In this document: piece after piece, positions 1 through 48,200 of the stretch
Layout of the letters: each line of letters begins with the position of its first letter
Numbering within the stretch: the first letter of the stretch is position 1
Assembly: GCA_020721965.1 (NCBI GenBank)
Contig: DYLS01000024.1
Coordinates: 108-48,307 of the forward strand
Reading direction: 5' to 3'
DNA length: 48,200 nt
DNA from: Blastopirellula marina
GTDB lineage: Bacteria > Planctomycetota > Planctomycetia > Pirellulales > Thermoguttaceae
Notes under the pieces: model-generated
The model's database searches: none
What the model was told of the DNA's origin: nothing
What the model saw: only the letters and a program-made list of their open reading frames with translations
Made by a program: the position numbers and the translations under genes

Positions 1-1
1 G

Positions 2-253
2 AAACCTTCACTCAACCAGAAACCTTCACTCAACCAGAAACCTTCACTCAACCAGAAACCTTCACTCAACCAGGAACCTTCACTTAACCAGGAACCCTCA
101 GTCCAGCAGAAGCCTTCATCCAACGAGGAACCTTCATCTAAGCAAGAACCTTCGCCTAAGGAAGAAGTTTCACCCAAGCAGAAAGTGGCATCTAGTCAGG
201 AAGTTTCGCCCAGCCAGGAAGTTTCGCCCAACGAGGAACTTTTACCCAGCCAG
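2..253 (+). repeat. 18-bp in-frame tandem repeat, 14 units
   Basis: The first four units (2-73) are identical: AAACCTTCACTCAACCAG. The next ten keep the 18-bp spacing but drift, ending with GAAGTTTCGCCCAGCCAG, GAAGTTTCGCCCAACGAG and GAACTTTTACCCAGCCAG. Each unit encodes six residues, from KPSLNQ through EPSSKQ to EVSPSQ. Unit identity rises toward the left edge, so the array probably continues outside the window. The length is always a multiple of three, so gain or loss of units keeps the frame. Confidence 0.95.
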
Positions 254-3200
254 TTGGTCCCGCTGGACCTGCGAGTCTTGGAAGCGACAGGCCGACACGC
301 CGCGGATGTTACGCTATCCACGGATCTGAAGAGCGAGCGGCAATTGCAAGTTGTAGGAAGAGTGGATGCCGAGCAACCTTTGGAGGTGCCAGCGTTGGAG
401 GAGTTCTTGTCGGGCACCCCGTCGGGCACGCCAGGCCTGCGATTCATGGATTTGGCGTCCCTGGACGGCGGCTGCGCCGTCAGGCTCATCCCTCGCGTCC
501 CGCAGCTCGACGTGCGTGGATTGTACCGAATTACTCTTGCTGCACAGGGCGTCAAGTCGGAACTCCGAGTCTCTGGCCGATGGGCGAGCGGCGTAAACGG
601 TCGCTTACGGATAGCGTTTATGGGGGGAATCGCCGCCCCAGCCCAAATTCAATGGGTTCTCCAGCGACCCGACGGCGTGGCCATGCCGAGCCAATCCCGC
701 CCGATTGAGGGCGGCCTCGAAGCCACTCGCCCCTCCAGCGAGGTTGCCGCCTCGACCGCCGTTTCCATGTGGGAAATGCAACTGCCGGAAGAGGCGGGCA
801 CCGATTTCATCTTGCTTGGCACGTGGGAAGGGGATCTGCCCGCAGGCCAGATCGCTCTACCATTTTTCCCCGATGACGCTGATGCCTCGGTAATCGTTCA
901 GTTGTTCCAATCGCGAGGTCAACGGTCGGGCCTGATGGTGCGCGGTTTGGAGTCCTTGCCGCTGAGCCTCGAAGATCAACCAGAGGGCTTTCTTTGGATG
1001 GGGACGTTCTCGTATGTGGCGTCCCCAGAAAGAATGGCCCCGACGGGCCGGGGCGCTCCCAGCATCATCATCACCCAAGGAGACCCGCCCTCTTGCGATA
1101 CTTGGGCAGATCAATACACCGTCCTGAGCGCGTTGGACGCCTCGGGCGGATTTCGTCACATCGTGCGCACCGGAGTGGATCGACTCTACGCGGAACGTCT
1201 TCGCTGGCGACTGCCCAGCGAGAGCGAGGAGTTTCGTGTGGTATCCGCCCGTATCAATGGACGTCCCGTACGCTGGAGGATTCGCGATACGGAGGAAGGT
1301 CGGGAGCTGATCCTGGAGACGTCATCTGATCCGCGGCGATGGGCGGTGGAAGTGGAGTGCGAGCAGTTGGCCCGGGGGGGCGGTATCCTGCATCGAACGG
1401 AAGCCGCTGTCCCGGTGCCGCTTTTCCCGGTGGCCTCGGTCCGTTGGATTCTATTTGTACCACCGGATCGGGAAGCCATATCGCCGGCCGACTTGACCCG
1501 GCTCAATCAGCGTTGGGGCGCGCTGCCGCAGCGATTGCTGGGACCCTTGAGGCGGCCGGAAGACCGTCCCATCTTCATTCTGGAGGAGATCAATCGCCTC
1601 CTGATGGACGCCCCCGCAGCCCCGCCGGACGCTGCTGTCCGCAAGGCAGATAACCTTTTGCGAGAGTTGGGGATGCAATGTCGGCGGTTGTTGGCCCCCC
1701 CCAGCGCGCGTTCCACAAAGCCCAATCCCACAAAGGTCGGCTCCCAAGAATCACCGTCCGGGGAGGGGCGTGCCGGAGGGAATGCCGTGGGACGAGCAAC
1801 GTTGATTACTTGGAGGGAGCTGTTCTCCGATTCGATGATCGAGGCTGCACACGGCCGACCGCCGTCAACCCGTGCCGTACTTTTTTTCGTCGACGCGGCT
1901 GAACTGAATCGGTCGGGAATCCGGCCGAGATCGCCCATCCCGCAGGTCATCTTGGAACATCTTCGTTCCGCTGTGGCGCGGGAACCGAATGACTTGGAGC
2001 TGGGCAAGACGGCGCTGCGAGAAATGGGATTGATTCTGTTGATCGGCCGCCGGTCTGTGCTTGTGACGGCCGAGGGGCTATTGCCGTTCTTGCGTGACGG
2101 CAACAATCTGGCCTGGAGCCGACCACCATTGTTCAAGCTGATCGCACACAGCGACTGGTGGGACCGCGTGGAACAAGCCGCTCTGGAGGACGGTACGGAT
2201 GGAATCTGCCGTATTCGGGCGTGGAACGAGTTGCCCACAATTGGACTGGAAAACGAAGAGGCGGAACTCGCCGGGGCCCAAGGCAGCCTCCTTTCCTTGG
2301 AGGTTCCCATCGCCAGCGGCTGGCGGGCCAAGCTGTTGGGAGAGGATTCCGTGTCGAATCCGTTGAAGGCGACGTTGTGGGTATTTCCCCGCGCCCTGAT
2401 AGATGCCTCGCGATGGGTCGGCTTGCTCTTTGCGCTGGCGATTTGCACAACGCTGCTCCGATCTCATCGTCGACTCATGGGGTTCCTTGCCGTGGCTTGC
2501 GTGATCGCCGAAGTGGTCGCACCGGATATCCTGATTCCGCTAATCTCCGGGGTATTCATGGGAACGGTGCTCGCCTTCCTAGGTTTGCTGTTGCTCCCGA
2601 TCGGGACAGGCCGCAAGCCGCATTGCCGCCGAACCGATAGTCAAGTCACGGGCAAGGTAGCCACGATCATGCTGATCGCGGCGGTCGCTACGTGCAGTTC
2701 AGAATCGGCTGATGCCGCCGAGGTTGCCAATACTTGGCGGCCCATGAATCAAGAACGGCTTTCTGCCGTCGCCTTTCCCGGGACGGATCGACGCGCGGCC
2801 GATTGTTTGGCCATGGCCGAGGATCAGCGGAGGCTGGAAGGCGCGCCCCCCCCGGCGGCTGGATTGGGAGCGAGTCCGGCCGCAGCACCCGTGGATAGCC
2901 CCACACCGCCTTATCGTATATTTGTGCCCACGGATGATCAGGGCCATCCCACCGGAAAGGAGATCTATCTCTCAGAAGATTTCTATCGAGAGATTCAGAG
3001 ACGAAAGAATGCGCTCTTGCAGCATATCCCGGCCTGGCTGTTGGTGTCGGCAGAGTACCAAGGAAGCCTCGTCTCAGGCATGGACACGGCCCAATACGTC
3101 TTGCCAGAACTCCGCGCCGTATGGGAATGCGTGACATTCAAGCCGGACGCTGAAGTCTCGTTTCGAGTAGGGGGAGATCAGGAGGGATCTGTTTCTGGGG

Positions 3201-6200
3201 GTGTCCTCGTGGATGGTCGGCCCGCCCTTGCGGCGGTCGAAGGGAACGTGGTCCGCTGCGTGATTTCCCAAGCTGGGCGGCATCGGATTCAGACGCAAAT
3301 CAAGCTGACTTCTCAGACCAGCGAATCGGCATCGGGCGTTCGCCTGCGGGTGCCGCCTGTCCCCAATTCTCGTATCGAGCTACAAATTTCTCCTGAGATT
3401 GCGAAGATCGAGGCGATTGGGGCGGCAGGGGCGGCATGGCGAGACCCCGAGGGAACGCACTGGACCGTGGCTCTGGGGGCGGCGGAGCTTGTTGTACTCC
3501 GCTGGTACGACCGCTCCACACTGCTCGGCAACGCCTTGTACGAGGCGGATGAGTTATCTCGACTTCAGATCGGTCCCACGGCTACCAGATTAGACGTTTT
3601 TTGGCGGTTGCGAGTGGTGGACGGTCGCCTAAGTCGCATCCGTGCGACCTTTCAGCCAGGCCTTCAATGGCTAGGCGTGGAAGGTCCTGCTCAGCCGGTG
3701 GCCCAGGTCATTTCGGAATCTGGGATCAGGCCCGTCTTGCAAATCGATTTTCCGCAGCCCGTGACGGATAGCACTTCCCTTCGCCTGATCTTCCAGGTTC
3801 AGGACGGCGGTGGATGGGGGCGAATGACGCTGCCCAGCGTTTCGCTCCTTGACGGCTCCGTCAACCGTCGCCGGTTGGCTGTGGCTACGGACTCGAGCAT
3901 TCGGCTTGGTTCCCAGGAGGTCCACGGTTGGGAACCGATCCCGATAGCCACGATTACCGATACCTGGCCGGAGTGCGGGACTGGCATCGTCGCGGCGTTC
4001 CAGGCTTTTTCGGGACGCACGTATTGGGCGGCGGTCACCGAACCCGTGCCGCGGGAACTCCTGGCCGATGAGACGGTCCAGCTTCGCGTTCGGCTAGATG
4101 CTGTCCTCGGTGGCTGGCAGTTCCTAATCCCCGCGGATCGCGATCCCCAGCCTTATTTTCGCATTCGTATCCCCTCGGAACTCAAGCCGCTGCGCATATC
4201 CTTGTATTACGGCGCGTCGGAACGACCAATACGCATCCCCGATTCCAGCGTGCTTCTGCTGTGGAACGAGACGGACTATCCGGGTGACCGCCGTATCGTT
4301 TTGGATGGAGAGATCGCCGTCTCCAGCAACGGGCAAGCCCGCGTGCCGAGGCCAGAATTGTTGAATGCCAAGCTGCGGACATCGAGCTGGAACATCTACC
4401 GCTCGCCCAAGACCCTGGCCGAAATCACCGAGGTGCGAGGATTGAACGCAGAACCGACCCAGCCCCCCGTCACAGAGGCTTCGGAGGACCTTCCTGTCGT
4501 CACGCTCGCCTCGCGTGATCCGCAAGACATCCAGGTCGTTTTGTCGGTGCGGCCCAATCATCCGCGAATTCGCGGCAAACGAATCCTGGTCCTGCAAAGA
4601 AGTCAGGACGAATGGGTTCTCGATGCCATATTTCCCCTGCTAGTAAAGGATGGGGCCGCCGATGAGCTTCGCTTGTCTCTTCCCCGCGGGAGCGTTGTCG
4701 AACTTCCGACCGCCTCCGCCGCGACCGTATTACCGGTGGAATCCGAGGAAAGCTCTGTTTATCGCCTTGTTGGGACGACTCCTTGGACCGGTAGTACCAC
4801 GGTGCGTGTGACGATGAAGTTGCCGGTCGGCTCAGGCGGGCGCCTGGTGATTCCATTTCCGGAGTTAGAAGAGGTCGAGCTAGAAGACTCCGTTCTTCTG
4901 TTGCCGCAGGAATGCACGCTGGAATCGCCCACAGAGGAGTTGGGTCAAGCCGCAATCCACGAGGTCGAATCGTTCACCGGCTTATCCCTGCCAGCATATC
5001 GTGGCTTTCGCTTGGAGGATAAGGAGTCCAGCAGCCGACAGACGAGCACGGAAGTACTGACCACCAGGACGCAGCAGGCACGCATCCCGTTCGCCCAGGT
5101 CATCGTAAGGCCAACGGGGGCAGATCGCTTCCTGGCGGCAATGACCCTTCATCTGGATGTCGGCGACTGGCAAGAGTTGCGAATCCACCTCCCGTCAGGG
5201 GGACGCATCATCCAGGCCTGGCAAGAGGGCAGTCCCTTGCCGATTCATACAACGATGTCAACCGGTCAGGTCAGCATTCCTTTATCGAAAAAGCCCCGCA
5301 CACGACTCGTAAACCTCGTATTCGAGGGCCGCTTCAACACCGCTAATGCTACTGGCACGGCACGGTTGGCGCTCCCACAATTCGACGTGCCTGTCGAAGC
5401 CTCTGTGTTCGCGGTGTATTCGGGTGAGAAACAACTGAGCACGCAGGGCAGTGCGTACTCAAGGATTCCTGCGTGGGAATACTATTCCGCGACAGCCCGG
5501 GCCTACCTGGATCGAATGTCCGAGCTTTTGGGTCATCCCAGCAGCGTTGACGAGGAGGCTCGCCGGCGATTCGAGTTCTGGCGGGAGGGCTTCGAATCCG
5601 CGAGAGAGGCGGCGAGGGCGATCCTTTTGCTCCGCGGTCAGCACCCGCAAGAAGGGGGATCGCCCGAGATGCGGCTAGCCAACCTGGAGCGAACGGCGTC
5701 ATCCATTCTCGAAAAAGCTCGCGAAGTCTTTCGCGGCGCCGCCTCCGAGCCGATGACGATCACGTTGCTGCCCCCCAGTGGCACGCTTCAAAGCTTTATC
5801 GAGGGCAATTTCTACGAAAGCTTGCGGGGCAACGCGGATTACTTGGCTGCATCCGAGTACCCTCGAGAACTGCGGATGATCTCCCCCCCCATTCCCCTGA
5901 CGGACAGAGATAGCCTTGTCCTCCTCGTAACGACCTCAGTCGTTGTGTTGTTGATCATGATTCCCTTGATCCCACGTCGGATCGCAACGGGTCTAGGACA
6001 CTGGGCAATGCGGTTCCCCCACCCTTTGGTCGTTCTTACCGGCCTGATGTGGTGGCTGTGGCTCAGCCCACCCTGGGTAGGTTGGCTATTCGTCGCCTTG
6101 GGGGTATATCTCGTCGTTCGCCCGAAATGGCGTCAGGTGCCCACAAAAGAAGCACCCGTGCCCATTATGTTGGATGACCCGCGGACGGGAACAATCTCAT

Positions 6201-6238
6201 CGGTTGGAAGCACGCTGGGACACGTTCCCAAACCGTAG
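2..6238 (+). CDS. Giant membrane protein, 5' end outside the window
   Basis: The reading frame is open from base 2 to the TAG at 6236-6238, giving 2078 visible residues. The first possible in-frame start is a GTG at 185, but it has no ribosome binding site and lies inside the repeat tract, so the real start is probably left of the window. Residues 1-84 are fourteen hydrophilic six-residue repeats (K/E-P-S-L-N-Q and variants). A mostly beta-rich region follows, then a membrane cluster at about residues 800-866, and a further hydrophobic stretch at about 884-905 that looks like an internal signal or anchor (KVATIMLIAAVATCSSESAD). Next come about 1060 more soluble residues, and at the C-terminus two hydrophobic segments (about 1970-2040) separated by a basic loop. 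I recognise no enzyme motif. The layout could be two ancestral secreted proteins fused head to tail. Function unknown, likely envelope. Confidence 0.8.
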   Translation, partial: KPSLNQKPSLNQKPSLNQKPSLNQEPSLNQEPSVQQKPSSNEEPSSKQEPSPKEEVSPKQKVASSQEVSPSQEVSPNEELLPSQLVPLDLRVLEATGRHAADVTLSTDLKSERQLQVVGRVDAEQPLEVPALEEFLSGTPSGTPGLRFMDLASLDGGCAVRLIPRVPQLDVRGLYRITLAAQGVKSELRVSGRWASGVNGRLRIAFMGGIAAPAQIQWVLQRPDGVAMPSQSRPIEGGLEATRPSSEVAASTAVSMWEMQLPEEAGTDFILLGTWEGDLPAGQIALPFFPDDADASVIVQLFQSRGQRSGLMVRGLESLPLSLEDQPEGFLWMGTFSYVASPERMAPTGRGAPSIIITQGDPPSCDTWADQYTVLSALDASGGFRHIVRTGVDRLYAERLRWRLPSESEEFRVVSARINGRPVRWRIRDTEEGRELILETSSDPRRWAVEVECEQLARGGGILHRTEAAVPVPLFPVASVRWILFVPPDREAISPADLTRLNQRWGALPQRLLGPLRRPEDRPIFILEEINRLLMDAPAAPPDAAVRKADNLLRELGMQCRRLLAPPSARSTKPNPTKVGSQESPSGEGRAGGNAVGRATLITWRELFSDSMIEAAHGRPPSTRAVLFFVDAAELNRSGIRPRSPIPQVILEHLRSAVAREPNDLELGKTALREMGLILLIGRRSVLVTAEGLLPFLRDGNNLAWSRPPLFKLIAHSDWWDRVEQAALEDGTDGICRIRAWNELPTIGLENEEAELAGAQGSLLSLEVPIASGWRAKLLGEDSVSNPLKATLWVFPRALIDASRWVGLLFALAICTTLLRSHRRLMGFLAVACVIAEVVAPDILIPLISGVFMGTVLAFLGLLLLPIGTGRKPHCRRTDSQVTGKVATIMLIAAVATCSSESADAAEVANTWRPMNQERLSAVAFPGTDRRAADCLAMAEDQRRLEGAPPPAAGLGASPAAAPVDSPTPPYRIFVPTDDQGHPTGKEIYLSEDFYREIQRRKNALLQHIPAWLLVSAEYQGSLVSGMDTAQYVLPELRAVWECVTFKPDAEVSFRVGGDQEGSVSGGVLVDGRPALAAVEGNVVRCVISQAGRHRIQTQIKLTSQTSESASGVRLRVPPVPNSRIELQISPEIAKIEAIGAAGAAWRDPEGTHWTVALGAAELVVLRWYDRSTLLGNALYEADELSRLQIGPTATRLDVFWRLRVVDGRLSRIRATFQPGLQWLGVEGPAQPVAQVISESGIRPVLQIDFPQPVTDSTSLRLIFQVQDGGGWGRMTLPSVSLLDGSVNRRRLAVATDSSIRLGSQEVHGWEPIPIATITDTWPECGTGIVAAFQAFSGRTYWAAVTEPVPRELLADETVQLRVRLDAVLGGWQFLIPADRDPQPYFRIRIPSELKPLRISLYYGASERPIRIPDSSVLLLWNETDYPGDRRIVLDGEIAVSSNGQARVPRPELLNAKLRTSSWNIYRSPKTLAEITEVRGLNAEPTQPPVTEASEDLPVVTLASRDPQDIQVVLSVRPNHPRIRGKRILVLQRSQDEWVLDAIFPLLVKDGAADELRLSLPRGSVVELPTASAATVLPVESEESSVYRLVGTTPWTGSTTVRVTMKLPVGSGGRLVIPFPELEEVELEDSVLLLPQECTLESPTEELGQAAIHEVESFTGLSLPAYRGFRLEDKESSSRQTSTEVLTTRTQQARIPFAQVIVRPTGADRFLAAMTLHLDVGDWQELRIHLPSGGRIIQAWQEGSPLPIHTTMSTGQVSIPLSKKPRTRLVNLVFEGRFNTANATGTARLALPQFDVPVEASVFAVYSGEKQLSTQGSAYSRIPAWEYYSATARAYLDRMSELLGHPSSVDEEARRRFEFWREGFESAREAARAILLLRGQHPQEGGSPEMRLANLERTASSILEKAREVFRGAASEPMTITLLPPSGTLQSFIEGNFYESLRGNADYLAASEYPRELRMISPPIPLTDRDSLVLLVTTSVVVLLIMIPLIPRRIATGLGHWAMRFPHPLVVLTGLMWWLWLSPPWVGWLFVALGVYLVVRPKWRQVPTKEAPVPIMLDDPRTGTISSVGSTLGHVPKP

Positions 6239-6752
6239 AGCACGGGCATCGAGGTGACGTTGATGTAGGCACTGCATGGAGGTGGGAACTCGCACGGGGG
6301 CGCGAGCACTCCGGGCAAAAAGTCTGTAGCCGATTCCGTGGCCTGCATGGTGGTGCCTGGGAGCGTGGTGTGCGTAAGCACGGAATCGCGAACGCGGCGA
6401 ACAAAAACTGGGCCGCGATGGAGGGGCACGCTCAGGATCACGAGGATTGCGATGGGGCGGGGTTTGTCTGCCCCGATTCCCGGCCGGGATTTCGTTTCGT
6501 TCGCGCGATCCTGTGCCTCGCAGTCCTTGTGCTCCCGGTGTTCGATTTCTTTTGGCGGCTGAGCTTCCGCCGGTTCGCGCGATCCTCTTCCGCTCAGCCC
6601 TGGTGCTCGCGTGAAAAAGGGAATTGCCGCCTTTCGCGTTTCGGGAGCCTGTCATGCGGCACGGCATTTGCTAATATGCAGTAGTCGGGATGAGAGATTC
6701 TCGCAACGGACCCTGTCGCGTACAACTCTCCGAATCGCTGTAAAGGTGAATC
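6239..6752. other. Intergenic region, 514 bp
   Basis: The stretch lies between the giant membrane protein and the amidotransferase. Short frames occur on both strands but none has a recognisable domain or a good ribosome binding site. I see no convincing terminator hairpin after 6238 and no repeat. A promoter for the next gene presumably lies here, but I cannot place it. Confidence 0.5.
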
Positions 6753-7484
6753 ATGAGTCGCGTGGTGGTTTTTCAGCAAACCTCCCATGAGCCGCTGGGT
6801 CTGCTGGATGACGTCTTCGCTGCATTCGGCCTGACCGTACAGGTCATCCCACTTTACAAGGCGGTGCCCGATGCTGTGGATTGGATGGGCACTCTAGGCC
6901 TGGTTGTTCTCGGCGGTCCGATGAACGTGGATGAAACGGACACGTACCCGTTCCTAAAGCGGGAGGTGCAATGGATCCGGGAGGCATTGGCGAGTCAGGT
7001 TCCCATTTTGGGTATCTGCCTCGGATCTCAACTCCTAGCGAAGGCATTGGGAGCCGCAATATATCCGAATAGAACGAAAGAGATCGGATGGTACGAAATC
7101 AACCTGACGGAGCAAGCGGCTGAGGATTTGCTGTTTCTGGGGTTGCCCGCCTCCTTGATCGTGTTTCAGTGGCATGGAGATACGTTCGACCTCCCGAAAG
7201 GGGCCGTCCTCTTGGCGACCAGTCCCCAATGTCGCAATCAAGCCTTCCGCATGGGCGATAATGCTTGGGGCTTGCAATTCCATCCTGAAATGACGACGGA
7301 TCTGATTGACCGTTGGTTGTCTTTGCCGGGCAACGCACAGGACTTGAGCGAGTTTCCGCCCGACCACGCTCAGTCCGTTCGCTCCCACAATGTGGTCATG
7401 ATGCGGCACTATCGGGCGTGGAACACCACAGTCCTGGAACGGTTTGCTGAAATCTGCACGCGGCGTAAGGCAACTTCTCTGTAG
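6753..7484 (+). CDS. Class I glutamine amidotransferase (GMP synthase N-like)
   Basis: The 243-residue protein has the class I glutamine amidotransferase fold used to release ammonia from glutamine. The nucleophile elbow GICLGSQ puts the catalytic cysteine at residue 89, and FHPEM supplies the His (177) and Glu (179) of the triad. It is a stand-alone domain, not fused to a synthetase. Its closest relatives are probably the GMP-synthase-like amidotransferases found as single proteins in many bacteria, some of which act on gamma-glutamyl compounds. The ATG at 6753 follows AAGGTGA with 5 bases between, a good ribosome binding site. It stands alone on the plus strand, so the neighbours do not reveal the acceptor. 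The family call is firm and the substrate unknown. Confidence 0.9.
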   Translation: MSRVVVFQQTSHEPLGLLDDVFAAFGLTVQVIPLYKAVPDAVDWMGTLGLVVLGGPMNVDETDTYPFLKREVQWIREALASQVPILGICLGSQLLAKALGAAIYPNRTKEIGWYEINLTEQAAEDLLFLGLPASLIVFQWHGDTFDLPKGAVLLATSPQCRNQAFRMGDNAWGLQFHPEMTTDLIDRWLSLPGNAQDLSEFPPDHAQSVRSHNVVMMRHYRAWNTTVLERFAEICTRRKATSL

Positions 7485-7926
7485 TATGGTGCATTTTCTC
7501 CGGAGAATGGTGCCTTGGGCGTGCGCGTTCAGTCACGCTCGGGGCAAATACCGGAATCTTGTTCGTAGTGCACGATCTTCGGCATCCCTTCGTGGTGGGC
7601 AGAAACCCTGCCTGCCGTAACCCCAATGTGCCGGGGATATCCCTCGATCCGTGCCTGTGCGGTAGCGCCTTGCGAATGTCTGCGCCACGGGCATGCCCCA
7701 TTTTCCCCTCCTGGGCGGCTTTATTCGTGCAGACTGGCCAATTACACTGCGGTTTAGGGGCGTGGCGCTGGTGAAAGGGCTTGGGGGGCGGTGCTGGGGG
7801 AGGGCAAATACCGGATGATCCGATCGCGGGTGCCTGAAGATCGGAATCCTACGCCCGCGCGAAAACCTGCTTGCAATCGGTATCATTATCACTGGCGGAT
7901 GGGCTTCTGGACCGAGGGGGTGGTAC
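7485..7926. other. Intergenic region, 442 bp
   Basis: A perfect 12-bp palindrome, TTCTCCGGAGAA, lies at 7496-7507, just after the amidotransferase stop. It has no loop and no T-run, so it is more likely a protein site or chance than a terminator. The sequence GGTATCATTATCAC near 7878-7891 is AT-rich and could be part of the promoter of the TPR gene. I see no gene here. Confidence 0.45.
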
Positions 7927-10900
7927 GTGAGTAACTCGGATCGGCCTGCAAGATGGAAACCCAACTGGCAGGCCTGGACCATACTTGTCGGGGTATTGCT
8001 TGGGCTGGGCCTGCTCATTCCGTGGTTGCACGCAAGGCAGCTTCGCTCGACGCAGGTGAAGATTCGCCAACGTGCGGAGCAGGCCGAGGCGGCAGCCGCC
8101 GCTGCTCGCGCCAAAGGAGACCGCGAGGCCTACTTGACCGCTCTTCGCGATGCGGTGCGCGGCTATGATGCCTGCTTGCGCCACGCCCCTGAGGATGTGG
8201 GCATCTTGACCCGCCTGGCGTCGGTTGTGGCGGAGCAGGCCGACGCCTCGCCCGGCAATTCCCAATTGCAAGCGAACGCCTACCAGGTTCTCAACCGTGC
8301 GGTCTCCAAGTCTCCCAAAGACGCCGTCCTGTGGCGTCGCCTGGCGGGCTTCGCGGAGCGGCAGCAACAGTGGTCGGAGGCAGCGGATGCCTGGCGGACC
8401 GTTGCCCAGTTGACTCCCGGCGATGTCGAGGTTCTGGTGCACCGCGCTCAGTGCTTGACGAAGTTGTCCCGCTATCGTGAGGCCATTCAGGTGCTGCGGC
8501 AGGCCATCCAATGGCAGCCGCGGGCGGTGCCGGCTTACATTCTGCTGGCCAAGTGCTACCGCCATCCGACCGTTGGGGATACGGCGGCGGCAGAAGGCGT
8601 GCTGGCCGACTTGGTACAAGCGTGCGGGGACGATGCCGTGGCGTATGCGGAACGGGCAAGATTCCGTTTATGGCTCCGTGTCAATACGCGTAATCCCCAG
8701 GAGGCAACGGAAGCCCTGCGCCACGCCGACGAGGATGTGGCCCAAGCTCTGCGACTCGCTCCCGACGGGGTTGCCGTCCGGATCGCCGCGGCAGAATTGG
8801 CCTTGGAAAAGGGGAACACGACGGATGCGGAATCCCATCTGTCAGACCTTGGCGTCCAGAACATCGAGGACCCCGCCGTGCTGGAGATGCGGCGCCGCGT
8901 GGCCGCGGCAAAGGGCGATTATGCCGCGTTGCAGGCGGTTTTGGCAAAGCTGGCGGATCGGGAACCTGTCCGGTTAGCGGAGTGGTTTCAAGTCTGCCTG
9001 GATCAAGACCCGCCGGATATTGCAGGCGCGGAAAAGCTGTTGGATCGGATGCGAAACGCATCTTTCTCGCCAGACTGGACCGAGTTCTTTGCCCTCCAGT
9101 TGCAGGGTGCCCAAGGAGAGTTGCGAGAGGCGGCAGCGGGCCTGGAAAAACTGCTCAGCAAGTGCCGTCGCGGCGAGCCTCTGAAGGCGGAAGTCGTGCT
9201 GGCACTGTCGCAACTATATCTGGAAATGCGGCAATGGGAACGGGCCATCGCTTTGCCCGCGGAACTGCTGCAAGAATCTCCCAATGCCCGCCGGGTGCGA
9301 CTCGTCTACGCCGGAATCCTGGCCTGCGTGGGACAGGCCGATCGGGCGATGGCCGAATTCCAACGCCTCGAACAAGAATTGGGGCTGGAGCGGTTGATGG
9401 CCTCGCAAGGAGTCGCTTCGGCATATTTGGAGACTCTGGTCCAGGCGGCGACCGCGCGCACGACAGCCACGCAGGCCAGGACCTCCGCGGAAGCCCTGCT
9501 GCGAAGGTACGGCGACCGGTTCCCGGAGCCGCAGCGGATCGCCGCCGAAGCCCGCTTGAAAGCCGTCAATGGGGACATCTCCAGCGCTTTGCAGCAATTG
9601 GATGATGCCTTGCAGCGGTTTCCCGACAACCTCATGCTGTGGTCCGCAAAGGTCGATGTGCAAGCCCTTGGGGGAGATGTTGCGGGCAGCGCAGCGACGG
9701 CCCAGGAATGGATCCGCAAGTCTCCTGGCTCTTCGGAAGCGGTGCTGCTTCTGATCCGCGCAGGCATCCAGACGAACGACCGGCAGGCTAGCGCTACGCT
9801 CCTTGCGGAGGCACGCCGTGCTGCCGAGGCCTTCGGTGACGCGAGTCGCATTTTCCTCCTGCGTACCCTAGCAGCGGCTTATCTCAAGCTTGGAGACACG
9901 GAGAGCGCCGCGGGTATCTGGGAGCACCTGGTGGATGCGGACTCGCAGGATCTTGAAAACCGTCGCTTGCTCTTCGAACTGGCACGCAGCCGACGTGACT
10001 ATGCCGCGATGGAGAAACAGGTCGCGACGCTATGCGCTGCTGCCCCGGAGAGCGCGGAAGCGGCCTTCGTCGAGGCAGGCTTTGCCCTGGCTCAGGCCGT
10101 GCGGCAAGGGACCTCGACCGACCGTCGCCGTGATTTCCTCGGTAAAGCAGAGGAGATGCTCGCTCGTGGTGAAAGCCTGCGCCCGCGATGGGCCGAGTTC
10201 GATCGTCTGCGGGCCGAGCTGGCCGTATTGCAAGGCCGTTGGGAAGCCGCGATTCGGCTCTTACAGGAATTGCACGCCCGGGGATTGGCCACGGATTCGC
10301 AAACCGCTCAGCTCGTTCAGCTCCTATTCTTGAGCGGCCGCGATGATGATGCGGAGGCCGTGCTGTCATCGATGCCGCTCGATCCACGCCGCCCGGAACT
10401 CCGCCGCATCCAAGCGGAGTTGCTGCTTCGGGAGGGCAAGGTGGACGAGGCCATCGCAGCGGCCGAGCAGGGGCAATCTGGCTCACCAGATGCGATCGAG
10501 TATTTGTGGCAGGCGCGGCTGTTGACGCGAGCCAATCGTTTCGTGCAAGCCGAGGAAAAGCTCCGCGCGGCTCTGGAATTGGCTCCCGATTGGCCCACAC
10601 CCTATCTCACGCTGACATCCCTGGCGGTCCTCCAAGGGCGGCCAGATGCTGCCAAGCGGGTTTTGCAAGACGCCTCAGCTCATCTGCAAGGTCCGGCAGG
10701 GCTTTGTGCCCTCGCGCTCGGATACGAGACGCTTTCGGACGCAAATTCAGCCGAACAATACTACCGCCGCGCTTTGCAGTTGGCCCCCCAGGACCCGGGT
10801 CCGAAGCTGGAATGGGCAGGTTTTCTTCTTCGTACACGGCGATGGGATGAGGGACGCCGCGCGCTCGAAGAATTGATTGCCACTCAGAATGAGGCACCGG

Positions 10901-12285
10901 AATCGCAGTGGATCGTTCGCAATGCGCGTCGCAATCTCGCGCAGCTCCTCGCCGCTGGTGGAGACTACCGCGGATTTCGTCGCGCTCAAGACCTGTTGGA
11001 TCAAAACCTTCGGGAAACGGACGCTCCCATGGACCGATTCCTGAAGATTCGCTTGATGGCGGGCAGGCCCGAACGATCGCTGCGAATGCAAGCCGTGGAT
11101 GCCTACGAAAAAGAGGCCCGGGCCGGCGTCGACCTGCCGGCAGAGGACCGCTTTCAATGGGCGGTGGCACTGGATTCGCTGGGCCGCTGGTCGGATAGCC
11201 GGGCACAACTCGACGAGCTGATGCGGCGTCGGACGCGGTCTGCCAAACACTTGGAGTTCTATATCCGAAAGCGCATCGAGCACGATTCGCTGGCCGGCGA
11301 AATACGCCCCTTGCTGGACGAATTGCAGAAGCTAGCCTCGTTGTCGTGGACGGTGGACGAGCTGAGTGCCCGCCTGGCGGCGCGGGACGGCGACTCCAGC
11401 GAAGCCGTCCGCCTTCTCGAAGGCTTGCTTCAGGAAGATTCCGCACGCTCCCGCCCGCGTCCGGCCGCAACCCTCGTCCTGCAATGGTTCGAGGAATTGG
11501 GACTTTACCAGGAGGCCGAGAATCATTGGCGTACGCTGGCAGCAGCGCAGCCTCCAGCAGTGCTCGGCTTGGCCGCGTTCCTGGGTCGGCGCGGTCGAGT
11601 CGATGAGGCTTTGGAGCTTTGCCGTACCGCCGCGGCGTCGTGCCCGCCGGACGCCGTCGTCGCTACCGCTGTCAACGTTCTTCGCAACCGCCGCCAAGAT
11701 TGCACGCCGGAGCGAATCGCTGCCGTGAACGAGATCTTCGAAATTGCCGAAAAGGCGGCGGGGCGCACGGCGGGCTGGCTGCTGACGCGGAGCAATTTCC
11801 TCAATTTTTTGGGGCGGCACCAGGAGGCAGCACCGCTTTATCGAGAGCTGTTGCAAAAGCACGACCTCCGCGAATCGCTACGGGCCGGATCCCAAAATAA
11901 TCTGGCGTACGTTTTGGCCGCCTCTGCTCCGGCGCGTGCCTCCCAAGATGCTCAGCCAGAGCTGCAAGAGGCCGAGGCACTCCTAAGGCAAGCCACCGAA
12001 GTACTCGGCCCGCTGCCGAATATTTTGGACACCTGGGCCTTGCTAGAGCTGCGGCGAGGACGGCCGGAATCCGCATTGAACTATGCCCAGCAGGCGGTCG
12101 CCGAAGCGCCGTCGCCACTGACCTATTTGCACCTCGTGCTGGCTTTGCACACGTTGGGAGATCGTGTCGCTGCCGCCCGCGAATGGGAAACTGCCCGACG
12201 CGTTTACGACCTGCAAGCAGAGGCCGTGCCACCTATCGAGCGAGGGGCATTCGAAAAACTTCAGGCCGAGTTGGAAAAGCGATAA
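7927..12285 (+). CDS. Membrane-anchored tetratricopeptide repeat protein
   Basis: The 1452-residue protein begins at a GTG preceded by GAGGGGG, 6 bases upstream. Residues about 15-37 (AWTILVGVLLGLGLLIPW and following) form one membrane segment, after a short N-terminus with K and R, so most of the chain is probably outside the cytoplasm. The rest is alpha-helical and rich in A, L, R and E, with many degenerate 34-residue TPR units; examples are WRRLAGFAERQQQWSEAADA and YRRALQLAPQDPGPKLEWAG. There is no catalytic domain. TPR proteins of this size usually act as scaffolds for envelope complexes. Proteins with one N-terminal helix followed by dozens of TPRs are common in planctomycetes. The gene stands alone, so its partner cannot be inferred. 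Confidence 0.85.
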   Translation: MSNSDRPARWKPNWQAWTILVGVLLGLGLLIPWLHARQLRSTQVKIRQRAEQAEAAAAAARAKGDREAYLTALRDAVRGYDACLRHAPEDVGILTRLASVVAEQADASPGNSQLQANAYQVLNRAVSKSPKDAVLWRRLAGFAERQQQWSEAADAWRTVAQLTPGDVEVLVHRAQCLTKLSRYREAIQVLRQAIQWQPRAVPAYILLAKCYRHPTVGDTAAAEGVLADLVQACGDDAVAYAERARFRLWLRVNTRNPQEATEALRHADEDVAQALRLAPDGVAVRIAAAELALEKGNTTDAESHLSDLGVQNIEDPAVLEMRRRVAAAKGDYAALQAVLAKLADREPVRLAEWFQVCLDQDPPDIAGAEKLLDRMRNASFSPDWTEFFALQLQGAQGELREAAAGLEKLLSKCRRGEPLKAEVVLALSQLYLEMRQWERAIALPAELLQESPNARRVRLVYAGILACVGQADRAMAEFQRLEQELGLERLMASQGVASAYLETLVQAATARTTATQARTSAEALLRRYGDRFPEPQRIAAEARLKAVNGDISSALQQLDDALQRFPDNLMLWSAKVDVQALGGDVAGSAATAQEWIRKSPGSSEAVLLLIRAGIQTNDRQASATLLAEARRAAEAFGDASRIFLLRTLAAAYLKLGDTESAAGIWEHLVDADSQDLENRRLLFELARSRRDYAAMEKQVATLCAAAPESAEAAFVEAGFALAQAVRQGTSTDRRRDFLGKAEEMLARGESLRPRWAEFDRLRAELAVLQGRWEAAIRLLQELHARGLATDSQTAQLVQLLFLSGRDDDAEAVLSSMPLDPRRPELRRIQAELLLREGKVDEAIAAAEQGQSGSPDAIEYLWQARLLTRANRFVQAEEKLRAALELAPDWPTPYLTLTSLAVLQGRPDAAKRVLQDASAHLQGPAGLCALALGYETLSDANSAEQYYRRALQLAPQDPGPKLEWAGFLLRTRRWDEGRRALEELIATQNEAPESQWIVRNARRNLAQLLAAGGDYRGFRRAQDLLDQNLRETDAPMDRFLKIRLMAGRPERSLRMQAVDAYEKEARAGVDLPAEDRFQWAVALDSLGRWSDSRAQLDELMRRRTRSAKHLEFYIRKRIEHDSLAGEIRPLLDELQKLASLSWTVDELSARLAARDGDSSEAVRLLEGLLQEDSARSRPRPAATLVLQWFEELGLYQEAENHWRTLAAAQPPAVLGLAAFLGRRGRVDEALELCRTAAASCPPDAVVATAVNVLRNRRQDCTPERIAAVNEIFEIAEKAAGRTAGWLLTRSNFLNFLGRHQEAAPLYRELLQKHDLRESLRAGSQNNLAYVLAASAPARASQDAQPELQEAEALLRQATEVLGPLPNILDTWALLELRRGRPESALNYAQQAVAEAPSPLTYLHLVLALHTLGDRVAAAREWETARRVYDLQAEAVPPIERGAFEKLQAELEKR

Positions 12286-12868
12286 AATCCCTGCGGCGAC
12301 GGTCCGACGACTTCCACGGCACGCAATTGCCTCGCTCGGATCGAAGGCCCCGGCGGGCAATAGGCCACTGGCTTTAGGCGGCTGTGCGAACCGTGATCTT
12401 GGCATGGAGCTTCTTTATCGCGTGCCTTGAGGAACCCCCGCCTCGAATTGCATGATGAGATCGCTGCTGGCGACCTTTGGCTGACGTTCATGCGGCGGAC
12501 GTCTTCAGATACGAAGGCTTGCTGCATGTCGATAAGGCCTTCCGGATGTCGATCGCGAGGTCGTTGTGGTCTCCGGAGTCGCCGATCCGGGTGCTATCAA
12601 GATCACGACATGGCCGAGATCGCGACGTTGTCAGGGTAATCCCACCTTTGGAATCCGCGGGGATTTCGCTACCATGAATGAGAACCGGAAAGGGGGCACG
12701 CTCCGGGCAGGATTTCGCCTGAACCTAGCTCGGGATAGCCGGTCCAGAAGTTCAAAGCGAAACGGCTGGCGGGCATGGGCAATGGCTTAGGTTGAGCCTC
12801 GCAATTGCCCGGCGAGGCGGCGCCTTTTCCGGCTCGCGACAAGATCGCTCATGCAATGTTTGACTTGA
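12286..12868. other. Intergenic region, 583 bp
   Basis: The stretch between the TPR gene and tRNA-Ser contains only short frames without recognisable domains. There is no clear terminator after the TPR stop and no repeat copy. Nothing else was seen. Confidence 0.5.
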
Positions 12869-12955
12869 GGATGGGTGGCCGAGTGGTCTAAGGCGGCAGT
12901 CTTGAAAACTGCTGTACCCGTTCGGGTACCGGGGGTTCGAATCCCTTCCCATCCG
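12869..12955 (+). tRNA. tRNA-Ser (anticodon UGA)
   Basis: This is an 87-nt class II tRNA. The acceptor strands GGATGGG (12869-12875) and CCCATCC (12948-12954) pair perfectly, followed by discriminator G. The anticodon arm is GCAGT-CTTGAAA-ACTGC, giving anticodon TGA. The long variable arm (TACCCG-TTC-CGGGTA type) is typical of serine. The T arm is GGGGG-TTCGAAT-CCCTT with one imperfect pair. CCA is not encoded; the 3' flank reads CTCTATCC. Confidence 0.97.
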
Positions 12956-14093
12956 CTCTATCCACCTGCGGACTGAAAGGTTGCGTTCCAACGGCCCGTT
13001 AGTGCTATATTGCTGGGTTGTTCTCAACATCTTGTGGTGATGGGAAACAACGCATTGCAACGTATGGTGGGCGCGTCATGCAGGCACACGGACTTTGCGC
13101 TGTAGGATCAGGAAACCTTTGCACTGTAGGGTTAGGAAACGGCCCTGGCCTGGGCCGTTCTTGGTGGTGAATCATCGGTTCGCCCGGTGGAATGTTCACC
13201 CGGGACTGTCAAAGGGGCACCAGCACGTGTCGCGGACAACGCGTTTGCGGATGGCGACTTCGCCGTCGTGGACCGGGAGCAGGAAGTTACGACGGCCCCA
13301 TGCCTGGCGGTAGCTGTGTGAAGCGGCTGGACCAGCCGATAGTTACGCGGGCGGTGATCCGGAGGGTGAGCAAAATCGTTCTCTGGAGCCGGTGCAATGT
13401 CCCGGTGACAGGTCGCGATTGACGCTCTTGTCTTGACACGTGGTGCACGCCCAGTTCACCCGTCGGGCTTTTTCCCGAGAGGGCAGCAAGACGGCACGCG
13501 ACTGGGATATCCAGGGGCTGGCACGCAGATTTCGTGGAGCAACAGCCCAGGTTTGTAACCGTTTACGGAACATGCGGGGTGTCACGGCGTTTTGGCCACG
13601 ACATCCTGTGCTTCGCTTCAGCGATCGGCGGCCACGAGCATGGCGTTTTTGCTATACGACTCGTGAAAGCACCACGTTTTCCGCCACCCGTGAACGGTTA
13701 CCAGGTTCGTTTGAAAGCGGGGAGACACGGAGCCCCAAGTGAATCCCCCTTTGACACTCTGCCCCTTATTTACCTATAATCAATCGCAGATATTGAGCGT
13801 TTCATGTGCTCGCCACGCCATACCACGAGTCCTGGTGGTACAGAAGGACTTGGTAGGGCAGTCGGCAAGCGGCTACCTGGTATTCGGGTGGGCGCCTGGT
13901 GTGTATTCCCCACCATGCCTAAAAGCGATGGACTTCGCAGCATAGGTTGATCCACGCCTCGCTGCGTTTATGCTCACCGCGCATCCGAGTGGTGTAGGTC
14001 AGTCGCATCAGGCAGGCTTGTGCAGGTAGTTTCTGTAGGTAGTTTCTGTTGAGTTGCTAAATTGGGGGTAAAAGCCGGCATGGCGCATGATAG
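12956..14093. other. Gene-poor region between two tRNAs, 1138 bp
   Basis: It holds the first copy of the dispersed repeat (near 13001-13108) with its duplicated 24-nt tail, and a 13-bp tandem duplication of GTAGGTAGTTTCT (second unit 14034-14046, first unit GCAGGTAGTTTCT just before it). No frame here resembles a protein I know. The interval from 13141 to about 14020 has nothing else I can support. Confidence 0.5.
13001..13140 (+). repeat. MITE-like dispersed repeat, copy A, with duplicated tail
   Basis: The copy starts TTAGTGCTATATTGCTGG (left terminus degraded). It keeps the conserved core CTCAACATCTTGTGGTGATG and ends GGACTTTGCGCTGTAGGATC. Its core is identical over 34 bp to copy B, and another 27 bp before the right end is also identical to B. 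The right terminus is duplicated in tandem as two 24-nt units, 13093-13116 (CTTTGCGCTGTAGGATCAGG and AAAC) and 13117-13140 (CTTTGCACTGTAGGGTTAGG and AAAC). The copy is non-coding and lies just after tRNA-Ser. Confidence 0.85.
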
Positions 14094-14166
14094 GGACAGG
14101 TAGCTCAGTTGGTAGAGCACTGGACTGAAAATCCAGGTGTCGGCGGTTCAATCCCGCCCCTGTCCA
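14094..14166 (+). tRNA. tRNA-Phe (anticodon GAA)
   Basis: This is a 73-nt standard cloverleaf. Acceptor GGACAGG pairs with CCTGTCC (14159-14165), with discriminator A. The D arm is GCTC-AGTTGGTA-GAGC, the anticodon arm CTGGA-CTGAAAA-TCCAG (anticodon GAA), and the T arm GGCGG-TTCAATC-CCGCC. All stems pair fully. CCA is not encoded. It is bracketed by repeat copies A and B. Confidence 0.97.
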
Positions 14167-14622
14167 CTGGCCTCGAATGAGGCATGAGTGATTTCAACCC
14201 CACCGAAGTTCGAGCTGCTCTTGGGCGCAAAAGAGGCAACCCATCGGGTCGTAAATCCTAATTTGTATCAAAGCCCGGCTTGGGCGATGGCGATCATTGC
14301 GAGACAACCCGAGACAACCGTCGTTGGCCGGATTTGGTTTCCAACTAGTGCTACAGGGCTGGGTTGTTCTCAACATCTTGTGGTGATGGGATGCAACGTA
14401 GGGTGGGGGCATCATGCAGGCACACGGACTTTGCGCTGCAGGATTAGCTTCTTCGCCAGGGAAAAATCTCTGTTTGCGCTCGCGTAGTTGCCGTGAAAAG
14501 GGCCGGCTCTTCCCTGAGCGGGAGCTTCCGATGGTGCTAGCTGCGAACGCTGGGCACACAACGCTCGTGGCTTTTGGACAAGAATCGAAGTGCGGCAAGC
14601 GGCCTTGGCGGTGCACGACGCC
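14167..14622. other. Intergenic region after tRNA-Phe, 456 bp
   Basis: The region contains repeat copy B and otherwise only short frames. I see no terminator-like hairpin with a T-run for the tRNA or for the converging yceH gene. Confidence 0.5.
14347..14445 (+). repeat. MITE-like dispersed repeat, copy B
   Basis: The copy starts (C)TAGTGCTACAGGGCTGGG and ends GGACTTTGCGCTGCAGGATT, with the same core as copy A (CTCAACATCTTGTGGTGATG). The left terminus TAGTGCTACAG matches copy D read on the minus strand. A and B are in the same orientation about 1.2-1.3 kb apart and bracket tRNA-Phe. The copy is non-coding. Confidence 0.85.
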
Positions 14623-15468
14623 TTAGCCCAACCCCCCCAGCTCTTTGCGCAAAGCGGACAGATCATTCTGAAGGGCTCGCATCTCTTCCGACATCGCCCG
14701 CATCTCCTGGTGAATGGCTTCGACGGCTCGCTCTAGATGGGACATGCGAGCTTCCAGATCGGAATCCTGGCCAAGGGTCGAGGCGGTAGCGGCCGATTGG
14801 GGTGGGGAGGCGGTCGCGACGGACGATGGATCGGCCACCGGAGTGTTGGTCCAAGTTGCTGCAACAGCGTCCTGGGGCTGGATGGCGTCGAACGAGTTGC
14901 TCCATGCACCCTGGTATTGGGCACGGATTCGTTCCAATTCTTGAGGAAGATGAAAGGCATGCGTCACCGTATGTCCCCGGCCGGGCGGCGTCAACTGATG
15001 CAGCATCCCTTTTTTCTCCAAGGCGTCGAGGACGGTTCTGAGGGCTGGCAGGTCGGGGATCGGGTCCATGCGGCTGACGTGAGCGCGGAGTTCTCCCTCT
15101 GTTTGTGGACCGCGCAGGAGCAGTTCACATAGGACGCTCAGCTCCAGCTTATCCACTCCGAGCCATTCGTAGGCATAATGCCGATACTTGTCGACGCGGC
15201 CAACCCCCTGAATGATTCCCACCGCGCCATGCCGCCGGAGGGCCTCCAGGGCCGTTTCGACGGCAGAGTTATCGAGATGCATCTCGGGGTTGCGACTATT
15301 CTTTTGGTTGCAACCGGCCACGATTGCGTTGAGGGTCAGAGGATAGGCGTTGGGTGTGGCCTTGGCCTTTTCGATCAGTACACCAAGCACGCGCCGCTCG
15401 ATGAGACTGAGGGGGCGTCCACGGCCCGGGTATTCCTGTCTTTCGCTTGCAGTCTCGCCTTCGTTCAT
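14623..15468 (-). CDS. yceH: YceH/DUF480 family winged-helix protein
   Basis: The 281-residue protein matches the YceH (DUF480) family. Near residue 27 it has the signature RVLGVLIEKAKATPNAYPLT followed by LNAIVAGCNQKNSRNP, and a second winged-helix half around residues 100-185 (ELSVLCELLLRGPQTEGELR). The family normally has about 215 residues. Here the C-terminus is longer, with an Ala/Ser/Thr/Pro-rich linker (about 190-235) and a coiled coil at about 236-281 (LEARMSHLERAVEAIHQEMR), which suggests oligomerisation. The molecular role of the family is unclear; it is thought to bind nucleic acid. The gene starts 42 bases after the helicase stop, so the two are probably co-transcribed. Confidence 0.9.
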   Translation of the reverse strand: MNEGETASERQEYPGRGRPLSLIERRVLGVLIEKAKATPNAYPLTLNAIVAGCNQKNSRNPEMHLDNSAVETALEALRRHGAVGIIQGVGRVDKYRHYAYEWLGVDKLELSVLCELLLRGPQTEGELRAHVSRMDPIPDLPALRTVLDALEKKGMLHQLTPPGRGHTVTHAFHLPQELERIRAQYQGAWSNSFDAIQPQDAVAATWTNTPVADPSSVATASPPQSAATASTLGQDSDLEARMSHLERAVEAIHQEMRAMSEEMRALQNDLSALRKELGGLG

Positions 15469-15510
15469 GGGATGATGCCTCCGAATCAGTCGCCGACGCC
15501 GGCGCAGGGG

Positions 15511-17760
<2,250 letters not shown>

Positions 17761-17841
17761 GGAATAGCTCGATCCGTTGTCTTCCTGTGCCAACGGCAGC
17801 GTCTTCGATCAAGCCGCGTGCGGATTGGAATCGGGCAGCCG

Positions 17842-18948
17842 TCATCCGAGCGTATTGCGGTTCTCCTCGTGGAATCGCAACATGAAATCCCGCAGTGCGA
17901 CGACGCCCCGCCACGGCATGGCATTGTAAATCGAGGCGCGGCAACCGCCCACCGAGCGATGCCCTTCCAGGTTATACAGCCCGGCCTTTTTCGCCTCCGC
18001 CAGGAATTCCTTTTCGATGTCGCCGTTGGGCAAGCGGAAGGCGATGTTCATGGCGGAGCGGCTGCCTGGCGCCGCGTGCACGGTGTAGAAGCCGCCGCAA
18101 GACTCGATCGCCTCGTAAAGGAGATTCGCTTTTTTCTCGTTGAACTCTTTCAGCTTGTTGAGGTCGCCAAATTCGCGCAGCACCCAATCGGTTACCAATT
18201 TGACCATATATACGGCGAAGACCGGCGGTGTGTTGAGCAGCGACTTGTGCTCTGCCAGTTGCCGGTAATTCAGCATGACGGGCAAGTCGTCAGGGCAGCG
18301 ATCCAGAAAATCCTTGCGGATGATGACGACAGTTACGCCGGCGGGGCCGAGATTCTTTTGGGCACAAGCGAAGAGGATGCCATAACGGCGAATATCGAGC
18401 GGGCGGCTGAGCAGTTCCGACGAGGCGTCACAGACGAGCGGGACGCCATTCGTTTCCGGTTCGCGTGGAAACTGCACGCCCGCGATCGTTTCGTTGATGC
18501 AAATGTACAAATACAGCGAGTCGGGGGCGATTTGGATTTCCTCGTCGCGAGGTACCCGATCGTAATTCGTCGCCTTGCCATCCCATGCCGCATGGGCCTG
18601 CCCCTGCGTGGTCGCTTCCGCGAGGGCTTGCTTGCTCCAAGTGCCGCTAACGACGTAAGATGCCTTGCACCCGGTATTGCGCAGAAAATTCAGGGGGATC
18701 ATGCCAAACTGCAACTTGGCTCCACCTTGCAAAAAGAGGACGGCGTAGTCTTCTGGAATTTCCAGGAGCCTTCGCAGATTCTGCTCCGCCGCTTGTATAA
18801 TCTCAGTAAACGCCGCCGAGCGGTGGCTGATTTCCAAGATCGACATCCCAACACCCGGTAGGGCCACGAGATGTTTCTGGGCTTCTTCCAGTACCGGTTC
18901 CGGCAGAACGGCGGGACCGGGCGAAAAATTATAGACGCGTTGCGTCAT
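17842..18948 (-). CDS. serC: Phosphoserine aminotransferase
   Basis: The 368-residue protein is a fold-type I PLP enzyme converting 3-phosphohydroxypyruvate and glutamate to phosphoserine (serine and pyridoxal phosphate biosynthesis). It opens with the family hallmark YNFSPGPAVLPEPVLEEAQK, has ISHRS at 40-44, GGAKLQF in the cofactor pocket, and the PLP-binding lysine at residue 198 in ACAQKNLGPAG. EGHRSVGGCRASIYNAMP near the end matches the substrate phosphate-binding region. The length is normal. The ATG at 18948 follows AGGAG 8 bases upstream. It is first in a probable serC-helicase-yceH transcript. The 21-bp repeats at 19061-19102, about 115 bases upstream, are candidate control sites. Confidence 0.96.
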   Translation of the reverse strand: MTQRVYNFSPGPAVLPEPVLEEAQKHLVALPGVGMSILEISHRSAAFTEIIQAAEQNLRRLLEIPEDYAVLFLQGGAKLQFGMIPLNFLRNTGCKASYVVSGTWSKQALAEATTQGQAHAAWDGKATNYDRVPRDEEIQIAPDSLYLYICINETIAGVQFPREPETNGVPLVCDASSELLSRPLDIRRYGILFACAQKNLGPAGVTVVIIRKDFLDRCPDDLPVMLNYRQLAEHKSLLNTPPVFAVYMVKLVTDWVLREFGDLNKLKEFNEKKANLLYEAIESCGGFYTVHAAPGSRSAMNIAFRLPNGDIEKEFLAEAKKAGLYNLEGHRSVGGCRASIYNAMPWRGVVALRDFMLRFHEENRNTLG

Positions 18949-19060
18949 CTCACCAGCTCCTGTATTTCCAAATCGTAAAGTACGCAGAATCCGTTATTAT
19001 CTTTCCACGCTCCCCGAAACCACAGGCGTGCCATCTCGTTCCTGTCTTCACCGCCGATCA

Positions 19061-19102
19061 AGACCAAAATGATATCGATTGAGACCGAAATGATATTCGG
19101 TA
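19061..19102. promoter_or_regulatory. Tandem 21-bp repeat upstream of serC, possible operator pair
   Basis: Two adjacent 21-bp units start AGACCAAAATGATATCGATT (19061) and AGACCGAAATGATATTCGGT (19082). The first 15 bases differ at one position. Each contains GATAT, and the second lies inside GATATTCGGTATC, a short inverted repeat; the first contains the palindrome GATATC. A 21-bp period places the units on the same face of the helix. The position 113-154 bases before the serC start suits a regulator site. I do not recognise the regulator. Confidence 0.4.
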
Positions 19103-19497
19103 TCAACTCTCCGTTTCTCAAGTCTTCGTTTCTTGCGTGAGCAAGGCAGAGTTTTCTGGGATTGACGCTATGTTTGCCGATCCTTCGCAAATCGAGACAC
19201 GGTTTTGCCGACCTGCGTTCGGTGACCCGCTCACGGAGCATTTGCTGCGGAGCATTCGCCGCAGGCACGCGATTCCGCTAGGGTATCCCCCATCACTGAG
19301 TTCTGCAATCGGGGGGAATTTGCTTGGTTGGCCCCGCCCATGCCCCTCCCCCGGTTTCCGATCCAGAATGGAACGGCGGCCGCTTATGCCTCTCAGGGCG
19401 AAGGCGCGACGAGAGAGGACGATTGTGTGGCGTATGGATATGGCGGAGGTAGTCGTTCACAGGACTTCTTGTCGTTACAAAAACGGCTTGTCCCCTT

Positions 19498-19526
19498 GTC
19501 ATTTCGAGCGAAGCGAGAAATCTTGT
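19498..19526. repeat. REP-like hairpin (GTCATTTCGAGCGAAGCGAG type)
   Basis: The sequence TGTCATTTCGAGCGAAGCGA followed by GAAATCTTG forms a hairpin in which ATTTC pairs with GAAAT and GC with GC, around a small internal loop. This intergenic repeat type is widespread in unrelated bacteria and commonly yields the false peptide FLASLEM in the other strand. Only one copy is seen here. Confidence 0.7.
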
Positions 19527-20021
19527 GGCGTCCCACCGCCATTGCACACTACTATAGGTTGCGTCTAAGAGTCGATGGCGATGCTATATGCTGCGCCTCG
19601 ATGGACGTGTGCAATGAGAATAGGCCAGCGGGGAAATCTGCGAAGAGGCACGCAGAATACGGCCCAAACCGGGCGCGAATGGAGGTCCAAATGCCCGGCA
19701 CAACCCCCGGGGCATGAAAGGCCTTCGGGCCACGGAATGCGCGACGGTCGGTCGCCCCTCGTGTCAATTTCACGCCGTCAATTTCGCGCCGGACGCGGCC
19801 AGTAACGCACTTTGGCCAGATCGCGGGTCCGCGGGACGGTCATCCCAACGCCACGGCTCGTCCAAACGAATGCTTCCGCGCCAGGACGGAATGTCACTTT
19901 GAATGGCCCGCAGGCGCCGCTATTATTAAGACGAACTTCTCAGCATGCAAAAGTCGAGACCGTAATATTGGAATAGGCCACTGAGGCAGTAACATTGGAA
20001 GAAATCATCGCCGGAGGCAGC

Positions 20022-21242
20022 ATGTTTGCAACCGAATATCACGCAGGAGTTTGCTCTCGCAAGTGCGTCCCCACGCACGGCTGCCAGTGGTGCATTTGCG
20101 CAAGTAGTCGGTTTCCGGTTTTGGCAATCAGGTCTGCCATTGCTTGGGCCTGCGTCTTGTTGGGCGCCGGATGGCTTCACGGTATGGACCTCCTGCGGAT
20201 TCAGGATCCGGACGGCCAACGCGAATTGCGGGGCAAAATCCTGGCCGAAGGAGGAGATGGGGGCATCCTCTTGTTGGGGCAGGACGGTGGTCTGACCGCA
20301 GTCCTGCCCGACCAAATCCTTTCCCGAGGCAGTGACAAATCACCTTTTACGGCCTTGAACGCCGAGGAAATTTCCGCCTTATGGTTATCGCGGCTGCCAG
20401 CGGGATTCGAGGTCCATCGCACGGCCCATTACGTGGTTTTGCACAATGCCTCGCGCGAGTATGCCCGATGGTGCGGTGGCCTGCTGGAGCGACTTTATAC
20501 ATCGTTCACGAACTATTTTACACGGCGAGGTGTCACAATCTCACCGCCCGAGTTTCCCTTGGTCGCCATCGTGTATGCCTCGCGATCGGAATACATCGAG
20601 CAGTGCCGCGAGGAGGTGGGGCCAGCAGTCTCTCAGGTTCACGGTCACTTCAACTTGCAGACCAACGTGGTGAAGATGTACGATCTGACCGGTTCGGGAG
20701 GCAAGGCGTCCGCTGCGGATCTATCGCGTTCTTTGGCCAGACCGGAGACGCAACACAACATCGCGACCGTGGTCCACGAAGCGGCACATCAGTTGGCCAA
20801 CAATTGCGGGCTGATTTACCGGTGGAATGATACGCCGCAGTGGCTGAACGAGGGGCTGGCCATGTTCTTCGAAACGCCGGACCCACGCAGCAGTCGTGCG
20901 GTGACGGCCGTGGGACTGGTCAATGCGGCCCGGCTCTCGCAATTTCGCAGCTATCTTTCGCGCCGCCCCGCCGATTCGCTGCAAACGCTGCTGAAAGATG
21001 ACCATCGCGTACAGCACACGGATACCGCCGCCGACGCTTACGCCGAGAGTTGGGCCTTGGTGTATTACCTTCTCCTTCAGCGGCCTAAGGAGTTCAAGGC
21101 CTACGTCGAGCGAATAGCGTCCAAGCCGCCGTTGGTGTATGCGGATGCCGAAGAGCGGATCCGCGACTTTCGCGAGACGGTATCCGAGGATCTGGAGAAG
21201 CTGGATGCCGATTTCGTCCGCTTCATTTCGCGATTGAAATGA
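20022..21242 (+). CDS. DUF1570-type HExxH metalloprotease-like protein
   Basis: The 406-residue protein starts at ATG 20022, which follows GGAGG with 4-5 bases between. A TTG 27 bases upstream is less likely. The N-terminus carries a Cys-rich leader and one hydrophobic segment (VLAIRSAIAWACVLLGAGWL), so the protein is probably exported or membrane-anchored. The core has VVHEAAHQLANNC, a zinc-binding HExxH motif near residue 250, followed about 30 residues later by WLNEGLAMFFE, where the Glu could be the third ligand. This is the pattern of DUF1570 and related peptidase_MA-like proteins, frequent in planctomycetes. A proteolytic role is inferred from the motif, not proven. Its neighbour downstream on the same strand is a secreted oxidoreductase 192 bases away. 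Confidence 0.8.
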   Translation: MFATEYHAGVCSRKCVPTHGCQWCICASSRFPVLAIRSAIAWACVLLGAGWLHGMDLLRIQDPDGQRELRGKILAEGGDGGILLLGQDGGLTAVLPDQILSRGSDKSPFTALNAEEISALWLSRLPAGFEVHRTAHYVVLHNASREYARWCGGLLERLYTSFTNYFTRRGVTISPPEFPLVAIVYASRSEYIEQCREEVGPAVSQVHGHFNLQTNVVKMYDLTGSGGKASAADLSRSLARPETQHNIATVVHEAAHQLANNCGLIYRWNDTPQWLNEGLAMFFETPDPRSSRAVTAVGLVNAARLSQFRSYLSRRPADSLQTLLKDDHRVQHTDTAADAYAESWALVYYLLLQRPKEFKAYVERIASKPPLVYADAEERIRDFRETVSEDLEKLDADFVRFISRLK

Positions 21243-21434
21243 AAATGAAATAGCCAGGCAGGCCCTGACGCTCACCGCCCAAGGCAGACCTGCGGTCGGC
21301 CAGCGTGGACCGCGAGCTGCTTGTTTTCCGAAAGTTCACACCGTATCATGTGGGGCGTTCGCTCGGCGGCGAGATCGCCGTTAACCCAGCGATTCAAGAT
21401 TACACGTTTGGCACTTGCGATGAGGGATTGAACC

Positions 21435-22787
21435 ATGAAACGACTGCACTCTCAAGCGGCTAACCATGGCCAAAACCAGGCTGCTCGTCGAGTAGGAGCC
21501 TCTCGGCGGGATTTTTTGCGCACAACGGGGATGGCCGCGGCGATCGGGATGGGCGGGCTGAGTTTGGCTCGGGCTGTGCACGCAGCGGGCGAGGATCCCA
21601 TCCTGGAGATCGCCCTGATCGGCTGTGGTGGACGCGGCACGGGTGCGGCGGCGAATGCCATGGATGCTGATCCACGTACTCGCTTGACGGCAATGGCCGA
21701 CGCCTTCGAAGACCGGCTTAATAGCAGCCTGGCGGCCTTGAAGGAAAAATATCCGGACCGCGTGGACGTCACACCGGAGACCTCCTTCGTTGGCCTGGAT
21801 GCCTACGTCAAGGCCATCCAGAGCGACGTGGATGTGGTCCTGCTTTGCGAACCGCCGCACTTCCGACCGATTCACCTGCGGGCTGCCGTGGAAGCGGGAA
21901 AGCACATCTTTTGCGAAAAGCCCGTGGCCGTCGATGCGCCAGGTTATCGCTCCGTACTGGAAAGCACGGAGATGGCCCAACAAAAGGGCCTGTCGTTAGT
22001 CTCCGGTTTGTGCTGGCGCTATCACAATGCTACCCGCGAAACCGTGAAGCGGATTCAAGACGGGGCGATTGGCGACATCGTGACGATCCAGGAGACGTAC
22101 AATACCGGCCACATCGGCGGTCGCCCGCGCGACCCCGAACTTACGGAAATGCAATTTCAAATTCGAAATTGGTACTGCTTCACATGGCTCTCCGGAGACC
22201 ACAACGTGGAGCAGCACATCCATAGCTTGGACAAGGCATTGTGGGTGATGCACGACGAGCCTCCAGCCGCGGCCTGGGGCTTGGGTGGGCGGCAAGTACG
22301 GACGGAGATGCCTCGTTTCGGCAATATCTACGACCACCACGCCGTTTGCTACGAGTACGCCAATCGTGTGCGGGTCTATTCCTACTGCCGCCAGCAAGCC
22401 AATTGCTGGAACGACACTACCGACCACGTTTTCGGCACAAAAGGACTGGGGGTTATTCTGAACGAGTTCCGCGTCGAAGGCCCGGAAAAGTGGCAATATC
22501 AGGGCGAAAACACCAATATGTATGTCGCCGAGCACCAGGCCTTGTTCCAATCCATCCGTTCGGGGCAGCCGATCAATAACGGCGTCTACATGGCCCGCAG
22601 CACCATGATGGCGATCATGGGAAGGATGGCCACCTACACCGGGGAGCGAATTACTTGGGAGCAGGCCACGCAATCCGAAGAGAACCTGTCGCCTTCTTCC
22701 TACGAGTGGAATGCCACGCCGCCCATCGTGCCGGATGCCGAGGGACGTTATCCGGTAGCCATGCCCGGCATCACCAAGTTCGTCTGA
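21435..22787 (+). CDS. Tat-exported Gfo/Idh/MocA family oxidoreductase
   Basis: The 450-residue protein has a twin-arginine signal, ASRRDFLRTTGMAAAIGMGG with SLARAVHA (about 22-50), so it is folded in the cytoplasm with its cofactor and then exported. The mature part opens with a Rossmann motif, IALIGCGGRGTGAAANAM, then EKPVAVDAPG, the conserved Lys-Pro of the family, near residue 160, and SGDHNVEQHIHSLDKA with candidate catalytic Asp and His. Members use NAD(P) to oxidise or reduce sugars, inositols and their derivatives. Periplasmic Gfo/Idh proteins with Tat signals are multiplied in planctomycetes; substrates are mostly unknown. GAGG lies 10 bases before the ATG. A strong hairpin at 22860-22891 follows. 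Confidence 0.9.
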   Translation: MKRLHSQAANHGQNQAARRVGASRRDFLRTTGMAAAIGMGGLSLARAVHAAGEDPILEIALIGCGGRGTGAAANAMDADPRTRLTAMADAFEDRLNSSLAALKEKYPDRVDVTPETSFVGLDAYVKAIQSDVDVVLLCEPPHFRPIHLRAAVEAGKHIFCEKPVAVDAPGYRSVLESTEMAQQKGLSLVSGLCWRYHNATRETVKRIQDGAIGDIVTIQETYNTGHIGGRPRDPELTEMQFQIRNWYCFTWLSGDHNVEQHIHSLDKALWVMHDEPPAAAWGLGGRQVRTEMPRFGNIYDHHAVCYEYANRVRVYSYCRQQANCWNDTTDHVFGTKGLGVILNEFRVEGPEKWQYQGENTNMYVAEHQALFQSIRSGQPINNGVYMARSTMMAIMGRMATYTGERITWEQATQSEENLSPSSYEWNATPPIVPDAEGRYPVAMPGITKFV

Positions 22788-22859
22788 TCTGCCTCCGGGA
22801 GATCGGCGGGGCAGGTTTGGCAGATACGCTCCCGCCTCTATCCGAGACGTTGACATGGC

Positions 22860-22891
22860 ACGCCACGGTCGTGGACGAACGGCCGTGGCGT
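22860..22891. terminator. Terminator-like hairpin between convergent genes
   Basis: ACGCCACGG (22860-22868) pairs with CCGTGGCGT (22883-22891). The stem extends inward by TCGT/ACGG with one G-T pair, giving 13 pairs closed by the six-base loop GGACGA. It is followed on the plus strand by TTGTTTCTC. It sits between the Gfo/Idh stop (22787) and the converging dnaA stop (22930), so it probably ends the oxidoreductase transcript. On the minus strand no T-run follows. Confidence 0.75.
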
Positions 22892-22929
22892 TGTTTCTCG
22901 CAGCCAGTGCGATTCGCTGTCGCCCGTCG

Positions 22930-24735
22930 CTAGCCAGCGCGCAGTCGCCGATGCACTTCCTCGACGACATCCGCCACCTTCCAGGTGCGGTGGTCGCCAC
23001 GCAACTCGGCATTCTGGACCAACCACAGATCCACTCGCTTTTTCGCGGAGATCACCGTGGCGTGGCTTTTCTTGCCGAAATATTGGCCGATCTCGTTGAG
23101 CGGCGCGTGGGTATATTTTCGCGCTAGCCACATGGCCAGCATCCGCGGCTGACTGATGCGGCGATCCTTGGTATCGGCGCGGAGCGAGTTGTCGGGAAGC
23201 CCCAAGGTGTGACAGAGGGCTTGCTCAATCTCTTCGATCGGCACCTCGCTGGGAGTTGCAGCCGCGAGATCGGCGAGCAATTCCTCGGCTTCCTTCCGCC
23301 CGATCTGTGCCCCGGATGCCTCGGCGAAGGCCTTCAGGCGGCAGACCGCGCCCATCAGTTGCCGTACGTCTCCAGGGAGGCGTTGCGACAGCCAGTGGCA
23401 AACGCTCTCCGGGAGATTCAGGTTTACCGCCCCAGCGGCCCTGGCCACGATTTGCAATCGCGTGGCAGCATCCGGCGGGTCCAGCCGGCAAACCATTCCG
23501 CTTTGGAGGCGGCTGATCAGCTCGCCCCCCAACTCCCCCAACTGCTGGGGCGAGTGATCGGCGGCGCAAATGACCTGGCTTCCATTCTTGAGTAGGGCGT
23601 CGATGGTATATAGCAATTCGATTTGCGTCTGGCGCTTGCCCCGGAAGAACTGGAGGTCGTCGAGGATCAGGAGCCGCACCCCGCGATACCTCATGCGGAG
23701 TGCCGCCACGCCCCCTCCTTTGATGGCATCGATGAACGCGCTGGTGAACTGCTCAGCCGACAGATACAAGGCCGGGATATGGCGATGGCGCCGCCGCACT
23801 GCCGACCACACACCTTCCAGCAAGTGCGTCTTTCCCGTCCCCGTCGGCCCGAAGATCGTCAGCGGCGAATACTCGCCCAGGTTCCGAACGACCGTCTCGG
23901 CCGCAGCAAAGGCAAGCTGGTTGCTCGGCCCTACCACGAACTCGGAAAGCGAGGCAAATCGTCTGCCGGGACGATTACCTCGGGATTGCGTTGAAGAACC
24001 CGGCAGCTCGGCATCCCGGCTGGCGGCCGCCCCATTGCCTACGCTCCCTGATAGGGACGGGGTGACTACCGGTGCGGCGGAATCGCAGGGGGCGGGTGAT
24101 GGGCAGCCATCGGAAAATCCTTCCCGTTTTCCGTTGCCGTTCCGCGAGGCGACCTTGCTTCCCCCCTGAACGCAGGCATCGTCAGCGTGCATTGGAAACA
24201 GGAAGCCTTCTGGGGCCAACAGGCCGGGTTTGGCAGGCACTGCATTGCTTGCCTTTTCCCCCGCCTCCGCCGCGGATGGCAGCCAACGCTCCCCATTCGT
24301 ACGCGTTCCGCTGCCATCGCGCGATTCCTCGGTCTTCCCGTCGGGAGCCATGCCCGGCATGGGCGGTTCCGAGGGCTCGCCCGGTTTGCTCGAATCTGCC
24401 GGACAAATCCCTTCTTGCAACCCCACAGGGGACCGCAAGACGTCGGATTGGGCAAATAGGGAGGGATGGCGATTGGTTTTGTCGGGCGGCTTGAGGCGAA
24501 AGTCGATGGGCGGCGAGTAGCCTAGTACTGCCGCGCAGCCGTCATTGACGTGTTTGTGAAATCGTGTTCGCAACCAGTCCAGATAGAACTGATTGGGTAC
24601 TACCACGAACACGCGGACGCCGTCCCACAAGAACTGGGCGCTATCTCCGAACCAGAGATGAAACCGCTCGCGTCCGACCCTGTCAGCGACTGCTTGCCGC
24701 AGTGCCGACACGATGTCCATATCGTCCTTGGCCAC
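22930..24735 (-). CDS. dnaA: Chromosomal replication initiator protein DnaA, long-linker form
   Basis: The 601-residue protein has the DnaA order. Domain I is at about 1-85 (FHLWFGDSAQFLWDGVRVFV). A very long low-complexity domain II linker spans about 86-258. The AAA+ domain starts near 259 with Walker A GPTGTGKT (296-303) and Walker B LLILDD (355-360). The C-terminal DNA-binding helix-turn-helix lies at about 515-575. The DNA-recognition signature reads FGKKSHATVISAKKRV, where the usual form is GGRDHSTV; the second glycine and the Asp are replaced. The GTG start has GGGAG 9 bases upstream; an ATG five codons later lacks a site at useful distance. No dnaN, gyrB or clustered DnaA boxes lie beside it. 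Usual DnaA length is 440-480, and the excess is the linker. Confidence 0.88.
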   Translation of the reverse strand: MAKDDMDIVSALRQAVADRVGRERFHLWFGDSAQFLWDGVRVFVVVPNQFYLDWLRTRFHKHVNDGCAAVLGYSPPIDFRLKPPDKTNRHPSLFAQSDVLRSPVGLQEGICPADSSKPGEPSEPPMPGMAPDGKTEESRDGSGTRTNGERWLPSAAEAGEKASNAVPAKPGLLAPEGFLFPMHADDACVQGGSKVASRNGNGKREGFSDGCPSPAPCDSAAPVVTPSLSGSVGNGAAASRDAELPGSSTQSRGNRPGRRFASLSEFVVGPSNQLAFAAAETVVRNLGEYSPLTIFGPTGTGKTHLLEGVWSAVRRRHRHIPALYLSAEQFTSAFIDAIKGGGVAALRMRYRGVRLLILDDLQFFRGKRQTQIELLYTIDALLKNGSQVICAADHSPQQLGELGGELISRLQSGMVCRLDPPDAATRLQIVARAAGAVNLNLPESVCHWLSQRLPGDVRQLMGAVCRLKAFAEASGAQIGRKEAEELLADLAAATPSEVPIEEIEQALCHTLGLPDNSLRADTKDRRISQPRMLAMWLARKYTHAPLNEIGQYFGKKSHATVISAKKRVDLWLVQNAELRGDHRTWKVADVVEEVHRRLRAG

Positions 24736-25171
24736 AGTCTACCGCTCCCGATGCGCGCAAGTCCAGCGCTAACGCAAAGCGTTCGGCTGAAATTCCGATT
24801 CCGTAAGGGCAGGCCTGCGCAGCAAGATGAGTTGCGCCTGAGCGACGGCGTTGCCGCCGTTGCCTGCCATGTGTCACCCGATGAGCATGATTGTACCGGT
24901 GCAAGCACTGCCGTCAAAGCCCCGCGATGGTACGGCGAGCTAAAATCTTCTGTGGTCAGGGCGGCACCGCACGCACTCACGGAAAAGCGCCCTTGATCGC
25001 TAAAACATCGTCATCGACAATTCTGCTCAAGGCGAATCGTGGCCGGTGGATGAGTTGTTGAGGAACGGATATTCCGTCCCGGCTGGCGTGCCCGGATCGA
25101 AGCCATAAGTACCATAAAAAGCAGACGTTACGAATTCGTCATTCGCTTGAGATGCAGCCTCGCGGCCAAAT
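24736..25171. other. Intergenic region upstream of dnaA, 436 bp
   Basis: The stretch separates the GNAT stop from the dnaA start, both minus strand. I looked for DnaA boxes (TTATCCACA or close variants) and an AT-rich unwinding region and saw neither. A short inverted repeat, ACGGA-TAT-TCCGT (25055-25067 region), is present. There is nothing else I can support. Confidence 0.5.
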
Positions 25172-26152
25172 CTAGACCCCTTTGGGATTTCCTGAAATTC
25201 CAGTGTCGCGAGGTCGCAACACCCTCAGAAAAACGCTTCGCTCGTCCAGTGGCTGGAAACCCAGCCGAAGGTAGGTTTTCATCGCGGGATGGTTGTTCGC
25301 ATCTACTGCCAAGAGAAGGGCATCACGATCGCGACAGCGTGCCAACCATTGGGCATATCTTACCAACTCGGCTCCTCGACCTCGGCCACGCTCTTCGACC
25401 AGCAGCCCCATGTACACCAGCTCCATCTGGTTCGTTTCCGCATGATCTGCCAAGATCAGGCATCCGACCGGCAAGTTCTTATGCTGGAGGACAAACCACA
25501 AGTCGGGAGAGTACGGGCTGGTGGCCCGATAGCTCGCAAGCACGTCGCTGGTTTGCCGCATACCATTGAGCTGTGGGCAGTCGAGAGTTCCTTGGTAGGT
25601 GGCCTCCACGACCTCGGCGAATTGCGAGGGATTCGTTTGGTACGTGGCCTCGAAGAGGTAGTGCGTGGCCGGCGGCTCGGAAGGAAAGTCCGCCTTCATC
25701 GCCGCGAGGTACACCAGTCGTGACAAATACCCGAAGCCGCAATCTTGGAGCGGTTGGATGACTGCCTGCTGCTCGTCGCTGAGGCTGGTGAAAACCAGTT
25801 CGGCGGTCGTAGCGCTCAAATTTTCCGCAGCGGCCCGATAGAGCGCCCTCAGAGCGTCCCGATTCTCCATCGAGGTCACCCCCGGCGCGGAAAGGATGGC
25901 AATCTTGCCGGGATAGATGGTCCACATCAGGGCCGCGACCAGCAGGCCGTGCCGTTCCACGTGCAGCACGCCGCTAGTACCCGGCGGCGCCTTGCGGAGA
26001 TGCGAGGATAGGACGCGGAAATGGTCTTCCCGATACTCCTCGGGATATTGCGTACAGATCAGCTCGATAGCAGGACCTAGCCGCTCGCCCTTGGAACATT
26101 GGACCGTCAAGTCGGTAGGCATGTTGTTTTGGTTTGGCTCGCTTGCAGGCAT
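25172..26152 (-). CDS. GNAT family N-acetyltransferase
   Basis: The 326-residue protein carries the acetyl-CoA-binding motif A of GNAT enzymes in its C-terminal half (VYMGLLVEERGRGRGAELVR), followed by LLLAVDANNHPAMKTYLRLG, the typical Asn and motif B, and FQPLDE. The N-terminal half (about 20-160) looks like a second, degenerate GNAT domain, so the protein is probably a tandem-GNAT form. It transfers an acetyl group from acetyl-CoA to an unknown amine. Its ATG directly follows the TAA of nnr with no base between, so translation is probably coupled. The pairing suggests a role near cofactor or metabolite repair, but this is inference. Confidence 0.85.
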   Translation of the reverse strand: MPASEPNQNNMPTDLTVQCSKGERLGPAIELICTQYPEEYREDHFRVLSSHLRKAPPGTSGVLHVERHGLLVAALMWTIYPGKIAILSAPGVTSMENRDALRALYRAAAENLSATTAELVFTSLSDEQQAVIQPLQDCGFGYLSRLVYLAAMKADFPSEPPATHYLFEATYQTNPSQFAEVVEATYQGTLDCPQLNGMRQTSDVLASYRATSPYSPDLWFVLQHKNLPVGCLILADHAETNQMELVYMGLLVEERGRGRGAELVRYAQWLARCRDRDALLLAVDANNHPAMKTYLRLGFQPLDERSVFLRVLRPRDTGISGNPKGV

Positions 26153-26953
26153 TTACTGCCTCCGTGCCTCAGGCTCCCCGCCCTCCGTCCACATCGCATT
26201 CTGGCGCATCTCGTGGAGGATGTCTTCCAGCAATTTCCGCGGCGCCCCGATGTCCAAGACATGGACCTGGCCGGTAAACTCCGCGGCCCCCGGCATGAGA
26301 AATCCCGGCTTCATCGCGACGAATGTCGCCGTGGCGTTGGCACGGACGATAGGCTGCGAGATCGGGCCTTCGTCGCAGTCGAGGCCACTGGGCAGGTCCA
26401 CGGCCAGGACCTTGTTTCCCGCTTGATTGATTTGGAGCACCACATCGTCCAGAGGCGGTCGGACTGGTCCCGACGCCCCCGTGCCCAGCATGGCGTCGAC
26501 AATCCAATCGGCCGAGCCAATTGCATCGGTCCAGGCGCTTTCGAATTGTGAACCGTTTAGCTCACGAATGGGAACCCCGCTTCTGCGGAGGATTTGGAAA
26601 TGGATCTCCGCGTCCCCTTTCAATGCCCTTGAATCCGAGCAAAGCAGGACGCTCACCGAGAAACCTCTCAGATCGAGATGGCGCGCGATGACAAAGCCAT
26701 CGCCCGCGTTGTTCCCTCGCCCGCAAATGACGACTACAGGTCCTCCGATACCCAGACGGGAGAGGAGGTCCGCCACTCCCCGACCGGCGTTTTCCATCAG
26801 GATCAGGCTGGGGATTCCATATTCCTCGACCGCACGCCGGTCGACTTCCCGAACCCATTTGCGGGAGAGGACTAGATTGGGATGCATGTCAGGGTACGAG
26901 TGTGGAACGAGGTTCATGCCACGCGACCGCCCACTGTTGCAGGACGAGACCAT
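26153..26953 (-). CDS. nnr: NAD(P)H-hydrate epimerase (YjeF N-terminal domain)
   Basis: The enzyme epimerises the damaged cofactors NADHX and NADPHX so that the dehydratase can repair them. Visible features are the opening helix LSRKWVREVDRRAVEEYGIP, then LILMENAGRG, VVICGRGNNAGDGFVIARHL (the nucleotide-binding loop with GNNAGDGF), VDAMLGTG and VLAVDLPSGLDCDEG. The C-terminal ADP-dependent dehydratase half found in bifunctional Nnr is absent, so its partner must be elsewhere. The start is uncertain. GTG at 26980, ATG at 26953 (weak GGGAT upstream), ATG at 26917 and ATG at 26887 are all in frame, and the conserved region begins only just after the last. The stop TAA abuts the GNAT start. Confidence 0.9.
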   Translation of the reverse strand: MVSSCNSGRSRGMNLVPHSYPDMHPNLVLSRKWVREVDRRAVEEYGIPSLILMENAGRGVADLLSRLGIGGPVVVICGRGNNAGDGFVIARHLDLRGFSVSVLLCSDSRALKGDAEIHFQILRRSGVPIRELNGSQFESAWTDAIGSADWIVDAMLGTGASGPVRPPLDDVVLQINQAGNKVLAVDLPSGLDCDEGPISQPIVRANATATFVAMKPGFLMPGAAEFTGQVHVLDIGAPRKLLEDILHEMRQNAMWTEGGEPEARRQ

Positions 26954-27428
26954 TTCCGATCCCGCTATGTTTGCGGGCACCGATTTCAGTATCGCACGAG
27001 AATATCAGCCAGGAAACCACCAACGCCCTTAAAATCCTTCAACAAAGGCATCGGATTTCGGATTATGGTTCGGCACAGGCAATTTCGAGCGATGGCGCTG
27101 TGAGAAAAAGGCTGTCCCTGCGGTGCTGCGGAACTCGAAAAGACCGGTTCGTCACAGCGACGCCGAGGCATCTGGCCGGCCATCCTGCAAGTTCTGAAGC
27201 TTCCGGGTAGCCTCGTACTACAGCGCAAAGTCCGCCCGATTGGCTGGATGTGCGCAGCTCGGATTGCGAGGCGGCATTTCCCATCACCACAAGATGTTGA
27301 GCCGAGCAAACAATCTTGCGCTGTAGTGGTAGCTCGCTAAAAGAGGACGCAATGGATTGTGTGCCGCAATCGATTGTGGATTGTCAAGGACTGCGATGCC
27401 TCGGCGGCCGGGTTCGTGAGGTCATTTG
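26954..27428. other. Intergenic region, 475 bp
   Basis: The stretch lies between nnr and the TIM-barrel gene, both minus strand. It is dominated by repeat copy C. The part from 26990 to 27200 has short frames only. I see no promoter I can place with confidence. Confidence 0.5.
27217..27327 (-). repeat. MITE-like dispersed repeat, copy C (best preserved ends)
   Basis: This is the reference copy, 111 bp. It is bounded by perfect 12-bp terminal inverted repeats: ACTACAGCGCAA at 27217-27228 and TTGCGCTGTAGT at 27316-27327. On the minus strand it reads ACTACAGCGCAAGATTGTTT, then the core GCTCAACATCTTGTGGTGAT, then GCGGACTTTGCGCTGTAGTA. I see no target-site duplication; the flanks are CTCGT on the left and GGTAG on the right. 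There is no coding content. Confidence 0.9.
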
Positions 27429-28370
27429 TCAGGCTTGTTCATCGGCCCAATGGGCGACGAAGGACCTGTATTCTGCGACCTCGCGTTCGAGATGCTCGGA
27501 ATCGTGCTCGTATTCCACGCTCAGCGCCCCGCGGAAACCTTGCCGGCGGAGTTCGTTCAAGACCTCGGGATACCTGGCTTTCCCTTGCCCCAAGGGGACG
27601 TCCCGGGCCTCGGGCACGCCCCATTGGGCGACATCCTTCAGGTGCAAGGTCTTGACCCTGCCCTCCAATGTCTTGAGGCATTCGACGGGGTCGAGGCCGG
27701 ATCGCACCCAGTGTCCGGTGTCGCCACACGCGCCAATCCTGGTGCTGCGCCCGTGGCATGCCTCCATTACTCTCTTGGGGTGCCAATAAAGCGACTGGGG
27801 TGATTTGGGGTGATTGTGGATGGCCAGATCGATACCGAATTTTTGCGTCAGGTCGTCGAGCATTCCCAATGCCTCGGCGGGAGGCTCGGCCACGATCGTC
27901 CGCACGTCCAAGCTCTTGGCGAATTCGAAGACTGCCTTTGCCTTGGCTTCGTCCGCCCCCAGATCGGCATAGAACTGAAGCATGGGCAAGCCCAGCGATT
28001 GTAGCCGCTGCTTAAGCTCGGCCCGTTTCTCGGCCGACAACGTCTCATTCACCACCAGTCCCGGCTGATCCTTGTCGAGCGGCAAGAAGAAGCACGCTTC
28101 CACCATGGAGAAACCCAACCTGGCCATGATCGGCGCGGCCTCGTACAGGGGGTATCGGCGGAAGGTGTAGTGTTGGCATCCCAGTGTCCAACCCAGCTTT
28201 TCCAGCCCACCACGACTCTGGCTAGCGTCTGTTCCTGTCAAGCCCAAGGCTCGCTCGCCTAGAATGAAGGTACCGGCGGCACTCAGGACGCCGCAGGTCC
28301 CGGACTGCAACCATGCCCGGCGGGTTTGCAGGCGGTCCACTTCAAAGGCTGGAAAAACTTTGTTGACCAT
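27429..28370 (-). CDS. Tat-exported xylose-isomerase-like TIM barrel (sugar phosphate isomerase/epimerase)
   Basis: The protein has 313 residues from ATG 28370, which follows AGGAG at 9 bases; a GTG two codons earlier sits too close to that site. A twin-arginine leader (TRRAWLQSGTCGVLSAAG) comes first, then an AP-endonuclease-2-type TIM barrel. Candidate metal ligands are the Glu of VEACFF, the His of LAIHNHPKS, Asp and His in CGDTGHWVRSG, HLKDV, and the Glu of SVEYEHD. Members isomerise or epimerise sugars and polyols such as inosose or hydroxypyruvate. Planctomycetes and Bacteroidetes have many exported forms of unknown substrate, often with Gfo/Idh proteins, two of which occur in this window. 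The family is firm and the substrate unknown. Confidence 0.88.
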   Translation of the reverse strand: MVNKVFPAFEVDRLQTRRAWLQSGTCGVLSAAGTFILGERALGLTGTDASQSRGGLEKLGWTLGCQHYTFRRYPLYEAAPIMARLGFSMVEACFFLPLDKDQPGLVVNETLSAEKRAELKQRLQSLGLPMLQFYADLGADEAKAKAVFEFAKSLDVRTIVAEPPAEALGMLDDLTQKFGIDLAIHNHPKSPQSLYWHPKRVMEACHGRSTRIGACGDTGHWVRSGLDPVECLKTLEGRVKTLHLKDVAQWGVPEARDVPLGQGKARYPEVLNELRRQGFRGALSVEYEHDSEHLEREVAEYRSFVAHWADEQA

Positions 28371-28510
28371 CGTCACGTACTCCTAAGGGAAATAGCTCGT
28401 CGGCAAAACAGGGAATGGTGCACCGAACCGTCCGCATCTCATGCGATGACACGACACCTGGTATGATACAAGGAATACGACAAGATGCAATTGTCGGATT
28501 GTTGCGCAGT

Positions 28511-28546
28511 CTATTTCACGTTCACGGCCTATTTCACGTTCGCGGC
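28511..28546. repeat. 18-bp tandem duplication
   Basis: CTATTTCACGTTCACGGC (28511-28528) is followed directly by CTATTTCACGTTCGCGGC (28529-28546), differing at one base. It lies 100-137 bases before the ABC-2 permease start, so it could be a doubled regulator site, or simply replication slippage. Confidence 0.7.
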
Positions 28547-28647
28547 GGCGAAGCGGCATTTCCCAGCGACGAAGCGCCGTATCCGACACGCGTCGGCCCC
28601 TTGAAGGCAGTCCCAGGTACCGCTAACGGCAGCTCGTTCCCGCATCC

Positions 28648-29472
28648 ATGAATTCGGCAATCTGGAAGAAAACGTTCTGGGACGGTTGGTCTCAGTTTGC
28701 GATCAGCGTGCTGCTGCTGTTCGCTTTCGCCTGGCTCTTTGTCTGGCTCAATACCCTGGTCAATCTGGATTTGTGGGTAAAGTTTTTGGACTTCTTGCCG
28801 CCCTTCGCAGTCCGTTTGATCGGCATCCCCATCCAGGCTTTGGCGTCCGCTCCGGGACGCATCAGCGTGATTTTCGTCCACATTGTGCCGCTCCTGATTT
28901 TGATGGGCTGGGCGGTCGGCCGCAATTCAGAATTGGTCAGCGGCGGTATCGCCAACGGAACGCTGGAGGTTTTATTGACCGTTCCCGTCCAACGCATCCA
29001 TTGGATTTGGATTCCAGCCGTGGTCTGGGCTGTGCAAACCTGCCTGCTGGTGGGCGCTTTGTGGTTAGGACTGATCGTGGGATTGCACGTGGTCGGCACG
29101 GCGGAAAAGATCAGCTACCAAGCATTTCAGCCGGGCGTCGTGAATCTGATCTGCATGACGTTTTGCCTATCCGGGATCACGGCGGGCCTGTCCGCAGCCG
29201 ACAGCAACCGCTGGCGGACCATCTGGCTGGCCACGGGAATCTTTATCCTGGCCACCATCATCAAAATGGTAGCGCGGCTCTGGGAACCGGGAGCCTGGCT
29301 GGCGTACCTGTCGTTTCTCTCTGCCTTCGAGCCGCAGCTATTGATTCTAGTCCCCGAAGAGGCTGCCCGCTTGGCGTGGATTTACAATGGCTCGCTCTTG
29401 GGGCTGGGGCTGATTGGGTATCTGGTGGCGGCGGTGTTGCTTACCCGGCGAGACATTCCCGTTCCGCGCTGA
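28648..29472 (+). CDS. ABC-2 type permease subunit, no ATPase alongside
   Basis: The 274-residue protein has six or so hydrophobic segments, beginning with FAISVLLLFAFAWLFVWL near residue 18. The cytoplasmic stretch SGGIANGTLEVLLTVPVQRI followed by HWIWIPAVVW is characteristic of ABC-2 export permeases, where the loop before the third helix contacts the ATPase. Normally an ATP-binding subunit is adjacent; here both flanking genes are unrelated and on the opposite strand, so the partner is elsewhere or the gene is a leftover. The ATG has no clear ribosome binding site. It could take part in export of envelope material or in gliding-type machinery, but nothing here decides that. Confidence 0.75.
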   Translation: MNSAIWKKTFWDGWSQFAISVLLLFAFAWLFVWLNTLVNLDLWVKFLDFLPPFAVRLIGIPIQALASAPGRISVIFVHIVPLLILMGWAVGRNSELVSGGIANGTLEVLLTVPVQRIHWIWIPAVVWAVQTCLLVGALWLGLIVGLHVVGTAEKISYQAFQPGVVNLICMTFCLSGITAGLSAADSNRWRTIWLATGIFILATIIKMVARLWEPGAWLAYLSFLSAFEPQLLILVPEEAARLAWIYNGSLLGLGLIGYLVAAVLLTRRDIPVPR

Positions 29473-29478
29473 GCGCGG
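29464..29478. terminator. Short hairpin whose loop is the permease stop codon
   Basis: CCGCGC-TGA-GCGCGG: six perfect GC pairs with the TGA stop of the permease as the three-base loop. No T-run follows. It lies between convergent genes 26 bases apart. It may end or stall transcription weakly, and the coincidence with the stop codon may be chance. Confidence 0.4.
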
Positions 29479-29498
29479 TGCCGGGCGTCGCGCAGCCC

Positions 29499-31001
29499 TC
29501 AGCGTGCGCCTGCCGCTCGCACCGTGGCCGCGATGTCGTCGTCGAACAGGGGAGTTTGCAATCGCAAAATTCCGTCCTTGGAGGCGACCTGCTGCTCCTC
29601 GCTCTGTCGGCCAGACTTCGTGTCCGTCCAAATCACCGTATAGAGACCGTCCGGGACTTTCAGCTCCACGTCCACCTTTGCGCCGATCCGTCGGACTTGC
29701 GTTAAATCCTTAACCTGATGCGGAATCGGCGTGTGCAAGTACAAAGCGTATGCCTTGCCGTGCTCGGCTAGGACGTATGCCGTGAACTTGGGCTGAACGG
29801 CGTGGACGACACTTGCGTCGGGTTGCATCCGGACAAAATTGAGATCCTCGAGAAATCGCTTAAGAATCGCCAATTGTTTTCTCAAGGCCGGGCTGCCACC
29901 GCCAGGAGAGCGGTAGTCGGCAAGGTCACCGCGCGGATGGTCGGGGGTGAATGAGTAATCGAGATTGTTGTACAGCCCGCCGCCGGCGAGCATGAAGGCC
30001 CAGCCCTCCGTGCGGTACAAAAGATCGTCCTTTCCGCGAAAGCCCGTCTCGTTTTCGCCGATCACCACATTCCAGTGGTAATTATCAGCAACGGCGACGG
30101 GTGGGACGCAATAGTGAAAATTGAGTATTTTGACGGCAGGATGCAGGCGTTCCACTTTCTTGGAGCCATTCGCAATGTTCATGGAAACCAGGTGCTTGAC
30201 GCCGAGCGACGCTTCCGTCTCCGCAATGACGTCCACGATCTTCCACTGCCACTCTTCCGTAACGCCCCCGAAGTAAGGCTCGTTGCACACCTCGTAATAT
30301 AAGTTGTCGAAGTCTTTTAACTCGGTGACCACCTTGCGGACAAAGCCCGTTTGAACTTCCGTCAAATCCGCGTGTTTCAGGGTGTAGACCTCCTCATGTG
30401 GGCAAGTGCCGATCCCGTTGATATTGTTCGCGACGTTCATGGGATTGGCGTTCCACAAATCGTCGTTGTAGAAAGGGCAGAAGAGGTTGAATTCCACAAC
30501 CACGCCGTGTTTTTTTGCGGTCGTGAGAAATCCCCGGAGACGGCGGAAATAGTTTTCGTCCCAGCGTTTCAGATCGAATTTGTTTCCACCATCGAAATAG
30601 CCGGGTTGAGTGCTCCGTGCCCAAGGGGCGATGTAGCGGTTCGGCTTAGGCGCCAGTGGATTATCCGTGATTCCGAAAGAGGAGGGAATCTCGCGGTACG
30701 TTCCCGAAAAAGTTCGCGTGTGGTTCAACCCATCGGCAGCCAAAGCCTCGAGGTAGGCCGCGAAGTCGAAGTCCAGGTTCAATACTGCGCCGTAGTGCTC
30801 GCCGGACGTGACCAATACCGTGGGTCTGCCGCGCCAAAGCAAGTAATGCGGATTGTCGGGACAGATCGCAATTGGGGCGTCCTTTCCCGCCGCACGCACG
30901 GTGGACATGTCGCAGGGTTGGGCGAGGATGGCGGTAGCAAACAATGTCGTCACCCCAACCCATCTTTGAACGGCGTGAGAGACAATCGTTGGGAAAGACA
31001 T
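29499..31001 (-). CDS. Secreted clan GH-A type glycoside hydrolase
   Basis: The 500-residue protein has an N-terminal signal peptide (about 1-37, VGVTTLFATAILAQ) and a TIM-barrel glycosidase core. NLYYEVCNEPYFGG contains the Asn-Glu-Pro of clan GH-A, placing the acid/base Glu at about 241. VVIGENETG near residue 312-320 supplies the likely nucleophile (316 or 318). Upstream strands include DGLNHTRTFSGTYREIP and VVVEFNLFCPFYNDD. A small beta-domain (about 400-500) follows, ending DDDIAATVRAAGA. It resembles GH5-like and DUF4038-like enzymes; I cannot assign a substrate. The ATG follows GAGGGGG. A Gfo/Idh gene lies 173 bases upstream on the same strand and may be co-transcribed. Confidence 0.8.
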   Translation of the reverse strand: MSFPTIVSHAVQRWVGVTTLFATAILAQPCDMSTVRAAGKDAPIAICPDNPHYLLWRGRPTVLVTSGEHYGAVLNLDFDFAAYLEALAADGLNHTRTFSGTYREIPSSFGITDNPLAPKPNRYIAPWARSTQPGYFDGGNKFDLKRWDENYFRRLRGFLTTAKKHGVVVEFNLFCPFYNDDLWNANPMNVANNINGIGTCPHEEVYTLKHADLTEVQTGFVRKVVTELKDFDNLYYEVCNEPYFGGVTEEWQWKIVDVIAETEASLGVKHLVSMNIANGSKKVERLHPAVKILNFHYCVPPVAVADNYHWNVVIGENETGFRGKDDLLYRTEGWAFMLAGGGLYNNLDYSFTPDHPRGDLADYRSPGGGSPALRKQLAILKRFLEDLNFVRMQPDASVVHAVQPKFTAYVLAEHGKAYALYLHTPIPHQVKDLTQVRRIGAKVDVELKVPDGLYTVIWTDTKSGRQSEEQQVASKDGILRLQTPLFDDDIAATVRAAGAR

Positions 31002-31174
31002 GGAAGTCCCCCTCTCATCTCAATAGGCGGAAAACGAGCAGTATAGAACGCAACCCTTGTCCGCGAACAACTTGCTCCGCCCCAACAGGTGGTTGCAAGA
31101 CGGGTGGGTTTCCGGTGACCGCGTTCGGATGCCGTCTTTTTTCAACAATGGGAATGGGTGCGCATCATGCGTGT

Positions 31175-32515
31175 TCAGACGTCCCAGCCCTTACGGTAAT
31201 CCGGCTTCAGGTACTGGTTCAGTTCGGGATGGTTTTTTACAGTCCGAGTTTCGGCATCCCATTCGATTTTGCCACCGCTCTTGAGTGCCAGATTACCGAG
31301 CAAATAGGCCTCTGTCAGGGGTCCGGCGTAACTGAAGGGGCAACTGGGACGTTCCGGATCGCTCTCACGGATGCCGCGGAGCCATTCGGTGTACATGTCG
31401 TCATAGCGGCGCAAAGAGGTGGGGACATCGCTGAAGTCGTCGACGGACTTGTGCCCCACGCCAATCGCGGCCTTGGTGCCCACCACGAGGGCGCCCCCGG
31501 CAGGCGGTTCCTTGATGCCCAATACGTCTGGGGAAGGAGTCTTGCCGCCGTCGTACCAATACAAATCCACGGCCGGTCGCGAACCTTTGGCCGGAAAGTT
31601 GAACTTGAGGATAGTCGCGAGCGGGAACATCTCGGTGACCGGTCCGGACATTTCGACCACTTCCACGGACTGCGGTGCGCCCAATTCCAGTCCCCAGAAG
31701 GCCGAGTGCCACATGTGCGGCGCGATGTCGCCGAGAGCACCCGTCCCAAAACCCCACCAACCCCGCCAGACGAAGGGGTGGTACACAATTCCGCCATGCT
31801 GCCGTTGAGGCGGCAGTTGATAGACCGGGTGCCCTTCCGGCCACTTTTCGCGGTAGGGGCGAGGTCCCGCCACGCCTAGCCAGTTCTCCCAGTCGAGATA
31901 GTCTGGAATGGCGTCTTCACCTTCAGGTCGATCGAACCCCTGCGGCCAAATCGGGCGATCGGTCCAGTAATGCACTTCCTTGATGTCCCCCAAGGCCCCA
32001 GAGCGGATGATTTCTACGGTTCGAACCGTTCCCGCGTCTCCACGCCCCGGCGTACCCATGTGCGTCACCAGTTTCTTGGCGGCCGCCAGCTCGGCCATGC
32101 GCCGAGCCTCTTCCACGGTACGAGTGAGCGGTTTTTCGCAGTAGCAGTGCAAGCCCAGCTCCATGGCGGGAATGCATATCGGCGCGTGCATGTGGTCCGG
32201 CGTGCTGACCACGACGGCATCCAGATTCTTTGCCTCGTCCAGAAGCTTTCGGTAGTCGGTATACGCTCTCGCCTGCGGGAATTGCCTTTGGACGTTCTCC
32301 AAAGGGCGACGATCGACGTCGCAGATTGCCACGATGTTCTCGTTCGAGACACCCTGCAAGTTATCGCCGCCGCGGCCACCGACCGCAATCACAGCCAAAT
32401 GAACCTTTTCGTTGGCCTCGAAGCCGCGGACCAGGCGAGCGGGCAGGAACACGGCAGCCGCCACTGCTGCGGAGGACTTGATCGCATCGCGACGGGTGAT
32501 TGTGGATCGTTTCAT
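31175..32515 (-). CDS. Second Tat-exported Gfo/Idh/MocA family oxidoreductase
   Basis: The 446-residue protein starts at ATG 32515, with GGAG 7 bases upstream. It has a clear twin-arginine signal (TITRRDAIKSSAAVAAAVFL, cleavage near residue 32). The NAD(P)-binding start is LAVIAVGGRGGDNLQGVSNE. Then come VVVSTPDHMHAPICIPAMEL and CEKPLTRTVEEAR with the family Lys-Pro. GDIAPHMWHSAFWGLELGAP and WPEGHPVYQLPPQRQHGG belong to the C-terminal substrate domain. It is clearly a different subfamily from the one at 21-23 kb. It is followed by the GH-A glycosidase gene, so it may act on a sugar released by that enzyme; this is inference from position only. Confidence 0.9.
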   Translation of the reverse strand: MKRSTITRRDAIKSSAAVAAAVFLPARLVRGFEANEKVHLAVIAVGGRGGDNLQGVSNENIVAICDVDRRPLENVQRQFPQARAYTDYRKLLDEAKNLDAVVVSTPDHMHAPICIPAMELGLHCYCEKPLTRTVEEARRMAELAAAKKLVTHMGTPGRGDAGTVRTVEIIRSGALGDIKEVHYWTDRPIWPQGFDRPEGEDAIPDYLDWENWLGVAGPRPYREKWPEGHPVYQLPPQRQHGGIVYHPFVWRGWWGFGTGALGDIAPHMWHSAFWGLELGAPQSVEVVEMSGPVTEMFPLATILKFNFPAKGSRPAVDLYWYDGGKTPSPDVLGIKEPPAGGALVVGTKAAIGVGHKSVDDFSDVPTSLRRYDDMYTEWLRGIRESDPERPSCPFSYAGPLTEAYLLGNLALKSGGKIEWDAETRTVKNHPELNQYLKPDYRKGWDV

Positions 32516-32681
32516 GGGCAGGCTCCATCGATGGAAGGTGGGGACAGGGGAGCAATGGTGGCTTCACCATTGCGACGGTCGCAGAGGTAGTGATCCGGCT
32601 GGTGAGCCAGCCGAAACCATTATGATGATGCGCCACGGCACGGCCCGCGTCAATAGTCCGCGATCGCAGATCGCGAAGATT

Positions 32682-34424
32682 TTAGCGGGATCCCTCCGAA
32701 TCTGGCGGCAATTCAACCACGCGTGCCAGCCAGATTCCCTGCCGTCGTACCTCCGCGACCGGCTGGTGATCGAGTATCGAGGCTGGCACTTCGGCAAGAT
32801 CGGCGCGGCGATGATACAGGACGAGTAACCTGGGCCGCTGATCCCGAGTCCAGCCGATCAGCCGCACCTGCCGTTCCGCCAGAGAAGGCGATGCCAACAC
32901 GAGAGCGGGGGCCTGAAACGGTGCAAGACTGGGAGCGAAGCCGACGACCTCCCCCTCTTGGCACCTTTCGGCGACCTGCCGAAGCAGGTCTTCTGTCACG
33001 CCGTCTCCCCAGTAATTGACCTCGAAACCGAGATACTTGGCCCCGCAAAGGCCGCCCACCAAGCCGTTGTAGTAGCTCAACCAGGCTGGTCGAAACCAAA
33101 GAATCCCCAAGCCTTGCAGCAAGAGAAAGCTGGCCACAATCGCCCAGCGCCGCGAGGCTGGCCAGACGGCCCATCGGCGCGATGGGAAGTTGACGACAGC
33201 TTTGGCACCCATCCCCACAAACACGGCCCAAAGCGGAAAGACGGGCAGCAGCAGCCGTTCTCCATCATAGATGGGCACGCCCGGCGCCGAGAACAAGACC
33301 AGGAAAAACACAATTGCTCCAAGGAGTAACCAGAAACTGCGAGAGCGCCGCTCGGCTTCGCGTGGGTTGGCCCCGATATCCGGGGACGCCGCCGCTCCCG
33401 TATTTGTAGCCGCGGTTATCCGTGTAGCCGGTGCCGTATCGGTAGTTACTGTTGTATCTGTGAATAGTACGGGGCGAGCCCGGAGGGCCGCGCAAACGCC
33501 GACCGCACCCAGGACGAGGAGACCGATCGGGATCGTGACGGCGAACGTGACCCACGGATAATGCCACGGAACCGCGATGTCATTCCACGCCTGGCTGGCA
33601 TAGAAGGTGTGGATGGGCGACCGCACGGTAGACCCGACGATGTACAAGCGAAGATTGCCGAACGGATTCAGCCACAACCAAGGCCAGCCCACGAACAAAG
33701 TGAGAACCCCGGTGATCCCCCACAGAGCCAAGGCCCTCAATCGCCGGCGCTGGGCTGCCCAAAGAATCCAAATGCCGATCGGGATGCCTACCAATAATCC
33801 GTGGAATCGGGTCAGCAGGGCCAATCCCCAGACTCCGCCTGCCAAGGCGTACCACCACAGCGAATCGCTCCGTCGGTGAGCCTCCGATACCATAATGACG
33901 GCGGCGGTACAAGTCAGCGCGGTAAAGATGTCCAAGGTCGCCAAGTGGGCATGGCCGAACAGACGCGGCATCAGCACGGTTGCCACGGCGGCTGCTGCCC
34001 CCGACGCCATTCCGTATTGGTTCGCTACAAACCAACTCACAAGACAAACGAGCACTCCCAGGGCCAAGGCCGATGCAAACCTGGCGGGAGTGATTGCCAG
34101 TACCGTAAGGTCCAGGGGATCGGGATCGAAAATCCAGTGCGTCCAGCCGAGAAGCCAATTCCCTAGCGGGGGATGCACGGGCGGCCCGTTGGATGTCCAG
34201 GAATACACCTCGCGGATGCGATCGGAATTGGTATTCCAGAGGCCATGTTTCAAGGCGGAGGCGACCAACCGCTTGCCGTAGCCAATGTGGTATAGCTCGT
34301 CGCAAGTGACGCCGGGGCCGGTTCGATCGGGCGCAAGGTCGACCATCGCCAGCACTGCCGCAATCAGGCCCAAGACCAAGAATACCGGAATGCGTGGGGC
34401 TTTTTCGCCGGGCTGAATGTGCAT
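32682..34424 (-). CDS. GT39/ArnT-like polytopic glycosyltransferase
   Basis: The 580-residue membrane protein has about ten hydrophobic segments, starting at residue 13 (VFLVLGLIAAVLAMVDLAP). The first periplasmic loop contains TCDELYHIGYG, the acidic pair position of lipid-dependent sugar transferases of the GT39/GT83 fold, and PPVHPPLGNWLLGW soon after. These enzymes take a sugar from a polyprenyl phosphate and add it to protein or lipid on the outer face of the membrane. A Thr/Ala-rich, Asp-containing tract at about 318-352 (TDTTVTTDTAPATRITAATN) sits between membrane segments and looks like a recent low-complexity insertion. The ATG at 34424 lacks a strong ribosome binding site. Donor and acceptor are unknown. 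Confidence 0.8.
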   Translation of the reverse strand: MHIQPGEKAPRIPVFLVLGLIAAVLAMVDLAPDRTGPGVTCDELYHIGYGKRLVASALKHGLWNTNSDRIREVYSWTSNGPPVHPPLGNWLLGWTHWIFDPDPLDLTVLAITPARFASALALGVLVCLVSWFVANQYGMASGAAAAVATVLMPRLFGHAHLATLDIFTALTCTAAVIMVSEAHRRSDSLWWYALAGGVWGLALLTRFHGLLVGIPIGIWILWAAQRRRLRALALWGITGVLTLFVGWPWLWLNPFGNLRLYIVGSTVRSPIHTFYASQAWNDIAVPWHYPWVTFAVTIPIGLLVLGAVGVCAALRARPVLFTDTTVTTDTAPATRITAATNTGAAASPDIGANPREAERRSRSFWLLLGAIVFFLVLFSAPGVPIYDGERLLLPVFPLWAVFVGMGAKAVVNFPSRRWAVWPASRRWAIVASFLLLQGLGILWFRPAWLSYYNGLVGGLCGAKYLGFEVNYWGDGVTEDLLRQVAERCQEGEVVGFAPSLAPFQAPALVLASPSLAERQVRLIGWTRDQRPRLLVLYHRRADLAEVPASILDHQPVAEVRRQGIWLARVVELPPDSEGSR

Positions 34425-34469
34425 GTACGGCTCCCATCACAGATGGATCGGGCGGCTGGGACGATGCGT

Positions 34470-35048
34470 CTAGCCGTGCGATTCCTCGATCCCGAAAGGC
34501 AACCGCACGCGAGGCCGCTTGCATAGGCCAGGGTCCAACTCTTGAAACAGCAGACTGGGTTGGATGTCCTTGTTATCCTGGTATTTTCCATTGCGGTATT
34601 CTTCGTGTTCACCGCGAATCTCGTGGTAGAAGATCTGGCAGATGGCCACGCCAGGATAAATGCGAATCGGCTGTACCGCGAACATCTCCAGGGTCCAGTA
34701 ACCGCGGAAGCCGACGTCTCCGAAACCCGCCGTAACGTGCACGAACAGCCCCAGACGTCCGACGGAGGATCGGCCCTCGATCATCGGCACCAGGCCGTAG
34801 GTCTCGGTCCTCTCGATCGTTCGGCCGAGGTAGAGTTGGTTTGGCGTGAGCACCAATCCGTCCTCCGGAATGACCAGACGGCGGACACGGTTAGGCTTTC
34901 GCATATCCAGCACCACCTCCTCGTACAGCAACAGCTCGTGGTGCAGCGTGAGATCGTAGCTGTTTGAATTCAGGTGCTCTTCTCGAAAGGGATCGATGAC
35001 GATCCTGGTACCCAAATTGGAAAGAATTTCTTTGCCGGAAAGAATCAT
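34470..35048 (-). CDS. dcd: dCTP deaminase
   Basis: The 192-residue protein matches dCTP deaminase, which makes dUTP for thymidylate synthesis. It begins MILSGKEILSNLGTRIVIDP, has SNSYDLTLHHELLLYEE, then the active-site block PMIEGRSSVGRLGLFVHVTA with GFGDVGFRGYWTLEMF, whose Glu is the catalytic base, and QIFYHEIRG. The block resembles the deaminase and the bifunctional DCD-DUT types, which I cannot separate by eye. The frame is open further upstream, but this ATG, matching the start of known homologues, is correct; only a weak GAGAAAAG precedes it. It is 115 bases downstream of nth on the same strand, possibly one transcript. Confidence 0.93.
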   Translation of the reverse strand: MILSGKEILSNLGTRIVIDPFREEHLNSNSYDLTLHHELLLYEEVVLDMRKPNRVRRLVIPEDGLVLTPNQLYLGRTIERTETYGLVPMIEGRSSVGRLGLFVHVTAGFGDVGFRGYWTLEMFAVQPIRIYPGVAICQIFYHEIRGEHEEYRNGKYQDNKDIQPSLLFQELDPGLCKRPRVRLPFGIEESHG

Positions 35049-35163
35049 GGCTTTTCTCGTATCAAGAATGAAATGGCAGGAAAAGGTTCCCAGAAAAATG
35101 AATATTCCTTGATTACCAGGCGACAAAGTCGCATGGTACTGGCTCGCCCCTGTATTGTCGCTA

Positions 35164-35934
35164 TTATCGCTTGCCCTTGCCGCTTCCGCGACTCCCCTTG
35201 CCACGGGTGGGAGCGTCGGGCGAAGCGGACGATTCGGATCGAGTTCGACCTTGTCGCACGGGCGGCTTGGCCGATTTCCCTGGCGGCTGCCGAGGCGACA
35301 TTACCACGCCCAGCTTGGGGCAGACCTCGCCCAGGGGGCAAGCCTGGCAGTTGGGCTTTTTCGCTTGGCAATACCGTCGCCCGTGTTTGATCATGCGGTG
35401 GCTGAAATCGATCCACTCGGACTGCGGAGTGATTGCCATCAGATCCTGTTCGATTTTGACGGGGTCGTCGTTATGCGTGAGTCCCAAGCGTTGGCTGATC
35501 CTGGCCACATGCGTGTCCACTACGACCCCCGAGGGTACGCCAAAGGCCGTGCCCAGGACCACGTTGGCCGTCTTCCGACCGACTCCCGGCAAGGTTACCA
35601 GGACTGCCATATCCTCAGGGACGCGGCCGCCGAACTCGCGATCCAGACGCTCGCAGCAGGCTTGGATGTTTTTCGCTTTGTTGCGGAAAAAGCCGGTGCT
35701 TTGAATGTCCTTTTCCAGCTCTGTCAGGGGACTCGATGCATAGTCCCTTGCCGATCGGTACTTGCGAAACAGCGATTTCGTGACCTGATTGACCCTCTCG
35801 TCGGTACATTGGGCTGACAAAATCGTCGCGATGAGCAGCTCCAACGGCGAGCGGAAGTCCAAAGAACAGGAGGCATCGGGGTATTCTGTGGCCAGAAGGG
35901 TCACAATCTTTTGGATTCGCGAATCGACCGACAT
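35164..35934 (-). CDS. nth: Endonuclease III
   Basis: The 256-residue base-excision repair glycosylase/AP lyase removes oxidised pyrimidines. The helix-hairpin-helix LPGVGRKTANVVLG carries the catalytic Lys 121, and VVDTHVARISQRLG the catalytic Asp 140. The 4Fe-4S cluster cysteines are at 189, 196, 199 and 205 (C-x6-C-x2-C-x5-C). The normal length is about 210-215. Here a basic, disordered tail of about 45 residues follows (SPRQPPGKSAKPPVRQGRTR onward, ending RGSGKGKR), probably adding non-specific DNA binding. A 15-16-bp minisatellite lies about 100-280 bases before the start, so it may lie in the promoter region. Confidence 0.96.
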   Translation of the reverse strand: MSVDSRIQKIVTLLATEYPDASCSLDFRSPLELLIATILSAQCTDERVNQVTKSLFRKYRSARDYASSPLTELEKDIQSTGFFRNKAKNIQACCERLDREFGGRVPEDMAVLVTLPGVGRKTANVVLGTAFGVPSGVVVDTHVARISQRLGLTHNDDPVKIEQDLMAITPQSEWIDFSHRMIKHGRRYCQAKKPNCQACPLGEVCPKLGVVMSPRQPPGKSAKPPVRQGRTRSESSASPDAPTRGKGSRGSGKGKR

Positions 35935-36032
35935 CGGGAATTCTCGAGCAGAAGTCGCCCGCTCATGACATTTACCTGAATCAACTCTACCGACGTGCCA
36001 AAAGCCGGATTCTGACGGCAGCGTCTGGGGTT

Positions 36033-36213
36033 GTCAAGACTCTGGACCCTGAAGACTTTGGACCCTGAAGACTCTGGGGACTGAAGACTCTGGAACCTGA
36101 AGACTTTGAGGTTTGAAGCTTCGGAGGCTGAAGCTTCGGGGGCTGAAGCTTCGGGGGCTGAGGCTTGGGGGGTGAAGCTTTGGGGCCAGAAGACTCTGGC
36201 GACTGAAGATTTC
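36033..36213. repeat. 15-16-bp imperfect minisatellite, about 11 units
   Basis: Two unit types alternate in blocks: CCTGAAGACTTTGGA and CTGAAGACTCTGGGG types at both ends (36047-36110 and 36186-36213), and GCTGAAGCTTCGGGG types in the middle (36111-36180). Spacing is 16 bp in the first block and mostly 15 bp in the middle, with one 14-bp step, so the array does not keep a reading frame and is not coding. The middle units contain the palindrome GAAGCTTC. Confidence 0.9.
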
Positions 36214-36369
36214 AAGGGCTGAAAATGATGCCAGGTTGATTACGCTGCCAACATCCGTTACTGCGCGGTCATTTGTTTGCCAATCTGAATGGCAGGTCCA
36301 GATGTGGAGCCTCCAGACGTCGCCCCATAATCGCGATACGGCGCCTGATAGGCACGGGATTTGGCGTCT

Positions 36370-36407
36370 CATCATCGCAATACGGCTCTCCATCATCGCA
36401 ATACGGC
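36370..36407. repeat. 17-bp direct repeat with 21-bp spacing
   Basis: CATCATCGCAATACGGC occurs at 36370-36386 and again, identical, at 36391-36407, separated by TCTC. A related ATAATCGCGATACGGC lies about 45 bases before. It is non-coding and of unknown meaning. Confidence 0.8.
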
Positions 36408-36724
36408 GGCCCCCAGGGTAGACTTCCATTCAAGGAGGGGCTGGCAAACAAATTGCCACGGCGGCGTCCCTCGTCTCGGATTCTGAGCGTTTGTGAAATC
36501 CAATGGCCGCCAATAGCGACGTCTTCAAGGGATTGCGTCTTCGATGGATTCCCCCCAGCGGATCGCGACGCTATACTGCGGGGGCATATGTGAGTACTGG
36601 CGAAGACCGGCCCCCCGAGGTTGGATCAACACGAAGCCTCGCCTCTGGCGAGCGCGTTGCGACTCCGTTTTCATCGCATCCCATGCCTTGATCCCTTGGC
36701 TCTGACATTTGGAGGAAAGGCCCC

Positions 36725-38263
36725 GTGAAACCAATAGGACAGTCGGATTTTCGGCGATCTTGGTCCCGGCATACCATGGCACGCCGCGGTTTTTTGGCGG
36801 CAAGCCTGACGATTGCGACGGCAGGTTGCCGGTTTTCCACGAATCCCAACGCCGCCGAATTGAATCCCGCCGGGGTAGAGGGGGGGTGGATTCCTCTGTT
36901 CAATGGCAGGGATCTCGACGGATGGCGGGCTTCGGAGAACACGGGCAGTTGGCAGGTCCGCGATGGCGTTTTGGCCGCCGACGGCCCGAGAAGCCACCTC
37001 TTCTACGTTGGCAAGGCGGTGTCCCTACCCCTCCGCAACTTCGACTTTACGGTCGAGGTCATTACGGAAAGGGGGGCGAATTCGGGAATCTTCTTTCACA
37101 CCGACTTCGTGGAGAGCGGATCGCCGCCGAAGGGCTACGAAGTGCAGATCAACAATTCGTATCCCATGACCGGCCGCAATCCAGAGTTTCGGCGAACTGG
37201 CGGCTTGTTTGCCATTCGCGACATCTATAAGCCCTGGCTGCCGGATGATGCTTGGTTTCGCGTCCGCATTTGCGTGATCGGCAAGCGGATTCGCGTTTGG
37301 GTCAACGAGATCCCCACGGTCGACTACATGGAGCCGGAGGATCCACCGCGTGCGCGCAATCGCAAGCTGCGTCGAGTTTCCGAAGGGACGATTGCCTTGC
37401 AGGCCCACGATCCTGGCAGTCGCATGAGGTTTCGCAATCCCCGTATCCGCCCGTTGCCCGACGATGCGGACCCGCTGGCCGAGCCGAGGGCCGCGGAAGA
37501 TGGTTTTGGACTCAAGCCGGGATGGATCGACCAAATGGCGGCCTTGGGGGTGCCGATTACGGACTTCCACGTTCATACCCGGGGGGGCATGAACGTCGAA
37601 AAGGCCGTCCTGCGGCAGGCCGTGACCGGCATCAATTGCGGCGTCTTGGAGAACGTGGGACGCGGCTGGCCCATCGACGACAACGACAAGTTGCGGGCAT
37701 TCATCGAGAGCGTCTCTGGGCAACCCGTCTTCGTGGGCGTGCAAGTCAACGACCGGGGTTGGGCCGAGACCCTGTCGCCCGACTTGGTGGCCAAACTGGA
37801 TTATGTCCTGGGCGACACCATGATCATGCCCATGCCGCACGATGACAGCCCGCCCGTCAAGCTCTGGATCACGGATAACTACACCATCGCAGATCCGGAT
37901 GCCTGGATGGAGCGCTACGTCCGGCACAACCTTCGCGTTCTCTCTGAGCCGATTTCCATCCTGGCCAATCCCACCTGGTTGCCGCCGCCAGTTGCGTCGC
38001 AATACGATCGCCTGTGGACCGAGGAGCGGATGCGAAAGATCATTGGCGCGGCCGTGGAACGCGGCGTGGCGCTCGAGATTAATGCCTCGAGTGGTTACCC
38101 GCCGCTGAACTCCCTGCGGCTGGCCAAAGACATGGGGGCAAAATTCAGCCTGGGTACCAACAACTTCGACGACAAGCCGATCGACATGACACGATGTTTC
38201 GAAGTGATCCAAGAGCTGGGCCTGCGATTCGAGCACATGTTTCTGCCGCGCCCCAAGGTGTGA
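36725..38263 (+). CDS. Lipoprotein joining a DUF1080 domain to a PHP-like domain
   Basis: The 512-residue protein starts at GTG 36725, which follows GGAGG at 9 bases. The leader has twin arginines and a lipobox (ARRGFLAASLTIATAGC), suggesting Tat export and lipid attachment at about Cys 38. Residues about 50-230 form a DUF1080 (3-keto-disaccharide hydrolase-like, concanavalin-fold) domain: GWIPLFNGRDLDGWRASENT, SGIFFHTDF, GYEVQINNS and the closing strand RFRNPRIRPLP. Residues about 255-512 are a second domain with ITDFHVHTRGG, the first metal motif of PHP phosphoesterases, then LEINASSGYPP and KFSLGTNNFDD where PHP proteins usually have G-x-D-x-H. The catalytic state of the second domain is unclear because the last motif lacks the His. 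I do not know this combination from memory. Confidence 0.85.
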   Translation: MKPIGQSDFRRSWSRHTMARRGFLAASLTIATAGCRFSTNPNAAELNPAGVEGGWIPLFNGRDLDGWRASENTGSWQVRDGVLAADGPRSHLFYVGKAVSLPLRNFDFTVEVITERGANSGIFFHTDFVESGSPPKGYEVQINNSYPMTGRNPEFRRTGGLFAIRDIYKPWLPDDAWFRVRICVIGKRIRVWVNEIPTVDYMEPEDPPRARNRKLRRVSEGTIALQAHDPGSRMRFRNPRIRPLPDDADPLAEPRAAEDGFGLKPGWIDQMAALGVPITDFHVHTRGGMNVEKAVLRQAVTGINCGVLENVGRGWPIDDNDKLRAFIESVSGQPVFVGVQVNDRGWAETLSPDLVAKLDYVLGDTMIMPMPHDDSPPVKLWITDNYTIADPDAWMERYVRHNLRVLSEPISILANPTWLPPPVASQYDRLWTEERMRKIIGAAVERGVALEINASSGYPPLNSLRLAKDMGAKFSLGTNNFDDKPIDMTRCFEVIQELGLRFEHMFLPRPKV

Positions 38264-38386
38264 CTGGTGCGAGTGCCGGGATATGTGTCTCCGGGATATC
38301 CGGGGTATTTCGTACGCTCTGAAAAAGCGTGGCCCCCGGTCTTACCCGTTCGGTGAAAGCACTCTTCCCCGGCGGATGCTACCCCT

Positions 38387-38430
38387 GCCAATTGACTTCC
38401 AAAATCCCGCCAATTGACTTCCCAAATCAT
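38387..38430. repeat. 22-bp tandem duplication
   Basis: Two 22-bp units in tandem, at 38387-38408 and 38409-38430, share GCCAATTGACTTCC and differ at two or three bases. CAATTG is a palindrome in each. It lies between the DUF1080 gene and copy F. Confidence 0.75.
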
Positions 38431-38543
38431 TCTGCGAAAAATCCAAATGCGGCGGAGGTCGCCATCGCTGCGGCGTAACCGGCATCTCCGCTATGGCTGT
38501 CGGCGGACGGCCATATTATATCCATAACCTTGCAGGGGCTTGC

Positions 38544-38658
38544 TGATGCGACAGCGAGATGTTTGCTTCGCTCAACACCGTGTGGTGGTAGGATATATCG
38601 CCTCGCAAGATATGCTGGGCAAGTCGTGGAAGCAGCCAGACTTTGCTTTGTAGGATCA
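38544..38658 (+). repeat. MITE-like dispersed repeat, copy F
   Basis: It reads GATGCGACAGCGAGATGTTT GCTT, then core CGCTCAACACCGTGTGGTGG, then CGCCTCGCAAGATATGCTGG, and ends CAGACTTTGCTTTGTAGGAT. Against copy C, the core stem change T to C at one side is matched by A to G on the other (CACC/GGTG instead of CATC/GATG). It ends 18 bases before the larE start. With copy D in the opposite orientation it brackets larE. Confidence 0.8.
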
Positions 38659-38676
38659 TCAAAAAGTGTGGACGGC

Positions 38677-39603
38677 ATGAGCTTAGACAGGGCGGCACAT
38701 CCCATGAATGCATGCGGCCAACCGGCATCGCCCGAGGCGGGCGGGGTGGACCTGGATCTGTCACAACAATTGCATGAAAAGAAAGAACGATTGTTGCAGC
38801 TCCTCCGAGGGTTCGGGAGTTGCGCCGTCGCCTTTTCTGGCGGTCTGGACAGCGCCGTGCTGGCCAGGGTGGCCTTCGAGGCATTGGGGGATCGAGCCGT
38901 CGCGGTCACCGGTATCAGCCCGAGCCTCGCGGCGGGGGAATTGGACGAGTGTCGGCGATTGGCTGCCGAGATCGGGATTCGTCACGTGACCATCGAGACG
39001 GAAGAACTGAATAATCCGCTCTATCAACGCAACTTGGCCGATCGCTGCTACTTTTGCAAGACGGAGCTGTTCACGAAGATGGGGGATTGGGCGGAGCGGC
39101 TGGGAGTTGCCGTGGTAGCCGATGGATCCAATCGCGATGATCGCGGCGATCATCGGCCCGGTTTGGCCGCGGCAAGGGAACGCGGTGTCCGTAGCCCGCT
39201 CTCCGAGTGCGAGCTTGGAAAGGACGAGATTCGCCAATTGGCGAGACATTGGGGGCTCCCCATCTGGAATAAACCGGCCTCCCCATGCTTGAGCAGTCGG
39301 ATCGCGTATGGCGAACAGGTCACACCCGAACGCCTCGCCATGGTGGAACGTGCCGAGCGGTTCCTCCGGGCTAGGGGCTTTCGTTTGCTGCGGGTCCGCT
39401 ACCACAAAGGCGACCTCGCGCGGATTGAGGTACCAGTCGCGGAATTGCCTCGTTTACTGGAGCCGAGCCTGCGTGAAGCGATCATCCGGGAATTGATGGA
39501 GGCGGGATTCAAATTCGTGACGCTCGATTTGATGGGTTTTCGATCGGGAAGCCTCAATCAGTTGGTCCCGGTGGAGAGTCTGCAAATCCTGGAAAGGCGG
39601 TGA
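38677..39603 (+). CDS. larE: ATP-dependent sacrificial sulfur transferase LarE
   Basis: The protein has 308 residues from ATG 38677; ATG 38704 is an alternative, and neither has a strong ribosome binding site. LarE donates sulfur to the pyridinium nickel-pincer cofactor of lactate racemase and related enzymes. The PP-loop AVAFSGGLDSAVLARVAFEA binds ATP. YFCKTELFTKM and VVADGSNRDDRGDHRPGL are typical of the family. NKPASPCLSSRIAYGEQVT contains the conserved Cys that is sacrificed as sulfur donor in single-Cys LarE proteins. The length is normal (about 275-300). larB, larC and larA are not in this window, so either they are elsewhere or the gene serves another enzyme. It is bracketed by inverted repeat copies F and D. 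Confidence 0.93.
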   Translation: MSLDRAAHPMNACGQPASPEAGGVDLDLSQQLHEKKERLLQLLRGFGSCAVAFSGGLDSAVLARVAFEALGDRAVAVTGISPSLAAGELDECRRLAAEIGIRHVTIETEELNNPLYQRNLADRCYFCKTELFTKMGDWAERLGVAVVADGSNRDDRGDHRPGLAAARERGVRSPLSECELGKDEIRQLARHWGLPIWNKPASPCLSSRIAYGEQVTPERLAMVERAERFLRARGFRLLRVRYHKGDLARIEVPVAELPRLLEPSLREAIIRELMEAGFKFVTLDLMGFRSGSLNQLVPVESLQILERR

Positions 39604-39940
39604 TCGCCTGTGGCTGACGGTCCCACACATGCCACCCCGGCCGTTTCTCCCACATCTGGGTGAATCCATGCCCCCCTCATCCCCTTCAATCGCGGGCGAA
39701 GTCGCCCCAGGCTATTCGCTCAAGTAACGGGCGTCACCGATTTTTTGACTCGGTGATTTCCCCTGGACTCGTCGCAGCTCGACGGAATCTCCATATAGCA
39801 TTTCAGCGTAAAGTCCGCTTGACTGCATGTCATGTGCAGCTCAGATTGCAAGGCGCAGTGTCGCATCGACAATACCAGCAAGATAGCAACAACAACAAGA
39901 TCGAGATATTGAACGAGGCAAACAACCTTGCGCTGTAGCA
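39604..39940. other. Intergenic region between convergent genes, 337 bp
   Basis: The region holds the hairpin at 39734-39756 and repeat copy D. Nothing else was recognised. Confidence 0.55.
39734..39756. terminator. Possible terminator hairpin after larE
   Basis: TCACCGA (39734-39740) pairs with TCGGTGA (39750-39756), seven pairs, with a nine-base loop TTTTTTGAC. The T-run is in the loop rather than after the stem, where only ATTTCCCC follows, so it is a weak intrinsic terminator at best. It lies 130 bases after the larE stop. Confidence 0.4.
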
Positions 39941-39943
39941 CTA
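39799..39943 (-). repeat. MITE-like dispersed repeat, copy D
   Basis: On the minus strand it reads TAGTGCTACAGCGCAAGGTT GTTTGCC, then a diverged core (TTCAATATCTCGATCTTG) with a CAA/TTG-rich insertion of about 30 bases, then CGCCTTGCAATCTGAGCTGC and the worn terminus GCGGACTTTACGCTGAAATG. The first three bases of this end, TAG, are the stop codon of the neighbouring lipoprotein gene. Confidence 0.8.
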
Positions 39944-40939
39944 GCGCGATGGTGCGGTGGGGGGGCCCACAGAAGACGGATTCCATTGCCACCACGCGGC
40001 GGGAGTAGCGTCCGGGGTAGAGGCCCCTGGTTGAGAACCGGTTTGGTGCGGCGGGATACCGGGGGGCGAGGCCCCGGTCGCCGGAAAGATTGGGCCGCCT
40101 TGCGAGCCTTGGGGACCAGCGTCGGGGATTGCACCATCTTGGCCGCCCGCCAGCGATGGATTCGACTTTGCGTCTTGCGGGCCGCCGTCGCCAGGCTGGG
40201 AATCTGGCCGAGTGCTGAAGTGCCCGGAAAAGAAAACCTCGTCCGTGGCGGAGACCCTCCTTTCCGGACGATCGAAATTGACGAAGGGGATCTCCAAAGC
40301 ATCACCTGCCAATTGCGTCCGATCGTAGATGTCGCCGCGTTGGAAAGGCCCCGCCCCGAGAATCCAGATGTCTTGCGCCCAACTCCTGGCAAGCACCTGC
40401 CCGGATTGCCAAAGCGGTCGCCCACTTTCGCGATGATAGGCGAAAAGCAAGATCTTGGTAACGGCTGTTTGTTTCGTTCGCTTGACGAACGGGATCTCGG
40501 GGATGTTGGACGGGGCGCCAATAGCTGAAAGCGTCGCAGGGAGGTTTGTTTGTGGAACACCGACCAGGAGGCTATGCATGTCTGTTCCAACCGCCCCCGA
40601 GCGGACCTCCAGGACGTACTCGGCCTGATCTTTTTTCTCGGCCAGGATGGCCCCCCCAGCCAGCAACTGTTGGCGAAGTGAGCTGATGAGGTAAGAAGAG
40701 TCCACAACGTCTTTGAGATAACTTTCGTCAAGAAAGACGGTCTTACCAACCAACGCGCGAAAGTCAAGCTGGCTGACAGCCTGATCGATCGAGGAAGATA
40801 TCAATAGTTGTTCCGTCGCGGTACGCCGTGTTTCCGTCCATTTGGTCGTACCGCACCCCACGCAAGTAGATAATACTGCGGCCACGCAGACAGCGCTGAC
40901 AGATCGGAGCTTCTCGGCGATTTGGACCAAACTCCCCAT
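39941..40939 (-). CDS. Lipoprotein resembling planctomycete DUF6655 proteins
   Basis: The protein has 332 residues from ATG 40939, with GGAAG 9 bases upstream; an ATG at 40963 without a site would add eight. The signal SVSAVCVAAVLSTCVGC ends in a lipobox Cys, followed by GTTKWTETRRTATEQLLISS and LDFRALVGKTVFLDESYLKD, and later TKILLFAYHRESGRPLWQSG. From memory this matches the lipoproteins filed as DUF6655 in planctomycetes; I could not check. No enzymatic motif is visible. The last 85 or so residues are Pro/Gly/Gln-rich and look disordered (GPQGSQGGPIFPATGASPPG). The stop TAG is the outermost three bases of repeat copy D, so the present C-terminus may be set by that insertion. Confidence 0.75.
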   Translation of the reverse strand: MGSLVQIAEKLRSVSAVCVAAVLSTCVGCGTTKWTETRRTATEQLLISSSIDQAVSQLDFRALVGKTVFLDESYLKDVVDSSYLISSLRQQLLAGGAILAEKKDQAEYVLEVRSGAVGTDMHSLLVGVPQTNLPATLSAIGAPSNIPEIPFVKRTKQTAVTKILLFAYHRESGRPLWQSGQVLARSWAQDIWILGAGPFQRGDIYDRTQLAGDALEIPFVNFDRPERRVSATDEVFFSGHFSTRPDSQPGDGGPQDAKSNPSLAGGQDGAIPDAGPQGSQGGPIFPATGASPPGIPPHQTGSQPGASTPDATPAAWWQWNPSSVGPPTAPSR

Positions 40940-41089
40940 GTGCTCAGGCTTCCACCTTGCCATGCTACGAAATGACGATCAAGAGGACGAAGCGAGAGTA
41001 TATGGATCGCTCCGATGCGGGGGAAGCCAGGTTTTCTTACGCGAAGACAAGATGGGAAGTGTGGGGTATCTGGATTTGGGTGCGAGAAT

Positions 41090-43105
41090 TCAGTCGTCTT
41101 CCGGCCCGGCCGTGTCGGACGGGAATGACTCTTCCTCCGAGAACGGCATCTGCTCGGGCCGCCGCGTGGCGGGTGGGAGTATCTGAGTCGGCTCCGCGCC
41201 GAAGACATCGATCGCCTTCCGCACCAGGGGATTCTGCACGATGTCGAATAGCTGCTGATGTCCGACTGGGCCGGAAGTTCGCTTGGCCTGAGGCGAGGAT
41301 GTGGGCGCTGGCACGAATTCTACGGCAACATGGGTGCCAGCGGATCGCCGTAGCGCTGCCTCGATCCGTGTCCTATTTTCTGGACGATTGCAAAAATTCA
41401 GGCTGAACTCTGCTTGCGGCCGAAAGAATACCGTCAGGCGTCCACCCTCCGCCCACGCAACGCGATCGAATTGACGCGCTTGTTCTGCCAGCATCACCGG
41501 GAGCGATTCCACCGCGTTGGTCCACAACTCCAGCGGATTTTCCGCCGGTCCCTGCCTGACGATAGGTTGCGGGGTCTGCGGGATATGCGGGGCCTCTGCG
41601 ATTCCGGCGGTCTCGGCCGACGGTTGCCCTCCTTCGACCGTTTTATGAGATGCGGGGGGGGCGGGGCGTGAAGGTCGGGAGGTGTCACCAGCAGCCGGTA
41701 CAAACGTCGGACGGGTTTCCTTCGACAAGGCCGCCGCCAAGCTCGACTCATTTTCCGAGCGAGGCGCTGACGCTATCTTGGGCAACGACGGCTCAACGCG
41801 GGAAAGGACGCCGCTCAAGCTCTCGCCGTGGCGATGTCCAGCAGACGCGGGCGAGGTACTGGTGGGGGGGGCGATGCTTCGGCCGGGGCGGGATCGCAGC
41901 TCCGCCAATATCTGCTGCAAATCCTCCATCTCATCCAGCATTGCCAACCGCACCAAGGCCAATTCGGCGATGATTCGATCGTGCGTGACTAACCGCATTC
42001 GTGCGAGGGCGTGGTCCAAGACTTGCATGGACGCCATGAGACGATGGAGGCCCGTCGAGCGTCCGAGTTCGCTGGCGCGGTCCAATTGCCCCGCCCCCAG
42101 CGTCAATAGCACATCCGCCTTGCAGCCGAGAGTGGCCACCAGGCAATCGCGGTAGAAGGCCAGCAATTGTTCCATCAAGATGGCCGCGTCCGCGCCGGCA
42201 TCCAGCAGGCGGTGCAACTCGGTCAGCGCCGCGGCGGCATCGCGTGCCATGAGGGAGGCCGCCATCGCCTCTATCGCGTCTGTGCCGGCCAAGCCCAGCA
42301 AGCGGTTGGCGTCGTCCAATGTCAGCCGGTCCGCGGCGAAAGAGAGGAGCTGCTCGAGAAGCGACTGGGCATCGCGCATGGATCCCGCGGCTTTGCGGGC
42401 GACCAGGTCGAGCACGCCGTCCTCGACCGCCACGTGTTCGCTTTCGGCGATCGTGCGCAGACGATCGACAATCTCCGTGGTACGAATTCCGGCAAAATCA
42501 AATCGCTGGCACCGGGAAAGAATGGTGATCGGAACCTTGTTTGGCTCCGTGGTGCAGAAAATGAATTTCACGTGCTCCGGAGGCTCTTCCAACGTCTTGA
42601 GCAGGGCATTGAATGCCTCCTTCGTCAGCATGTGGACTTCGTCGATGATGTAGATTTTGTATCGGCTGCGGCTGGGACGCACGGCGATACTTTGACGCAA
42701 CTGGCGAATCTCCTCGATCCCCCGATTGCTCGCGCCATCGATTTCCAGGACATCGACATCTTCTCCGTTGGAGATGCTCATGCATATCTCGCAACGGTTG
42801 CATGGTTCTGGCGCGGGACCCTGCTGGCAGTTGAGGGCTTTGGCGAAGATGCGAGCGGTGGAGGTTTTCCCCACGCCGCGGGCACCCGTGAAGAGATAGG
42901 CGTGACCCACGCGACCGTGCCGGATCGCGTTCGAGAGGGCCGAGGCTACGTGTTCTTGCCCCACGAGATCGCCGAACGTTTGCGGCCGGTAACGTCGGGC
43001 GACAACCAGATAATGGGATGCGGCGGCGGACTGCGCACCCTCCTTCTCGGCCGGTGCGGCTATGACTTCCTGATCGGGTTTGGCTTTGGTTCGCCTAGGC
43101 CCCAT
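41090..43105 (-). CDS. dnaX: DNA polymerase III subunits gamma and tau
   Basis: This is the 671-residue clamp-loader ATPase. The block HYLVVARRYRPQTFGDLVGQ opens the conserved part. Walker A GARGVGKT is at 74-81, the zinc cysteines are at 93, 102, 105 and 108, and then come YKIYIIDEVHML (Walker B), NALLKTLEEPPEHVKFIFCT and ILSRCQRFDF (SRC motif). After about residue 370 an Ala/Pro/Ser-rich linker leads to a tau-like C-terminal domain (about 530-650; LWTNAVESLPVMLAEQARQF). The start is chosen at ATG 43105. A TTG at 43162 would add 19 residues, and neither has a good ribosome binding site, but both lie well before the conserved domain. No frameshift signal for a short gamma form was evident. 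recR and the YbaB gene, frequent neighbours elsewhere, are absent. Confidence 0.95.
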   Translation of the reverse strand: MGPRRTKAKPDQEVIAAPAEKEGAQSAAASHYLVVARRYRPQTFGDLVGQEHVASALSNAIRHGRVGHAYLFTGARGVGKTSTARIFAKALNCQQGPAPEPCNRCEICMSISNGEDVDVLEIDGASNRGIEEIRQLRQSIAVRPSRSRYKIYIIDEVHMLTKEAFNALLKTLEEPPEHVKFIFCTTEPNKVPITILSRCQRFDFAGIRTTEIVDRLRTIAESEHVAVEDGVLDLVARKAAGSMRDAQSLLEQLLSFAADRLTLDDANRLLGLAGTDAIEAMAASLMARDAAAALTELHRLLDAGADAAILMEQLLAFYRDCLVATLGCKADVLLTLGAGQLDRASELGRSTGLHRLMASMQVLDHALARMRLVTHDRIIAELALVRLAMLDEMEDLQQILAELRSRPGRSIAPPTSTSPASAGHRHGESLSGVLSRVEPSLPKIASAPRSENESSLAAALSKETRPTFVPAAGDTSRPSRPAPPASHKTVEGGQPSAETAGIAEAPHIPQTPQPIVRQGPAENPLELWTNAVESLPVMLAEQARQFDRVAWAEGGRLTVFFRPQAEFSLNFCNRPENRTRIEAALRRSAGTHVAVEFVPAPTSSPQAKRTSGPVGHQQLFDIVQNPLVRKAIDVFGAEPTQILPPATRRPEQMPFSEEESFPSDTAGPEDD

Positions 43106-43736
43106 GAAGTACTTCGCCCGGAGGTCCTGCTTGCGTCTTTTACCGGCATGGCCTTCCGGCAAAGGGTCCGGTTGGCCATGTCGGGCTGCCGAGGATTGTG
43201 AGCCGTCCGCTGAGTCACGTCACCTTTTGCACCCGTCCGTGCGCACCTGCCCGCGACGCCTGGCGAGGAGCCCGCCGCACATGAAGATGACCGCTTATGG
43301 CTGCTGACTTTCGTCCCTGACCAGGTTCGCGGCTCCCCATTGCGGGGACCCCTCGCCGGACGCCGCACAGGCAGATCGCTCTACACCCGACAGCATCGGT
43401 ATTCCCCTGTTTTACGCGATCCGATATAGGCCGTCAAATGGGGTCGTGTTTTTCGAGGTGGCCCTAGCAACGGATTAGCGCCACAACGCAAGTTTGTGCG
43501 ATTGGTTCAACACATCGCGGTGATGGGACATGACGCCTTGCAATCCATGCCGTGCCTCTCATGCAGTGGGACGGCCTTTGCGCTGCAGGACCTTTGGACT
43601 AAAGGGCCTTTGCGCTGTAGGGCTTTTGCGCTGTAGGATAGTTGGGACGCGAGTCGGTGCTTGTGGGCTATGATTGAGTATGGCTTTGCGGACGGCCTGT
43701 GAATGGCAGAGTAACCTTGCGTGAGGACGCCAGAAA
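43106..43736. other. Divergent intergenic region, 631 bp
   Basis: The region separates dnaX (minus) from wecB (plus). Its right half is repeat copy E with a fourfold tail. The left half (43163-43470) has only short frames and one small CCCC/GGGG hairpin. Promoters for both genes must be here, possibly overlapping the repeat on the wecB side. Confidence 0.5.
43476..43638 (+). repeat. MITE-like dispersed repeat, copy E, with 4x16-nt tail
   Basis: It reads TAGCGCCACAACGCAAGTTT, then core TTCAACACATCGCGGTGATG and ACGCCTTGCAATCCATGCC. The right terminus is present four times in exact 16-nt steps: CCTTTGCGCTGCAGGA (43575), CCTTTGGACTAAAGGG (43591), CCTTTGCGCTGTAGGG (43607) and CTTTTGCGCTGTAGGA (43623). 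The array ends 98 bases before the wecB start codon. Confidence 0.85.
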
Positions 43737-44855
43737 ATGCCACGTGTGATTGGCTGCGTTGTTGGTGCTCGCCCGAACTTCATGAAGATGGCCCCGCTGC
43801 TGCGGGCATTGGAGCGGTACAAAGACCTCCGGACGGTGCTGATTCACACCGGCCAGCACTACGATGCGCAGCTCAGCGACGTCTTTTTCCAAGACCTGGA
43901 GATGCGCCGTCCGGATGTTCACCTTGGCGTCGGCTCGGGAACGCATGGGCAGCAGACCGCCCGCGTGCTGGAGGCGATCGAGGCGGAATTGAGCCGAGCC
44001 ATCGCGGAGCATCGCCCCTTGGACCGGCTCCTCGTGGTAGGCGATGTCAACTCCACCATGGCCGCCGCGCTGGCAGCCGCCAAGTTGCAGATCCCGGTAG
44101 CCCATGTCGAGGCCGGGCTGCGGAGTTTCGACCGCACGATGCCTGAGGAAGTCAATCGCCTGGTTACCGATGTCATCGCCGATCAACTTTTCGTTTCGGA
44201 GCCATCCGGCATGGAGAATCTCCGCCGCGAAGGAAAGCCGCCAGAACAAATGTTCCTTGTGGGGAACGTGATGATCGATACGTTGCGCTCGCTGTTGCCC
44301 AAGGTTCAACCTCGGGAGACGTTGAGGCGGTTGGGCATGGATTTCGAGGAGTACGGCGTGGTTACAGTGCATCGGCCGTCCAATGTCGACCGGGCGGAAA
44401 CACTGGGGCCTTTGTTGAAAGTCCTGGCGGAGGTAGGGAACGCGATCCCGATCTTGTTCCCCATTCATCCGCGGACCCAGGCCAGGATTCGGGAATTCGG
44501 CCTGGAAGGGCTGCTGCGGTATGAGGGCGAGCGAAAACGTGGGCTGATCCCACTTCCGCCGCTGGGATATCGCGATTTTCTGGCCCTGACCTCGTCGGCC
44601 AAGGTCGTCATCACCGATTCGGGAGGCCTGCAAGAGGAGAGCACCGCCCTGGGAATCCCCTGCTTGACGCTCCGGCCCAACACGGAACGTCCCATCACGG
44701 TCGAAGAGGGGACAAGTACCTTGGTCGGCAGCGACGCGGATCGTCTCCGCTCCCTTCTGGAGGATGTCTTGCGAGGACGATACAAAGAAGGGCGCTGCCC
44801 CGAGCTTTGGGACGGGCACGCGGCGGAGCGAATAGCGGCCATCCTCTTGGGCTGA
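43737..44855 (+). CDS. wecB: UDP-N-acetylglucosamine 2-epimerase, non-hydrolysing
   Basis: The 372-residue GT-B fold enzyme interconverts UDP-GlcNAc and UDP-ManNAc for surface polysaccharides. Family blocks are all present: VVGARPNFMKMAPLLRALER, HTGQHYD, VGDVNSTMAAALAA, HVEAGLRSFDRTMPEEVNR, SEPSGMENL, GNVMIDTL, VTVHRPSNVD, PIHPRT and ITDSGGLQEES. The last binds UDP. GAGG stands 10 bases before the ATG. The length is usual. No other polysaccharide gene adjoins it, and the next gene is a CBS protein. Repeat copy E sits just upstream and could affect its promoter. Confidence 0.95.
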   Translation: MPRVIGCVVGARPNFMKMAPLLRALERYKDLRTVLIHTGQHYDAQLSDVFFQDLEMRRPDVHLGVGSGTHGQQTARVLEAIEAELSRAIAEHRPLDRLLVVGDVNSTMAAALAAAKLQIPVAHVEAGLRSFDRTMPEEVNRLVTDVIADQLFVSEPSGMENLRREGKPPEQMFLVGNVMIDTLRSLLPKVQPRETLRRLGMDFEEYGVVTVHRPSNVDRAETLGPLLKVLAEVGNAIPILFPIHPRTQARIREFGLEGLLRYEGERKRGLIPLPPLGYRDFLALTSSAKVVITDSGGLQEESTALGIPCLTLRPNTERPITVEEGTSTLVGSDADRLRSLLEDVLRGRYKEGRCPELWDGHAAERIAAILLG

Positions 44856-44963
44856 CGGGCTACGAAATTGCCCCGCGTCGGCAATTTTATTATACTTCGA
44901 GTGAGAATGTGGACATGGCTTTTTGCCGACAGACGTGACCACTTTCAAAGGAGGCCCCAACCC

Positions 44964-45407
44964 GTGACGGCGATTCGTGAAGTCTTGACGCGCAAGGGGA
45001 CGCACGTGTACACGGTGGACCCCCACGCCACGCTACAGGATGTTGTGGACGAGCTGGTTCAGCACAATATCGGGGCCGTACTGGTTTGTCACCGTGATCC
45101 CTCCGCGGGAGAGCAGTTGCTCGGAATCGTCTCGGAACGCGACATCCTCAGGCGGTGTGCGCTCTTGGAAAGGCCGCTCCGCGAATGGCGTGCGGAGGAA
45201 GTCATGATCCGAAACCTGGTCACCGCTGGCCCCGACGACTCCGTGAGCGACGTGCTCAAGGTCATGACTGTCAATCGGGTTCGCCACTTGCCCGTCCTTC
45301 AGGACGGCAAGTTGGTAGGGATTGTTTCGATCGGCGACCTTGTAAAATCGCAATTGGACGAACTGGCCCTAGAGAACCGCTTTATGAAAGACTACATCCA
45401 GGGCTGA
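44964..45407 (+). CDS. Two-CBS-domain protein
   Basis: The protein has 147 residues from GTG 44964, which follows AAAGGAGG with 9 bases between. The frame is open earlier but those 32 residues precede the only good ribosome binding site. The whole protein is a pair of CBS domains: VYTVDPHATLQDVVDELVQH with LLGIVSERDILRR, and LVTAGPDDSVSDVLKVMTVN with RVRHLPVLQDGKLVGIVSIG and DLV. Such pairs bind adenosine nucleotides and sense energy state or redox cofactors. Stand-alone forms act as regulators of an unknown partner. It lies 108 bases after wecB on the same strand and may be transcribed with it. Confidence 0.92.
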   Translation: MTAIREVLTRKGTHVYTVDPHATLQDVVDELVQHNIGAVLVCHRDPSAGEQLLGIVSERDILRRCALLERPLREWRAEEVMIRNLVTAGPDDSVSDVLKVMTVNRVRHLPVLQDGKLVGIVSIGDLVKSQLDELALENRFMKDYIQG

Positions 45408-45711
45408 ATCATCCGGTTGCGATCCAGGGGATGGTGCGGTCGTCCAAGGAAACCGGTGTGGGACCCATTGTGAAACTGTAACCGTTCACGCGTAGAACAA
45501 TGCAGAAAACGCGGTGTTCTCGCAAGCCATATGGGGAAGACGCTCTGCTCGTGGGCGCCAGTTGCTCCAGGGAACTACGACATGTTGTGGTCGATACGGC
45601 TTGGTACCGCGAATCTTCTGTGAACGGTTACGTGAAACTCATGGGGATCGTATTACGTGGATATTGCGCGACACCCTGGGATTGCCGAAAGCCCTGGCTC
45701 GTGAGGGCGGA
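45408..45711. other. Intergenic region between convergent genes, 304 bp
   Basis: The region contains short frames only, without ribosome binding sites or recognisable domains. I see no hairpin terminator or repeat copy. Confidence 0.5.
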
Positions 45712-47034
45712 TCACTTCTCGGCCCGGCCAAAGTGCTTATCGGCAAAGTCCAAATAGCACTGCCAATCGAACGCCGTCAGATCGTGCTCGCCAGTGCGAA
45801 CGTGGTAGCCGATGGTCCCTTGCACGGGATGATCCGGTGGGGGCATATCCTCGGCTGGCAACCCTTCTTCACCAAATAAGCGGTACACCGGCGACGCGGC
45901 CTTGGCCGCCAGAAATTCCCCCTTCGGATCCGCCCACAGGTCTTCGGTCGCGCTGGCGACATAAACGGGGCGGGGGGCCATGAGCGCTATCAACTCGTGT
46001 TGATCGAACGGAAGCGAATCCTCGCGGTTGCTGAATTTCTTGAAATTCTCGCAAAACCAATGCGGGAATGTGGCGTTGATTCGGGCTACGGTCTCACCGA
46101 AGCGGCGGCGGCTGAGGGCCGCGCCACCGCATCCCGAATCGTTGGAGATCACGATCGCGAACCTCTCGTCTTGCGCCCCGGCCCACAATGCTGTCTTGCC
46201 CAAACGTGAATGCCCGAGCACTGCGACCTTTCGGGCATCGATGTCGGGATCGGTTTCGAAGTAATCCACAGCTCGACTCAGGCCCCATGCCCAGGCGCCG
46301 ATGGCCCCCCATTCATCAGGAGCGGGCTGCGTCTGCCCCTGGTGATAAAACAGGGGATGGACCCCATTTTGAAAGCCGTCATCGAAATCCGGATCAACGT
46401 CGCCGTAGTAAATGGTCGCGAGTCCGTACCCACGCTCGATAATCATTTCTACCGGCCAGCGACTTGCGGAAGTTCCGCGGGAAGCCTCGGTTGCACGATG
46501 ATTCACGATGCCCTTGCCGGGAGAATCACGCATCCAACTCTGCGATAAAGTGATGCCGGGGTCGGAATGGATCGAGTGATTCCCGTTGAAATTGAGACCT
46601 AAGAAAACAGGGACCGGCCGGCGGGCCTGCTTCGGCAGGTAGATCAATAGGTCCATCTTGGGGCCAGGCTCTTTCGCAGCGGAAAAGTACACGACCACCT
46701 CTTTCCGGACTGCCTTGCCGCCCAGTGCCTCGTCGTCGGACGATCGCAGGTGGAAAGACATCTCCGGCGGGCGGCCCGGCGACTTCCCGTACATCTCTTG
46801 GGCGAAAAGGGCGAGCAATTCCGGGCGGCGTTTTTTGATCCAGGTGCCAGCATCCGAAACGGGGGTCCCGTCCTCGCAAACCAGCGGGTCCGGCAAGGTA
46901 TAGCTTGGGACCCGGCTTTCATCATAGTTTACGTCGGACTGCTCGCAACAATCGCGACCTGCGTTAGCTCCCCAACAAATGGGGACGGCCAGCAGAGCCA
47001 GCCCCCCAAGCCTTCTCAGGTTTTGAATCATCAT
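45712..47034 (-). CDS. Secreted CE15-like glucuronoyl esterase
   Basis: The protein has 440 residues from ATG 47034, which follows GGAGGG at 9 bases; the frame extends 25 codons further up without a site. The N-terminus is a signal peptide ([20 protein letters not shown]). The alpha/beta-hydrolase core has the nucleophile elbow [20 protein letters not shown] (Ser about 276), then [60 protein letters not shown] and [15 protein letters not shown] with the catalytic His. This pattern fits carbohydrate esterase family 15, which cleaves esters between glucuronic acid of xylan and lignin alcohols. Some bacterial CE15 members act on other uronate esters. It stands alone rather than in a polysaccharide-use cluster. 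Confidence 0.87.
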
Positions 47035-47321
47035 GGTCACAATCCCTCCGAGAGGCATGGAGATTCCCTCCGAAAATCGATGCACTTCCCTCATGTCCGG
47101 AAACATCAACCGCCCTTATGCTAATCGCGAACAAAAGGCGCTGCTAGACGGTTCTCAGAACCGCACGGCTCGTGCTGCATCGGCATTGGCTCGTGTTATA
47201 TCGGCGCATCATAGTTTCGCTGAAAGAGCAAGCGGGCCGCGGTAGAACAAGGAGCTGATAGCTTTTGGTCCTGCTTGTTTCGCAAAGAGCGAAGCAAGTT
47301 GAGCGGTGCGGTCGCTGCTAG

Positions 47322-47337
47322 CGCCGGTTTGCCGGCG
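47322..47337. repeat. REP-like hairpin CGCCGG-TTTG-CCGGCG
   Basis: A perfect six-pair GC stem with a four-base loop, followed by ACAAAAAC. It is part of the hairpin-rich region downstream of nothing in particular, 288 bases upstream of the CE15 start. Confidence 0.6.
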
Positions 47338-47632
47338 ACAAAAACATGGCATTTCGTCGCTAGATGAATTGTTTCAACCGTAATGAGACACTTCCGGGGG
47401 CCGATTAAGCAACGACTCCACTCGCTTCCAGTGGCAGCGTGGGCTGCCGCAGTTTCAGGTTCTTCTCCCGTCTTCGATGTTGGGCGGCGGCCAGTTTTCG
47501 CCACCCCTCGCCCGCCACGCCCATCGCTCCGCTCTGGGCGTGCCAGCCAATCTGGACGTGCCACCCCAGCCGCCGTCAACCAAAATGATGTGTACCCAAA
47601 ATGCTGCACGCAAGAAGCGGGCGTCATTTGCT

Positions 47633-47649
47633 CTCTCCCTTTGGGAGAG
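47633..47649. repeat. REP-like hairpin CTCTCCC-TTT-GGGAGAG
   Basis: Seven perfect pairs with a TTT loop, followed by GATGGCGAGCGCCAGCGAGC. This combined motif belongs to a type of intergenic repeat common across several bacterial phyla, read on the other strand as a typical false peptide. Confidence 0.65.
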
Positions 47650-47729
47650 GATGGCGAGCGCCAGCGAGCCGGGTGAGGGAAATCCAGCGCCGCTACCCCT
47701 CGCGACTGGAAGACGCGCGAGCGCACGAG

Positions 47730-47749
47730 CCTCGGGCGTAAGCCCGAGG
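47730..47749. repeat. REP-like hairpin CCTCGGGC-GTAA-GCCCGAGG
   Basis: Eight perfect pairs closed by a GTAA tetraloop, a GNRA-type loop if transcribed. It is a typical intergenic hairpin repeat. Confidence 0.65.
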
Positions 47750-47800
47750 TGGAGAAACCACCAAAACGTGATGTTTTCCGTCGCGGCGGTCATTACACCA

Positions 47801-47866
47801 CCACCAGCTTGCGCTGGTGGCTCGCGTGTCATTTTCACAGCCAGCTGACGCTGGCCGCTCGGGTGT
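47801..47866. repeat. Tandem pair of hairpins with shared CTCGsGTGTC tail
   Basis: CCACCAGC-TTGC-GCTGGTGG (47801-47820) is followed by CTCGCGTGTC. After about 39 bases GCCAGC-TGAC-GCTGGC (47840-47855) is followed by CGCTCGGGTGTC. The two units share the layout and the tail but differ in the stem, with paired changes keeping the helix. They look like two copies of one hairpin repeat. Confidence 0.65.
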
Positions 47867-48200
47867 CGGGGTGAGGCGGCCGAAAGCATCGTAAGCCTGG
47901 GCGATCCGCTTCTCAACCATCGGGGGGCTGAAAACGGCTTACCGGCGAACTTTTTGGCAAGCAGGCCTGGCATGGTCAAACGGGCCTGGCTGATGACCAT
48001 CAACGAACACTTTGACGCCGCCAGGAAGAGGGCGCAACGCGCGGCGTGCAATGCGCGGTGCACACAGCGGGGCCAACGAACCTGCGTAGACGTGGATGGA
48101 TCACGGCGCAACCCGCCGCATACAAAGGGCGTCGCAGACACGCCGCGCTATTGAAAGGGGGAACCGCAAACGGCAGCGGACGCGCAAAAAAAGAACCCCG

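Follow-up and report, generated by a model that had tools for sequence, protein, structure and literature searches.

In the R regions of staphylococcal ClfA and Fbl, which belong to the Clf-Sdr family, in-frame 18-bp units encode hexapeptides, and the number of units varies between strains (PMC6533592, PMC3025037). This repeat is placed directly ahead of a wall anchor at the C-terminus and has been described as the stalk of a ligand-binding domain (PMC6533592, PMC3025037). The aaTRs of Borg elements are recent in-frame repeats with units divisible by three, through which exported or membrane proteins gain new disordered regions, the repeats being absent from their homologues (PMC9879509). Here we describe an 18-bp tandem array within the gene for a giant membrane protein of a planctomycete. 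The window, the whole stretch of 48,200 nucleotides that was analysed, corresponds to G000:C264:108-48307, and a second contig of the same genome, C40 (5768 bp), was included in the analysis. We hold with good confidence that in this array one Thermogutta species carries an in-frame minisatellite of recent origin, which arose from the gene's own 18 bp and probably forms a tolerated, disordered periplasmic loop with a varying number of units.

An in-frame hexapeptide array in a giant membrane protein gene

The right-hand part of the array was located at positions 2-253 of the window on the + strand, within the frame of the ORF at 2-6238. It is 252 bp long and consists of 14 units of 18 bp without indels or stops; as the array on C264 is readable from C264:108 rightward, 14 is a lower bound on the unit count. 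The order of units from the left is KPSLNQ (four times), EPSLNQ, EPSVQQ, KPSSNE, EPSSKQ, EPSPKE, EVSPKQ, KVASSQ, EVSPSQ, EVSPNE, and ELLPSQ, the last (236-253, + strand) being joined to LVPLDL. The leading four units (2-73, + strand) share the identical DNA sequence AAACCTTCACTCAACCAG, with period-18 identity unbroken over positions 1-73, and the later units are diverged. Lag-18 identity of the array was 0.78, against 0.29 ± 0.03 in 20,000 codon shuffles (shuffle maximum 0.42), and Tandem Repeats Finder reported the array as period-18 rows with a score of up to 188. With head-to-tail units above chance, a unit length that is a multiple of three and an open frame, the array has the structure of a coding VNTR. 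These findings confirm the original prediction of an in-frame 18-bp hexapeptide array. The increase of identity toward the left, which had also been proposed, holds for the four identical leftmost units but not as a gradient, since the 13 distinct units showed no significant rise of divergence with the distance between them (r = 0.09; 1236 of 5000 permutations as high). As judged from their sequence, the homogeneous KPSLNQ units at 2-73 appear to be the latest-copied part of the array.

The array-bearing gene encodes a giant membrane protein of two modules. ORF and homologue analyses placed its 3' part, open to the left, at 2-6238 (+ strand) and its 5' part at C40:3994-5768. The N-terminus, encoded on C40, is signal-peptide-like, with hydrophobic residues at 12-30. 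By hydropathy, hydrophobic membrane segments ending the first module were detected at 2489-2596 (+ strand; residues 746-781 after the array), and C-terminal membrane segments at 5915-6118 (+ strand). The second module, at 2912-4351 (+ strand), and the first, which bears the array, are homologous (hhalign probability 99.7, E = 2.4e-25, 451 columns). The giant membrane protein anticipated from the window was thus recovered with a signal peptide, membrane segments and two related modules. Counted without the array, the protein has about 2550 residues, and the array enters it at about residue 555, flanked on either side by a conserved module. Since the signal peptide precedes it and the first clear membrane segments follow it, the array should face the periplasm, and a periplasmic location is probable.

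Relatives of the giant protein were found in 105 of the 119 genomes of the family. Searches of Pfam and NCBIfam gave nothing significant for either the giant protein or its upstream neighbour, and no relative of the giant protein was detected by sequence in the PDB. The upstream gene of 1226 aa looks like a more distant relative (hhalign values of 98.2 and 97.3). L004 (G000:C40):317-5768 and window 2-6238 together seem to carry three copies of one family-conserved module.

Other repeats and RNA genes were also observed in the window. A dispersed repeat is composed of the core CTCAACATCTTGTGGTGATGGGA and, about 50-75 bp on, CTTTGCGCTGTAGGA. Its copies in the window lie at 13021, 14367 (+), 27279 (−), 38569 (+, diverged), and about 43516 (+, diverged). 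This repeat gave 154 matches at ≤3 mismatches in this genome against 0 in the reversed control; a search of 40 further genomes from the family at ≤2 mismatches detected none, and its sites gave no Rfam match. The repeat resembles a short interspersed element that is specific to the species, and its end makes up the tandem arrays at 43575-43638 and 13093-13140. At 36036-36192, in an apparently intergenic region, two further tandem arrays adjoin each other, with unit lengths of 16 bp and about 15 bp (AAGACTCTGGACCCTG; TGAAGCTTCGGGGGC). The RNA genes are a small SRP RNA gene at 43259-43357 (− strand) and two tRNA genes at 12869-12955 and 14094-14166 (+ strand).

Left flank and two sequence forms of the array

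The right end of C40 was found to carry the same array as the left end of C264. The array therefore extends past the window edge, in agreement with the original prediction, against which an array ending at this edge with a normal gene start, together with identical counts in all strains, would have spoken. No start is located there: the gene begins about 1.66 kb further left, at C40:3994, where it overlaps by 4 bases (ATGA) with the stop of the upstream 1226-aa gene. C40 and C264 were joined into one gene because the two halves are contiguous in the nearest relative, G001. The C40 part encodes 555 residues up to ELLPDE (C40:5641-5658), followed by KLSSNQ, KPSLNQ, KPSLNQ, KPSLNQ (with a TTA codon), EPSVQQ, and KPSSNE up to the contig end. 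As the giant gene is split by the repeat over two contigs, genome annotations will show two truncated genes.

The array sequences of the two contigs are not the same throughout. The final 55 bp of C40 is identical to C264:182-236, and the base preceding this shared sequence is A in C40 (K unit) and G in C264 (E unit). Four units stand ahead of EPSVQQ in C40 against at least five in C264, and units further left also differ. The uninterrupted period-18 run is 54 bp in C40 and at least 73 bp in C264. The exact 55-bp overlap with two left sides resembles a branch of an assembly graph with k = 55, and k of 55 resolves only the shorter type of period-18 run, as in C40. Two forms of the array were thus sequenced, and they would most simply be length variants. 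If the two forms are taken as alleles, their total lengths differ by at least 2 units, as C40 would have 13 units provided that it runs on into the shared right end, and C264 at least 15 provided that it starts with KLSSNQ. Unit counts differing by whole units had been expected, and a sign of such differences is seen in the four versus at least five units before EPSVQQ at one assembly branch. This one branch suggests that the number of units may vary between cells or isolates.

The two forms could also be parts of a single longer array with higher-order duplication, holding two copies of the EPSVQQ-KPSSNE stretch, one of them preceded by a K-type and the other by an E-type unit. Locally, this would give the same assembly graph, with an identical 55-bp overlap and two different sequences before it, but such an array has to be larger and to have a second, unseen continuation beyond the shared 55 bp, and the array is present in the whole genome only at the contig ends of C40 and C264. 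We consider a single array of this kind possible though rather unlikely; it concerns the variation only, and is compatible with the same origin of the array.

Empty site in homologues and origin of the array

Whether the two forms are length variants or not, the origin of the array is indicated by comparison with homologues. The nearest relative, G001 (Thermogutta sp. MAG AS27yjCOA_190), encodes in one ORF on one contig a protein of 57% identity (63% for the N-terminal and 55% for the C-terminal part), without an insert at the array point. The N-terminal match in G001 ends at 6571 and the C-terminal match starts at 6578; only 6 bp lies between them, and the array is absent. The match to this MAG assigns the window to the genus Thermogutta. 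At the junction, HPREVAPCE is joined to LVPLDM in G001, whereas here ARELLPDE is followed by the array, and its last unit ELLPSQ is joined to LVPLDL. The insert was absent at this point from all 19 full-length homologues of the family (G001 and 18 others), for which the alignment gave a strand-like stretch, about 10 residues, and then an LLPLRF-like motif. No match to the array DNA was detected among 396 other genomes of the order, and a search with the array unit at ≤2 mismatches found this unit nowhere else in its own genome. One homologue from another genus of the family, L045, carries 60-bp tandem units at L045:7214-7463, away from the array point; this is the only other strong array detected by Tandem Repeats Finder in these homologue genes.

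The left-flank hexapeptide ELLPDE shares 14 of 18 bases with the last unit ELLPSQ and 15 of 18 with EVSPNE, and shows 7 differences from the KPSLNQ units. The resemblance of the outer hexapeptides ELLPDE and ELLPSQ to each other and to the uninterrupted motif points to growth from the gene's own 18 bp. Most likely, the array grew by tandem duplication of this sequence, and relics were left at both ends, the last unit at 236-253 being the likely ancestral segment. In the proposed mechanism, about 18 bp would have been duplicated in tandem at a conserved point of the membrane-anchored, signal-peptide-bearing module, the ancestral RE[L/V]xPx[E/Q] before LVPLD, and we infer that further growth took place via slippage or unequal recombination. 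Old, diverged units would then end at the edges, with the freshly copied, identical KPSLNQ units inside. Because one unit is equal to six codons, each gain or loss would change only the length of the loop, and the frame would always be kept. The unit number would vary in the population, and the loop would be tolerated by the flanking folded parts.

The array peptide, at least 84 residues long, is hydrophilic and rich in Pro, Ser, Glu, Lys and Gln, with Asn also present. From this composition, it presumably forms a disordered loop, and both the placement of the loop and the folded state of its neighbours are suggested by composition and alignment. AlphaFold2 prediction of the junction in the array-free G001 orthologue, with a two-row alignment, gave a mean pLDDT of 40 (about 20-25 around the junction) and was unusable. 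Synonymous changes between units were 22.5, against 18.0 ± 3.0 in the neutral simulation (229 of 3000 runs as high; p of about 0.08). The peptide is thus not clearly distinguishable from neutral, with no good evidence for selection; the borderline synonymous excess makes mild selection on the peptide possible. These values are consistent with a nearly neutral array.

The surface stalk of the original prediction is not supported by these comparisons, as the array interrupts an exported module internally, at a point that is conserved, and is missing from every full-length homologue. As in staphylococcal clumping factors, the array could be a selected, length-tunable spacer or stalk, which extends an exposed protein's N-terminal part outward and adjusts reach or adhesion by the number of units. 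The unit length (18 bp, six residues) is the same as that of the clumping-factor repeat, the Pro/Ser-rich peptide is hydrophilic, the protein is exported, and two array forms are present in the assembly; however, conserved protein flanks the array on both sides, the array-free homologues include one of the same genus, the peptide is under no clear constraint, and Pfam and NCBIfam revealed neither an adhesion domain nor a cell-wall anchor. Such a stalk is unlikely, and a tolerated, species-specific insert is favoured over it. Still less probable is that the array serves as a functional, population-variable length tuner of this family of giant two-module membrane proteins; if so, the geometry of the first exported module would be altered by the unit number. 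Tandem repeats are a known cause of wrong counts and of breaks in short-read assemblies (PMC6868369), and the contigs do break at the array. An assembly artefact is nevertheless the least credible reading; with two contigs carrying the array independently, diverged and unique sequences in most units, and the frame kept throughout, it is effectively refuted for the existence of the array, and could concern the unit count only.

Comparison with known repeat systems

The favoured reading of a minisatellite in a tolerated loop was compared with known repeat systems. Membership in the Mycoplasma cytadhesin P30/P32 family (PF07271) was rejected (E = 0.4; 10.7 bits against the cut-off of 40), the likeness to P30 being a weak composition match of a Pro-rich repeat only. 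A Ser-Asp repeat was also rejected, since D occurs once among the 96 residues analysed. The array resembles the R regions of ClfA and Fbl in its in-frame 18-bp hexapeptide units, its hydrophilic spacer and its exported protein. In contrast to these, it is internal, is found in one species, belongs to an unrelated planctomycete protein, and carries KPSLNQ instead of SD residues. Membership in the Clf-Sdr R regions was rejected because both position and residues differ: an R region links a ligand-binding domain to its C-terminal anchor, whereas the array lies around residue 555 of some 2550.

As a coding repeat, the array is a clean example with a readable origin, in that its ends recall the gene sequence, the inner units are homogenised, and the empty site is present in homologues. 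It lends itself to studies on the origin of disordered inserts in bacterial proteins, and is otherwise of an ordinary repeat kind. With the Borg aaTRs, the array shares the recent formation, the open frame, the unit length divisible by three, the setting in an exported or membrane protein, and the lack of the repeat in homologues (here 19 of 19 full-length ones), disorder being suggested here by composition. In Borgs, which are archaeal extrachromosomal elements, such repeats occur abundantly throughout the genome and are almost perfect, whereas here one imperfect array with decayed edges lies in a bacterial genome bin. By analogy, the array appears to work in the same way as the Borg aaTRs, and it belongs to a known kind of repeat, the in-frame expansion that gives a presumably disordered loop.
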